From a virus: DNA of 46,853 bases. The stretch lies in IMG/VR virus record IMGVR_UViG_3300017726_001530, positions 1-46,853 of that record; one strand, 5' to 3'. A model generated the notes under the pieces. That model saw only the letters and a list, made by a program, of their open reading frames with translations. It was not told the DNA's origin and ran no database searches. Of this stretch, positions 1 to 46,853 are shown in pieces; the first letter of the stretch is position 1, and the number at the start of each line of letters is the position of its first letter. Both the position numbers and the translations under genes were made by a program.

Positions 1-2140
1 AACCTTTAGGGCTGCTTTTCATGATGATGGTACAAGAACAAGATTGTTCGCAGATGGTAATGGTTCTAATGCACACATGACCTTTAATGGTGGTAATGTT
101 GGTGTTGGATTAACAGGCACAAACCACCCAACAACCAGACTACATGTTCAGGGCTCTGGTGCTACTGTAACATCATTAGTTGAATGTACTGATGGCAACC
201 AAGCCAGTCTAGATTTGAAAAATAGCGAAGGACATTACCGACTTATTACTAATGGTGGTCAGCTACAAATATACGATCAAACTGATTCTAGACAACCATT
301 TACTATAGACAGCTCAGGCAACGTCGGCATCGGAACGAGTTCGCCTGCTAGTTTGTTATCGGTTTCTGATGGTGGTAATACTGGTGTAGAAATTATCCCT
401 CAACACGCACATAACAGGAACATTTTGTTTAGTTTTGACAGAGCAGGTACAGGATATAAATCATTAGATATTGATGCCCTTGATGTACATTTCAACATGG
501 GTGGTACTGAAAAAGTCAGAATAGATGCTTCAGGCAACGTAGGTATAGGAACTTCGTCACCAAGCCAAAAGCTAGAAGTAGTTGGTCGTGTTAGAGCAAC
601 AACTGACCCAACTTTTGAAGTTTATGAATCATCAAGTAAAAGAGGTGGTATTCAATGGGATAGCACTAATGATTACACCAATATATTTTCTGTAGGTGGA
701 GATATTAGATTTGATATGAGTGGTGAAAAAGCTCGTATTAATTCTTCAGGCTCACTATTAGGTGGCATAACTGCACAAGTAGGAATAGGTGGCACACCAG
801 CAGATGCAAACTCATTTGAATTATCTAGAGGTTATTTAAACCTTGCTAGAGACGATACATCTAGTGCTAAACAAATAACCTTTGGTAAAAATGGTGCAGT
901 TCATTCGTTTATTGAAACAACTTCTTCAGGCTTAAATCTTGGTGGTGCTAACGTTGGTATTAATACTGCTTCACCTGCACGAAGATTCACAGTACAAGGG
1001 GGTTCTGGTGATAATTTACCAGTTAGGATTATAGGTGGTGCTAGTACAACAAAATCAGCTATGGAGTTTCAAGACCCTAGCACAACAGCAGACTATAAGG
1101 TTACTTTAGGTTCAGTAGGAGATAATTTATTCTTCCAAGCTGGTGGTGCAGAAAGAGCCAGAATAGACAGTTCAGGTAACGTAGGCATATCAACTAATTC
1201 ACCAAGCCAAAAGCTTCATGTCGCAGGTAATATATATGCAGCATCAGGTTTTGTTAATAGTTCAGGTTATCAGCTAAATGGCACATATATCGTTGATAGT
1301 AGTAGAAACCTAGTCAATATAAATTCATTATCTGTTGCAGGTTACATTTATCATACTGGTGATACTGACACGAGTGTTCAATTTTCTACTGACACTATAC
1401 AATTTAATACTGGTGGTTCAAATAGGTTTCAAGTAAAAAATGATGGCATTACAGCTGTCTCTACACCAGTTATTATTACACAACCTAATAGTGCTAAATT
1501 ACAATTTAACCAAACAACATCTAGTACAACAGCAACTAAGGGTAGTATTCAATGGTTTGATAGTGGCAATAAAGCTTGTGGGTCAATAAGGGTAGTAGCT
1601 AATGGGTCAGAAAACAATTCAGGCTTCATGGAGTTTTATGTAACTTCTGAAGCAGATGAAATAACAGACCCATTTGGAATCAATAAAGTTATGACTATTG
1701 CAGATGATGGTGTAACAGTTCATGGCTCACTATCCAAATCATCAGGTTCATTCAAGATAGATCACCCACTTAAACCAGACACACATCATTTAGTTCACTC
1801 ATTTGTAGAGGGACCACAAGCTGATAACCTATATAGAGGTGTTGTTAAACTTGAAAATGGCAGAACTACAATTGACCTAGATGATTGGTTTAATATGACA
1901 GCTGGCACATTCTTAGCCCTTAACAGAGATATACAAGCATTTGTTAACAACTCAGAAACATGGGATGCTGTAAGAGCTAAAGTTATGGGTTCACAACTTA
2001 TCATTGACTGTCAAAACCCAGATTCAAATGCTGAAGTATCTTGGTTAGTTATAGGCGAAAGACAAGATAAAGAAATACATGATTCAGTGTTAACAAATGA
2101 ACATGGAAAAATTATTGTAGAACCTGAAAAGGTGGGTTAG
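1..2140 (+). CDS. Tail fibre protein, C-terminal part (gene continues from the right end of the window)
   Basis: Open from the first bases of the window; base 1 completes the codon begun at 46852-46853, so with the 45409 segment it forms one gene of about 1194 codons. The part here (about 712 residues) has repeated modules of the type SSGNVGIGTSSPSQKLEV, typical of trimeric beta-rich phage fibres. The usual S74 endosialidase chaperone domain is not recognisable at the end. Instead there is a roughly 130-residue C-terminal domain containing VEGPQADNLYRGVV and WLVIGERQD, which I remember from other phage fibres with no assigned function. The product presumably binds the host surface. The TTG at 44 is inside the gene and is not a start. 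Confidence 0.9.
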   Translation, partial: TFRAAFHDDGTRTRLFADGNGSNAHMTFNGGNVGVGLTGTNHPTTRLHVQGSGATVTSLVECTDGNQASLDLKNSEGHYRLITNGGQLQIYDQTDSRQPFTIDSSGNVGIGTSSPASLLSVSDGGNTGVEIIPQHAHNRNILFSFDRAGTGYKSLDIDALDVHFNMGGTEKVRIDASGNVGIGTSSPSQKLEVVGRVRATTDPTFEVYESSSKRGGIQWDSTNDYTNIFSVGGDIRFDMSGEKARINSSGSLLGGITAQVGIGGTPADANSFELSRGYLNLARDDTSSAKQITFGKNGAVHSFIETTSSGLNLGGANVGINTASPARRFTVQGGSGDNLPVRIIGGASTTKSAMEFQDPSTTADYKVTLGSVGDNLFFQAGGAERARIDSSGNVGISTNSPSQKLHVAGNIYAASGFVNSSGYQLNGTYIVDSSRNLVNINSLSVAGYIYHTGDTDTSVQFSTDTIQFNTGGSNRFQVKNDGITAVSTPVIITQPNSAKLQFNQTTSSTTATKGSIQWFDSGNKACGSIRVVANGSENNSGFMEFYVTSEADEITDPFGINKVMTIADDGVTVHGSLSKSSGSFKIDHPLKPDTHHLVHSFVEGPQADNLYRGVVKLENGRTTIDLDDWFNMTAGTFLALNRDIQAFVNNSETWDAVRAKVMGSQLIIDCQNPDSNAEVSWLVIGERQDKEIHDSVLTNEHGKIIVEPEKVG

Positions 2141-2152
2141 AATAATTCTATT

Positions 2153-2419
2153 ATGGCTATTACTAAAAACACAAATGTACAACGATTAGAGGTTTATCCT
2201 CCAGCTGATTCATCAGCAGAAGATACTCATAATGCTGCCCATGAAAATGTCATGGTAGTTTATGAGGACACCATAGATGATCCAAATGACAATGATCTTC
2301 CAGTGGTTGCAACAAGAGTAAAACATTTATCAAAATTTGAATCAGATGGCGGAGATGCTACAGACTACTCAGGTGAAGATGCACTTGTGGTTTCTGTCTG
2401 CGATGCAATCTGGGCATAA
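2153..2419 (+). CDS. Conserved small phage protein, unknown function
   Basis: An 88-residue acidic protein beginning MAITKNTNVQRLEVYP and ending in a tryptophan (DAIWA). It lies 12 bases after the fibre stop, and its stop overlaps the start of the holin-like gene (TAATGA). Proteins beginning this way occur next to fibre genes in other marine phages, but I know of no assigned role. No signal peptide or membrane segment is visible. Its position suggests a virion or tail-associated role, which is inference. Confidence 0.8.
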   Translation: MAITKNTNVQRLEVYPPADSSAEDTHNAAHENVMVVYEDTIDDPNDNDLPVVATRVKHLSKFESDGGDATDYSGEDALVVSVCDAIWA

Positions 2420-2805
2420 TGATAGAATCTTTAATTGGACCAGTTTCCGGTATACTGGATAAGTTTGTCCAAGATAAAGATTTAAAAGAAAAACTCGCTC
2501 ACGAACTAAAAACTGAACTTCATAGAGCTAACATGGCTCAACTTGAAGTTAATAAAATTGAGGCAAATCATCAGTCAATTTTTGTTAGTGGCTGGAGACC
2601 TTTTGTAGGCTGGTGCTGCGGAGTAGCACTAGCTTATCACTTTATACTTGCACCTGTATTAGGACTAATTATAAACATTTATGCACCGGGAGTTTCTCTT
2701 CCTGAGTTCGAATTTAGCCAATTATCTACTATACTTATGGGTATGCTAGGTCTTGGCGGCTTAAGGTCTTGGGAAAAGACAAAAGGTGTATCAAGAGAAA
2801 AATGA
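2419..2805 (+). CDS. Holin of the 3TM (GTA_holin_3TM) type
   Basis: A 128-residue protein with a charged N-terminal helix (residues 15-50), then GWRPFVGW at about 58-65, a hydrophobic stretch 64-90, and a second hydrophobic segment around 102-116 (LSTILMGMLGLGGLRSWEK). The GWRPFVGW start of the membrane region and the GMLGLGGLRSWEK end are characteristic of the three-TM holin family first named for gene transfer agents. It would permeabilise the inner membrane at lysis. It lies within the tail block, far from the other putative lysis genes at 34563-35245. Confidence 0.8.
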   Translation: MIESLIGPVSGILDKFVQDKDLKEKLAHELKTELHRANMAQLEVNKIEANHQSIFVSGWRPFVGWCCGVALAYHFILAPVLGLIINIYAPGVSLPEFEFSQLSTILMGMLGLGGLRSWEKTKGVSREK

Positions 2806-2806
2806 A

Positions 2807-4477
2807 ATGGCTGGATTTAAAATTAACACATTTAGTGGTCTTAACAAAAAGGTGTCTCCAAGACTCCTGCCTGATACTGTTGCCCAAGATACACAAAACT
2901 CATTCTTAGATTCTGGCAGACTAGAAGGGTTAAAAAGCGATACAAATCATTCTTCAGAACCAAGCTCTCATCCGGCATCACATATAGATGCAAACACCAG
3001 AACAGTATTTCAGATCACTAGCTCTAACTGGTTAACATTTACAGGCGATGTTGATATTATAAAAAGCCCGATAAAAGAAGACCCACAGAATAGATTTTAT
3101 TTTACACAAAACGGAGTTGATCCTAAGTATGGACCAAGAAGCACACTAGTCAATGGCTCAGGTCCTTATCCAGCATCTTCATTTATATTGGGTTTACCAA
3201 CCCCAGCAGCATTTACATCAGCACCTAGTGTCAACAATGGTACAGCAGATGCAGGTGCAGCAGTATCTTCAAGGGCATATATTTATACTGAGATCACTGC
3301 CTTCGGGGAAGAAGGACCACCGTCAGCAGTTACATCTAATGAAATTGTTGATGCCTCAAATGGAGCTACAGTTACATTAGCTTTGCCAGCAGCGAGTAGT
3401 GGAAATTATAATATAGCGAAAAGAAGAATATATAGAACTGATGTTAATGGTGTCTTTAGATTTGTAAAAGATGTGGCTGGGACATCAGCAGGAAACATAA
3501 CAGAAGATGTCCTAGACGATTTGCTCGGAGAAGAAATAGAGTCCGCAGACAACCTAGCACCACCAGACACAACTTCATCAGATCATCCTGATGGACCTAT
3601 GATTGGCATAACTTCTCTGCCAAATGGTATTACAGCAGGCTTCTCAGGCAATACTTTGCTATTTAGTGAGGCTTACCTACCGCACTCATATCCACTTGCT
3701 AACCAACTAACAACCAAAGATGACATAGTTGCTATAGCTTCAATAGCTTCTGGTTTACTAGTAACAACCAAAGGAAAACCTCTTATGGCATCAGGCACTG
3801 ATCCAAGTGCTATTGCTATAGTGGAGATTGATGCTAACTTGCCAAATGCCAATAAAAAATCATTAGTTGATATGGGTGAATATGCTATCTATTCCTCTCC
3901 AGATGGTTTGGTTTTAGCATCTGCATCAGGAATCCAACTAATTACACAACAGATATTTACCAGAGATCAGTGGCAAGAATATTATCCAGAGAATATTGAA
4001 GGTTATGAGTACGAAGGCAAATACATAGGATTTACTTATGATGGTTCTAACAATAATACCAAGAAGGGATTTATTTTTGATCCAAGAGGCGGGGCTAATG
4101 CCTTTGTTAATCTAGATTTTTATGCACATGCAGGTTACAACGATAGAGAAAATGATATTTTATATTTAGTTATAGATGGAGTTCTAAAAACATTCTCTAA
4201 CAATGCAACACGAAGAGCATACACTTGGAAGTCAAAACAATTTTTTTCAAACAGACCTCTATCTCCCGGTGTAGCAAAAGTAGATGCAGATTCTTATAAC
4301 AGCTTAACCTTTAAACTTTTTGCAGATGGAACTCTTAAACATACACAAACAGTTGCCAATGGTGATGTATTTAGATTACCGGGTGGCTATAGAGCAAAAG
4401 AGTTTGAGGTCCAGTTGGAGGGTACAGATACCATAAACGAAGTTTGTGTTTATGAAAGTGCACGGGAGATTACCTAG
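2807..4477 (+). CDS. Putative tail structural (nozzle or propeller-like) protein
   Basis: About 556 residues from the ATG at 2807; the frame is open from a GTG at 2786, but MAGFKINTFSGLNKKVSPRL is the typical beginning of this family. The NKKVSPRLLPDTVAQDTQN region resembles the N-terminus of phage tail proteins usually annotated only as structural. Residues about 150-230 look like a fibronectin III-type domain (YTEITAFGEEGPPSAV). The rest is beta-rich, consistent with a propeller or nozzle. It overlaps the preceding gene and abuts the following GTG start. The exact place in the tail is inference. Confidence 0.65.
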   Translation: MAGFKINTFSGLNKKVSPRLLPDTVAQDTQNSFLDSGRLEGLKSDTNHSSEPSSHPASHIDANTRTVFQITSSNWLTFTGDVDIIKSPIKEDPQNRFYFTQNGVDPKYGPRSTLVNGSGPYPASSFILGLPTPAAFTSAPSVNNGTADAGAAVSSRAYIYTEITAFGEEGPPSAVTSNEIVDASNGATVTLALPAASSGNYNIAKRRIYRTDVNGVFRFVKDVAGTSAGNITEDVLDDLLGEEIESADNLAPPDTTSSDHPDGPMIGITSLPNGITAGFSGNTLLFSEAYLPHSYPLANQLTTKDDIVAIASIASGLLVTTKGKPLMASGTDPSAIAIVEIDANLPNANKKSLVDMGEYAIYSSPDGLVLASASGIQLITQQIFTRDQWQEYYPENIEGYEYEGKYIGFTYDGSNNNTKKGFIFDPRGGANAFVNLDFYAHAGYNDRENDILYLVIDGVLKTFSNNATRRAYTWKSKQFFSNRPLSPGVAKVDADSYNSLTFKLFADGTLKHTQTVANGDVFRLPGGYRAKEFEVQLEGTDTINEVCVYESAREIT

Positions 4478-5754
4478 TGGCAAATCAGTTACTTAACAAA
4501 AAAAGAAAAAGACAAGGAGCTAAAGGAACATTCCCTGTACCTAAAGATTTTAGCCCAGAAGGTAAAAGATTTGCTCAACATATAATAGACAACATACAGC
4601 AGCTCACCGGGGAAAAGGGAAATGTTTTAGACAAAGCAGTAACCTTCAATGATTTAATTGCATCTGGTCTAGCTAAAAAAAATACTGTAACAGTAAGCTC
4701 AGGATCAGCTGGTGCTGGTTTCTTGGGAACCATAGATCAAGGAGTTGACTCTGCAAGCATTCCAACAGGAGTAACTGCTTCAGGTGCTTTTCAAAACATT
4801 GTAGTTTCTTTTAATAGACCTCTTTATGCAGGTCATTCACATACAGAGGTTTGGGTAAACAACTCTGATAACTTTGCTACCAAAGTTTTCTTAGGGCAAA
4901 CATCTTCTACTATCTTTAATCACAGAACAGGAAATGGAGTAACTAAATATTATTGGGTTAGGCATGTTAATAAAAATGGAATAGCCGGATCATTTCAAGA
5001 TGATAATGGTGTTTTTGCTTCTACTGTAACTGTTGGCACAACTGACATAACTAATTTAGCTGTAACAAGTGCAAAGATACAAGACCTAGCTGTTGATAAA
5101 CTGACAGGCTCTTTTGCAACTTTTGCTTCTACTGTCACTGGTAACTTAGATGTAACTAATCTAACTGGAACTTTTGCCAACCTAGAAAATGTAGTTACAG
5201 GAGAACTTTCAGCAGATTCTATAAAAATAGACAATGTCACAATAGACACAGATGGCAGCGGTAATCTAATAATAAAATCAAATGGTGTTAATCAAGGTCA
5301 ACTTGCTACTAAAGCTGCAGGTGCTTTTAAAACATTTGCCAGAGGATCAGTAACAATTGGTGCTTCTGGAGAAGGTGGTTCTTATGTAGAAGTAATAAGC
5401 TTTGGTACTTCTGGTGGTGGAAACCAGTCTTCTTTTGTTGCAGGAGAGGCAGGAGTTTATTCAGCATTTTATTCTGGTAACTTGGCTGATCCTGATGAAA
5501 ACATAGCAGGAGATGATGGAGCAGACATATTAATGCAAGTCTATAGTAATACTAATAGCACCATGAACACTTCAAAGACTATGAGACTTTATGCAGAAAG
5601 AGGTATGGGTTTTACGGTTGCAACTGTTTTCACAGCAGCAAAAGATGAATCATTTCAAGTAAGAGTTTTTGTTAAAGAGAATAATGGTTTAACTAACAAT
5701 GCTTTTGTTGATAATAATTTTTTACAAGTTATGAGGATAACTAAGGGACAATAA
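4477..5754 (+). CDS. Putative tail tip or fibre-attachment protein
   Basis: A 425-residue protein with a GTG start overlapping the stop of the preceding gene by one base. The N-terminus is basic (NKKRKRQGAKG). A fibronectin-like central part contains HTEVWVNNSDNF and YYWVRHVNKNGIAGSF, the pattern of domains in lambda J-type tail tip proteins. It is followed by a region with repeated FATFASTVTG and FANLENVVTG units and a beta-rich C-terminus that may form a tip. Acting as tail tip or adaptor for fibres is an inference from domain style and position. Confidence 0.6.
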   Translation: MANQLLNKKRKRQGAKGTFPVPKDFSPEGKRFAQHIIDNIQQLTGEKGNVLDKAVTFNDLIASGLAKKNTVTVSSGSAGAGFLGTIDQGVDSASIPTGVTASGAFQNIVVSFNRPLYAGHSHTEVWVNNSDNFATKVFLGQTSSTIFNHRTGNGVTKYYWVRHVNKNGIAGSFQDDNGVFASTVTVGTTDITNLAVTSAKIQDLAVDKLTGSFATFASTVTGNLDVTNLTGTFANLENVVTGELSADSIKIDNVTIDTDGSGNLIIKSNGVNQGQLATKAAGAFKTFARGSVTIGASGEGGSYVEVISFGTSGGGNQSSFVAGEAGVYSAFYSGNLADPDENIAGDDGADILMQVYSNTNSTMNTSKTMRLYAERGMGFTVATVFTAAKDESFQVRVFVKENNGLTNNAFVDNNFLQVMRITKGQ

Positions 5755-6041
5755 TGAGAAAGTTTAGATTAAGAACCGGCACATTTATGCAGGATTTAAG
5801 AAAACAAAGAGACTTAGCTCTGGCTAGATGTGATTGGACCCAAGCTGTTGATAGCCCACTTTCAGATGAAGATAAAACTTTATGGGCTACATATAGACAG
5901 GCTCTCAGAGATTTTCCAGAAAATGTAGGGACATATTCTGAAGAAGATGATGTTATAAATTTTCCTAACCCACCCGGCTATGCTGGTGATCAACCGATGC
6001 CAGATATTAGTATACCAACACCTACTCCTGAACCAGAGTAA
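5754..6041 (+). CDS. Phage tail assembly chaperone-like protein
   Basis: A 95-residue protein. Residues about 14-58 have the family pattern RDLALARCDWTQ, then DSPLSDEDKTLWATYRQALRDFP, which matches the Phage_tail_APC (tail assembly chaperone) family well. The C-terminus is proline-rich and acidic (PDISIPTPTPEPE). It starts one base inside the stop of the preceding gene (TAATGA). Proteins of this family accompany fibre or tail-tip genes and are thought to aid their assembly. Confidence 0.75.
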   Translation: MRKFRLRTGTFMQDLRKQRDLALARCDWTQAVDSPLSDEDKTLWATYRQALRDFPENVGTYSEEDDVINFPNPPGYAGDQPMPDISIPTPTPEPE

Positions 6042-6082
6042 ATTTTTTGATACATTATGCAAAAAATGGTATCTTACAAACA

Positions 6083-6487
6083 ATGCTAACTAAAGTAGAT
6101 GTAAGGGTTTACTGGGATTTAATAGCTCAGGGTATTTGGGAAATAAAAAATACTTCCAACCCGGACTGGAAACCAGAAGACATTTATGCAGCACTACTTA
6201 ATAATGTAGCAGAGTTGTATATTGATATAGACGAAGAACCTTGTGAAAGTTTTATTATTTTACAAGAAAAGCCTAATATTTTTATGCCAACTAAATCATT
6301 TTTGATTTGGATTGCGTATGATAAAAGAGGCGGAGCAGCTAGTAAGTATATGTCTCATATAGAGCAAATGGCAAAAGAACGAGGTTGTAATAAAATTGAG
6401 TTCTGGACACCGCATAAAAAACTAGCCAAAGCGTTGGAATCAATAGACTATGAAACTAAACTATATGTAGTGGAGAAAAAAATATAA
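6083..6487 (+). CDS. GNAT-like (acetyltransferase fold) phage protein
   Basis: About 134 residues from the ATG at 6083; a TTG at 6047 would add 12 residues, and neither has a clear ribosome-binding site. The order WDLIAQGIWEI, a central beta strand pair, then YDKRGGAASKYMSHIEQMAKERGCNKIEFWTPH resembles the small GNAT-type proteins found beside structural genes of podoviruses, with the RGGAASKYM stretch where acetyl-CoA would bind. Substrate and catalytic activity are unknown. It overlaps the next start (TAATG). Confidence 0.55.
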   Translation: MLTKVDVRVYWDLIAQGIWEIKNTSNPDWKPEDIYAALLNNVAELYIDIDEEPCESFIILQEKPNIFMPTKSFLIWIAYDKRGGAASKYMSHIEQMAKERGCNKIEFWTPHKKLAKALESIDYETKLYVVEKKI

Positions 6488-7059
6488 TGTCATTCGGTGG
6501 AAGTGGATCAACAACAATAAAAGATACAGCATCACAAAAGGCTTTAGCCTCAATAGCTGCACGAAGATTTAATCTTTATCAACAGTACTATGTCCCATTA
6601 GAAAATCAATATATAAGTGATGTTTATAGTATGATGGATCAATCTGCATTCGATACTGTCTCAGGTTTCGTCAATGCAGCAACTCAACCACAATTTCAAG
6701 CAGCAGCAAAAAATATGCAGAGCATGGCATTCCAAAGAGGTATGGACCCTATGAGCGGTCAGTTTCAGGCTAGGTCAGAAGAAATGGCAAGAACACAGGC
6801 AAGAGGTCAATCAGATGCTTTAGCTCAGGGTTTATCATCACAAGTTGATAGATATTATCAAGGCATGCAAAATATTATTGCTATGGGTCAAGGTCAAGCA
6901 GGAGATGCTATACAGGGCTTAGGAGATATTGGTAAGCAAGCACAAGGAATAGCTGCGGCAAGAGCAAGATCAGCCTTAGCTGGAGACCTTTCTAGAAGCC
7001 AAACTATAGGAACAGCAATTGGCACAGGCATAGGTTTGTCTAGTATGGGAGATAATTAA
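6487..7059 (+). CDS. Putative internal virion protein, small
   Basis: A 190-residue protein rich in Gln, Ala, Ser and Gly, predicted mainly helical (QPQFQAAAKNMQSMAFQRGM), ending in a glycine-rich hydrophobic stretch (IGTAIGTGIGLSSMG). It starts at the overlap TAATG of the previous gene and is followed by another such overlap. Small Ala/Gln-rich helical proteins ahead of giant internal proteins are typical of ejected virion proteins of podoviruses. That role is inferred from composition and order, not from a recognised domain. Confidence 0.5.
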   Translation: MSFGGSGSTTIKDTASQKALASIAARRFNLYQQYYVPLENQYISDVYSMMDQSAFDTVSGFVNAATQPQFQAAAKNMQSMAFQRGMDPMSGQFQARSEEMARTQARGQSDALAQGLSSQVDRYYQGMQNIIAMGQGQAGDAIQGLGDIGKQAQGIAAARARSALAGDLSRSQTIGTAIGTGIGLSSMGDN

Positions 7060-7511
7060 TGGCATTCTACACACAAGGCGGAGGTTTGTTCCAAGGTCAA
7101 AATACTTATGTCAACCCATATAGACAAGGTGATCAATCTGCTCAAGATACTTTAGCTGATCTTTACGAAGCTGAGTTTCAGGACTATTTAAATAGATTCT
7201 TTCCAGTAGAACAAGACTTAATAGAGCAAATGACCACAGGTTTTGGAGAATTGCAACAAGAAGAAATAGGTAGAGCTCAAAGAGCAGTAGCTAGACAATA
7301 CTCAAATGTTAGAGGACAAGAAGGCAGAAGAATGTCTGGTTTTGGATTAGCATTAAGACCAGAATCAGGTAACGATTTTAGAAGATCAGAAACTTCAGCT
7401 TTAGTTGCAGCTAGAAATTTTGCTAGAATAAGATCAGAACAAAGAAGATCAGATGTACTTTCCGGTGGTCTTGGAAGTGCAATGAATGAAAGGAGTGCAT
7501 TAGGTGGCTAA
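7059..7511 (+). CDS. Putative internal virion protein, Gln/Arg-rich
   Basis: A 150-residue, helix-rich protein beginning MAFYTQGGGLFQGQ, with many Gln and Arg residues (GRAQRAVARQYSNVRGQEGRRM). It overlaps both neighbours by a few bases and so is translated in tight series with them. No recognised domain. Its composition is much like that of its upstream neighbour, and I infer a virion-internal or ejected protein from the gene order. Confidence 0.5.
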   Translation: MAFYTQGGGLFQGQNTYVNPYRQGDQSAQDTLADLYEAEFQDYLNRFFPVEQDLIEQMTTGFGELQQEEIGRAQRAVARQYSNVRGQEGRRMSGFGLALRPESGNDFRRSETSALVAARNFARIRSEQRRSDVLSGGLGSAMNERSALGG

Positions 7512-7752
7512 AGGATTATTAGGAGTTGGAGCTCTACAAAAAAAACAAGCTATGTCAGGATTGACTCAAGCAGCTGGATTAGAAGCACAACAAGATATTG
7601 CTGAAGAACAACTTTATCAACAAAGAAAAGCAGCTCAAGCCCAAACAACAGGGACTATGACTGCGGTTGGAGCTTATGTTGGGGCTGGTACTGCTGTTGG
7701 CGGTGTTCCCGGTGCAGTTATTGGGTTTTTAATAGGGAAGTTATTCGGATGA
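7504..7752 (+). CDS. Small glycine-zipper membrane-active protein
   Basis: An 82-residue protein from a GTG at 7504, overlapping the preceding gene by 8 bases. The first half is helical and Gln-rich. The last 30 residues form a glycine-zipper hydrophobic segment (GAYVGAGTAVGGVPGAVIGF), ending in LIGKLFG. Such segments insert into membranes, so a role in forming a DNA-ejection conduit is possible. This is inference; no family was recognised. Confidence 0.5.
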   Translation: MAKGLLGVGALQKKQAMSGLTQAAGLEAQQDIAEEQLYQQRKAAQAQTTGTMTAVGAYVGAGTAVGGVPGAVIGFLIGKLFG

Positions 7753-9461
7753 GTTTTGGTAAAGGATTTAATGATAGCTTAAGTGTCATGTTAAGCATGG
7801 ATAGGCTTAACCTTTTAAAAGAAGAACAAGAGCTTTCAAAAGATAGAGAAGCAGAAGTTACACAAGATATAGCTAATGTTGATCCAGACTTAGCTGGACA
7901 ATTTGCTGAAGGCACTACTGTTAGAGAGGCTGGAGATATATCAACATTAAGAGCTCAACAGGCACAAATAGAATCATCTCAAGCAACAACAAGGTTAAGG
8001 GGTCAACAGTCAGATACAATTGATATTGAATTAGAGGGCTATCGTGAAAGGCTGGCAACTTCTGATGCTACTTCACAAGCAAACTTAAGAAATATTGAAT
8101 TATCTAATGAGAATGTTGAGATGGATAACATTATAAAAAGGAAAGGGATTACTAATCAACAAGACTATGACAATGCTAGAACTTCTTTAGATATATTGAA
8201 CGGTTTGATGGTACATGCAAACGATAAAACTTTTATGGAATCAAAAGGAACATCAGCTTATGATTTAGTTATAAATGGTTTTGCAGAACAAGCTAATACT
8301 TTAGACAGAGCAGGTTCAGTAGACCTTCTTTCAATGTTAGATAAAGACTATGCAAAAAACATGATAGCACTGGAACCTTTATTTCAAGCATTGCAATCTG
8401 ATGGAGGATTAGAAAATGTTAATTTTGGTGACTACAACACAGAACTAAACAAAATGCTCGATATAAGAAAAAATGAATTTATTGGAAAAACATTTAAAAA
8501 ATCAGACGGAAGTAAAGCAAAAATAACGGGTTTAAATATAGATTTTAATTCTTTAGAAGCTGTTTCAGGCTCAGAAAGATCAGGTGGCAATGTTTTACTT
8601 AAAGCAACATTTAGTCTTGACGATGGTACTGAAGCACTATCATATATCCCAGATTCAACAAGAGCTGTCATAAGTGAATCATTAGAATCTACAGATGCCT
8701 TCTCAATTTCTCTAAATGATTTAATGGACACAGCATCATCCTCTAGAGCTATAATACAAAATGCATTAAATCCAAATAATGTTGCAGTTTTTCAAGTTGC
8801 AGCTGATGTGAATGAAAGAAGAAAAAACCTATATGAAACAGACCCAAGAGAATTAACAAACATTAACAATAAAGCCATTGAGACATTTGGTGTTTTATCA
8901 AACAGATTTGCCCAACTACTAGCAATGGACTCTCAATTGAATAGAGAAATAGTCTCTATTGGTGGTTCTGATGCAGGTAAAGAAAGTGAATCAATTGCTA
9001 AATTAAATTCTAAATATAACTTTTTAGATGATGTTGATGTGCTCACTGCCTCTGAAGCAGAAGACCTTGGTATCGATGCCGAAGATGGGCAAATTTATTA
9101 CAGATTCAAAAGAGATGAAAACAATGTACCAATTAAGTCTGTCAGGCAATCACTAGTTGATCAAAATGTTCCAAGCATAGAAGAAATATCAAATGGACTA
9201 AAAGCAGGCACACCATTTGAAAAAACAAAAACAGAAACAAGAGTACAACAAACATATAATATTGGTGGAATTTCAGTAAGTAGAACCGATTCTTTAGATT
9301 CTGTTTTGCCGCAAATTAAAAATAGTAATCCACAAATAGATGCTGCTGATATAGATAATTACATAGCTGCGGCAAGAATAGCAGCAAGAAACAGAGGACT
9401 AGGAGAATTGTCAGATCAGGCAATATTAGACTTATTGTCTAAATATCCTTTGCTAAGGTAA
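7749..9461 (+). CDS. Putative internal virion protein, 570 residues
   Basis: A 570-residue mostly helical, acidic protein. The N-terminal 130 residues are coiled-coil-like (RLNLLKEEQELSKDREAEV; RAQQAQIESSQATTRLRGQQ). No catalytic motif or membrane segment is evident. It overlaps the previous stop by four bases (ATGA) and ends four bases before the giant polyvalent protein, so the two are probably made together. By position it corresponds to the internal core proteins of podoviruses; sequence similarity to any known one was not recognised. Confidence 0.5.
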   Translation: MSFGKGFNDSLSVMLSMDRLNLLKEEQELSKDREAEVTQDIANVDPDLAGQFAEGTTVREAGDISTLRAQQAQIESSQATTRLRGQQSDTIDIELEGYRERLATSDATSQANLRNIELSNENVEMDNIIKRKGITNQQDYDNARTSLDILNGLMVHANDKTFMESKGTSAYDLVINGFAEQANTLDRAGSVDLLSMLDKDYAKNMIALEPLFQALQSDGGLENVNFGDYNTELNKMLDIRKNEFIGKTFKKSDGSKAKITGLNIDFNSLEAVSGSERSGGNVLLKATFSLDDGTEALSYIPDSTRAVISESLESTDAFSISLNDLMDTASSSRAIIQNALNPNNVAVFQVAADVNERRKNLYETDPRELTNINNKAIETFGVLSNRFAQLLAMDSQLNREIVSIGGSDAGKESESIAKLNSKYNFLDDVDVLTASEAEDLGIDAEDGQIYYRFKRDENNVPIKSVRQSLVDQNVPSIEEISNGLKAGTPFEKTKTETRVQQTYNIGGISVSRTDSLDSVLPQIKNSNPQIDAADIDNYIAAARIAARNRGLGELSDQAILDLLSKYPLLR

Positions 9462-9465
9462 CAAT

Positions 9466-12400
9466 GTGGCAGATTCAAGATTTACACTTACAGACCCATT
9501 CTCACTCTTACCAGAAGATGAGAAGAAGAAGCTTGCAGACGAAGCTTTAGGTCTGACAGAAAAAGAACCAGAGGTTGTTCAACCTAAACTTAATGAAGAA
9601 GATTTTGTTAATGATTTTCTAGAAGAGCAGAAAGCCAGAGAAACTTCTTATGCCCCAAAAAGTTTTCTCGGAGAACTAGGTGCAGGGGTTTCTGCTTCAT
9701 CAAAGGGACAATTAATTCAAGGTTTTGTTTCAGGTATTAAAAATATTCCAAGCACCATATCACAAGCCATTCTTGACAACGAGTTTGAAAAAATTGAAGA
9801 AGAAGCTCTTGTAGAAACTGGACAAATATCTCCACGCAAACCATTAGGCTTTGGAACAACTTTCGGTGAAGGTGCAGCTGGTAGGTTATTTGTACCGCAA
9901 GAAACTAAGTTTATGCGAGACTATCAACAAGAAAAAAAAGATACTTTCAACGCTTTGCCTCAAGTAGAAAAAATAAATTATGTTAATAACTATTTAAATG
10001 CTTTAGATAAAAATTATGATAAATGGGAAGCAGAACAAAAAAAAATAGAAAAAAATACTCAAGGTTTAGGCAAAACTGCTAGAGCTGTTTCAGGTGGTGT
10101 TACATCTTTTGGTATTCAGGGTTCGAGCTTTGCCTTAACTCTAGCAACTAAAAACCCTACTTGGATGTATGCAATGCTACCAGTATTTGGCTACATGGAA
10201 AGAGGTGCTTCTTATAGAGAGGCTAGAATGTCAGGACTATCTCACAGAGATGCTATGCGAGTATCTGGCATGAATGCTGCATTTGAGGTTGGTACTGAGT
10301 TAGCTCCTCTGCCATTTGTTACTAAAACAATGAAAAAATATTGGAAGACTCATGGCAGCTCACTACAAGAATTTGCTAGAGATGGAGCCGAAACATCGTT
10401 TAAAAATACTGTTGCGGAAAATGCTAATACTTTTTTACAAGAAACTAATAAACTTATAGGCGGAGTTCAAACAGAACTTGCAGTAGCTTTAGCAAACAAA
10501 GATAACCCAGAATACGATGGTCCAGAATGGTATGAAGTTATGGTAGATAATGCTTACATGACAACCATATCATCATTAGTTAGTTCTGGCGGTATGGTGT
10601 CAGCACAAGGTGTAGCAGCATTTGGACCCGACATACAAAAAAATGTTCTGAACACTTTTGATAAAAATGTATCAAGACAAATAGCTAGAGAACTAAATCT
10701 TATAATAAACAGATCAGAAGCACAGTTTAAAGCTCTCGATGATACTTATCAATATGTTTTTAAATCTGGTCTTTTAGACCCATCAAAATCAATGGTGGGC
10801 ACAGAAACACCTGAAGAGGGACCAAAAGATTTTTATAATATGTCTCCTGAGCAATACTTAGCTCCAACAAGACAGTCATACTACCTTAAGAATCCTGAAA
10901 TATTGCCAGATGAATATTTTGCTGAAAGAATTTTAGCTAGAGACCTTGTTCAAGAAGACCTTACTGAGGCTGAAAAAACACTAGTAAGAGAATATGCTTC
11001 AGAATTTGCAACTGAAGACTTTGATCCAGTTGAATCTGTTGAGCAAGCAAGAAAAGTTATGAACATCATGCAAGATGATAACATATTAAATGTTAATGAT
11101 TTCAACAATAAAGTCGAAGAAAGAATAGTTCAATACAATAATCAAATAGAAGCTGCTAAAGAAAAAAGTCCAGAAAAAGTTGAACAGTTAGAAACAGACA
11201 GAAAAACTTTAGTTGATTATATTAATAAGAATGTTCCTAAAACTGAAGAGCAAACCTTACAGATAAAAACTTATGGCACTGATTATAAAGGAGAATTGTA
11301 TGACGATGGAGACCTGAACACATCTCATATGTCTACTGTTGAAGCCATAAGAGACAGACCGGAGAGCATAGAAGATCAAATAAAACAAGAAACAGACCCT
11401 AGAGACATTGAAAGAGTTCAAAATGAAATACTAAGACCATTATTATTTGATAAAGAAAATTTCAAAATTGCTTTTTACACGGGTAACAACACGCCAGATT
11501 TTGAAAAGGTTTTACCAGAAGAACTTTCTGCCGATTTATCGATACAAGATTTAAGTGGTTCAGCTTTCACAGCGAATGTAAGGGACCTTACTGAAGAAGA
11601 ATCTATTGTTATAGCAGAAGTTATAGACAACTTAACTAAACAAGGAATGCCTGAACAAGTTTTTAGATTAATTCCTTTTCTAGGAGTAGGGGGAACAGAA
11701 AAAGGTAGTGTTTCAGAATATCTTGGACAATATAAACTTAATTCACAAACTGTTCTTTTAAGCCCTTCAATTATTTTAGATTTAAAAAAATATAAAAAAA
11801 ATATACAACCAGACCTTGATATTAATAACCCCCCTCAAGATGTATTAGATTACATTACTGCATCTAGGGCTGATCTACAACAGACACTAGCCCATGAAAT
11901 GGCTCATGCAATAGATTATATAGCTGAACAAGAAAGCTTTGCAGCTACATCTCCACTGTTTGAAAGCATTGACATTGATGCTGAGTTTTCAAAAATAGCT
12001 GAAAATAATGGTCTTGACCCTGATCTTAGCATGGCAGGGGTCATGAGAAGGCTAGACATTGATAATGTTATAAATCATAAATTCACAACAGGTGGTCAAA
12101 TATTTAAAGAACTTTTTAATCTTTACTTAGTTTCAAGAACAGGACCAAACCAAAGCCCATTAGGAGGAAGACTGCTATCCTATCCTTTTGATAAATATCT
12201 AGCAGAAATCAACATGGGGAGAACAGAAATCTATGATGATGATATTGAAACTTTTCTTAAGTCAGAATTATTCGCACAAGCTTATGGTTTGTATTATACT
12301 AATCGTAGGATTCTTAAAAACTATGCTCCAAGAACCTTAAAATTAATAGAAGATATAAATAATGCAACCACTGATAACAAACTTGCAACGCTTGGTCTCC

Positions 12401-15400
12401 GAATACGAGATGCTTTTCAATCAAGTCGTTCCGATGCAGATTCTCAAATATACACCAGAAGAACAGCTGGAAGAGATATTGCAGAAGTCTTTGGACCAGA
12501 AGCAGCCTATCGAAGAGTGGAGAGAACTACTGAAAGACAAAGAGACAGTGTTCAAATTCCAAAGAAAGACTCCGCTGCAAGCAACTATGTCCCAATCGGA
12601 CAACTCAAGCTAGCCGAAACAACTAAAACATTTTCAGGCTCACCAAAAAATGCAGATGGTTCTTTTAGAAACACTCAAAAAGATTTTAATAAATTAGCAA
12701 AAGATTTAGTTAAGCTAGCAGAAAATCCATTATCACTTATAGATCAAAGTAGAAACTGGTATAAGAATGTTAATGATGAAATAGATAATCTAACCAGAGG
12801 CAATGCTAAACTAAAAGAAGATGTTCTTAGACTATTGACAGTATACTCTTCTCAAACTCCAGTAGAAACTAACCTAGCATATACACTAAGATCATTAGTT
12901 GCCCTAGCAAAAAATGGTGATCCACTGCCCGGCTTCCAGCCAGAAGCTGGTGAGTTTGCTGCAGAAGCTTTAGCAGCACAAGACTTTGGTCAGAAACTTC
13001 CGGGGGTGGGTTTCAAACTGCAAAGTTTCTATGAAAACCTTACAGGCAAAAACCCTGATGCAGTAACTATGGACACTTGGATGTTCAAATTGCTAGGCTT
13101 TGATAAATTACAAAATAAATTAGCTAATCACAGATATGGTACAGCTGTAATTCAAGAAGCTACAAAACTTTACAATGAAAAGAACAATGACAATCTTACT
13201 CCAATGGAGATGCAAGCTGTTCTTTGGACCTATGCAAGAAACAAAGAATTACAAGCTAAAGGCAAACCAGCAGAATATGTTGGTTATGAAACATTTATAA
13301 ATAAAGCCAGTGCAACAGCAACAACAGAAGTAATTCCAACCCCATCACTTCCTGAGTTCAAATTCGGGGAAAAATTAAATCCAAAAGCTAAAGCCATGAT
13401 GACTAGAGATTTACTTGAAGCTATAACAACATCTAAAGGCAAGAATATGATCATGGACCTATTCCCGGGCACAGGTCTCTACAAGTTCTCACATAGCTTC
13501 GGAGCTTATAATGGTGAGATTAATCCTAATATAGTAACTAGTTTGCTATTAGAAAAAGTTCAGGGTGAACAACAGTTTAGTAGTATTGATTTATCTTATG
13601 CTGATGATTTCTTAAGAGCATGGGGTTATGTCTTTAGACAGGATGCTGTCCCTTATTTCGTTGCTAATGAAAACATAAGTGAGCAAGAAATAAACGATAT
13701 GACCAATGAGGCTGTTAATTTTGGTACTGAAGTTTCTTTCGTAGACTCAAAAACAAATGCTCCTATTGATCTCAATGATGTTTTAAGAAAACAATTAAAC
13801 GAAGCTCTAAGAAAACAGGGCATCGATGGGTTTACTCAGTTAAGTGCTAATGAAATTGGTATTATTAATTTTAAATTTAAAGGGCAGGTTGTTGAAAACT
13901 TTAATGAAAAAATAGAATCAGCCTTAGAGAGTGTTGGGTTAGAAGGTGCAAAAGCTGACATTACTCATGACATACGATACAATACACAGTATCTAATTAA
14001 TAATTGGAAAGAAAAACCAGATGGAACTGAATATCTCAAAGGCAGACTCGAAAACAAAAGCATACAAAAGGGGCTTGTTCGTATCAGGGCAAAGGTTGAT
14101 GCAATCTTCGACAAATACAGAGCAGGAGACTATGACACAGGAATCGATGGAGCCTTCCCAACCACAGGACAAGGCGGACCAAGTTTAAAAAGAGAGGTCT
14201 CCCCATTACCATCAGATCAACAGCTTCTAATAGAAGAGTCTTTAGATAATTTACCGCCAACTCCACCACCTCCACCGGGAGGACCAGACCCAGACGAAAA
14301 CTTTTCACTTAAAGAAATGACATTTTTCGCTAGAGAAATGGAAAAACTTAACATTACGGTTGCTAATAAGTTTGGCAGAATATGGACTATAGAAGAAAAC
14401 CTTATAGAACAATTTGGGGAAAGAGAAGTTTTAAAAAGACTTAAAGAGCTTGGTGTTGATACAAGTAAAAGAGACTGGCGAGTTACCACTCAAACAGATA
14501 TATTTTCTGGCAGAATAAAAGATTTATTAAGAAATATTAGAGAAGATCATTTTGAGCCTTTGATAGACTTTTTACAATCAAAAGGCATAACTGAAACAGA
14601 ATACAATCACTTTATTTATAATTTACATGCTCCTGAAAGAAATGCTTACTTGCCTACTAAGTTTGCTGAAGATTTAAATAAAGCAGAGCAAGAACTTGCC
14701 GAACTAGAAAAAAGCAGATTATCAACTAAACAAACATTAGCTAATGCTAGAAGAAAAGTAACAACATTAAAAAACAAAATTAAAAAAGCTGAAACAGGTT
14801 CAGGAATATCAACAGCTCAAGCTGTAGCTACATTAAAAAAATATGGTGTTATATTTGATTTGAACACTATGGAAGCAAGAGGCTCTCTAACAAAAGGTAA
14901 AAACTTATTAGAAGCATTTAATAGGTACCATAAGCCTATGATGGACTACACCAGAAAAATAATGACTGATAGTGGTTTAGAAACAGAGCAAGCTGTTCAA
15001 GAGTGGAATGCAAGGTACAAGTACTATGTTCCTTTACAAGGTTTTGCCGAAGACACTCTCATTGACCCTAAAACGGGAAGAGAAATAACAAGGAAACAAT
15101 CAAAAAGCGGTTTAATCAATAGTCAAATGACTGTTGCGGGATCATTAGTCAAAGAAGCTAAGGGAAGAGAGTCTATAGCAGCAGCACCTTTACAACAATC
15201 AGTAGTACAAGCATCATCAGCAGCTATACAAGCAGAAAAAAACAGAGTAATTAAATCATTAGCTGAACTTGCTAGAGCTTTTCCTAGCAAAATGTATAGT
15301 GTTTCAGAAGATGTGGGTGATCTTATTGTAGGCTCTAAGTGGGATGAAACAAAAGGATATTCAAGGGTTGGTTTTAGAGAAAATGGGGAGCAAAAATATG

Positions 15401-17481
15401 TAGAAATCTATGACAAATTGCTAGCCAAGGGTTTCGATAATTTTGATACCAGTGTTTCTGGAGCATTTATGACTGGCATGAGAGCTGGAACTAGATGGCT
15501 TTCTATGGTTAATACATCTCTTGACCCAACATTTATGATCAATAACTTCCTTCGTGATGTACAAACAGGTTTTTATAATTTGCTGGCAGAAGAAGAAATA
15601 GAAGGCGGCAGAGCAAGAGGCTTAGAAATAGCTAACAAATATTACACAAGTGTTAATATTCTTAATAATGCAAAACAGCTTATTAGGTTTGAAAATAATA
15701 GAGCTTTAAATCTGCCTTTAGATTTAGCTAAAGAAATTAGAAACTTAGAAGACTCAGAGTTCACACCAGAAAAAATTACTGAATTAGAAAAAAAATACTC
15801 TGCTTTTTCTTTTAGTCAAAAGAATCAAGTAACACCCGAAAAAATAAAATTGCAGATGATGCTAACAATGTTTAAAAAATATGGCGGTGAAACTGGTTAC
15901 ATTGAATCAAGAACAGTTGACAAGCTGACAGACGAACTGCAAGACATGATGGAAATGTATCAAGGCACATTTAAAGGGAACCTCAAACAAGGAACAAATA
16001 AAATATTCAAATTTATAGAAAGATATAATATGGGTATTGAAAATGCAGCTAGGTTTACAGCATTCCAAGGTTATGTTGAACTAATGGGTGGGATTGATAA
16101 TGCAAGTCCAGCTATATTTGAAAGAGCAGCTGCCCTTTCTAAAAACTTAACAGTTAACTTTAACAGAATGGGAACCATGGGACCTACAGCTAATGCCCTT
16201 TATATGTTCTTCAATGCTAGTATCCAAGGAACAGTCAACACATTCAGAGGAGTCAATCCGCTGGACAGAAATTTTTACGCTTCAAGAAAAGGTAAAGCAA
16301 TTATTGGAATGATGGGAGTAGCTTCTTTGGCTGCTATGTACAATCTTTTAACTGCCGATGAAGATGATGATGGCAGAAACATGTATCACAAAATACCTGA
16401 TTGGGAGAAACAAACAAAATTTATTTTCATGTTACCCGGTGTCGAAGTTGATGGTAAAGGAGAATTAAGTGTTGAGTCTTGGGGAGCTGGTAGTAAATAT
16501 TTTACTGTAGACTCAAACGGCAATAAAAAAGAAATTGGTTTAAGCATACCAATGCCTTATGGATATGCTTTCTTTGCCAATGTTTCAAGAATATCTACAG
16601 AATTATTGCTTGCTAAAGAACTAGATAACTATGATTATGATGTTTCAGATGCTGCTAAAGAGTTTGCACACTCTTTAATGCACAACTTCTCTCCAATACC
16701 TTATGCTACAGAAGGAAACTTTTTTGAAAATATTGCAGTATCAGCACTACCATCATTAGCCAAACCAGCCGGAGAGCTAATGATAAACAGAGATCACTTT
16801 GGATCACCTATTTACTATGAACCATACTTTAATGACACAACACCTAAATCTTATAGAGAAAATAAAAAAGTTCCTGAGTTTATACGAGGCATTACAAGAA
16901 CAATTAATGATGCTACCGGTGGTAATGAATTTTATGCAGGTGAGGTTGATATTGATCCAGCACCATTTGTTTATCTGTTTGATCAGGGTTTTGGGGGTTT
17001 GGGTCGAACTGTTAGAAGAACATGGAATTTTGCTACTAATCCAGACAGACCTGAAATAAGGCAGATACCAGTCCTTAGAAGAATTACAACTCAAGCAAAT
17101 GATAGAATAGATGTTGAATACTTTTACGAAAATGCAGCAGAAGTTGAGAGGGCAGAGAACGCATATAGAAAACTTATGGAATCGCTTGACCCATCAGAGG
17201 AGCCAGAAGAATTTTTAGATAGAATTAACTTCCCATTAGAAAGTTTAGGCAACACTTTTAATGCTTACGCAACAAAAAGGTATGGGAACAATAGTTTGCT
17301 TGCAGCTACAGAAAAACAACTAAAAGAAATAAAAAAACTACAAGAAATTGCTAAAGAAGATTACTACGAAAAAAATCGTAAGAAATATTATGAAATTTAT
17401 AATGATCTTGAACAAGAAGAAATTGAAATTATGAAAGAGTTCAACAAAGTTTACAGAGATGCTATTAAGGAAGGAAGGTAG
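9466..17481 (+). CDS. Giant polyvalent internal virion protein with zincin-like motif
   Basis: A 2671-residue protein with a GTG start. Landmarks: hydrophobic region at about 205-245; a zincin-type metallopeptidase motif H810-E-M-A-H814 followed by AID; a helical domain at about 1000-1290; a segment around F1333-P-G-T-G1337; a polyproline linker at 1597-1604; a coiled coil at about 1735-1780; and a C-terminal module (about 1900-2320) with SLDPTFMINNFLRD and ANALYMFFNASIQGTVNTF. The last resembles domains described in large polyvalent proteins of phages, possibly LPD38. Such proteins are thought to be packaged and ejected with the DNA to act early in the new host. The protease assignment rests on the HEXXH motif; the third zinc ligand was not identified. 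Confidence 0.8.
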   Translation: MADSRFTLTDPFSLLPEDEKKKLADEALGLTEKEPEVVQPKLNEEDFVNDFLEEQKARETSYAPKSFLGELGAGVSASSKGQLIQGFVSGIKNIPSTISQAILDNEFEKIEEEALVETGQISPRKPLGFGTTFGEGAAGRLFVPQETKFMRDYQQEKKDTFNALPQVEKINYVNNYLNALDKNYDKWEAEQKKIEKNTQGLGKTARAVSGGVTSFGIQGSSFALTLATKNPTWMYAMLPVFGYMERGASYREARMSGLSHRDAMRVSGMNAAFEVGTELAPLPFVTKTMKKYWKTHGSSLQEFARDGAETSFKNTVAENANTFLQETNKLIGGVQTELAVALANKDNPEYDGPEWYEVMVDNAYMTTISSLVSSGGMVSAQGVAAFGPDIQKNVLNTFDKNVSRQIARELNLIINRSEAQFKALDDTYQYVFKSGLLDPSKSMVGTETPEEGPKDFYNMSPEQYLAPTRQSYYLKNPEILPDEYFAERILARDLVQEDLTEAEKTLVREYASEFATEDFDPVESVEQARKVMNIMQDDNILNVNDFNNKVEERIVQYNNQIEAAKEKSPEKVEQLETDRKTLVDYINKNVPKTEEQTLQIKTYGTDYKGELYDDGDLNTSHMSTVEAIRDRPESIEDQIKQETDPRDIERVQNEILRPLLFDKENFKIAFYTGNNTPDFEKVLPEELSADLSIQDLSGSAFTANVRDLTEEESIVIAEVIDNLTKQGMPEQVFRLIPFLGVGGTEKGSVSEYLGQYKLNSQTVLLSPSIILDLKKYKKNIQPDLDINNPPQDVLDYITASRADLQQTLAHEMAHAIDYIAEQESFAATSPLFESIDIDAEFSKIAENNGLDPDLSMAGVMRRLDIDNVINHKFTTGGQIFKELFNLYLVSRTGPNQSPLGGRLLSYPFDKYLAEINMGRTEIYDDDIETFLKSELFAQAYGLYYTNRRILKNYAPRTLKLIEDINNATTDNKLATLGLRIRDAFQSSRSDADSQIYTRRTAGRDIAEVFGPEAAYRRVERTTERQRDSVQIPKKDSAASNYVPIGQLKLAETTKTFSGSPKNADGSFRNTQKDFNKLAKDLVKLAENPLSLIDQSRNWYKNVNDEIDNLTRGNAKLKEDVLRLLTVYSSQTPVETNLAYTLRSLVALAKNGDPLPGFQPEAGEFAAEALAAQDFGQKLPGVGFKLQSFYENLTGKNPDAVTMDTWMFKLLGFDKLQNKLANHRYGTAVIQEATKLYNEKNNDNLTPMEMQAVLWTYARNKELQAKGKPAEYVGYETFINKASATATTEVIPTPSLPEFKFGEKLNPKAKAMMTRDLLEAITTSKGKNMIMDLFPGTGLYKFSHSFGAYNGEINPNIVTSLLLEKVQGEQQFSSIDLSYADDFLRAWGYVFRQDAVPYFVANENISEQEINDMTNEAVNFGTEVSFVDSKTNAPIDLNDVLRKQLNEALRKQGIDGFTQLSANEIGIINFKFKGQVVENFNEKIESALESVGLEGAKADITHDIRYNTQYLINNWKEKPDGTEYLKGRLENKSIQKGLVRIRAKVDAIFDKYRAGDYDTGIDGAFPTTGQGGPSLKREVSPLPSDQQLLIEESLDNLPPTPPPPPGGPDPDENFSLKEMTFFAREMEKLNITVANKFGRIWTIEENLIEQFGEREVLKRLKELGVDTSKRDWRVTTQTDIFSGRIKDLLRNIREDHFEPLIDFLQSKGITETEYNHFIYNLHAPERNAYLPTKFAEDLNKAEQELAELEKSRLSTKQTLANARRKVTTLKNKIKKAETGSGISTAQAVATLKKYGVIFDLNTMEARGSLTKGKNLLEAFNRYHKPMMDYTRKIMTDSGLETEQAVQEWNARYKYYVPLQGFAEDTLIDPKTGREITRKQSKSGLINSQMTVAGSLVKEAKGRESIAAAPLQQSVVQASSAAIQAEKNRVIKSLAELARAFPSKMYSVSEDVGDLIVGSKWDETKGYSRVGFRENGEQKYVEIYDKLLAKGFDNFDTSVSGAFMTGMRAGTRWLSMVNTSLDPTFMINNFLRDVQTGFYNLLAEEEIEGGRARGLEIANKYYTSVNILNNAKQLIRFENNRALNLPLDLAKEIRNLEDSEFTPEKITELEKKYSAFSFSQKNQVTPEKIKLQMMLTMFKKYGGETGYIESRTVDKLTDELQDMMEMYQGTFKGNLKQGTNKIFKFIERYNMGIENAARFTAFQGYVELMGGIDNASPAIFERAAALSKNLTVNFNRMGTMGPTANALYMFFNASIQGTVNTFRGVNPLDRNFYASRKGKAIIGMMGVASLAAMYNLLTADEDDDGRNMYHKIPDWEKQTKFIFMLPGVEVDGKGELSVESWGAGSKYFTVDSNGNKKEIGLSIPMPYGYAFFANVSRISTELLLAKELDNYDYDVSDAAKEFAHSLMHNFSPIPYATEGNFFENIAVSALPSLAKPAGELMINRDHFGSPIYYEPYFNDTTPKSYRENKKVPEFIRGITRTINDATGGNEFYAGEVDIDPAPFVYLFDQGFGGLGRTVRRTWNFATNPDRPEIRQIPVLRRITTQANDRIDVEYFYENAAEVERAENAYRKLMESLDPSEEPEEFLDRINFPLESLGNTFNAYATKRYGNNSLLAATEKQLKEIKKLQEIAKEDYYEKNRKKYYEIYNDLEQEEIEIMKEFNKVYRDAIKEGR

Positions 17482-17574
17482 AAAGCAGGACCAGTTAACA
17501 ACTTAACTAGAATGAGGGGAATAATAAAACTGATTCACTAGCCCTGCAAAAAGGTTAAAAAATTATGAATAAAT
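17482..17574. other. Convergent intergenic gap
   Basis: Ninety-three bases between the stops of the giant protein gene and the integrase. It contains a short inverted repeat GTTAA-CAAC-TTAAC and separated GCAGG and CCTGC segments, but no convincing terminator with a T tract. An attP core beside the integrase stop is possible; nothing here is recognisable as a tRNA fragment. Confidence 0.3.
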
Positions 17575-18375
17575 CTAAGATATCAAACTATTACTGTTCT
17601 CACAAGCATCGTTTAAATAGTCTTGTGATAGGTGAGCATACCTATTAACTATATTAAAGTCTGACCAACCACCAAGATGTTGCAAAGTATGTAATGGTGT
17701 ACCATTCATAACATGATGAGTAGCCCAAGTGTGCCTTATGTCATGCCATCTAAAACCTTCTAGCCCACATTTTTTTAATGCATTATACCAGCCAGTGTTT
17801 GATGCTTTCCTTATTCTTCTGCCAGCGTAAGTGAATACATATGGACTGGTTTTTTCTATACTGTTTAGTAACTGTTTGCATTTAGAGTTTAATGGAATAC
17901 ATAAGGGTTTTCCGTTTTTAGTCTCTTCAGCAGGTATGGCTATTTGGTTTTCTTTAACATTTTCCCATTGCAGGCTAAAGCAGTTGGACATCCTCACCCC
18001 AGTCAAAAGAGAGAAGATAAAAGGTTGCACGAGGTGTTTCGGTAAGGTCGAAACCAACCTATCAATATCTTCTTTAGAGAAATACTTATGGGAGTTGCCT
18101 TTTTCCCTAACTCTCTTAACAATTGGCTTGGAGTCCAACCAGCCTAGCTCTTCATAAGCATACATAAGTATTGCCCTGAAGTAACTTAAATAACGATTCA
18201 CTGTGCCGGGTTTTCCTTTTATGCCTGACCTAGCTTTCGCTATGTGTTCTTTTGTAATCTTGTTTATATCCCAACCACTAAATAAGCCATCGAAATATTT
18301 CTTATAGGTATAGTCGTTCTTACCTATATTTTTGAATCTGTAATATTCTTTAATTGTGTTTTCCCAAGTCTTCAT
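17575..18375 (-). CDS. int: Tyrosine recombinase (phage integrase)
   Basis: A 266-residue integrase. Catalytic set visible: R128 in LLTGVRMSN, K153 in the beta-hairpin TKNGKP, H211-D-I-R214, H233 in LQHLGGW and nucleophile Y246 in NRYAHLS. A SAM-like core-binding domain occupies residues 1-90; there is no separate arm-binding domain, which makes it short compared with lambda Int. It catalyses site-specific integration and, with a partner, excision. It converges on the giant structural gene, with 93 bases between them. The repeat-bearing gap upstream (18376-18540) is a candidate site of action. Confidence 0.9.
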   Translation of the reverse strand: MKTWENTIKEYYRFKNIGKNDYTYKKYFDGLFSGWDINKITKEHIAKARSGIKGKPGTVNRYLSYFRAILMYAYEELGWLDSKPIVKRVREKGNSHKYFSKEDIDRLVSTLPKHLVQPFIFSLLTGVRMSNCFSLQWENVKENQIAIPAEETKNGKPLCIPLNSKCKQLLNSIEKTSPYVFTYAGRRIRKASNTGWYNALKKCGLEGFRWHDIRHTWATHHVMNGTPLHTLQHLGGWSDFNIVNRYAHLSQDYLNDACENSNSLIS

Positions 18376-18540
18376 AATTTAAATGGCTCGTTTTGTTCGC
18401 AAGTGAGCCACCCTCACGCAAAAAGGTTGTATAGAGACAACCATGAACTGGGCTCGTTTTGCCTTCTTGGGAGAGCCAGACCCTCAATGAGCGGAATACG
18501 AAATCTTAAAAACAAAACCGCTGGGCATCCAAAAATCATA
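18376..18540 (-). repeat. Two hairpin-forming direct repeats upstream of the integrase
   Basis: Two imperfect copies of a unit of 32 to 36 bases lie at 18385-18416 and 18451-18486. On the + strand each begins GGCTCGTTTTG, has a variable loop, closes with GAGCC and ends CCCTCA; each can form a GGCTC/GAGCC hairpin. Between them is a perfect hairpin GGTTGT-ATAGAG-ACAACC (18425-18442). The array directly precedes the integrase start, so it could be attP arm or core sites or a structured leader controlling int. There is no T tract, so it is not a standard terminator. Role undetermined. Confidence 0.5.
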
Positions 18541-18738
18541 TTATTCTTCTATACCGTAAAAGATGTTAAATAAATGTCTTGCTGTCGATTTAGTTAAACC
18601 AGACATTCTTAAGTACTTGTATGCCTTATCTCTTTCAGCTTCAACATCTTTTTTAGTGTGACCACGATGAGCTAACTCTTGCAGCCAGTCTTCTATCTGT
18701 GATCCAACTCGCATAGCTTCTTCTCCGAAATATTCCAT
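18541..18738 (-). CDS. Small helical protein, unknown function
   Basis: About 65 residues from the ATG at 18738, chosen because GAAGGAG lies five bases upstream; the frame is open from 18765. Sequence is charged and helical (ELAHRGHTKKDVEAERDKAY). It overlaps or follows closely the 174-residue frame upstream in the same leftward operon, and is separated from the integrase by the repeat-bearing gap. Not recognised; an excisionase-like or regulatory role is possible from size and place but unsupported by motifs. Confidence 0.6.
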   Translation of the reverse strand: MEYFGEEAMRVGSQIEDWLQELAHRGHTKKDVEAERDKAYKYLRMSGLTKSTARHLFNIFYGIEE

Positions 18739-18761
18739 AGTTACTCCTTCAAATCCATATT

Positions 18762-19271
18762 TCATTGTGCTTTCTCCGCATCAAGTTCCGCATCAATTAT
18801 TTTATCTCTGCGAATCCTTACATATTCTTTGAGAGCTGCGTGTAGTTCTTGCCATGAGTCGCAGTAGTGTGCATCGTAATATGGGTCCCTTTCATCTTCA
18901 TCGTCAAAATCGTCTGACCCAAACCAAAAGGTACAAGAGTGAGACATAAGATCACATTCTGTAACAATAGTATCCCATGAAGAATTTTTATGAATATTGC
19001 TTATATTTTCATAATCTGTGTCATCGAACCAAAGGTAATCATGTTTTTTTAATAAAGCATAACAACTTCTTTTCCATGTTTTTTCTTGTTTCCAAATTTT
19101 TATTTTATTTTCTGTTTTAGAAATACCACTACGAATTTGTTTAAGACTATCTTCTTGCTCATCAATTTGTTTTTTTAATTTTTTAATAGCTAAAAATTTT
19201 TTTACTCTGGAAGCTTGTAGTTTAGTTTTTTCTTCTTCGTAGATTTTTATTGCATAATTTTCTCTAATCAT
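18762..19271 (-). CDS. Coiled-coil protein, unknown function
   Basis: About 169 residues from the ATG at 19271, preceded by GAGGAAATC at a suitable distance; the frame is open from a TTG at 19286. Residues about 10-65 form a basic coiled coil (KKLKKQIDEQEDSLKQIRSG), followed by an aromatic and acidic region (FWFGSDDFDDEDERDPYY) and a C-terminal helix. It overlaps the upstream gene by eight bases. No family recognised. Confidence 0.6.
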   Translation of the reverse strand: MIRENYAIKIYEEEKTKLQASRVKKFLAIKKLKKQIDEQEDSLKQIRSGISKTENKIKIWKQEKTWKRSCYALLKKHDYLWFDDTDYENISNIHKNSSWDTIVTECDLMSHSCTFWFGSDDFDDEDERDPYYDAHYCDSWQELHAALKEYVRIRRDKIIDAELDAEKAQ

Positions 19272-19461
19272 TTTTGATTTCCTCAAAACTTTTAGAGCTA
19301 GAAATTTGGTCCCACTCTGCTCTAGTTATTCTACTGAATTGCTTCCTGCCTGTTGGCTTGACCCAGACCCACTTGTGTCCTATTGATCTTACCTCCAGTA
19401 TCATTCTTCCGGCTTTCCAAGAGCCCATAAAGAAATTGTTAAAGATATATTTTTTATTCAT
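19264..19461 (-). CDS. Small protein, unknown function
   Basis: About 65 residues from the ATG at 19461, chosen because GAGGG precedes it by five bases; the frame extends to 19485. It has a compact beta-type core (MILEVRSIGHKWVWVKPTGR) and a helical end (FSRITRAEWDQISS). It overlaps the next gene of the operon. No motif or family recognised. Confidence 0.55.
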   Translation of the reverse strand: MNKKYIFNNFFMGSWKAGRMILEVRSIGHKWVWVKPTGRKQFSRITRAEWDQISSSKSFEEIKND

Positions 19462-19516
19462 AAATCCCTCATATAAATAATTCATAATACAAAGAATACA
19501 CTAATTACAAACAAAG

Positions 19517-19972
19517 TCAAGTTATGTGACAAACACAATCTTTGAATAATTCTATTGGGATCAAACAAGCAAGCTTAACTTGAGTGTCGCCATCTCCTAA
19601 AATTTCCTGACAACGGATGTTGTTAATAATAATGCATTGTATTATTTTTTTGGGTGTGGTCCAAAGATATTCTTTTCCTGTGTATATGATCCAATAGTCA
19701 GCTTCTGTTGATAGCAGGGCTGATGGTTTGTCATACATAAGAACTTCTATAATAATGTTGCCAGTTTCTTGGCTTTTGTAATCTGCTTTAACCTCAACTT
19801 TAAGATTACTCTCAGGTATGTAAATGTCGTATGGTTTGAATTTTCCGGGAATAAGAACAGCAGACGGATATTTTTGATTAATTTTATTAAGAACTTTTAG
19901 TTCAAGTTCTTGTCCAATCTTTAGGTCTTTTTGGAATGCTTTTGTGCTTTGGCTTTCTGAACTTCTTGCCAT
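19517..19972 (-). CDS. PD-(D/E)XK nuclease-like protein
   Basis: A 151-residue protein with the arrangement FKPYDIYIPESNLKVEVKAD: D49, then E60-V-K62, which is the PD-(D/E)XK active-site layout, preceded by an acidic helix (QELELKVLNKINQ) that may supply a further metal ligand. Such small phage proteins act as resolvases or other structure-specific endonucleases; which one cannot be told here. It begins inside the end of the DUF1289-like gene (52-base overlap) and belongs to the leftward recombination operon. Confidence 0.6.
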   Translation of the reverse strand: MARSSESQSTKAFQKDLKIGQELELKVLNKINQKYPSAVLIPGKFKPYDIYIPESNLKVEVKADYKSQETGNIIIEVLMYDKPSALLSTEADYWIIYTGKEYLWTTPKKIIQCIIINNIRCQEILGDGDTQVKLACLIPIELFKDCVCHIT

Positions 19973-20232
19973 CTTTTTTCTTGATTTATAACTTGTCTGA
20001 TTTTATATCCAACCGCAGCATTTTTAATGTTTATTATTTTTCTATCTATTTCTGGAAGAAAATGCCAGTTAGCTATTTCTGTTTCTGTTCTACCGCATGT
20101 TGTGCAAACTTGATCACCAAAAGATGTTGAACAAATTTCACCAGTGCAAGGGACTCCTGAGAGTGATGATTCACCCTGTAAAGAGGAGAGCCTCTCAGAA
20201 CCTGAGAGACTCTTTTCTAGTTTTGCATCCAT
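19921..20232 (-). CDS. DUF1289-like cysteine protein
   Basis: A 103-residue protein with PCTGEICSTSFGDQVCTTCG (C29, C34, C43, C46) followed by GRTETEIANW, closely matching the short DUF1289 motif (PCxxxC, then CxGCxRTxxEI). That family is thought to bind metal and has no known reaction. Residues 1-28 are Ser-rich and probably disordered; the C-terminus is a basic helix. It overlaps the following nuclease-like gene, so the two may be translationally coupled. Confidence 0.65.
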   Translation of the reverse strand: MDAKLEKSLSGSERLSSLQGESSLSGVPCTGEICSTSFGDQVCTTCGRTETEIANWHFLPEIDRKIINIKNAAVGYKIRQVINQEKRWQEVQKAKAQKHSKKT

Positions 20233-20237
20233 TTGCC

Positions 20238-20552
20238 TTACTCAGAAGAATCTTCTCCATCTGTATCAGATGTATCTGATTCTACTTGATTTTCAGCTTC
20301 TTGTACAACAGTAAACTTGCTTGGCAGAAGACTTGTTAATTGTCCCTGATCCACTTGATTACCTAATTGCACTAGCCTAATAACCTCTGAGAGAATTGGC
20401 ATGATGTTTTGAGCATGGAAGTTAAGAATATTAAGTTTATTCACTGCCTCTTGAGACAATGCTTCAGTTTCATACTCTCTTAATTCGCCATCAATATTTA
20501 AATTGATAGTTTTCATGGCTTCTTGCCCTTCAGCGTTTACAATTTTACCCAT
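20238..20552 (-). CDS. Small acidic protein (possibly DUF6447-like)
   Basis: A 104-residue protein. Residues 13-60 read KTINLNIDGELREYETEALS and then a helix with VNKLNILNFHAQN, which resembles the small phage family whose members begin with a modified beta hairpin and a Gln-rich helix (DUF6447), a tentative match. The last 20 residues are very acidic (ESDTSDTDGEDSSE). A ribosome-binding site AAGGAGG lies eight bases before the ATG. It sits between the SSB-like and DUF1289-like genes. Confidence 0.6.
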   Translation of the reverse strand: MGKIVNAEGQEAMKTINLNIDGELREYETEALSQEAVNKLNILNFHAQNIMPILSEVIRLVQLGNQVDQGQLTSLLPSKFTVVQEAENQVESDTSDTDGEDSSE

Positions 20553-20561
20553 ATTTCCTCC

Positions 20562-20810
20562 TTAGAAAGGTATATCGTTATCTGACCCACCTGAAGCAGG
20601 TGCAGAACTTTGTGTATCGTCTTTCAACTTTACACTAAAACTAAGTATAGGAGATTTTTCGTTAGATTTCTTGGGGTCTTGTTTCCAAGCATTTAACCAA
20701 TACTCCTTACCATCTACATTGATATTCCCAGTAAAGTCTGGGTGTTTATCAGTCTTTTTATCGACACTTTTCCAAATCGCTCCACGATTAGTATTATCAA
20801 AATCCGCCAT
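20562..20810 (-). CDS. Small SSB-like protein with DNDIPF tail
   Basis: An 82-residue protein from the ATG at 20810, which has GGAGG five bases upstream; the frame is open from 20840. It has a beta-rich core (RGAIWKSVDK; GKEYWLNAWKQD; SPILSFSVKL) followed by a Ser/Gly linker and an acidic DNDIPF end, the tip found on bacterial single-stranded DNA-binding proteins that recruits partners. The core is far shorter than a standard SSB OB fold and resembles small DUF736-type proteins. It lies downstream of exonuclease and ERF genes, which fits a recombination accessory role (inference). Confidence 0.6.
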   Translation of the reverse strand: MADFDNTNRGAIWKSVDKKTDKHPDFTGNINVDGKEYWLNAWKQDPKKSNEKSPILSFSVKLKDDTQSSAPASGGSDNDIPF

Positions 20811-20811
20811 A

Positions 20812-20982
20812 TTAGCTTCCCTCCTTGGCAGCCCAATCACTTAAAACCTTATTTACAATATAAGCAACCTTTCGGTCAAAGAATCTATGCTTAGGGTCTT
20901 TAGAAACCTTAGTCATAGCATTGTAAACAGGCTCGTCAATTCTTGAGCTAATAGATTTTTTAGTTGTTTTATCTACAACCAT
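20812..20982 (-). CDS. Ribbon-helix-helix-like small protein
   Basis: A 56-residue frame that runs from the ATG at 20982, one base after the exonuclease stop, to a TAA one base before the SSB-like start. GGAGG lies eight bases upstream. The sequence has KKSISSRIDEPVYNAMTKVS then a helix ending in LSDWAAKEGG, which has the strand-helix-helix look of CopG/Arc-type DNA-binding proteins. It would be expected to act as a dimer on DNA. The fold is inferred from pattern alone. Confidence 0.65.
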   Translation of the reverse strand: MVVDKTTKKSISSRIDEPVYNAMTKVSKDPKHRFFDRKVAYIVNKVLSDWAAKEGS

Positions 20983-21924
20983 TTAGTTATCCTCCATTAG
21001 TTTGGTATAAATTCTAGAATCTCCTTCTGATCTGTATCCTTCGATAGTTTCAAAAGGTATGTTCTGGTCTTTAACCAATCTACTATAGTTGATACGACCC
21101 TTGGCTTGTGTCATGTGACACTTCACTTTAGTCGTGCTAAAAGCTCCACGATGTTTTTTTATTAACATCGATGAGAGTTCTTTTTTTCTTGGTTCAAGAA
21201 TTTTTTTCCTCTCTTCAAGCTCCTTTAGCTCTTTTAAGACAGATGTTAGCTCAGATGAACTACTATCTTCTTGTACATTTTTATAATTTATTCCGGGTTC
21301 TTCTTTGTCCTCAGACCATCTAGCTATAAACTCGGGGTCTTTAGATGCTTTGGCATACCAATCCATAAATTCTTTTGCTTTAGGTATATATTTTTCAGCC
21401 CAGTTAGGGTCTCTTTCTACCCACTCTTGGTGGCTGTCGTTTTCATACCATTGAAAAAATAACATTTCATCTATGTCCATACACTCCATGCCTAGTTGCA
21501 TTTGATGCCAATAGTTTCTTTTTTGATCTCTTACATTAGAAACCGGTTTAGTTTGAGGACACTTGATTTCTACTGCTGAAATTTTACCTTTTCTTCCTTT
21601 GATAAGAACACCATCAGGAGACATTCCTAACCAGCTATACTCAGGATGAACAACAAATGATGGTTGTGTAATTTGATAACCCATGTCTTTAAGTTGTTGC
21701 AAAGCTTTTGGCTCGCTATTTTTACCATGTGTTATGGCATACATAGCTCTTTGATCGAATGGGTCTTGTGTTAGATTATGATCTCCACGATACATATCTC
21801 TACCCAAAGCTTCCCATTGATCTCCTTTAGCCCATGCACATTCTTTTACTGCTCTAGGTATTCTAGTACCAGTAATTCTGCTTTTTCTTTGGTCATGCCA
21901 AGCTTGTGTTCCTTGCTTAATCAT
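20983..21924 (-). CDS. YqaJ-type exonuclease
   Basis: A 313-residue protein. N-terminal TQAWHDQRKSRITGTRIPRA is the YqaJ family beginning; E71 in HGKNSEPKAL, D104 in GMSPDGVL and E119-I-K121 in AVEIKCPQ form the catalytic set, with NYWHQMQLGM after it. It is a lambda-exonuclease-like 5'-3' enzyme that makes single-strand tails for annealing. Residues 225-265 form a charged coiled coil (KELKELEERKKILEPRKKEL). The start overlaps the ERF stop, so the exonuclease and annealase are coupled. Confidence 0.88.
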   Translation of the reverse strand: MIKQGTQAWHDQRKSRITGTRIPRAVKECAWAKGDQWEALGRDMYRGDHNLTQDPFDQRAMYAITHGKNSEPKALQQLKDMGYQITQPSFVVHPEYSWLGMSPDGVLIKGRKGKISAVEIKCPQTKPVSNVRDQKRNYWHQMQLGMECMDIDEMLFFQWYENDSHQEWVERDPNWAEKYIPKAKEFMDWYAKASKDPEFIARWSEDKEEPGINYKNVQEDSSSSELTSVLKELKELEERKKILEPRKKELSSMLIKKHRGAFSTTKVKCHMTQAKGRINYSRLVKDQNIPFETIEGYRSEGDSRIYTKLMEDN

Positions 21925-22528
21925 CTTTAGTAAACCTTATATATTCAAGATTAATCTTCTTAAGAAGTTCTCTATCTCCAGAAAGTTCTGCTGCTTTAAC
22001 ATAGTTCTTTAAAACATCTTCAGCATCATCAGGATCAATCAAACCATCAAGGTCGGCAATAAAAGAGTTTACTGTTTGCAGGTGATCGTCTACCTCCTCA
22101 TCATCTTTTTCTATGCCTTCCATTTCAGGCTCAACAACAGATTCAAATGGCACACAAAAAGTTTCTAGTAAAGCATCTCTGAAAGCAAAAGATTTTGCTG
22201 CTTCTAAGTCTTTGCCCTGATTAGATTTGCTGTGTCCTTCATATGATCTTTCGACATAAGAGCCATCAAGCGTACAGTACAACCTTACCTCACCAGTTAT
22301 TCTTGTGAGAGTGTTTTTGCCATCTTCCAAAAACTTTGTTGATACTTTAATATTCTGTGGCAGAATGATTATGTTATTTTCAGCTAATGGTTTAGAAAAA
22401 GCTTGGATAACTTCTTTAATCCCTCTGTATTTATAGCCTTGAAATTTATTCTCAGCTGATAACGCAATTGGGTTCTCCATCATGTACTTTTGTACACTTT
22501 GAAGAGCACTATTTATTTTAGTAGTCAT
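21917..22528 (-). CDS. erf: ERF-family single-strand annealing protein
   Basis: About 203 residues from the ATG at 22528; a frame start at 22561 lies upstream of the likely promoter and is rejected. The core, KFQGYKYRGIKEVIQAFSKP and later KSNQGKDLEAAKSFAFRDAL, matches the ERF recombinase family, which anneals complementary single strands. The C-terminus is acidic (EGIEKDDEEVDDHL) and then helical. It is the first gene of the leftward recombination operon and is followed at once by its YqaJ exonuclease partner. Confidence 0.85.
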   Translation of the reverse strand: MTTKINSALQSVQKYMMENPIALSAENKFQGYKYRGIKEVIQAFSKPLAENNIIILPQNIKVSTKFLEDGKNTLTRITGEVRLYCTLDGSYVERSYEGHSKSNQGKDLEAAKSFAFRDALLETFCVPFESVVEPEMEGIEKDDEEVDDHLQTVNSFIADLDGLIDPDDAEDVLKNYVKAAELSGDRELLKKINLEYIRFTKDD

Positions 22529-22550
22529 AATATTTATTTCCTTTGCGTGT

Positions 22551-22579
22551 ATAGTAAACAATTATTTAATTTAATTCAA
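22551..22579 (-). promoter_or_regulatory. Candidate leftward promoter for the recombination operon
   Basis: On the minus strand, TTGAAT (22579-22574) and TACTAT (22556-22551) are 17 bases apart, a fair sigma-70 arrangement. Transcription would begin near 22544, just upstream of the AGGA that serves the ATG at 22528. This supports the shorter ERF start. Confidence 0.5.
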
Positions 22580-22582
22580 CAC

Positions 22583-22612
22583 TTTACATTGTTTATTTTT
22601 TAGTTTTAAATA
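22583..22612 (+). promoter_or_regulatory. Candidate rightward promoter for the replication operon
   Basis: TTTACA (22583-22588) and TAAATA (22607-22612), 18 bases apart, precede the replication gene, whose ATG at 22632 has TGAGGA upstream. The region is very AT-rich, so this assignment is weak. Confidence 0.3.
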
Positions 22613-22631
22613 TTGCAAATGAGGAATAATA

Positions 22632-23264
22632 ATGTCAGTAGAATACATAACTAAAATTAGAAAAGTAAAAACGAAACCAATACCGAAATACCTTTTACTT
22701 GTTTTAGCTAATTATGCAGATGAAAATGGACAGTCTTATCCATCACACGAAACATTATGTGACTGGACAGGATTATCATTGACAGCCGTCAAATCTAATT
22801 TAAAAAAACTAAAAGATGAGGGTCTTATTACTTGGGTCCAAAGAAAAAACAACAGCAATCTTTACAAAATTGAGGTGGGGTCGTTAGAAGACTACAGAGG
22901 GTCGGGAAACGACTACAATACTAAAGAACATACTAAAGACATATATATATTAAAGTTGGATGAAATTAATAAAATTTATAAGAAAGTAACATCAAAAACT
23001 TTTTACCATCATTCAGCCAATTCTTTTAATGCTGAAGCTAGATGGAAATTGCTAAAAGATTTAGCTAAGAAAGGAATTATCTCACCCAGAACCGGGAAAA
23101 AAATTGATCTTACAACAGAAGAGTTTTGGTTTTCATACTTTGAGATAGCTAACAGCGAGGGGCACAAGAAATGGATAAGATCATTCTGGGACAAGAAACC
23201 AACACTGAGAACAATGCTTGGAACAAATCAGTTCGAAGCAATTATAGAGAGGAGATATGGATAG
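22632..23264 (+). CDS. Winged-helix replication protein (initiator or helicase-loader-like)
   Basis: A 210-residue protein. Residues about 15-80 form a winged helix-turn-helix of the HTH_36 type (LLLVLANYADENGQSYPSHE, then LSLTAVKSNLKKLKDEGLI). The C-terminal part contains a conserved-looking WFSYFEIANSEGHKKWIRSF region. Position directly before, and overlapping, the DnaB gene parallels phage replication proteins such as lambda O or HTH primosomal proteins. It probably recognises the origin and recruits DnaB; no origin repeats were found within the gene by eye. Confidence 0.7.
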   Translation: MSVEYITKIRKVKTKPIPKYLLLVLANYADENGQSYPSHETLCDWTGLSLTAVKSNLKKLKDEGLITWVQRKNNSNLYKIEVGSLEDYRGSGNDYNTKEHTKDIYILKLDEINKIYKKVTSKTFYHHSANSFNAEARWKLLKDLAKKGIISPRTGKKIDLTTEEFWFSYFEIANSEGHKKWIRSFWDKKPTLRTMLGTNQFEAIIERRYG

Positions 23265-24552
23265 TTACGAATTAGAGTCAAGCCTGCTGGGTTCAATGCT
23301 TTTAGACAGCAGATATTTTAAAAAATCACAAGAAGATGGTTTGTTGCCAGAGGATTTTGAAAACAATACTTTTAAAAAAGCATACGCAGTTATGATAAAG
23401 AAACAAGCTTCAGATGTTATTACTGTTAGAGCAGGTATAGATGAATTAGAACACGACACTATAAATAGTGCCATGCGTGACTGCATAACGGCAGCAGGTT
23501 ATACAACTTGGATAAAGTCTATGCATGAGAAGACTGCTAATAACAAACTTCTAAGGCTTTCAAAAGAAATTCCTAAGATAGTGTCTGAAGACATTGATAT
23601 AAAAGAAAAGGTTGATCGTGTTAATAGTTTAGTTATAGAAAATAAAGTTACAAAAAATGTTGGTGCACCCATCCAAGTAAATGAAATATTCCAAACAGTA
23701 GAGGAAGAACTTAAGAATGCAGAATTAATTTCTAGGAACTTGGTCAAGACAGGTTTCGACAAAATCGATGAAAAGATAAAAGGTTTCAAATCAGGTGATC
23801 TTGTAGTTGTTGCTGGTAGACCCGGCATGGGTAAAACTACTTGGGCATTAAATGTTGCAACCAACAACATACATCAGGGAAAAAATGTTTTGATATTCAG
23901 TTTAGAAATGACCAATGAACAGCTCCTCAAAAAGATAGTGAGCTCAGAGTCATCTTTGAGTATGGATTCATTGCAAACAGGCAACCTTACAGAAAGCCAA
24001 TGGCAAGAATTTGTAAAAACAAAAACAAAATATTCTGATAAAGGTTTATATATTTATGATAAGTCTCCTATAACAATTGAGACACTCATAAATAAAACAA
24101 AAGCAATACAAGCTGTAACCGATATTGATCTTATCGTTGTTGATTATCTACAGCTGCTAATGACATCAAGCAAGGCACCAAGCAACTCAGACTCAAGGGC
24201 TGCTAGCATGAGCTATATATCTAATCTTCTGAAAGGGCTGGCAAAAGAAATCGGATGTCCTCTCATTTCGTTATCACAATTGAATCGGGGTGTAGAAGCG
24301 AGAACAGACAAACGACCAGTTCTTTCAGACTTAAGAGACTCAGGATCAATAGAACAAGATGCAGATATGGTTATAATGTTATATAGGCAAGAATACTATG
24401 ATGCGTTAGACACTGGTTTAGCTGAAATAATTATTAGGAAAAATAGAATGGGTATGACAGGAGATTTTGAATTGCACTTTGATGGTGTTAATTCAAGGTT
24501 TGTAGACCCTGAAGACATGGCATTTGGGAAGAAAAAATATGGACAAATCTGA
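23257..24552 (+). CDS. dnaB: Replicative DNA helicase, DnaB-like
   Basis: A 431-residue protein of normal DnaB length. N-terminal domain begins ELESSLLGSMLLDSRYF. Walker A is G187-R-P-G-M-G-K-T194, Walker B is DLIVVD (291-296) followed by YLQLL, and SLSQLNRGVEARTDKRPVLS with LRDSGSIEQDADMV completes the RecA-like motifs. It unwinds DNA 5'-3' as a hexamer at the fork. It overlaps the winged-helix gene by eight bases. No polymerase gene is visible, so synthesis probably uses the host replisome. Confidence 0.93.
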   Translation: MDSYELESSLLGSMLLDSRYFKKSQEDGLLPEDFENNTFKKAYAVMIKKQASDVITVRAGIDELEHDTINSAMRDCITAAGYTTWIKSMHEKTANNKLLRLSKEIPKIVSEDIDIKEKVDRVNSLVIENKVTKNVGAPIQVNEIFQTVEEELKNAELISRNLVKTGFDKIDEKIKGFKSGDLVVVAGRPGMGKTTWALNVATNNIHQGKNVLIFSLEMTNEQLLKKIVSSESSLSMDSLQTGNLTESQWQEFVKTKTKYSDKGLYIYDKSPITIETLINKTKAIQAVTDIDLIVVDYLQLLMTSSKAPSNSDSRAASMSYISNLLKGLAKEIGCPLISLSQLNRGVEARTDKRPVLSDLRDSGSIEQDADMVIMLYRQEYYDALDTGLAEIIIRKNRMGMTGDFELHFDGVNSRFVDPEDMAFGKKKYGQI

Positions 24553-24874
24553 AAACTTTCACCAACAATTAAGAGACATCATTCCAAAAATATCAGAAGC
24601 AAGGATAAATGTTTTAAAATCAGAGACTATATTGAAAAGAGTTTTTTGGATTGAACTGTGTAAGGCTAAAGATGATGGAGAAAGATCATACAATTCTCAA
24701 AAATCTAAAGCTGAAGCAAGCGATGAATACAGCAAAGCCACTATGGAAGTTGCTGTAGCAAAAGCCACCCTTGATGGATTGCAAACAGAAAAAGCCGCTG
24801 TTGATATGCAGTTTGAGGAGTGGAGAACGAAGATGGCTAATTTAAGACAGGAGAGGAGTAGATATGGAGCTTGA
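24539..24874 (+). CDS. Coiled-coil protein, unknown function
   Basis: About 111 residues from the ATG at 24539, preceded by GGGAAG; the frame is open from a TTG at 24524. Almost entirely helical with repeated Ala, Lys and Glu (ARINVLKSETILKRVFWIEL; EVAVAKATLDGLQTEKAAV). It overlaps the DnaB stop and the next gene start (ATGGAGCTTGA). No family recognised; the place after dnaB suggests a replication accessory, which is inference. Confidence 0.6.
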   Translation: MDKSENFHQQLRDIIPKISEARINVLKSETILKRVFWIELCKAKDDGERSYNSQKSKAEASDEYSKATMEVAVAKATLDGLQTEKAAVDMQFEEWRTKMANLRQERSRYGA

Positions 24875-25076
24875 AACATTTGCAAATTTTTGTAACAGAA
24901 TGCACCAAGACAATATTAGTGGAAGGATGAGAAGAGGAGAACCAGATATAAGTTATAATGATTATCTAAAAATTAACCTTAACTTTTTACAAAACAAATA
25001 TGAAGGGCAGAACTGCAAACAAAAAGGAAAAAATATGGATGGACAAAATAAGCAGTCTCGGATGCATAGTTTGTAG
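24864..25076 (+). CDS. Small protein, unknown function
   Basis: A 70-residue protein with a strong ribosome-binding site (AGGAGAGGAG before ATATG). N-terminal part ETFANFCNRMHQDN and SYNDYLKINLNFLQNKYEG are helical; the C-terminal 20 residues are polar and overlap the start of the Ref-like nuclease in another frame. No function recognised. Confidence 0.6.
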   Translation: MELETFANFCNRMHQDNISGRMRRGEPDISYNDYLKINLNFLQNKYEGQNCKQKGKNMDGQNKQSRMHSL

Positions 25077-25293
25077 ACTTCATTACGATTGCGAAAGTCC
25101 AGCAGAGATACATCATATTGATGGTAAAACAAAGCCTGATGCACATATGAACACAATACCATTGTGTTACAGACATCACAGGGAAGGGGTCAATAATAAT
25201 TTGTATGTCTCGAGACATCCATATAAGAATGAGTTTATAAAAAGATATGGAACAGAAGAAAATTTATTAGAAGAGGTAAAAAAACTATTATGA
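25000..25293 (+). CDS. Ref-like HNH nuclease
   Basis: A 97-residue protein (or 84 from an ATG at 25039, which has AGGA upstream). It carries C22-I-V-C25, H38-H39 in AEIHHIDGK, C56-Y-R-H-H60 and the end HPYKNEFIKRYGTEENLL, which matches the C-terminal nuclease domain of phage P1 Ref, a RecA-dependent HNH endonuclease that cuts within D-loops. The longer N-terminal basic tail of P1 Ref is missing. It overlaps the neighbouring small gene in a different frame and sits between replication genes. Confidence 0.75.
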   Translation: MKGRTANKKEKIWMDKISSLGCIVCRLHYDCESPAEIHHIDGKTKPDAHMNTIPLCYRHHREGVNNNLYVSRHPYKNEFIKRYGTEENLLEEVKKLL

Positions 25294-25520
25294 AAGATCA
25301 GATTAACCCAGACCATTACAAAACAGGAAAGATTGAATGTATTGATGCTCTTGAAACGGTAGCAGCATTAAATAAAAATTCAGATGAAGTTGTAGCTCAG
25401 TGCAATGTAATTAAATATTTATGGCGATATCACAGCAAACATGATGATCCATTAACAGACCTTCTGAAAGCACAGTGGTATTTGGAAAGACTTATCAACA
25501 AGGTTTTAGAAAAGAAGTAA
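25290..25520 (+). CDS. DUF3310 family protein
   Basis: A 76-residue protein beginning KDQINPDHYKTGKIECIDAL and containing VIKYLWRYHSK, then LLKAQWYLERLI; these are the hallmark segments of DUF3310, very common in phage early regions and sometimes fused to nucleotide kinases. Function unknown. The start overlaps the preceding stop (ATGA), and the next gene starts immediately after its stop. Confidence 0.85.
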   Translation: MKDQINPDHYKTGKIECIDALETVAALNKNSDEVVAQCNVIKYLWRYHSKHDDPLTDLLKAQWYLERLINKVLEKK

Positions 25521-25628
25521 ATGGGTAAAGGATCAAAACAACGACCAACAGATTTGCAAAAGTTTAAGGACAATTACGACAAGATATTCGGGAAAAAGAA
25601 AAAGAAAGATGACAAGATTCGAAAGTAG
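25521..25628 (+). CDS. Conserved 35-residue basic phage peptide
   Basis: Starts directly after the DUF3310 stop and encodes 35 residues beginning MGKGSKQRPTDLQKF and continuing DNYDKIFGKKKKK. Very short proteins beginning MGKGSKxRP with a following DxIFG recur in phage early regions, so I treat it as a gene in spite of its size. Highly basic; function unknown. Confidence 0.65.
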   Translation: MGKGSKQRPTDLQKFKDNYDKIFGKKKKKDDKIRK

Positions 25629-25902
25629 AAAACCAAAGATATGTAAGAACTCATTGAAAGAAAGCGTAGCAGACACAATGTTAGGCTTGTTTGTAAACTT
25701 TCCATTATCATGGTTAGTTGTTCATGTTTGTTTGTGGTTCACAACAAACAGCTTTGTAATCACAGTTTGGACAACAGGGGTCTTAACTATTACTGCAATA
25801 GGTAGAAGGTATTTAACTAGAGTTTATTTTAAAAACAATGAAACACAAAAAGGGCGATCAACCAGATCAGCTAGCTTACGCAGACAAACTAGCAAAAATT
25901 AA
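25609..25902 (+). CDS. Small membrane protein (DUF7220-like)
   Basis: A 97-residue protein. Residues about 18-75 contain SLKESVADTMLGLFVNFPLS and two hydrophobic segments (LSWLVVHVCLWF; FVITVWTTGVLTITAIG). The pattern SLxESxxxTxxG followed by two membrane spans resembles small phage membrane proteins annotated DUF7220. The basic C-terminus overlaps the next gene by 65 bases. No function known. Confidence 0.6.
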   Translation: MTRFESRKPKICKNSLKESVADTMLGLFVNFPLSWLVVHVCLWFTTNSFVITVWTTGVLTITAIGRRYLTRVYFKNNETQKGRSTRSASLRRQTSKN

Positions 25903-26134
25903 GTCTCACAAAGAGAGACTCGTGTATCTATCAGATATAGATGAAAAGTTTCATGACATAGTGTATCTTACTTGTATGCAAATGGCACTTGCCAAAACCA
26001 TAGCAAACCTGCCCACACGGGAAGAAAGAAAAAAGGCTTGGGATGAGTTGCCAGAGCATAACAAAACTTTTGAAGGCATGAAGAACATGGTCTATCATAG
26101 AGTTGTAAATATTTTTAAAAATGAAAGGCGTTAA
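25838..26134 (+). CDS. Small helical protein, unknown function
   Basis: A 98-residue protein with regions YADKLAKIKSHKERLVYLSD and ALAKTIANLPTREERKKAWD, all helical; a 'TREERRxAWxxLP'-like segment also occurs in small phage proteins of unknown role. It overlaps the membrane-protein gene by 65 bases and the following 59-residue gene by 14. No catalytic residues visible. Confidence 0.6.
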   Translation: MKHKKGDQPDQLAYADKLAKIKSHKERLVYLSDIDEKFHDIVYLTCMQMALAKTIANLPTREERKKAWDELPEHNKTFEGMKNMVYHRVVNIFKNERR

Positions 26135-26300
26135 TCACTACAAAAAAAATGGTACCCTACATAAAGGTGGCACACATAAAATGCCTGATGGCTCTTTACA
26201 CTCTGGAACAAAACACAGCTCTAGTAGCGTTAAGCTTTTTCATTACGGAGAGTTAAACAACAAGGCTAAAGCTAAAGCAAAAACTTATTGGAGAAAATAA
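26121..26300 (+). CDS. Conserved 59-residue phage protein
   Basis: A 59-residue frame beginning MKGVNHYKKNGTLHKGGTHK and continuing MPDGSLHSGTKHS, SSVKLFHY, ending with a Lys/Ala helix. The HKGGTHKMPDGSLHSG pattern recurs in short proteins of many phages, sometimes of virion fractions; the function is not established. It overlaps the preceding stop by 14 bases and the next start by one (TAATG). Confidence 0.7.
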   Translation: MKGVNHYKKNGTLHKGGTHKMPDGSLHSGTKHSSSSVKLFHYGELNNKAKAKAKTYWRK

Positions 26301-26362
26301 TGGCATACGGTAAAAACTATGGCAGCAAAAAGAAAAAGTCCGGCAAAAAAAAGAAAAAATAA
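26300..26362 (+). CDS. Possible 20-residue basic peptide
   Basis: MAYGKNYGSKKKKSGKKKKK, with GGAG seven bases before the ATG, which overlaps the preceding TAA. The good ribosome-binding site and similar lysine-rich mini-peptides beginning MAYGK in other marine phages argue for translation; the tiny size argues for caution. It overlaps the next gene in another frame. Confidence 0.4.
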   Translation: MAYGKNYGSKKKKSGKKKKK

Positions 26363-26528
26363 ATCGAAAGTAAACGAAGCTGGCAACTATACAAAACCTA
26401 CGATGAGAAAAAGATTGTTTCAAAAAATTCTCAGAGGAGGAAAGGGAGGCAAGCCCGGGCAATGGAGTGCCCGAAAAGCACAAATGCTGGCTAGAGAATA
26501 TAAGGCAGCTGGCGGAGGATATAAATAA
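26319..26528 (+). CDS. Conserved basic phage protein (NYTKPTMRKRLF family)
   Basis: A 69-residue, strongly basic protein. After a Lys-rich N-terminus comes EAGNYTKPTMRKRLFQKILR then GGKGGKPGQWSARKAQMLAR and YKAAGGGYK. This sequence type is very well conserved among phages and some metagenomic contigs, where it is of unknown function. The ATG has no obvious ribosome-binding site of its own and lies within the preceding basic peptide, so translational coupling is likely. Confidence 0.8.
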   Translation: MAAKRKSPAKKRKNKSKVNEAGNYTKPTMRKRLFQKILRGGKGGKPGQWSARKAQMLAREYKAAGGGYK

Positions 26529-26695
26529 TGTATTTTGGATTAAAAGAAATTAAAAAATATTGGTTAGTTTTTTGGAACTGGCTAAAGAAATGTGTTTTAA
26601 GTTTCTGGGATTGGTTAAAAGATTGTTGGAATGTATTAGTTTTAATGTGTAATAACAATGAACCAAAACCAAAAAGAAAAACAAAAAAGAAATAA
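26528..26695 (+). CDS. Trp-rich 55-residue membrane-associated peptide
   Basis: A 55-residue frame starting in a TAATG overlap, with GGAGG upstream. The sequence has YWLVFWNWLKKCVLSFWDWL and WNVLVLMC, then a Lys-rich tail KPKPK-type. The six tryptophans and regularly spaced lysines give amphipathic helices suited to a membrane surface. It could disturb the host membrane; no family recognised. Confidence 0.55.
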   Translation: MYFGLKEIKKYWLVFWNWLKKCVLSFWDWLKDCWNVLVLMCNNNEPKPKRKTKKK

Positions 26696-27473
26696 CTTAA
26701 TTAAAGTAATTTTATTATTATTGGCGGTAAGCTTGTCAGGTTTCCTGTACCCACAAGAAGAGTCAGGTGAAAATGGGGGAAATAATCAAACAGCAGATAA
26801 TTTCGGCACAAATAATAACAATTCCACGGTTAGTTCTAACAACAACACAACAGCAACCACAAATAATTACAGTGGTGCCGGCTCTAGTCCGGGCTCAATG
26901 CCTGTTGGATCAGCTATAGCACCAAGCCTAATGTCAAGCGGCATGGATTCTTGTCTTATGTCTAGAAACGGGGGCTTGCAGGTTTTTTCAATTGGTGCAT
27001 CCGCTGGAAGTTACATTCAAGATGAAGAGTGCAACAGAAGAAGAGATGCAAAAGTTCTAAAAGACTTGGGCATGACAGTCCCAGCAATAGCCCTAATGTG
27101 TCAAAATAAAAACAACTGGATGGCTATGTTTACTGCTGGCACACCTTGCCCAATACTTGTAAATGGAAGATTAGTAGCAGGGAGATCAGCTTATTTAGTT
27201 ATGAAACAAAACCCTGAATTACACATACCTAACTATGGAAATATTAAACAAAGAAAAGAAGTTGCACATGTTTGTAGAAGAAAAAAATCTACTAAAGAAA
27301 TAATTAATTGTGATGATGAAATAATCTATATAACTAAGCCTAAATACTCGAAACAACAAGAATATTATAATAGTATACTGGATATACATACAGCTAATGA
27401 AAATGAAGAAATTAATAATGACACTCGCTCTATTTCTGAGCGGTTTAGAGCTTCGCTCCAACCAAGCGGTTGA
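26658..27473 (+). CDS. Exported phage protein of unknown function
   Basis: A 271-residue protein with a typical N-terminal signal (basic, then VILLLLAVSLSGFLYP) and an Asn/Thr/Ser-rich linker (residues 35-70). The mature part has AIAPSLMSSGMDSCLMSRNG, GSYIQDEECNRRRDAKVLKD and AGTPCPILVNGRLVAGRSAY with several cysteines, consistent with periplasmic disulphides. Similar proteins occur in phages of marine and alphaproteobacterial hosts, function unknown to me. Its start lies 38 bases inside the Trp-rich peptide gene. Confidence 0.65.
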   Translation: MNQNQKEKQKRNNLIKVILLLLAVSLSGFLYPQEESGENGGNNQTADNFGTNNNNSTVSSNNNTTATTNNYSGAGSSPGSMPVGSAIAPSLMSSGMDSCLMSRNGGLQVFSIGASAGSYIQDEECNRRRDAKVLKDLGMTVPAIALMCQNKNNWMAMFTAGTPCPILVNGRLVAGRSAYLVMKQNPELHIPNYGNIKQRKEVAHVCRRKKSTKEIINCDDEIIYITKPKYSKQQEYYNSILDIHTANENEEINNDTRSISERFRASLQPSG

Positions 27474-28224
27474 TGATCTTGTAAAGCAATCAGCTATACT
27501 AAGAGGCAATATAGATATAGCTATCCAAGGCATCGGCGGGATAATTACTTACTCTCCCAGCGGAACTTTAGCCCCACAAGGACTGATGCAAGCAGGCTAT
27601 ATAACTTTTGACAACATGTCTGCCTATAATGATGCATTACAGGCTGTGCAAAACACAACTTTTTATTCAGCTGAAGATTATCTTTATGATCAGCAGCAAG
27701 AAGCACAACAAAACATGGAAACTGCAATCAACGATTTTGTTTCAGCAACACTGGCAATAGTAGAAACTTTAGAAGTGAACAGAATGGCAGAAGAAGCACA
27801 ACAATCTGGAGAAATAAGAGATCAAGAAGCACTCCAAAATTTTATAGGAGATGACACATACCTTACAGAACAAGAGGTAAGCTCATACAATCAAGCAATC
27901 ACAGACATTGAAGAATATGGTGGACAATTTGGGGCATTCACTGCTGTTTTATCTAACGATGAATATATTTCAGAGTTTCAAAATGCAGCTGATTCTTTTG
28001 GTGAATCTTTCTTGGATGCTGCTATCAGCTTTGATGCAGCAGGTCAGGCACTTTCAATTCAATGGTCAAACATGACGAGAGAGCTCAATGGACATTCTGT
28101 TGATCTTTCTCAATACTATATGACTGCTGATGATTTCTTCTCAGCAGGACAACAGTCTGAGTTTTACACAACAAGCCCTATTGCTTGTGGGTATGACTTT
28201 TCACAATGTAATACTGATGGATGA
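27397..28224 (+). CDS. Exported acidic protein of unknown function
   Basis: A 275-residue protein with a signal peptide (MKMKKLIMTLALFLSG) whose DNA overlaps the end of the preceding exported-protein gene by 77 bases. The remainder is acidic and Gln/Ala-rich, mainly helical (DDTYLTEQEVSSYNQAITDI). No transmembrane span after the signal. The close pairing of two exported proteins followed by a membrane-anchored coiled coil suggests a periplasmic complex, an inference from order. Confidence 0.6.
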   Translation: MKMKKLIMTLALFLSGLELRSNQAVDDLVKQSAILRGNIDIAIQGIGGIITYSPSGTLAPQGLMQAGYITFDNMSAYNDALQAVQNTTFYSAEDYLYDQQQEAQQNMETAINDFVSATLAIVETLEVNRMAEEAQQSGEIRDQEALQNFIGDDTYLTEQEVSSYNQAITDIEEYGGQFGAFTAVLSNDEYISEFQNAADSFGESFLDAAISFDAAGQALSIQWSNMTRELNGHSVDLSQYYMTADDFFSAGQQSEFYTTSPIACGYDFSQCNTDG

Positions 28225-28696
28225 TCTTGAAATCAAACTTGGAAAATATACTTTTAAAGGTATATACATTGCTATCTTTTTACCGCTTATCTCCAGTATT
28301 GCCGGAGGTGTTTGGTATGTTAGTGACTTTTACAATCGGATTGATACTATCCAGTCCATGGCTAGTAGCAATAGCAATCATTCGGGACTTATAACTGGTT
28401 TAGATTCTAGGGTTGCTTCTATAGAACAATCAATAAACGACAACGACATCTCATCATTACAAGGAAAGCTGGCTGAACTGGGCACAAATCTTTCTTTAAT
28501 CATGGAGGCTCAAAAAGAGCTTATGTACCTTAAAGATTCTTTCAAGGATATCGAAGTTACTTCTAAGGAAAACGATTTGCTAGTGCAGTCATATGAGCTT
28601 AGAATTAAAGAATTAGAAGAACAAATAAATGTACTTCAAAAAGATATGGATTCTGCTTGGCGAGCAATGGATGCCTTAGCCAATCCATTAGGATAA
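28217..28696 (+). CDS. Membrane-anchored coiled-coil protein
   Basis: About 159 residues from the ATG at 28217, which overlaps the preceding stop; the frame extends back to 28130 but only inside that gene. MDDLEIKLGKYTFKGIYIAI leads into a single membrane span (IAIFLPLISSIAGGVWYV), followed by a long periplasmic-type coiled coil (residues 55-150; LRIKELEEQINVLQKDMDSA). This is the layout of inner-membrane spanins and other membrane-tethered phage proteins; no outer-membrane lipoprotein partner is visible, so a spanin role is only possible. Confidence 0.6.
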   Translation: MDDLEIKLGKYTFKGIYIAIFLPLISSIAGGVWYVSDFYNRIDTIQSMASSNSNHSGLITGLDSRVASIEQSINDNDISSLQGKLAELGTNLSLIMEAQKELMYLKDSFKDIEVTSKENDLLVQSYELRIKELEEQINVLQKDMDSAWRAMDALANPLG

Positions 28697-28725
28697 TTTA
28701 TAATTAACTATAAGTATTTTATATA

Positions 28726-28977
28726 ATGGCATTAAAAAAGTCTCAGAAATCTCTTATAATGTGGGGCAAACAGAAATGGCGAACCAAGTCAGGCAAGCCA
28801 TCGGTTCAAGGAAAAAATGCAACAGGTGAAAGGTACCTACCTTCCGCTGCAATTTCTGCTATGACACCAAAAGAATATGCAGCAACTTCGAGAAAGAAAA
28901 GAGCAGGCATGAAGAAAGGTAAACAGTTTGTACCACAAACAAAAAGAGCAAAAAATGTTAGCAGGAGGTACAGGTAA
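28726..28977 (+). CDS. Conserved basic phage protein (DUF5872-like)
   Basis: An 83-residue very basic protein with SLIMWGKQKWRTKSGKPSVQ, NATGERYLPSAAI and KEYAATSRKKRAGMKKGKQF. These segments are typical of a widespread phage family that I recall as DUF5872 (the DUF number is from memory). Role unknown; the basic character would allow nucleic-acid binding. It overlaps the next gene by one base. Confidence 0.75.
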   Translation: MALKKSQKSLIMWGKQKWRTKSGKPSVQGKNATGERYLPSAAISAMTPKEYAATSRKKRAGMKKGKQFVPQTKRAKNVSRRYR

Positions 28978-29321
28978 TGGCAAAAGCAAGTGATGCAAAA
29001 AGAGTAGCTGGTGGTGTGATGTACAGGGGTAAGAAGTACTCCGGCTTCAACAAGCCTAAAAGGTATAGCGGTTCTGGTAAATTTAAAAAAACAGTACTGG
29101 CAAAGAAAGGTGATCAAATCAAAGTTGTTAATTACGGACACAAGTCTTATGGGCATAATTATAGCTCTAAGGCTCGTAGCAGCTATCTTTCTAGGTCAGG
29201 TGGTATTCGAAATAAGTCTGGTCAACTCACGAAAAATGACAAGTTTTCAGCAAACTATTGGGCTCGTAAAGACCTTTGGGCAGGGAAAGGCGGGAGTAAA
29301 AAAAGCCCACCAAAAAAATGA
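28977..29321 (+). CDS. Basic protein with DUF6321-like N-terminus
   Basis: A 114-residue basic protein. VMYRGKKYSGFNKPKRYSGS, KKTVLAKKGDQIKVVNYGHK and later FSANYWARKDLW match the pattern of a phage family (MYRGxxFPGYNKPKR, VLAKxGDxxKxIRFG, AAYWAxKxxW) that I recall as DUF6321. No catalytic centre is evident. It overlaps the following small gene by four bases (ATGA). Confidence 0.7.
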   Translation: MAKASDAKRVAGGVMYRGKKYSGFNKPKRYSGSGKFKKTVLAKKGDQIKVVNYGHKSYGHNYSSKARSSYLSRSGGIRNKSGQLTKNDKFSANYWARKDLWAGKGGSKKSPPKK

Positions 29322-29473
29322 TATTACTGTACACTGAGAAGGTACTTAAAGAAGCTTACTCGCAGTACATATTAGACTTGGCAAAAACATCTGTTGTTGT
29401 GGTGCCAACTTTAGAAGAGTTTAGGGTTATATTTGAAGAGTATTGGAAAGAACAATATGAACAAGAAGAATGA
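29318..29473 (+). CDS. Conserved 51-residue phage protein
   Basis: A 51-residue frame overlapping the previous stop (AATGA): begins MILLYTEKVLKEAYSQYILD and ends FRVIFEEYWKEQYEQEE. Short proteins starting ILLYTEKxLxEAY with a final YRxxYEEYWxE occur in other phages. Acidic, helical, function unknown. Confidence 0.65.
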   Translation: MILLYTEKVLKEAYSQYILDLAKTSVVVVPTLEEFRVIFEEYWKEQYEQEE

Positions 29474-29654
29474 ATTAAAAGACCATTTCAAAAAAGCTGG
29501 ACATAACAATGTGCAACTTAAATGGGTACCTAAAAACCCATATGGCAGAAGGCATAAATTGAATGGTTGGTTGTATAAGTTAGAAGAAAACTCTGAGTGG
29601 AATAAGTTGGCTGGTAATTACGATGATGCTGTAAGGGCAATCAGTTTACTTTAA
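29457..29654 (+). CDS. Small protein, unknown function
   Basis: About 65 residues from the ATG at 29457, with GGAAAG six bases upstream; a TTG at 29433 is less likely. It contains VQLKWVPKNPYGRRHKLNGW and YKLEENSEWNKLAGNYDDAV, a compact beta-type fold. It is the last gene of the rightward replication block and converges on the leftward operon, its stop overlapping a leftward frame by 14 bases. Confidence 0.6.
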   Translation: MNKKNELKDHFKKAGHNNVQLKWVPKNPYGRRHKLNGWLYKLEENSEWNKLAGNYDDAVRAISLL

Positions 29655-29817
29655 GTATGACATCAGAAACAGCTGCTATAGCAACAAGTGCTTTTCTAAT
29701 ATCAGATTCTGATAGGTCTTCAGGATAACCTTTTAAAATTGTATTTTCTTGATAGTTTATTTGCTGATCTTTTTTAATTTCTCTAGCTATTTCTATTACT
29801 GCTTCTTTCATTAACAT
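29641..29817 (-). CDS. Possible small protein downstream of the terminator
   Basis: A frame open from 29850; ATGs at 29817 or 29811 would give about 57 residues (MKEAVIEIAREIKKDQQIN and ESDIRKALVAIAAVSDVILK). It looks protein-like, but it lies beyond the operon terminator, has no good ribosome-binding site and overlaps the convergent gene, so expression is uncertain. Confidence 0.4.
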   Translation of the reverse strand: MLMKEAVIEIAREIKKDQQINYQENTILKGYPEDLSESDIRKALVAIAAVSDVILKVN

Positions 29818-29830
29818 AGCTTTACATATT

Positions 29831-29870
29831 AAAAAAAAAGAGCCATGCATTCAATGAACACACAGCTCTT
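29831..29870 (-). terminator. Rho-independent terminator of the leftward operon
   Basis: On the minus strand AAGAGCTGTG pairs with CATGGCTCTT (10 bp with two G-U pairs, loop of 13) and is followed by nine T. It lies about 10 bases after the stop of the NrdR-like gene and ends the ribozyme-bearing operon. Confidence 0.88.
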
Positions 29871-29879
29871 ATTCCGTCT

Positions 29880-30071
29880 TTATTTATCTTCATTTTCTTG
29901 ACTTCTCCAAGTAATTTTGCCTCCTACAGCAAAACGAGTTGAATCAACCTCAAATGTAGAAAAAGACTTACCGCATTTTTTACAAACCCTTCTCCGCCAA
30001 ATAGTTTTACCATCTTCAAATGGTCTACTATCTTTTACAGAAGTTTTTGACTTACCACATGAACAAATCAC
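29880..30071 (-). CDS. NrdR-like zinc-ribbon protein
   Basis: A 63-residue protein: C3-S-C5-G, then VKDSR, then [16 protein letters not shown] (C30, C33). This is the zinc-ribbon signature of NrdR (CPxC, VxDSR, RRRxCxxCxxRFTTxE), the repressor of ribonucleotide reductase genes, but the ATP-cone domain is absent. It may bind DNA or compete with host NrdR to raise dNTP supply; that is inference. The first motif is CSC rather than CPxC. Last gene of the operon, abutting the terminator. Confidence 0.7.
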
Positions 30072-30490
30072 TAGTCCTCCTTATCAGATTCATTTTCATA
30101 CTTTTTTATTGCTTTAATATCATCGAACATTGGAACACCAGTATCAGACATCCATTCTCTTAACTCTTCAATGAAGACCTTAGAAAAATGGTCATAGTTA
30201 TCAGACACTAATTCACGGACATGTTGATATAGATGCTCGGGTAATTTTTCATCATAACCATTTAAAATATTAGGCTCTGATTTGTCACCACATTCTAATT
30301 GAGTAATCCTAAACATTAACCCATAAAACTTGTCGGGCAGTCCATGAACATATCCATTGCTGTGATACTTGAACCAGTAGTCCAACCAGTCCTTGTATTC
30401 TTGCTCCCCATAATGTCCATTGAGATAGCAACGAACCACCACCCCAAGTTGCGATTTATTGAGAGCCATTTCTCTAAAACTATTTGTCAT
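30071..30490 (-). CDS. Hypothetical protein, leftward operon
   Basis: A 139-residue acidic protein. The ATG at 30490 has GGGGGTGAG six bases upstream. Predicted helical; [20 protein letters not shown] and [18 protein letters not shown] are the more distinctive stretches. It overlaps both neighbours slightly, so it is part of a three- to four-gene translationally linked segment after the last ribozyme. No family recognised. Confidence 0.65.
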
Positions 30491-30999
30491 AATGATCTCA
30501 CCCCCTTAAGACCTCTTTGGAATTTGTCTTGAAACATAGACCTAATTGAGTACATCTGATGATAACCCCATAGCTGGTTATATTCTTTTGTAATGTTAAG
30601 ATCAAGCTTAATTTCTTCCATGCCTTCTCCTCTTATATAATCATAAGCCTCTTCATCTTCAAAGGGGATGTTGCGACATACAAATTCAAAATGATTAGAA
30701 TTTTTATCTGGAAAATAAATTACTACAGCTTCCATTAATCCGAAATTCATTCTGTATGTCCTTGTGCTTTGATTAGCTGCCAAAGAAACACCGAAACCAT
30801 TTTTAAACCTGTAAAGATATTGAATATGATCACAGCTTTTGTCACAACCTTCCTGAATAAAATCGAAAGCCACCTCTAAATCTTTAGCTGGTCTCCAACA
30901 TTCTCTCCAAGGAACAATAACTGATCTATTTGCAGAATAATTTTTACAAGTTTCGTATTTCGTTTTTTGAGTTAAAATAGTTTTTCCTTCTCTATGCAT
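30487..30999 (-). CDS. Hypothetical protein, leftward operon
   Basis: A 170-residue protein with a strong ribosome-binding site (GGGAGGTGAG) just before the ATG at 30999. It has aromatic and cysteine-containing sequence (IVPWRECWRPAKDLEVAFDF; NHFEFVCRNIPFEDEEAYDY). No signal, membrane span or known motif. The start touches the preceding stop and the end overlaps the next start. Confidence 0.65.
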   Translation of the reverse strand: MHREGKTILTQKTKYETCKNYSANRSVIVPWRECWRPAKDLEVAFDFIQEGCDKSCDHIQYLYRFKNGFGVSLAANQSTRTYRMNFGLMEAVVIYFPDKNSNHFEFVCRNIPFEDEEAYDYIRGEGMEEIKLDLNITKEYNQLWGYHQMYSIRSMFQDKFQRGLKGVRSL

Positions 31000-31259
31000 T
31001 ACTCACCTCCCATTATTGCTAAACTTCTAAGGTGCTTTTGATTAGCACAATAAAAATCAAAAGAATTTTTAATAGCAGGATCATAATTGAAACCTTGTGT
31101 TGCAAAATTATCTTTTACTTTGCCTTTAAGCAAGTCTAGATAAAGTTGATTTACGAACAAGACGAAATCTGTGTTAGAGATATCATCCGGCATTGTTGAT
31201 GGCTGATAGCCATAAAGTTTTACCCATTGGGTAGTTTTATTTATAAGATTACTATTCAT
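30999..31259 (-). CDS. Hypothetical protein downstream of hammerhead 2
   Basis: An 86-residue protein, first gene after the type I hammerhead at 31298-31391. Its leader contains ATAGGAAAATT immediately before the ATG, closely similar to the leader after the other type I ribozyme. Sequence is helical (SNTDFVLFVNQLYLDLLKGK). No family recognised. Confidence 0.6.
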   Translation of the reverse strand: MNSNLINKTTQWVKLYGYQPSTMPDDISNTDFVLFVNQLYLDLLKGKVKDNFATQGFNYDPAIKNSFDFYCANQKHLRSLAIMGGE

Positions 31260-31282
31260 AATTTTCCTATAAGTTTATGTGT

Positions 31283-31296
31283 GAGTCACCCGACTC
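31283..31296 (-). other. GGGU-loop hairpin next to hammerhead 2
   Basis: RNA GAGUC-GGGU-GACUC, one A after stem I of hammerhead 2. After cleavage it would stand six bases from the new 5' end. The counterpart beside hammerhead 1 has the same loop and different stem bases. Confidence 0.7.
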
Positions 31297-31297
31297 T

Positions 31298-31391
31298 GCA
31301 CTAGACCAAGGAACCAAATTAGTATCGATGTGTGATAGTTAATAAAAAAATGGCTCCAAGGTTTCGGTTAATAAAACCTCATCAGTAGTGC
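31298..31391 (-). ncRNA. Hammerhead ribozyme 2, type I
   Basis: Minus-strand RNA. Stem I GCACUA (31391-31386) pairs with UAGUGC (31303-31298). Core CUGAUGA is 31385-31379. Stem II is GGUU/AACC with loop UUAUU. GAAA is 31365-31362. Stem III, closed by A-U, pairs CC, GGAGCCA (31357-31351) with UGGUUCC and GG, with a two-by-two U internal loop and a long AU-rich loop. Cleavage is predicted after the GUC triplet, between 31304 and 31303. Ends lie in stem I, so the topology is type I. The G of the upstream TAG stop is the first base of stem I. The covariation-like differences from hammerhead 1 support the fold. Confidence 0.85.
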
Positions 31392-31708
31392 TAACCTTCT
31401 AGTATCCTTTGCTCGACACTAGCTGCAATCACAGCTTTATCTACTATGGGTTCAGTGATTTTCTCACACTGATCCCACAAGCTTTTATCTGCTAAAGAAA
31501 TACATTTAGGAAAGTATTTGGATACAAATTTAGTATCGTTATTTATTCCCCCATTGTTGTAGAGGTCATAGTATGCATTGTTAATCATCCTAAATTTTTC
31601 AAGTTTTGGATTATTTTTAGCATCTTCAACTTCACCAGTAAATGGGATAAGTTTTTCAAGTTGTTCGGCAAGTTTTTGATACCTGCCTTTGTTAGACCAG
31701 TAAGTCAT
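31391..31708 (-). CDS. Hypothetical protein ending at hammerhead 2
   Basis: A 105-residue protein; AAAGGAGG lies just before its ATG at 31708. Helical and charged (YQKLAEQLEKLIPFTGEVED). The final G of its TAG stop is the first paired base of hammerhead 2 stem I, so cleavage would leave this gene's message ending in the ribozyme. Overlaps the upstream gene by four bases. No family recognised. Confidence 0.65.
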   Translation of the reverse strand: MTYWSNKGRYQKLAEQLEKLIPFTGEVEDAKNNPKLEKFRMINNAYYDLYNNGGINNDTKFVSKYFPKCISLADKSLWDQCEKITEPIVDKAVIAASVEQRILEG

Positions 31709-31890
31709 AAAACCTCCTTTTGTACTATCAAGCCTTCGTTGATTAACTGCATTGCAGTTCTACCAAACCAGCCTTGAAGTTGCCAAGCTAAACCAGTATC
31801 AACTAGATGCTGCCATGCTTGTAGATACTGTTCCTTAGAATCAGATTCAATGAATCCCTCTGCGATTCCTATTGCATTGAAGTTATTCAT
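31705..31890 (-). CDS. Conserved small phage protein (DUF7417-like)
   Basis: About 61 residues from the ATG at 31890, which has GGGAGGTG five bases upstream and overlaps the previous stop (TAATG). YLQAWQHLVDTGLAWQLQGW followed by FGRTAMQLINEGLI resembles a small, very widespread phage protein family (LIDSGxVWxLQGxYGRxAxxLIxxGxI), tentatively DUF7417. Function unknown. Confidence 0.7.
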   Translation of the reverse strand: MNNFNAIGIAEGFIESDSKEQYLQAWQHLVDTGLAWQLQGWFGRTAMQLINEGLIVQKEVL

Positions 31891-32102
31891 TAGCACACCT
31901 CCCTTTCATGTCCATAGGTTTCAAAGTCTTCTTTAAAATAGACATTAGTTATATTTGGTCTTGTGCCTTTGTGATATCCGTAAGGGTCATACCAAACAGA
32001 GCCACAGGGCTTGTTTTTAAGTTCATCTACTTTGTCCAATACTAAGTCTCTTTGATCCTCAGTATCGCATTTGATAACAATATCGTAAGTTTCATTATTC
32101 AT
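31890..32102 (-). CDS. Small protein downstream of hammerhead 1
   Basis: About 70 residues from the ATG at 32102, chosen over 32114 because AATGAGAAAAATT before it matches the leader of the gene after the other type I ribozyme. It has a ferredoxin-like strand-helix start (ETYDIVIKCDTEDQRDLVLD). First gene after hammerhead 1. No family recognised. Confidence 0.65.
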   Translation of the reverse strand: MNNETYDIVIKCDTEDQRDLVLDKVDELKNKPCGSVWYDPYGYHKGTRPNITNVYFKEDFETYGHEREVC

Positions 32103-32126
32103 AATTTTTCTCATTAAGTTTTATGC

Positions 32127-32140
32127 GGAGCACCCGCTCC
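32127..32140 (-). other. GGGU-loop hairpin next to hammerhead 1
   Basis: RNA GGAGC-GGGU-GCUCC, one A after stem I of hammerhead 1. Same position and loop as beside hammerhead 2 with a differently composed stem, which suggests that the structure is kept. Confidence 0.7.
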
Positions 32141-32141
32141 T

Positions 32142-32204
32142 GCACTAGACCTCTCTCTTCGGGGAAGAGAAAGGTTTCGACCAATCAGGTCTCATCAGTA
32201 GTGC
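32142..32204 (-). ncRNA. Hammerhead ribozyme 1, type I
   Basis: Minus-strand RNA. Stem I GCACUA (32204-32199) with UAGUGC (32147-32142), perfect. Core CUGAUGA 32198-32192. Stem II GACC/GGUC with loop UGAUU. GAAA 32178-32175. Stem III, after the A-U closing pair, has 11 pairs (32174-32164 with 32160-32150), one of them G-U, with loop CCC. Cleavage predicted after GUC, between 32148 and 32147. All invariant core positions are present. The upstream gene's last codons and its UGA stop lie within stem I, the core and loop II, so sequence serves both protein and ribozyme. Confidence 0.93.
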
Positions 32205-32415
32205 TGTTAGCAACTTCATTGAAATGCTCAAGTAAATCCATCCTGACATCAGCAAAAAAGTTTACAGACATATCGTAGTGTCTGCCCTTTCCGAATTTTG
32301 CAAACAACACCGAAAGGTGAGATGTAAGTTCGGCAAAGCCATCGGAGTTAAGACTGAGCTGGCTATCAATAATGCCATCATCGTCTTCGTAATGGTCAAA
32401 ATATTCATTGCTCAT
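32185..32415 (-). CDS. Hypothetical protein whose 3' end encodes hammerhead 1
   Basis: A 76-residue acidic protein (MSNEYFDHYEDDDG; ELTSHLSVLFAKFGKGRHYD). Its final codons, for NSTTDET, and stop form stem I, the CUGAUGA core and part of stem-loop II of the hammerhead. Ribosomes terminating there could interfere with folding or cleavage. AAGGAGG precedes its ATG. No family recognised. Confidence 0.65.
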   Translation of the reverse strand: MSNEYFDHYEDDDGIIDSQLSLNSDGFAELTSHLSVLFAKFGKGRHYDMSVNFFADVRMDLLEHFNEVANSTTDET

Positions 32416-32843
32416 GACACCTCCTTTTTCAGCTTTTCAAGTTGCTTCTGCTGGTGAGGGGTTTGCCCTCTCTGCCAAGCTCCGTAGTAGTCTTGAGCTT
32501 CAGTAAAGTAATCACCCCAGTATGAATCATTGGCTTGCTTTTGAGCAACACCCCAGAAGTAATCAACGAACCAATCGTTTATCCCTTCTTTGCACTCTTT
32601 CAAGGTGTAACCAGAACCAACCTCATCAATAACAAAATAATCATTTATGATGAAGTCAGCAGTGTAGTACTTCTCACCAAAATTAATGCTTGGTTTGATA
32701 ACTATTTTTAGGCTCATGCCCTTGATATCTTCACCACCCATTTTTTCTCTTTGCTCCTTGCTCCAGTCAAGGTTAGAAAACTTTCTGTCAATTAAAGCTT
32801 CGTAATTGCCTTCATTCGTTCTTTCAAATTTAAAACTAAACAT
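32412..32843 (-). CDS. Hypothetical protein, leftward operon
   Basis: About 143 residues from the ATG at 32843, which overlaps the stop of the membrane-protein gene (TAATG) and has AGAGGG upstream; the frame extends to 32942 only inside that gene. Mixed strand and helix protein with SLKIVIKPSINFGEKYYTAD and an aromatic stretch (NDWFVDYFWGVAQKQANDSY), ending in a charged helix. No family recognised. Confidence 0.6.
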   Translation of the reverse strand: MFSFKFERTNEGNYEALIDRKFSNLDWSKEQREKMGGEDIKGMSLKIVIKPSINFGEKYYTADFIINDYFVIDEVGSGYTLKECKEGINDWFVDYFWGVAQKQANDSYWGDYFTEAQDYYGAWQRGQTPHQQKQLEKLKKEVS

Positions 32844-33121
32844 TACTTCTGCCCTCTTCTTAGCTTGCCAATAAAGACAAACATTGGGATGAAGACCAGA
32901 CCAATTACACAACCAATAGCTGTACCAAATGCCAAGTCCCATGAACCTGTACCTGCACCGCCCATGAAGTCTGAGAGCATGTTGCCAATGCCTGCACCAT
33001 ATACAACTCCTAAGCCGCTTTGAAACTGCTTAGGCAAATATTTTTCTACTTCGTAACCTGTCATAGCTCCTAAGATCATGACACCGTTATCAATTATTCC
33101 GAATACAATAAATTCAAACAT
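32843..33121 (-). CDS. Small two-span membrane protein downstream of hammerhead 3
   Basis: A 92-residue protein with hydrophobic segments FIVFGIIDNGVMILGAMTG and AIGCVIGLVFIPMFVFIG around a Gly-rich middle (YGAGIGNMLSDFMGG). The pattern NGxxIxGAxxG, GNxxSDxxGG, GCxxGLxxIP recurs in small membrane proteins of phages and marine contigs. Its start follows the leader AACGAGGAAAAAATT after hammerhead 3. Function unknown. Confidence 0.7.
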   Translation of the reverse strand: MFEFIVFGIIDNGVMILGAMTGYEVEKYLPKQFQSGLGVVYGAGIGNMLSDFMGGAGTGSWDLAFGTAIGCVIGLVFIPMFVFIGKLRRGQK

Positions 33122-33142
33122 AATTTTTTCCTCGTTAAGTTA

Positions 33143-33192
33143 ACTGTTTCGTTCTTTGAACTCATCAGGACAGACCAATATCTGTCGACAGT
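33143..33192 (-). ncRNA. Hammerhead ribozyme 3, type III
   Basis: Minus-strand RNA. Stem III ACUGU (33192-33188) with ACAGU (33147-33143). Cleavage predicted after GUC, between 33187 and 33186. Stem I GACAGA/UCUGUC with loop UAUUGG. Core CUGAUGA 33168-33162. Stem II GUUC/GAAC with loop AAA. GAAA 33150-33147. Ends lie in stem III, so the topology is type III. Every invariant core base is present. It fills the gap between the zinc-finger and membrane-protein genes. Confidence 0.93.
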
Positions 33193-33197
33193 AAGGA

Positions 33198-33214
33198 GAG
33201 GGTTATTAACCCTC
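33198..33214 (-). other. Hairpin holding a stop codon in its loop
   Basis: RNA GAGGGUU-AAU-AACCCUC, seven perfect pairs. The UAA stop of the upstream gene spans the stem-loop boundary (33208-33206). It would become the 3' terminal structure of the upstream message after hammerhead 3 cleaves. Confidence 0.75.
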
Positions 33215-33433
33215 ATCCTTGTAGTGTGGCTTGCAATCGTAGCAAGCATTTGTGTAACCCTGATTAGGCAGATGGTCATCTATTTCACGGTAATGAACAA
33301 CACCACCCTCAAGGTATGTGATAGACCAAGCAGTGCCACATGGATGAACATCAGCATCTCTTTGCTTTTCAAAGTCTTGCACAGTATTAGCATTAAAGTC
33401 TTTGTTGCAGTATTCGCAGTTTAAAGTTTTCAT
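33206..33433 (-). CDS. Small zinc-finger-like protein between hammerheads 3 and 4
   Basis: A 75-residue protein with C6-E-Y-C9 near the start and C64-Y-D-C67 near the end, the latter in YTNACYDCKPHYKDEG; the four cysteines could bind one zinc ion. The middle is beta-type (CGTAWSITYLEGGVVHYREI). It is the only gene between two ribozymes and so would become a single-gene message. No family recognised. Confidence 0.65.
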   Translation of the reverse strand: MKTLNCEYCNKDFNANTVQDFEKQRDADVHPCGTAWSITYLEGGVVHYREIDDHLPNQGYTNACYDCKPHYKDEG

Positions 33434-33451
33434 AATATTTCTCGTTAGTTA

Positions 33452-33499
33452 GCTGTTTCGCTCTCTGAGCTCATCAGGGCAAGCCTACTTGCCGACAGC
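33452..33499 (-). ncRNA. Hammerhead ribozyme 4, type III
   Basis: Minus-strand RNA. Stem III GCUGU (33499-33495) with ACAGC (33456-33452). Cleavage predicted after GUC, between 33494 and 33493. Stem I GGCAAG/CUUGCC with loop UAGG. Core CUGAUGA 33477-33471. Stem II GCUC/GAGC with loop AGA. GAAA 33459-33456. Compared with hammerhead 3, stems I, II and III differ in bases but keep pairing. Followed by the leader AACGAGAAATATT before the zinc-finger gene. Confidence 0.95.
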
Positions 33500-33500
33500 A

Positions 33501-33516
33501 GGCTCCCGAAGGAGCC
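33501..33516 (-). other. UUCG-loop hairpin upstream of hammerhead 4
   Basis: GGCUCC-UUCG-GGAGCC, six perfect pairs with an extra-stable UUCG loop and no U tract, one base before stem III of hammerhead 4. After cleavage it would cap the 3' end of the 213-residue gene's message. Confidence 0.85.
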
Positions 33517-33535
33517 AACTCGGGGAAAGAAAAGG

Positions 33536-34177
33536 TTAGTCCATAATCCCATCATCGTATTCCCATGAGATACCTTGAGTGTCAAGATAGTCCATAACAA
33601 CCTTAGCAGATTCGTACTTACTAACATTCCCTTGTACAGGTGGTGGATTGATCCTACCAACACTTGAATCAATGTGAGCACCAAGAACACAAGTACCTTG
33701 ATCCTTACTGCCAAGCTTGATCCAGTTGTCGTACCACATTTTCTGAGCCTTCTCGATGTACTCAGAATTTGACAACCTGTCATCGTACTCAAAACCAGAG
33801 ATATCGAAGTTGTTTATTTTCACAGTCTGACCACGAGTGTTTCTATTGAACTCGCCATCTCTCCCAGCATGAATCGGTACCAAGAACCAATAGTCAGTTC
33901 CATCGAAAAGAACATCACCTGATGATGTTGATCTCAAGCCCCATTGATTACCATCTTGGTCAGCCTCAAGCTCTACATGAACCTGAACTCTGTCATCGTA
34001 CTGCTCATTAACTTCTTCTACTCCATCCCATATAAAGGTAGCTGGCTTAGACCAACTGCCATCAATGTTCTGAGACAAGCTAAAAGCTTCAGTTAGATTA
34101 TCAACATTAATAGTTGCTACTTTCGTATAACCTTTTCGGTTATCGCTAAATTCGTTTGCATGATAAATTGTAAACAT
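33536..34177 (-). CDS. First protein of the ribozyme operon, unknown function
   Basis: A 213-residue acidic protein (MFTIYHANEFSDNRKGYTKV; YWFLVPIHAGRDGEFNRNTR; CVLGAHIDSSVGRINPPPVQ). No membrane span, signal or known motif. It lies between hammerheads 5 and 4 and would become a single-gene message. The leader before its ATG (AACGAGGAAAAATT) is nearly identical to that of the membrane-protein gene. Same-phase coding up to the UAG stop about 20 bases before the UUCG hairpin. Confidence 0.7.
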   Translation of the reverse strand: MFTIYHANEFSDNRKGYTKVATINVDNLTEAFSLSQNIDGSWSKPATFIWDGVEEVNEQYDDRVQVHVELEADQDGNQWGLRSTSSGDVLFDGTDYWFLVPIHAGRDGEFNRNTRGQTVKINNFDISGFEYDDRLSNSEYIEKAQKMWYDNWIKLGSKDQGTCVLGAHIDSSVGRINPPPVQGNVSKYESAKVVMDYLDTQGISWEYDDGIMD

Positions 34178-34196
34178 AATTTTTCCTCGTTAAGTT

Positions 34197-34249
34197 AACT
34201 GTTTCATCCTTTTGGAATCTTCAGAGAGGATACTCATCCTCTTACAGTC
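34197..34249 (-). ncRNA. Hammerhead ribozyme 5, type III, degenerate candidate
   Basis: Minus-strand RNA. Stem III GACUGU (34249-34244) with ACAGUU (34202-34197), one G-U pair. Cleavage predicted after GUA, between 34243 and 34242. Stem I AGAGGAU/AUCCUCU with loop GAGU, seven perfect pairs. Core CUGAAGA (34224-34218); position 7 is variable in hammerheads, so A is allowed. Stem II UCC/GGA with loop AAAA, but the pair next to the core, usually G-C, is U-U. GAAA 34205-34202. It may therefore be slow or inactive. It lies in the operon's 5' leader. Confidence 0.65.
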
Positions 34250-34415
34250 CGGCTTGCGTCTTAACCCAGTCCAAGCATCGTGATCTTCCTTAATCAGTCA
34301 AAGCTGCGGGGGTTTCTGCCTCAAGCGGTTGTCTGTTGAGGCTGAGTTAAAGTGCCTGAAACCAAGGCACCATAAGGGTTTCGTTAGATTTCTGTCTTTG
34401 TTTTTCCTCCTTTTA
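34250..34415 (-). other. Structured 5' leader of the ribozyme operon
   Basis: No gene is visible in this stretch. It holds two perfect hairpins, GCCTCAA/TTGAGGC (34318-34342) and GTGCCT/AGGCAC (34352-34370), and a strong ribosome-binding sequence AAAAGGAGG (34414-34406, minus strand) with no start codon at a usable distance; the nearest ATG opens only eight codons. The orphan site may be a remnant of a lost gene or may bind ribosomes to protect the message. Confidence 0.5.
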
Positions 34416-34416
34416 A

Positions 34417-34444
34417 GTTATACATGCCTATTATCTAATCACAA
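34417..34444 (-). promoter_or_regulatory. Candidate leftward promoter of the ribozyme operon
   Basis: Minus strand TTGTGA (34444-34439) and TATAAC (34422-34417), 16 bases apart, with TG directly before the -10 hexamer. An alternative is TTGCAA (34461-34456) with TAGATA (34437-34432). Either would start a transcript carrying all five hammerheads. Confidence 0.5.
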
Positions 34445-34562
34445 CATGTAGTGTATTGCAAACATTGTATACAAATAAAGGCAATTATTTTGAGGTGATT
34501 TTATGTAAGCCCTATGAATAAAGGCATAAGTGTTATATCTTTTTTTTAAATAACTAATCCAA
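34445..34562. other. Divergent intergenic region
   Basis: AT-rich gap between the leftward ribozyme operon and the rightward late block. It holds an eight- to ten-base palindrome-like TTGTATACAA and a run of eight T before the first rightward gene. A rightward promoter is expected here, but I cannot choose hexamers with confidence. No gene seen. Confidence 0.35.
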
Positions 34563-34817
34563 ATGGACTACAAAGAAATAGAAATGCGTATGGATAACCT
34601 CGAAAAGAAAGTAGATGAGGTCATTAATGCTGTCTCCATCCTGCCTCGAATCGAGGAAAGAATGATTGGACACAAAGATGACTTATCAGATCACGAAGTA
34701 AGACTCAGAAGATTAGAAGAGAAGCAAGCCAAAGATAATGTCTTTATTGGTTGGCTAGAAAGAGGCATGTATGTATTGATCACAGCTCTTGTTGGTTCCT
34801 TTCTTTACTTCTTATAA
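34563..34817 (+). CDS. XhlA-like membrane protein (holin or antiholin-like)
   Basis: An 84-residue protein: coiled coil at residues 1-60 (MRMDNLEKKVDEVINAV; EVRLRRLEEKQAKDN), then a single C-terminal membrane span (MYVLITALVGSFLYFL). This is the layout of haemolysin XhlA-like phage proteins that cooperate in lysis. It is the first gene of the late block, and the next gene is the DUF5675 protein, a likely lysis partner. No ribosome-binding site is obvious. Confidence 0.6.
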   Translation: MDYKEIEMRMDNLEKKVDEVINAVSILPRIEERMIGHKDDLSDHEVRLRRLEEKQAKDNVFIGWLERGMYVLITALVGSFLYFL

Positions 34818-34834
34818 ATGGCTATACTATTTGA

Positions 34835-35245
34835 ATGGATGCATCTTTACACAGGTTTGCCTATCACCCCGAAGCAACACTAGGAAAATTGATACTCGGT
34901 GATCATGAATTTATGGTTGCTGAAAGACCATGGCGAAACAACCAACCCTATGTTAGTTGTGTGCCGACTGGCGAATACATTTGTGAAAGATTTCAGAGCC
35001 CAAAGTTTGGTGACACATTTCAGTTAATGGATGTACCAAACAGGTCCTACATATTATTTCATGTTGGTAACTTCCCTGAGAAAGATTCACATGGCTGCCT
35101 GTTACTCGGGGAAAAAATAATGACCGGCAAACCTGCCATATCTTCCAGTAGGGTAGCAGTCAATAGATTCATGAAAGCGTTAAAGGATGTTCAAAGCTTC
35201 AAACTTAAAATCCAAGACTCGTTCCCATACGACTGGTCAGAGTAA
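34835..35245 (+). CDS. DUF5675 protein, putative lysis enzyme
   Basis: A 136-residue protein with ERPWRNN, SCVPTGEYIC (C42) and HVGNFPEKDSHGCLLLG (H76, H86, C88), the DUF5675 pattern. The H-x(8-9)-HGC arrangement recalls the L,D-transpeptidase (YkuD) active site. No lysozyme, amidase or other endolysin is recognisable in the window, and the gene follows an XhlA-like protein, so it is my best candidate for the cell-wall enzyme of this phage. That role is inference. Confidence 0.7.
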   Translation: MDASLHRFAYHPEATLGKLILGDHEFMVAERPWRNNQPYVSCVPTGEYICERFQSPKFGDTFQLMDVPNRSYILFHVGNFPEKDSHGCLLLGEKIMTGKPAISSSRVAVNRFMKALKDVQSFKLKIQDSFPYDWSE

Positions 35246-35717
35246 ACAAACCAAAAAATGTCGAGACTGTAAGAAGTCTCTCCCTATCCATCGCTTCGAA
35301 CTAGATAAACGGAACAACCTCAGAAGAAAGATATGTATGCCCTGCCGCTCAAATCGGGAAAGAAAAAAAATGAGCAACAGTCCCTTTAGATACATAGACA
35401 ACCTATACAGCCAACTAAAGTATAGAAGGAAAGAGACACATCAATTCAATGTCACTAAAGAGTATCTACATTACTTATGGAAGAAGCAGAAAGGTAAGTG
35501 CAAGTACACCAACATAAAGATGACTCATATAAAGGATGGCACAGGCTATCACTTAACCAATGTGAGTATTGATCGTATCAATAACAACAAAGGATATGTA
35601 AAGCGAAACATAGCTTTAGTCTGCCTAGCTACCAACATGATGAAGTACACCCTTGAGTTAAAAGATTTAGTCAAATGGTGTAAACTTATAGCTGATAACA
35701 ATAGGAGTAAACAATGA
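35187..35717 (+). CDS. HNH endonuclease with N-terminal zinc finger
   Basis: A 176-residue basic protein. An N-terminal zinc finger is formed by C25-R-D-C28 and C50-M-P-C53. The nuclease-type part has GKCKYTNIKM (C105), then SIDRINNNKGYVKRNIALVC with D129-R130 and N150, as in small phage HNH enzymes. The start lies within the DUF5675 gene (59-base overlap), and the gene stands directly before the small terminase. HNH enzymes in this place may be homing endonucleases or packaging helpers. Confidence 0.75.
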   Translation: MFKASNLKSKTRSHTTGQSKQTKKCRDCKKSLPIHRFELDKRNNLRRKICMPCRSNRERKKMSNSPFRYIDNLYSQLKYRRKETHQFNVTKEYLHYLWKKQKGKCKYTNIKMTHIKDGTGYHLTNVSIDRINNNKGYVKRNIALVCLATNMMKYTLELKDLVKWCKLIADNNRSKQ

Positions 35718-36124
35718 CTATCAAAGACAAGACAATGAGGCAAAGAAAGGAAGAGTTTGTACAACACTTTCTAGTAACAAAGAATGCAACTGAGTCAGCA
35801 AAGCGATGCGGATACTCAGAGAAAAGTAGTTACAACCAAGGCTACAGAATGATGAATGACGATGAAGTTCAAGAAATGCTTGCAAAAGAGTTAGCAGACT
35901 CTAGAGAACGTAACTTAGGAGACCATGATGCCATCATAGAGAGGTTAAAAGAAGAAGCCCTTGGTGATGTATCAGGTCATACAGCTGGATCAAGAGTCAA
36001 AGCATTAGAGCTTCTTATGAAGTACTACCAAATGATTGATACTTCTCAGAAGCTAGAGTTATCTATGCAAGATACATGGTTTGAAAAGATTGATTTTGAT
36101 ACAGAAAAGGATCACCTTAATTAG
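35714..36124 (+). CDS. terS: Terminase small subunit
   Basis: A 136-residue protein. QRKEEFVQHFLVTKNATESA and KRCGYSEKSSYNQGYRMMND form the N-terminal helix-turn-helix of Terminase_2-type small subunits, which recognise the packaging site. The remainder is helical and acidic. It overlaps the HNH gene stop (ATGA) and is 184 bases upstream of the large subunit. The gap between them contains unusual G/C runs. Confidence 0.8.
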   Translation: MTIKDKTMRQRKEEFVQHFLVTKNATESAKRCGYSEKSSYNQGYRMMNDDEVQEMLAKELADSRERNLGDHDAIIERLKEEALGDVSGHTAGSRVKALELLMKYYQMIDTSQKLELSMQDTWFEKIDFDTEKDHLN

Positions 36125-36308
36125 GTTGTCTTCTTTTTAAAGGATTTATGTTCTTTATTAGTCTTAAATCACCATATTTATTTAACTGTATAGATATACA
36201 GCAACATCTCTTTATAATATTTAAGGAGGGGAGTGCTGGACAGGGTACCTACTGTACATATATACCCCTATCCCCCTATGGACCTTTGGGGGGGTAGCAA
36301 TTTTACGA
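36125..36308 (+). other. Gap between terminase genes with G/C-run hairpin; possible packaging site or small ORF
   Basis: Starts AT-rich and ends with runs of C and G unlike the rest of the genome. CTATCCCCC (around 36268) pairs with GGGGGGTAG (ending 36297), nine pairs with an 11-base loop; GGGTA and TACCC flank a short spacer just before. A 49-codon frame (36148-36297) with AAAGGA before its ATG crosses it. The position beside terminase genes makes a cos/pac or regulatory site plausible. Confidence 0.4.
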
Positions 36309-37883
36309 ATGGAAAACGAAAAAAATAAAATACAAAAAATTATAAATACCTTTAAAGAGAGTCTCAGTCAGTACGCAAAGCACTGTTTGAAGATTATTGA
36401 TAAGCAAGGCAAGGTTATACCATTTGAATTTAACGCAGCACAACAGCTTTTAGACAAACAAATTAATACACAATACGAAAAAGAGGGTAGAGTTCGTATG
36501 TTAATACTAAAATCTAGGCAGACAGGTATATCAACCTACTGTCAGGCACGGGGTTTTTGGAAAACAGTCACAGCAAAAAACCAAAATGCGGTAGTAGTTT
36601 CGCATTTGAATGAATCTACGAAAGCTATTTTTAACATTGTTAAGAATTTTTATGAAAATTTACCGCATCCTTTAGTCAAACCAGAACTAAAAGAGTCCAC
36701 AAATAACTCTATGGCTTTCACGCATGGCTCAAGATGGAGGATTGCGACAGCGAGAACGGGGGAAGTTGGGCGAGGTTGGACTACTAACTACCTGCATGGG
36801 TCTGAAGTAGCCTTCTATCCTAACGCTGATATCATCCCCGGCTTGCTACAGACAGTACCTGAAGCAGAATCAGAGATACTTTTGGAGTCAACTGCGAATG
36901 GAGCAGGGGGTTGGTTCTATGATGCGTGCATGCGGGCACTGCGTGGCGAGGGTGAATGGGACATTTGTTTCATACCTTGGTACATGATGCCGGATTATAC
37001 CCGTAAGTGTGACCCGTACTTCGAGCTGGAGCGTGAAGAAGAAGATATTAAAAGAATGTTTGATCTAACAGATGAGCAGATTATGTTCCGCAGATTAAAA
37101 ATACAGGAACTTGGTGGCGAAGATTTGTTTAGGCAAGAGTACCCGAGTACCCCGCAGGAAGCATTTTTAACAACAGGTAGATTATTTGTTGAACCAAAAT
37201 ATATAGATCAAGCAGCGGTTGAGTGTTATACCCCGGTTCAGCGATACGATGTGCGTGAAGCCCAGTTCGTGGAACATCACAAAGGGTTGCTAAAAATTTT
37301 CGAGAATCCAAAGGATTCTCTTAGGTATTGTGTTGGGGTTGATGTCGCAGAAGGCTTGGAGCATGGTGACTATTCATGCATACAAGTTTTGGATCACATA
37401 GGCAATCAGGTGGCAACTTGGTCAGGGCATGTCGACCCGTTTGACCTCGCCCATATAGTTGCGAAGATTTCTACTTTTTATAACAAAGCATGGACACTGG
37501 TAGAAAGAAACAATCACGGTCTAACTACTATTAGAAAAATGCAAGAATTAAATTATCCCAACCTTTATGTAGAGCAAACAGTTGATGATGCTTATGTGGA
37601 CAAGCTAACAAGAAGAGCAGGGTTTATGACAACAAGCAAGACAAAGCCTTTAATTATTGATAACTTAGCACATTTACTACGACAGGGAGAAAGTGGTATA
37701 GTAGATATGGACCTTATCGATGAGCTGCGTACTTATGTGGTTGATGCAAGAGGAATAACAAATGCCCAGAACGGGTGTTTTGATGATAGAATAATGGCAT
37801 ATGCTATTGCATTATTTGGGTTAAACAGTATGCCCCGCAAGCATAGGCAGAACTTTACAAGAACAAAAAAGAGTTTTTTTTAA
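36309..37883 (+). CDS. terL: Terminase large subunit
   Basis: A 524-residue packaging motor. ATPase: Walker A-type SRQTGIST (69-76), Walker B region YLHGSEVAF with E166, and coupling motif LLESTANG (191-198). Nuclease: D in GVDVAEGLEHGDYS, E in VERNNHG and D in GCFDDRIMAYAIAL. It cuts concatemers and pumps DNA through the portal. A stretch at roughly 36720-37300 uses GC-richer codons (CGT, CGG, GCG) than neighbouring genes, which prefer AGA and A/T-ending codons. Confidence 0.93.
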   Translation: MENEKNKIQKIINTFKESLSQYAKHCLKIIDKQGKVIPFEFNAAQQLLDKQINTQYEKEGRVRMLILKSRQTGISTYCQARGFWKTVTAKNQNAVVVSHLNESTKAIFNIVKNFYENLPHPLVKPELKESTNNSMAFTHGSRWRIATARTGEVGRGWTTNYLHGSEVAFYPNADIIPGLLQTVPEAESEILLESTANGAGGWFYDACMRALRGEGEWDICFIPWYMMPDYTRKCDPYFELEREEEDIKRMFDLTDEQIMFRRLKIQELGGEDLFRQEYPSTPQEAFLTTGRLFVEPKYIDQAAVECYTPVQRYDVREAQFVEHHKGLLKIFENPKDSLRYCVGVDVAEGLEHGDYSCIQVLDHIGNQVATWSGHVDPFDLAHIVAKISTFYNKAWTLVERNNHGLTTIRKMQELNYPNLYVEQTVDDAYVDKLTRRAGFMTTSKTKPLIIDNLAHLLRQGESGIVDMDLIDELRTYVVDARGITNAQNGCFDDRIMAYAIALFGLNSMPRKHRQNFTRTKKSFF

Positions 37884-39893
37884 ATGGATATGGAAAAAGA
37901 TTTAGGACCTGAAGGTATTTCAGCAGCAGTTGATGCTTCTGAAGAAGAACAAGGTCAACTTAATTCACTCGGACATATATTGCATTCAAAATATATTGAA
38001 CATAAAGATGCAAGAGACGATATAGAAGACAAATGGATAGAAGACCTTAGAGCCTTCATGGGTCAGTATGATCCAAATGTGCTCGCTAAGATTCAACAAA
38101 AGGGTGATCGCTCACAAGTTTTTGTAGGTTTAACTAGAACCAAAGTGCTCGCAGCATATTCAAGAATGACTGATTTATTATTTCAGCCCGGACAAAAATT
38201 CTTTTCCATTGAAGCTACCCCTATAGCTAAACAACCTTTAGTAGAAAAAGAACTTACTGAGAAAGCTGCCTTAGAAATTATGCAAGCTGCAGAAGTAATT
38301 GATCCGGGGCTAGTAGATGAACTTATACAAGCTAGATTAATGGAGCTTAAAGATGAGCTTAAAGAAGAAACAAAAGAAAGGGTTGAAAATATGGAAGAAG
38401 CTATTCTTGATCAAGCTATTGAAGCTAATCTAGAAGGCAAAATGAAAGATGCTATTATGGAACAAGTTATCTTCGGCACTGGTGCCATGAAAGCTGGCAC
38501 ACTAAGAGTTGACAAAGATCATCACTGGGTAAAAAGTGATGAAGGTTTTTCTTTAATATACGAGGAGTCACCAGCACCAGAAATGGAAGCAGTTTCTATT
38601 TTTGATTTATACCCTGATCCGTATGCAACATCAGTAGATGACATGAGAGACATCTTCAGAAGACATATTGTTTCAAGACAAGAGTTTGTTGATCTTAAAG
38701 ATTTTCCGGGGTTCAACACAGATGAGATTGATTACTGTATAGAAGAATATCCAGATGGCAATCACGATGAAGCACAGCATGAAAAAGATAGAAGAGAAAT
38801 TGCCAATGTAAAAGACAGAACATCTCAAACAAATAAATTTGAATTACTAGAATACTGGGGCTCATTAAATGGTTATGACCTACAAGAGGTTGGTATTGAG
38901 TTTGCCGATGACGATGATTTAACAATGGAATACTCAGCAAACATTTGGATGGTGGGCGGTAAAGTAATTAAAGCACAACTAAACCCTTTGCCGGGTGGAA
39001 TTATTCCTTACTTCATTTTTCCATATGAAAAGAATCCACATGCCTTCTGGGGCACAGGGATTCCAAGAATGATGCGTGATTCAAAAAACACAATGAATGC
39101 TGCTACTAGAATCTATTTAGATAATGTAGCTTTATCCTCTGGACCAATGGTTGAGGTTAATACTGACATTATGGCTTCAGGCGAAGACCCAACAGAACTA
39201 TATCCATGGCGAGTATTTTTGCGAGAAGGTGGCGATGGTAATCAGCCTATGGTTAGATTCTATCAACCCCAATCAAACTCACCAGCATTAGTTTCTGTTA
39301 TAGAACTATTCAGAAGGTTTGCCGATGAAACTACTGCTCTACCTTCTTATACACATGGACAAACACAAAGCTCATTGAATAGAACAGCAACTGGTATATC
39401 CATACTAATGAGCAATGCTAACATCGTTCTTAAATCAGTAATTAAAAATATTGATGATCATCTTACAAGACCAATGATACGCAGTCTTTATGATTGGAAT
39501 ATGACTTGGAATGATAACGACAAAGTTAAATCCGATATGCGTATTACAGCTAAAGGTTCTACAGCCCTGATTCAGAAGGAAGTACAATCACAAAGATTGT
39601 TACAGTTCCTATCTCTGATTAATAACCCTATGGATGCACAAATGGTTGATAGAGAAAAACTATTAACAGATATTGCTAAGTCCTTAGATATTGATCCAGA
39701 TGAAGTAATTAAAAACCAAGAGGAGTTAATGAATGAGCAAGCATTACAACAAGCTCTCGCTGCCAGCCAGCAAGGCGGTGAAGCTAATCAAATCCCAAAT
39801 GCAGACGGAGTGGTCGGTCCTGATGGAAGAAATGGAATCTCTCCGCCAAATGGAGCGGGACCAGTTGGAAATAACGGACAACTACCGCTTTAG
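37884..39893 (+). CDS. Portal protein
   Basis: A 669-residue protein of the podovirus portal type: VFVGLTRTKVLAAYSRMTDL near residue 80, FDLYPDPYATSVDDM, IPYFIFPYEKNPHAFWGTGI, and RTATGISILMSNANIVLKSV near the crown. The C-terminal 70 residues are Gln/Gly/Pro-rich. It forms the dodecameric DNA gate at a head vertex. It starts directly after the terL stop, and its end overlaps the following small gene. Confidence 0.88.
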   Translation: MDMEKDLGPEGISAAVDASEEEQGQLNSLGHILHSKYIEHKDARDDIEDKWIEDLRAFMGQYDPNVLAKIQQKGDRSQVFVGLTRTKVLAAYSRMTDLLFQPGQKFFSIEATPIAKQPLVEKELTEKAALEIMQAAEVIDPGLVDELIQARLMELKDELKEETKERVENMEEAILDQAIEANLEGKMKDAIMEQVIFGTGAMKAGTLRVDKDHHWVKSDEGFSLIYEESPAPEMEAVSIFDLYPDPYATSVDDMRDIFRRHIVSRQEFVDLKDFPGFNTDEIDYCIEEYPDGNHDEAQHEKDRREIANVKDRTSQTNKFELLEYWGSLNGYDLQEVGIEFADDDDLTMEYSANIWMVGGKVIKAQLNPLPGGIIPYFIFPYEKNPHAFWGTGIPRMMRDSKNTMNAATRIYLDNVALSSGPMVEVNTDIMASGEDPTELYPWRVFLREGGDGNQPMVRFYQPQSNSPALVSVIELFRRFADETTALPSYTHGQTQSSLNRTATGISILMSNANIVLKSVIKNIDDHLTRPMIRSLYDWNMTWNDNDKVKSDMRITAKGSTALIQKEVQSQRLLQFLSLINNPMDAQMVDREKLLTDIAKSLDIDPDEVIKNQEELMNEQALQQALAASQQGGEANQIPNADGVVGPDGRNGISPPNGAGPVGNNGQLPL

Positions 39894-40002
39894 TCAAGGT
39901 CGTTGCGACATTTTAAAGTTTATAGTATCTTTAGATGAGATTGCTGACAAAGTAATCAACTCGTTAGGCACCCGAAAGGACACACCTAACATTTATAAAT
40001 AA
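39823..40002 (+). CDS. Small protein after portal, unknown function
   Basis: About 59 residues from the ATG at 39823 (MEEMESLRQMERDQLEITDN, then YRFSQGRCDILKFIVSLDEI); the frame extends to 39733 inside the portal gene. Small proteins with the pattern SLRxMxRDQLEITDxYRxxQGRxxxLKxI are common directly after phage portals. Most of the gene overlaps the portal C-terminus in another frame. Possibly a head-assembly factor (inference). Confidence 0.6.
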   Translation: MEEMESLRQMERDQLEITDNYRFSQGRCDILKFIVSLDEIADKVINSLGTRKDTPNIYK

Positions 40003-40033
40003 TTTAATCGATACCCCAAGGAGGACCGATAAA

Positions 40034-41008
40034 ATGGAAAGAGAAAAGACTAAAGGCGAGTTAATCGCTGAAAAGCTTGAAAAAGAAGCTGATGAGATGT
40101 TGAAACAAGTTCAAGATACTCAGAAGGAATCCGAACCGGAAGCCAAAGGGCTTGCAACCCAAGAGGCAGAAGTTGAGGACACCCCCGAAGATATTGAAGA
40201 AGATGTTGAAGCTTCACCCGAGGAGTCTCAGGACACCGAAGAAGCATCTGATCAGATAGAAGAGACTCAGGAAGAAGATATTAAATCTGATAAGGGTTTA
40301 TTATCGGCTGAACAGTGGGAAGAAAGGTATAAAAACGCTCAGGCGAAAATGACCAAAGAATCCCAAAGGTCGAAAGAACTTGAAGCTAAAATAGCAGAAA
40401 TGTCTAACAAGATAACAGCTATGGAAAGCATGAAGTCTGAAGCCCGTATTGAACAGCAGAAAGAAGAAGTGAATGTTGATCTTTCTGAAATAGTCAAAGA
40501 CTATCCAGAAATTGTGCAGCCACTTCAAAAATATGTTGATGCTCGCATCGCAGCTGTTGATAATAGGGTTGTTCAGGCAACAGAAGAGTTCTCGAAAGCC
40601 CAAAAAGATGAAGCCGATAAAAAACATTATGCAGCTATTGCTAATGAACATCCTGATTGGCAGTCCGTATCGTCAAGTGAAGATTTCACTTTATGGTTAG
40701 GCAGGCAATCAAGTATGTGGCAGAATGCCGCAAGTCAAGGTGATGCTGAAGATGTTGTTTCCTTATTGTCTAAGTACAAAAAAGATTTAGGTCTTGTTTC
40801 CAATAAAACTGTTTCCAAAGAGGAATTAGTTGAGAAGGCAAAACAAAATGTTGAGCCTACTTTATCTAAAGCTCGGAAACAAAATATAGGTAGTAACAAA
40901 AGAATTTGGACTGCCTCTGAAATTGGTAGACTTTCTGATAAAGAGTACTTGAAGTTTGAGAAAGATATTGATCAAGCTTATGCTGATGGAAGGGTGAATC
41001 CTAAATAA
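40034..41008 (+). CDS. Capsid scaffolding protein
   Basis: A 324-residue protein with AAGGAGG before its ATG. Residues 1-85 are highly acidic and repetitive (EDTPEDIEEDVEASPEESQD), followed by a coiled coil (EERYKNAQAKMTKESQRSKE) and a helical C-terminus. This composition and a place directly before the coat protein are typical of phage scaffolds, which shape the procapsid and then leave it. Confidence 0.8.
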   Translation: MEREKTKGELIAEKLEKEADEMLKQVQDTQKESEPEAKGLATQEAEVEDTPEDIEEDVEASPEESQDTEEASDQIEETQEEDIKSDKGLLSAEQWEERYKNAQAKMTKESQRSKELEAKIAEMSNKITAMESMKSEARIEQQKEEVNVDLSEIVKDYPEIVQPLQKYVDARIAAVDNRVVQATEEFSKAQKDEADKKHYAAIANEHPDWQSVSSSEDFTLWLGRQSSMWQNAASQGDAEDVVSLLSKYKKDLGLVSNKTVSKEELVEKAKQNVEPTLSKARKQNIGSNKRIWTASEIGRLSDKEYLKFEKDIDQAYADGRVNPK

Positions 41009-41054
41009 TTTTGTTATATAGATTAATTTTTAATTAAATATATAGGAGAACGAA

Positions 41055-41930
41055 ATGGCATATTCATTATCTAGCGGAAGCTTTTCTTTCGCATCTGGTG
41101 AACAGCATTTTATACCTGAAGTATTTTCTAAGAAGTTACAAGCTAAGTTTTACAGTCAGACCGTTTTATCTGAGGTAACAACTAACGAGTACGAAGGAGA
41201 AATTTCAGGGCTTGGTAATAAAGTAAACATCAGATCAGTTCCAGCAGTTACTGTTGCTGATTATACAGGTTCATTAACCTACGCAGATGTTACTTCTGGT
41301 ACCATTGAATTAAATATTGATAAAGCAAAAAGCTATGCTTTTAAAGTCGATGACATTTTAAGAGAACAGGCTGATATTGATTTCATGAACGAAGCATCAA
41401 AAGATGCAGCGGCAAACATGAAGATCAAGATTGAGCAAGATGTATTCGCTAATGTGGCTGCTGGTGCAGGGTTAACTGATGTTAACAACGCATCCAACAC
41501 ACCAGTGAACTTAACAGCATCTAATGTTCTTGGTTATATGCTAGAAGCTGGTCAACAGCTTGATGAAAATAATATTCCTGAAGAGGATAGATTTATGATC
41601 ATCAACCCAGCTGTTGCTTCAGTAATCAAGCAGTCAGAGCTTAGACAAGCATACTTAACTGGTGATGCAGTATCACCATTAAGAAATGGCTTTATTGGAA
41701 TGATTGATAGATTCAAAGTTTATGTTTCTAACAATCTGTCTGTATCTTCAGGTGTTGCATCTGGATTATTCGGGCATCCAAAAGCGATTGCTTATGCTTC
41801 TCAATTCACTAATACTGAAACTGTAAGACTAGAGTCTGCATTCGGTGACGGTGTTAGAGGGCTAGCTGTGTACGGGTACAAAGTTGTACTCCCAACAGCA
41901 CTTGGTGAATTTAAGCTGAAAACAGCTTAA
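41055..41930 (+). CDS. Major capsid protein
   Basis: A 291-residue coat protein of the P22-like/HK97-fold type: FIPEVFSKKLQAKFYSQTVL at the N-terminus, GLGNKVNIRSVPAVTVADYT, KAKSYAFKVDDILREQADID, FMIINPAVASVI and DRFKVYVSNNLSV. TATAGGAGAA precedes its ATG. It follows the scaffold and is followed by a strong terminator, suggesting a message rich in coat protein. Confidence 0.9.
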   Translation: MAYSLSSGSFSFASGEQHFIPEVFSKKLQAKFYSQTVLSEVTTNEYEGEISGLGNKVNIRSVPAVTVADYTGSLTYADVTSGTIELNIDKAKSYAFKVDDILREQADIDFMNEASKDAAANMKIKIEQDVFANVAAGAGLTDVNNASNTPVNLTASNVLGYMLEAGQQLDENNIPEEDRFMIINPAVASVIKQSELRQAYLTGDAVSPLRNGFIGMIDRFKVYVSNNLSVSSGVASGLFGHPKAIAYASQFTNTETVRLESAFGDGVRGLAVYGYKVVLPTALGEFKLKTA

Positions 41931-41938
41931 TGTTTACT

Positions 41939-41968
41939 TGGGGAGCTTCGGCTCCCCCTTTTTATTTT
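41939..41968 (+). terminator. Rho-independent terminator after the capsid gene
   Basis: GGGGAGC-TTCG-GCTCCCC (41940-41957), seven perfect pairs with a UUCG loop, followed by C and TTTTTATTTT. It lies nine bases after the coat stop and would limit transcription of the tail genes relative to coat. Confidence 0.92.
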
Positions 41969-42012
41969 AATGATGTCTAAAAAAATAAAATCTAGAAAAC
42001 AAGGAGAAAAAA

Positions 42013-42294
42013 ATGACTAAAGACGATATTGTAAAAATTGCAAAAGAAAATTTTAATGTTTCTTTAAACCCTAAAGACAAATTAGCTGATTTAGAATTGC
42101 AGCTTAAATCTTTAGAATCATCAGCACCAGTTGAAGAGAATGAGATAGAATCTAGTGGAGAAACCCCTGTTTATTCAAGAGGGGAGTTTGGTAAAATTGT
42201 ACCTTGGCACCCAGATCATAGACCAGAGTTTTGGAACTTTATATATGATGAGAGCGGTCTCTCAGCTGAGGAAAAGAAAAAACTAGGACTATAA
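42013..42294 (+). CDS. Small head-region protein, unknown function
   Basis: A 93-residue protein; AAGGAG lies seven bases before the ATG. N-terminal SAP-like helix pair (KDDIVKIAKENFNVSLNPKD), acidic linker, then EFGKIVPWHPDHRPEFWNFI. Similar proteins occur after coat genes in other podoviruses, often unannotated. The stop abuts the next ATG. Head decoration or completion is a guess. Confidence 0.6.
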   Translation: MTKDDIVKIAKENFNVSLNPKDKLADLELQLKSLESSAPVEENEIESSGETPVYSRGEFGKIVPWHPDHRPEFWNFIYDESGLSAEEKKKLGL

Positions 42295-42957
42295 ATGGCT
42301 ACAGTAAAGGTAATAAGTTTAATTAACAAAGCTGAAGAAATTCTTCAGGATGTTACTAATACAAGATGGTCTCAGCAAACTTTACTTGATTATCTTAACG
42401 ATGCTCAAAGAGAGATTGTTTTATACAGACCCGATGCTAATCCTGTTAATGCATCTTTTACCTTAGCTGCTAATAGCTCTAAACAAACCTTGCCTACTGC
42501 AGCACTAAGATTAATGAAGGTTTATAAAAACCTAAACCCAAACAAAAGCTCAATAGCCGCTATAGACAGAGCAGTTTTAGATGACAAGATAGAGAACTGG
42601 TATGAGGCAACAGCAACAGCTGTTGAATATTATGTTTATGATGGTATTGATCCAAAAATATTTTATGTATATCCGCATACTACAGCTAGTGATGCAACTA
42701 TAGAATTAGTTTATTCTTCCTTGCCATCAGAGATAACAATCGGTAATTTTAATACAGCCACAACAGTTATTGGTTTAGATGATATTTATGCTAATACAAT
42801 ACTCGACTATATGCTTTATAGAGCATATCTTAAAGATACAGAGTTTGCTGGAGATATGCAGAAAGCTGGAAGCTTCCTAGCAACATTCCAAAACTCATTA
42901 GGTGTAAAGAATCAGGTTGATGCAAGTGTTGCACCAAAACCTGATCAACCAGAATAA
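42295..42957 (+). CDS. Phage adaptor (head-tail connector) protein, DUF6682-like
   Basis: A 220-residue protein: LINKAEEILQDVTNTRWSQQ then LLDYLNDAQREIVLYRPDAN, followed by a beta-rich middle and LDDIYANTILDYMLYRAYLK. This is the pattern of phage adaptor proteins (DUF6682-like) that bind below the portal. Position after head genes agrees. The C-terminus (residues about 200-220) is Pro-rich and loose. Confidence 0.75.
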   Translation: MATVKVISLINKAEEILQDVTNTRWSQQTLLDYLNDAQREIVLYRPDANPVNASFTLAANSSKQTLPTAALRLMKVYKNLNPNKSSIAAIDRAVLDDKIENWYEATATAVEYYVYDGIDPKIFYVYPHTTASDATIELVYSSLPSEITIGNFNTATTVIGLDDIYANTILDYMLYRAYLKDTEFAGDMQKAGSFLATFQNSLGVKNQVDASVAPKPDQPE

Positions 42958-42959
42958 TT

Positions 42960-43637
42960 ATGGCAGTAGCAAAAAAAATAGAATCATTAGTTTCCAAGGT
43001 TAAAAGAGAAGTGCCCAGCTGCCCTCAAAGTATTATTGTTGATGAACTAAGAAACACTATCATAGATTTTTGTATAAATACTGATATCTACTTAGCTGAT
43101 CTTACACTTTTCCAGACTGTGCAAAGTATTAATGAATACGAAGCAGCAGACCTAGACATTCCAGTAGGAACAGAGCTTAATCATATTATTGATATATTTT
43201 TTGAGTTTGGAGATTCAAACAATCAAATTTCAGAAAAAAGTTTTTCAAGATTAAAACCAAAAGCATTAATAGGAAAACCATCATTATTCGATGAGTATGG
43301 CAAAGGTAGACCAAGGTTTTACAGCCAAAAAGATCAAGAAACAATACTAGTTGCTCCAACCCCAGACAAGAACTATGCACTGTATGCTTTATATAGTTTA
43401 AAACCAACTTCGACAGCAACAACAATTCCTAATATAATTGTTAATGAGTACCAAGAAACAATTGTTCATGGTGCTATTTATAGGCTGCAAATGATGAAAG
43501 ATAGTCCTTGGACAGATTACAATGCAGCAACAATTAACAAAGGTATGTACGACAAAGGAGAAGCACAAGCAGTGAGAAAGTCAAAATATGGCAGAGTCGG
43601 TGCACCGCTAACAATTAAATATCAGGAGTTTTGCTAA
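42960..43637 (+). CDS. Second adaptor or tail-connector-like protein
   Basis: A 225-residue protein with an N-terminal helical part (IIVDELRNTIIDFCINTDIY) and a beta-rich remainder (GRPRFYSQKDQETILVAPTP) ending in helix (IVHGAIYRLQMMKDSPWTDY). Overall architecture is like that of the preceding adaptor, and such paired genes usually form successive rings of the neck. Its stop overlaps the next start (TAATG). Specific family not recognised. Confidence 0.65.
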   Translation: MAVAKKIESLVSKVKREVPSCPQSIIVDELRNTIIDFCINTDIYLADLTLFQTVQSINEYEAADLDIPVGTELNHIIDIFFEFGDSNNQISEKSFSRLKPKALIGKPSLFDEYGKGRPRFYSQKDQETILVAPTPDKNYALYALYSLKPTSTATTIPNIIVNEYQETIVHGAIYRLQMMKDSPWTDYNAATINKGMYDKGEAQAVRKSKYGRVGAPLTIKYQEFC

Positions 43638-44011
43638 TGGCATATTCATCAACAATCAAGGTGGTTGTGGGAGATACACACCCAGAACTAAACTTTACTC
43701 TTAGAGATTCAAACACAGCTGCTACTGGTAAAACTTTAGATGCAGAGGACCCAACAACTTTTGCAGCAATCAACTTAAGTGGCTCAACTACAAGAGTAAG
43801 AATTAGAAAAATAGGAACAACAACAATATTAAAAACAATTACTTGCAGCATAACTGATGCGGCTGCCGGTAAATGTGCTATGGCATTTACTAATGATACC
43901 TTCACTTCAGCAGGTTTTTACGAGGGAGAAATGGAGATAACAAAAGCAGATGGTAACATTCAAACAGTTAATGATTTAATTAAATTTAATGTGAGAGATG
44001 ATTTTGACTAA
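43637..44011 (+). CDS. BppU-N-like beta-sandwich protein
   Basis: About 124 residues from the ATG at 43637, which overlaps the preceding stop and has CAGGAG upstream. KVVVGDTHPELNFTLRDSNT, then LSGSTTRVRIRKIGTTTILK and GFYEGEMEITKADGNIQTVN give the pattern of the N-terminal domain of baseplate upper proteins (BppU_N), used to attach fibres or receptor-binding proteins. It is followed by fibre-like genes, which fits an attachment role. Confidence 0.65.
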   Translation: MAYSSTIKVVVGDTHPELNFTLRDSNTAATGKTLDAEDPTTFAAINLSGSTTRVRIRKIGTTTILKTITCSITDAAAGKCAMAFTNDTFTSAGFYEGEMEITKADGNIQTVNDLIKFNVRDDFD

Positions 44012-44964
44012 TGGCTATAAAATTAGTTGTAGATTATGTAGACCTACAAGCTTCGATATCTTCTCAAGATGTAGTTCTTTCAGTACACGCTGCTGACGAA
44101 TCAGCACCCAAACTAAGCACCAACTTTTCCGACTTAGACCTTCAGGTCACTAATCAAGTCATAGCTCCTATCTCTGGGGTCTTATTAGATTTTGTTAATT
44201 TAAATCTAGCACTAAACTTTTTAAATCCACATGTAGAAATATTTGTTGATTCGGATACTAAAAACTTATATTTCTATCCGGGCAATCCTAATGCAGTAAC
44301 AATAAACATTACAGAGCAAACAGCTTTTGCTGTAGGCAAAGCATTAACAGATAGCTTCGGCATGTCTGACCTGCCGGAAAAAGAAATTAGCAAAACAGCT
44401 TCTGATTCTGTAGCAATGACTGAGTCTTTGTTCAAGCAAGTATTGTTTGTTAGAAGCTTTGCAGATTCGTTCTCAATGGCAGAAAGTGCAGCACTATTAC
44501 TGGCTAGACCAGTAAGCGATTCTTTATCAGTATCAGAGTCACTAACTACCAGCTTTAACAAACAACCATCAGATCAGTTTGATATGACAGATTTAGATGT
44601 CAAACTTTTTGAATTAGGCAAGACTGATACGGTCACTATGACAGAAAACTTAAGCAGAGTGGCTCAGTTCATTAGAACATTTACAGATGGTGTTGCTATG
44701 GATGACACAGCTAGCGTTGATGACGAGCTACAAACAGACATAGCATTAGTAAAAAATAACATAATATCCTTCCTTGATTCACAAGTGCTCTCAACATCTG
44801 CTTCTAAAAGTGATACCTTAACCATTAGCGAATTGTTGAGCTACACATTTAACACAACATCTGCAGATAGTGTTACAATAAACGAGTCGATAGCTATTAG
44901 TTTACTAACTGGAAGCTCAAGTGTTTTCAACACTTCGGCATTTAATACAAGTGCATTAAATTAG
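44011..44964 (+). CDS. Repeat-containing fibre-like protein
   Basis: A 317-residue protein. After an N-terminal domain (1-100), residues about 113-300 contain nine degenerate repeats around the motif DSVxMTESL: DSFGMSDLP, DSVAMTESL, DSFSMAESA, DSLSVSESL, DQFDMTDLD, DTVTMTENL, DGVAMDDTA, DTLTISELL, DSVTINESI, spaced mostly 20 to 30 residues. The C-terminus ends FNTSAFNTSALN. Such repeats are seen in marine phage structural proteins; they may form a rod. Function unknown. Confidence 0.65.
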   Translation: MAIKLVVDYVDLQASISSQDVVLSVHAADESAPKLSTNFSDLDLQVTNQVIAPISGVLLDFVNLNLALNFLNPHVEIFVDSDTKNLYFYPGNPNAVTINITEQTAFAVGKALTDSFGMSDLPEKEISKTASDSVAMTESLFKQVLFVRSFADSFSMAESAALLLARPVSDSLSVSESLTTSFNKQPSDQFDMTDLDVKLFELGKTDTVTMTENLSRVAQFIRTFTDGVAMDDTASVDDELQTDIALVKNNIISFLDSQVLSTSASKSDTLTISELLSYTFNTTSADSVTINESIAISLLTGSSSVFNTSAFNTSALN

Positions 44965-44971
44965 GAGAAAA

Positions 44972-45397
44972 ATGATAAAAGATAAATTCAAGCTTAAAGG
45001 TAAATTGTCAATTGCTCTCAATGGTGAAGTTGTTAGGGAAGTAGATAACTTAGTTGTTACTTCAGGAAAAAATTATGTTGCTAGCAGAATGAAAGATGCT
45101 ACTGCTACAGCCATGAGTAAAATGGCTATCGGTAGTGGTTCAGCAGTTGCTGCCGCAGCAAACACAGCACTAGGAACAGAGCTGGGTAGAGTATCTCTTA
45201 CCTCAACTACGGTAACAAACAACGAAGTTGCATATGTTGCAACCTTTGGTGCCGGTACAGGTACAGGTGCTATTACAGAAGCTGGTTTGTTCAACGCAAA
45301 TTCAGGCGGAACCATGCTTTGCAGAACTGTTTTTTCAGTTGTTAACAAAGGTTCAGCTGACTCAATGACAATTACTTGGACTGTAACAGTATCTTAA
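44972..45397 (+). CDS. Tail-collar or fibre-associated protein
   Basis: A 141-residue protein with TAGGAGAA before the ATG. GKLSIALNGEVVREVDNLVV, TAMSKMAIGSGSAVAAAANT and ITEAGLFNANSGGTMLCRTV are a pattern common in short phage proteins beside tail fibres, likely a beta-rich trimer-type head domain. It is followed 11 bases later by the main fibre gene. Confidence 0.65.
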   Translation: MIKDKFKLKGKLSIALNGEVVREVDNLVVTSGKNYVASRMKDATATAMSKMAIGSGSAVAAAANTALGTELGRVSLTSTTVTNNEVAYVATFGAGTGTGAITEAGLFNANSGGTMLCRTVFSVVNKGSADSMTITWTVTVS

Positions 45398-45408
45398 GGA
45401 GATAATCT

Positions 45409-46853
45409 GTGGCAGTTGTATTTAAAAATAATGCAAAGACCACCCTGTCTGCGGGGATTACTTCGTCTGCAACATCTATAACAGTAACAGACGGTTCAGT
45501 ATTTCCTTCTCTAAGCGGTGGGGATGTATTCTTTTTAACTTTAGATGACTTAACTAATAATGAAATAGTTAAGTGTACTGCTATATCAGGCAATACTCTT
45601 ACAGTTGTCAGGGCACAAGAAGGAACAACAGCCCGGGCTTTCTCAGCAAACAACCAAGCAGAACTTAGAATTACTGCTGGTATCTTAGGACTATTCTCAC
45701 AAACAGATGCTGTCATAACCGATGAGATAGAAGCATATCTAGATGCTAACGGTCTTACTTTTCCAGACAATGTAAAGGCACAGTTTGGTGCAAGTAACGA
45801 TTTACAAATTTATCACGATGCAACCAATTCAATAATTTCAAATCTTACTGGACACTTAACTATACAAAATACATCTGATGACAAAGACATCTTATTTAGA
45901 AGTGATGATGGTTCAGGAGGAGTAGCAGAATATTTTAGAGTTGATGGTGGGAATAGTAATGTATTCTTTTCTAAAGGATTAAAACTAGCTGATGCTACAT
46001 CATTAAATATAGGTGATGGTAACGACTTTACAGCAAGTCATAATGGCACAAATACCTTTGTAGCTAACAATACAGGTATCTTATACATCACACAAAATAC
46101 TGATGATGCTAACTTCCTGTTGAGAGCAGATAACGGCTCTGGTGGAGTAGCAAATTATGTTGTTCTTAAAGGTTCAACAGGTGAGGTCTTACTAAACCAT
46201 TATGGTAATAACCGATTCAAAACAACAGCAAATGGTGTTGATGTTCTTAATGGTGGCTTGTATTTTGCAGGCACACAAGTAATTACAAGTGCTAGAAACC
46301 TCACAAACATAGGAACTATCTCAAGTGGGGCTATTACTTCTTCAGCAGGTGTAAAAATTGCAAGTGATAATGCTTTAATTGGGGGTGGTGCTTCTGGTGG
46401 AGATACTCAATTAATATTTTGGAATGGCACAAATGCTTTTTATGGTAGAAGCTCTTTGGGGGGTTCGGTTACTCAGCATGAGTTTAGAGCTGGTGGAACT
46501 ACAAAGCTAACTGTTAACTCATCAGGTATAGATGTTACTGGTGGGATTACAGCTGTTAACTCAGGCAACGTATTAACAGTTGGTGATGGCACTAGAGCAT
46601 TTAGAGTATTTACAGATTCAGATGAAGTAAGTTTACTTGCTGATGGTTCTGTACCTATGAAGTTCTATACTTCTGGTGCAGAGAAAATGAGGATTGACAC
46701 TTCAGGTAAAGTTGGCATAGGCACTTCTAGCCCTGTTGATGCATTAGATGTAAATGGTAAAATTAGAACTAACGATAGAATATTATCAAATTGGTATCAA
46801 TCAACATCGACATATGGGCTACAATTTTCTAATTCAGCTGGTGCTATTCAAGT
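45409..46853 (+). CDS. Tail fibre protein, N-terminal part (continues at base 1)
   Basis: Starts at GTG 45409 with AAGGAGAT upstream and stays open to the window end: 481 codons plus two bases, which with base 1 make a valine codon and run on in the frame ending at 2140. N-terminal 100 residues (VFKNNAKTTLSAGITSSATS; CTAISGNTLTVVRAQEGTTA) form an attachment domain common in marine phage fibres, then beta-rich repeats such as FGASNDLQIYHDATNS and DTSGKVGIGTSSPVDALDV. The GTG is the first in-frame start after the preceding stop with a good ribosome-binding site. Confidence 0.9.
   Translation, partial: MAVVFKNNAKTTLSAGITSSATSITVTDGSVFPSLSGGDVFFLTLDDLTNNEIVKCTAISGNTLTVVRAQEGTTARAFSANNQAELRITAGILGLFSQTDAVITDEIEAYLDANGLTFPDNVKAQFGASNDLQIYHDATNSIISNLTGHLTIQNTSDDKDILFRSDDGSGGVAEYFRVDGGNSNVFFSKGLKLADATSLNIGDGNDFTASHNGTNTFVANNTGILYITQNTDDANFLLRADNGSGGVANYVVLKGSTGEVLLNHYGNNRFKTTANGVDVLNGGLYFAGTQVITSARNLTNIGTISSGAITSSAGVKIASDNALIGGGASGGDTQLIFWNGTNAFYGRSSLGGSVTQHEFRAGGTTKLTVNSSGIDVTGGITAVNSGNVLTVGDGTRAFRVFTDSDEVSLLADGSVPMKFYTSGAEKMRIDTSGKVGIGTSSPVDALDVNGKIRTNDRILSNWYQSTSTYGLQFSNSAGAIQ

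Follow-up and report, generated by a model that had tools for sequence, protein, structure and literature searches.

Clusters of hammerhead ribozymes in phage DNA have a precedent in the work of Perreault et al. (2011, PMC3088659), who, in the passages of that paper drawn on here, describe prophages with several hammerheads placed around individual genes or small groups of genes, propose that these process the RNA into single-gene or operon-length mRNAs, and report that tandem and triple prophage arrangements cleave in vitro, with the triple array also cleaving in E. coli. Why phages carry hammerheads is a question that has been standing since 2011, and the reason for the clustering of these ribozymes was still called unknown in a 2023 paper (PMC10085705). 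Two further systems are relevant for comparison, namely the T7 early transcript, which contains five RNase III sites (PMC4858673), and the synthetic insulator RiboJ, in which a hammerhead and a hairpin ahead of the ribosome-binding site raise expression (PMC6206723).

Here, we consider a marine-type phage (IMG/VR record IMGVR_UViG_3300017726_001530; the whole stretch analyzed, of 46,853 nt, is referred to as the window), in which the presence of five hammerhead ribozymes on the minus strand of a 12-gene operon is confirmed at the sequence level. A first-pass annotation of this DNA had taken multiple self-cutting in one phage operon to be new; it was already put forward by Perreault et al. (PMC3088659), and what the present locus adds is its extent and its lineage-wide conservation. 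Judging from the sequence, we consider it probable (at roughly 80%) that the operon RNA would cleave itself cotranscriptionally, with no enzyme, into a leader and five end-protected mRNAs.

Layout of the Operon

The 12 genes, g1 to g12, lie on the minus strand, as do all of the features described below. From the sequence and its open reading frames, they are separated by only four intergenic gaps, of 102, 84, 82, and 131 nt, each of which holds one ribozyme, and at the remaining seven junctions neighboring genes share 1 or 4 nt; the fifth ribozyme is found within the leader, 5′ of g1. The first-pass observation that gaps occur in this operon only at ribozyme sites is thus exact, with 4/4 gaps occupied.

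The first message would carry g1 (33536–34177), which encodes a 213-residue protein with homologues at 76% in the phages L094 and L081, and with no match in Pfam or PHROG. It is followed by g2 (33206–33433), encoding a cysteine-rich, zinc-finger-like protein of 75 residues with CxxC pairs in its translation, again with no family match in Pfam or PHROG. Next comes a three-gene block (32185–33121) in which every junction overlaps, comprising g3 (33121–32843), g4 (32843–32412), and g5 (32415–32185), where g3 encodes a small membrane-like protein with homologues at 82% in L015 and a weak Pfam match to TMEM65, slightly under the cut-off. Every junction also overlaps in the second three-gene block, g6 to g8 (31391–32102), of which g7 matches phrog_3908 (E = 1.8e-12), a family of unassigned function. 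The terminal four-gene block, g9 to g12 (29880–31259), ends in a gene for a zinc ribbon resembling the NrdR N-terminal domain (Pfam PF22811, E = 5.2e-15), and is followed by an intrinsic terminator (29838–29870) with a 15-pair stem and then a T run. Overall, searches against Pfam and PHROG assign almost no functions to the operon proteins. No promoter was recognized upstream of 34250; a sigma-70 promoter scan gave fewer matches than shuffled sequences and is uninformative. As the phage carries an integrase gene, it should not be assumed to be purely lytic.

Five Hammerheads of Two Topologies

All five elements possess the CUGANGA...GAAA core with stem II between its two parts, paired stems I and III, and a correctly placed NUH site (GUC in four cases and GUA in the leader), in agreement with the first-pass description. 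All are matched by covariance models, and a structural descriptor supplies the stem lengths given below. They cluster on the same strand, at gene borders within one operon. The types named in the first-pass annotation, I and III, also hold, with three elements of type III and two of type I, and the 5′-OH bases predicted there (34242, 33493, 33186, 32147, and 31303) are the same as those we derive from the sequence.

The leader hammerhead (34196–34250, type III) has a predicted cut at 34243/34242 and an RF00008 (Hammerhead_3) E-value of 3.3e-6, with all RF00008 E-values being computed for this genome; the first position of its stem II is U.U, where G-C is usual. The second type III element (33450–33501; GUC, predicted cut 33494/33493, RF00008 E = 5.8e-8) has stems I/II/III of 6/4/5 bp, but when more of the sequence around 33494 is folded, a competing structure has the lowest predicted energy. 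The third (33141–33194; GUC, predicted cut 33187/33186) gives the lowest RF00008 E-value, 3.5e-9, and has stems of 7/4/5 bp. The first type I element (32142–32204; GUC, predicted cut 32148/32147, stems of 6/4/12 bp) overlaps the end of g5 with its 5′ half, and is matched in all stems by the RAGATH-1-hammerhead model (RF03152) at 32225–32143, with 36.4 bits compared to a gathering score of 56.3. In the second type I element (31298–31391; GUC, predicted cut 31304/31303), stem I starts on the final base of the g8 stop codon, and the long stem III, on which the predicted fold depends, contains a UU/UU internal loop; its counterpart in L011 has a fully paired stem III. Here RF00008 matches 31400–31356, with an E-value of 7.8e-4. 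With R1, a covariance model trained on hammerheads from related phages, the E-value is 4.3e-11 for this element, the sequence of which lies outside the training set, and 3e-14 for 32142–32204, which is part of that set.

The covariance-model search suggested in the first-pass annotation therefore yields significant E-values on the minus strand, although at the Rfam gathering threshold there are no matches in the genome. The gathering score is the curators' score threshold rather than a mechanistic feature, and since no site reaches it, default Rfam annotation would overlook all five elements, as its thresholds overlook hammerhead arrays of this kind. The stems of the window's hammerheads have loops, and a tertiary contact between loop I and loop II, of the kind that gives hammerheads speed at low magnesium, may form here.

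Conservation across Relatives

We extended the structural descriptor search to 64 terminase relatives (715 kb), obtaining 67 matches on the operon strand versus 0 on the opposite strand, with 2 matches in five rounds of shuffling (0.4 expected). Every one of the 25 terminase relatives that contain the region has at least one match, which is strong in 23 of them. Matches to the core only number 52, all on the operon strand, and in 47 of these, stems I and III take the type I form, compared to 2/1020 with a shuffled 3′ flank. Across the type I family, 99.3% of cells are paired, with 184 double changes, in comparison to 30–37% paired in slid controls. The matches in relatives, their strand bias, and their covariation together establish that the ribozymes are real. 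They begin at the stop codon of the preceding gene, and their ends lie 20–45 nt ahead of the next start codon. Their number reaches six in L094 and ten in L183, a phage contig unrelated to the window's phage, compared to five in the window.

It could nevertheless be argued that the ribozymes are leftovers of mobile elements, decayed or occasional, that now do nothing for the operon, given that the leader ribozyme deviates from the ideal, as does stem III at 31304, and that the scores lie under the Rfam gathering cut-off. The strand bias, the presence in all relatives containing the region, the covariation, and the persistence of the ribozymes while flanking genes are replaced make this extremely unlikely. 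The leader ribozyme, including its U.U, is kept in L011, L094, and L081, and thus in four phages with the window, and its L011 version shows a compensatory stem II change from C-G to G-C; N7 varies across the relatives.

The stem loops differ freely in sequence and length among relatives, which bears on whether the ribozymes might be regulated switches (aptazyme-like, or controlled by protein or salt) that cut conditionally, for example, in lysogeny as opposed to induction. The integrase and the long, stably folding leader upstream of the first ribozyme would be compatible with such control, but no conserved aptamer-like domain was seen joined to the ribozymes, and this, with the variability of the loops, leads us to regard regulated switching as very unlikely.

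In other searches, the exact pattern of the window's type III element had no match in viral contigs, the window showed no DNA similarity to isolated phages, and the distantly related isolates CRP-7 and HTVC033P gave no hammerhead match. Two stem I patterns gave 0 and 1 matches in bacterial genomes, so that no convenient prophage in a cultured strain was identified.

Gene Turnover at Ribozyme Junctions

Across the relatives, the genes between ribozymes are replaced while the ribozymes persist. The g1 homologues that were found directly (in L001–L006) are not accompanied by hammerheads, showing that the ribozymes are not merely carried along with g1. In L011 and L081, a chimeric ribozyme stands at a junction where a gene has been gained or lost: the 100 nt leading up to its core correspond to the 33494 element of the window (98% and 90%), and the sequence from the core onward to the 33187-type element found in L094 (92% over 99 nt and 97% over 120 nt). 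These chimeras raise the possibility that the ribozymes are borders for cassette exchange, with the short repeated cores serving homologous recombination and cleavage being secondary. Family-wide, however, neighbors at 40–90% identity are retained at 27% of ribozyme junctions compared to 20% of overlapping junctions; as neighbors are kept equally often, the ribozymes are not special break points, and we reject them as general recombination borders. Compensatory changes are moreover found in all stems, which requires selection on RNA folding, rendering the exchange-border explanation highly improbable.

Hairpins at the Predicted Cut Ends

We folded the 45 nt before or after each predicted cut and expressed stability as a z-score. 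Directly 5′ of the cut at the 3′ end of the g1 message is the hairpin GGCUCC-UUCG-GGAGCC (33501–33516; –14.1 kcal mol–1, z = –2.0), in place of which L094 has an unrelated hairpin. The next cut is preceded by GAGGGUU-AAU-AACCCUC (33198–33214; –15.6 kcal mol–1, z = –3.5), with the g2 stop codon in its loop. At type I cuts, the 3′-end hairpins have a mean z of –2.7, compared to –0.3 for background. Near the new 5′ ends, GGAGC-GGGU-GCUCC (32127–32140) stands before the g6 ribosome-binding site and GAGUC-GGGU-GACUC (31283–31296) before g9, the 45 nt after the cut folding with –13.1 kcal mol–1 (z = –3.3) and –8.5 kcal mol–1 (z = –2.1), respectively. These two hairpins have an identical loop on different stems. 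Some related families (those with stem I GACUAA, and the L183 type) have weak 5′ hairpins or lack them, and thus 5′-end protection is not a universal part of the arrangement; we reject the 5′ hairpin as a universal element and regard it as family-dependent.

Proposed Processing of the Operon RNA

The motifs, the strand and sites they occupy, their covariation and conservation, and the hairpins beside them are observed; from these, we infer cleavage in the cell, the chemistry of the resulting ends, and an effect on stability, as follows. A single leftward RNA would be initiated at a promoter upstream of ~34250 and end at the 29838 terminator, with each hammerhead folding as it emerges and cutting 3′ of its GUC (or GUA). 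The products would be a short leader and messages for g1, g2, g3–g5, g6–g8, and g9–g12, which is the division into a leader and five messages anticipated by the first-pass annotation, with each message corresponding to a single block of translationally coupled genes and having a separate ribosome-binding site 20–45 nt past the ribozyme. At an interior cut, the upstream message would end in a stable hairpin and a 2′,3′-cyclic phosphate, and the downstream message would begin with a 5′-OH, in most cases at or close to a hairpin. A likely advantage is that small genes, early or accessory, would be uncoupled from each other as well as from the leader, and that both new ends would be shielded from exonucleases and from 5′-end-dependent decay, allowing block-specific stability and translation.

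The cut pieces could instead mainly become circular RNAs, their ends joined through a re-formed hammerhead, by self-ligation or by RtcB, as in retrozymes and viroids. The window's two type I ribozymes indeed share identical stem I strands, giving 6/6 pairing across the g6–g8 piece, and many relatives are alike, but a common stem I is simply explained by duplication, and successive stem I strands are often mismatched in L183, with its ten ribozymes, and in L080 (3–5 of 6). As the window mixes the two types, the g3–g5 piece is bounded by a type III and a type I element and cannot re-form a ribozyme. In the cited passages of Perreault et al. (PMC3088659), circular products are raised as a possibility and were not detected. 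Taken together, we consider circularization as the main fate to be very unlikely, and favor processing into linear, end-protected messages.

More tentatively, and at slightly less than even odds, hammerhead punctuation may be a general, selected expression program in several environmental phage lineages. Each translationally independent block would then have a ribozyme boundary (a 3′ hairpin, the cut, and a 5′ end with a ribosome-binding site), and one operon could have as many as ten. Such boundaries would take the place of RNase III-type processing and allow new genes to be slotted in as ready-made, insulated messages.

Comparison with Known Systems

With a whole phage lineage keeping ribozymes at the free gene borders of one operon as genes change, and with hairpins at the cut ends, the idea of mRNA processing can be tested directly, and this phage set offers natural ribozyme insulators for comparison with RiboJ. 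The clusters of Perreault et al. and the window share the placement of several hammerheads around genes or blocks in one phage transcript. The largest worked example in the cited passages of that paper (PMC3088659) is the triple arrangement, whereas the window has five hammerheads of two topologies, a layout kept lineage-wide, and hairpins at the cut ends. RAGATH-1 and the element at 32225–32143 are both type I hammerheads; however, the latter falls short of the family's gathering score, and the upstream hairpin conserved in RAGATH-1 is not clearly recognizable. RF03152 matches many of the relatives with E-values of 1e-3 to 1e-6, and none of those searched reaches the cut-off.

Like the T7 early transcript, the window's operon would give one polycistronic phage RNA with five cut sites, the T7 pieces being mono- and dicistronic messages. 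In T7, however, a host enzyme leaves 5′-phosphate ends, whereas the window's RNA would cut itself, leaving a 5′-OH and a 2′,3′-cyclic phosphate. With RiboJ, it shares the order of hammerhead, short hairpin, and ribosome-binding site, in which the cut sheds the leader upstream of it and leaves a hairpin at the 5′ end; RiboJ is a design based on sTRSV, a plant satellite RNA (PMC6206723), whereas the phage arrangement occurs naturally and recurs within one operon.

Five Hammerhead Ribozymes in a Leftward Operon

The window, 46,853 bases long, is a complete virus record in IMG/VR. The genome is podovirus-like, its gene products include a terminase, portal, major head protein, internal virion protein, DnaB-like helicase, and Erf- and RecE-like recombination proteins, and Pelagibacter and Roseobacter phages are distant relatives (portal identity about 31%). 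The phage may be temperate, since it carries an integrase (17575-18375, minus strand; phrog_1, E 5e-52). Twelve small genes (g1 to g12) form a leftward operon between the replication genes and the terminase, and a strong intrinsic terminator (29870-29838, minus strand) closes this operon. Its last gene (29880-30071, minus strand; 83% identity in the related contig L011) encodes a stand-alone zinc ribbon resembling the N-terminal domain of NrdR.

The first-pass annotation had read five minus-strand hammerheads here, and Rfam models together with reading of the strand recover all of them: RF00008 matches at 33194-33141, 33501-33450, 34250-34196 and 31400-31356 (per-genome E 3.5e-9, 5.8e-8, 3.3e-6 and 7.8e-4, respectively), and RAGATH-1 at 32225-32143 (36.4 bits), all on the minus strand, with none of the five reaching the Rfam gathering score. 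By strand reading, three elements are type III, with predicted cuts between 34243 and 34242 (the leader), 33494 and 33493, and 33187 and 33186, and two are type I, cutting between 32148 and 32147 and between 31304 and 31303. R1, a covariance model trained on 21 phage hammerheads (20 from contigs other than the window), gives 61.2 bits (3e-14) for the 32148 element, whose sequence is inside the training set, and 49.5 bits (4e-11) for the 31304 element, which is outside it; no further R1 match occurs in the window.

As also proposed from the sequence, the operon has only four gaps (102, 84, 82 and 131 nt), each filled by one interior hammerhead. At the remaining seven junctions neighbouring genes overlap by 1 or 4 nt, a typical indication of translational coupling, and thus every predicted message corresponds to a single coupled block (g1; g2; g3-g5; g6-g8; g9-g12).

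The leader hammerhead starts stem II with U.U where G-C is normal. The U.U is retained in the related contigs L011, L094 and L081, the next stem II pairs are compensated in L011 (UCC/GGA to UGC/GCA), N7, a free position, differs among the elements (A, U, C, U), and the gene directly after the element in the window is unlike that in these three relatives, which together argues for a real, selected variant. Upstream of this first ribozyme (34250-34420, minus strand), the leader folds into several strong hairpins, a segment that would come free as a separate small RNA.

Comparison with Chance and Conservation in Relatives

A descriptor combining the core, stems I to III and an NUH site was applied to both strands of 714,896 bases, made up of the window plus 64 terminase relatives. 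All 67 matches lie on the operon strand (one, in L028, is a type I element wrongly typed as III), vs 2 in total over five rounds of dinucleotide-shuffled sequence. A core-only search (CTGANGA N8-16 CGAAA), in which stems are not required, gave 52 distinct matches, every one of them on the operon strand; type I stems I and III are present in 47 of these 52, vs 2 of 1020 with shuffled 3' flanks.

Stored DNA extends at least about 5 kb upstream of the terminase in 25 of the terminase relatives, and each of these has one or more R1 matches; the weak cases are L063 and L025 (E 0.006-0.009). Including the shorter L030, there are 57 matches at 26 loci, throughout on the operon strand. In an alignment of 38 distinct sequences, pairing holds in 99.3% of cells, and 12 of the 15 pairs have changed on both sides. 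The covariation score reaches 0.78, whereas shuffling gives 0.21 and slid partners at most 0.15. Fitting to the model biases this alignment toward it, a bias of which the core-only search is free.

We note that A-U or U-A replaces C-G at the 15.2-16.2 position in hammerheads of four relatives, so that the site reads TTC (L050, L052, L066) or ATC (L067). At about 7208 in L047, one hammerhead has a duplicated stem III beside a second GAAAC, as might result from slippage or recombination between two adjacent ribozymes.

Hairpins at the Predicted Ends

Sequence just ahead of type I cuts (45 nt) folds with a mean z of -2.7 over 73 sites, against -0.3 for background, because the 3' end retains stem III. 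The window 31304 site gives z +0.1 since its stem III exceeds the 45-nt frame; the whole element does fold with stem III. A type III cut by itself leaves no 3' hairpin upstream, and both interior type III sites of the window have one directly upstream (GGCUCC-UUCG-GGAGCC and GAGGGUU-AAU-AACCCUC), a place occupied in L094 by an unrelated hairpin. At leader sites the product upstream of the cut is no message, and such a hairpin is lacking (z +0.2 and +1.3). Downstream, stem I forms a hairpin at the new 5' end after a type III cut. GCACUA-type elements are followed by a separate hairpin with varying stems (GGAGC-GGGU-GCUCC and GAGUC-GGGU-GACUC in the window, after its two type I cuts); in folds of the sequence after the cut, this separate hairpin is absent from some related families.

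Gene Turnover

The whole operon is mosaic, and the ribozymes persist while its genes change. The 32148-type element precedes g6 in the window and the g1 homologue in L094 and L081, and L094 packs six hammerheads into less than 2.6 kb. L011 and L081 share a chimeric element, of the window 33494 type before the core and the L094 33187 type from the core onward, with one gene absent between the two. Ribozymes are not supported as preferred exchange borders, as neighbour retention across them (27%) is no lower than at overlapping junctions (20%).

A TTYCCCC motif (as in CTTTTTCTTTTCCCCG), seen on the window minus strand and in L014, L015 and L063, occurs 9 times on the operon strand of the window vs 1 on the opposite strand (about 2.6 expected), and 8 vs 0 in L014 and L015. 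Most copies lie outside hammerheads, but it is found within certain stem III loops and ahead of the 33494 cut as well.

Distribution

Two pattern scans of IMG/VR for these stem I families placed hammerheads in well over a hundred stretches (31 hits in one scan, at least 120 in the other); bacterial genomes, by pattern scan, hold almost no hammerheads of these stem I types. The phage contig L183 (record G024, 32,467 bases), unrelated to the window phage, has ten hammerheads within 4.8 kb (region 2808-6441; model matches 2808-7574), all type I in one operon, ahead of nearly every gene. Its A-rich leaders (AAACAAAACAAA), with no clear Shine-Dalgarno, suggest a Bacteroidota-type host. Other contigs carry six (L076, by model), five (L049) or four (L080, L082).

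Proposed Mechanism and Comparison with Known Systems

We infer that the operon RNA would cleave itself co-transcriptionally, releasing a leader and five messages that would each have a ribosome-binding site of their own and protected ends. 5'-OH ends resist 5'-monophosphate-dependent attack by RNase E.

To the first-pass annotation such multiple self-cutting in one phage operon looked new, a reading that is not supported: the text of Perreault et al. 2011 (PMC3088659) describes clustered hammerheads flanking genes in prophages, proposes that they process long phage RNAs, and shows that tandem and triple arrangements cleave. Ribozymes are also reported to cluster together in bacteria, for a reason given as unknown (PMC10085705). 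With earlier arrays gauged from text, and the largest of them uncertain, the window array appears unusually large for clustered phage hammerheads. It shares clustering and gene flanking with the prophage arrays as that text presents them, and adds to earlier work its number, mixed types, lineage-wide persistence during gene turnover, and hairpin-cut-hairpin layout.
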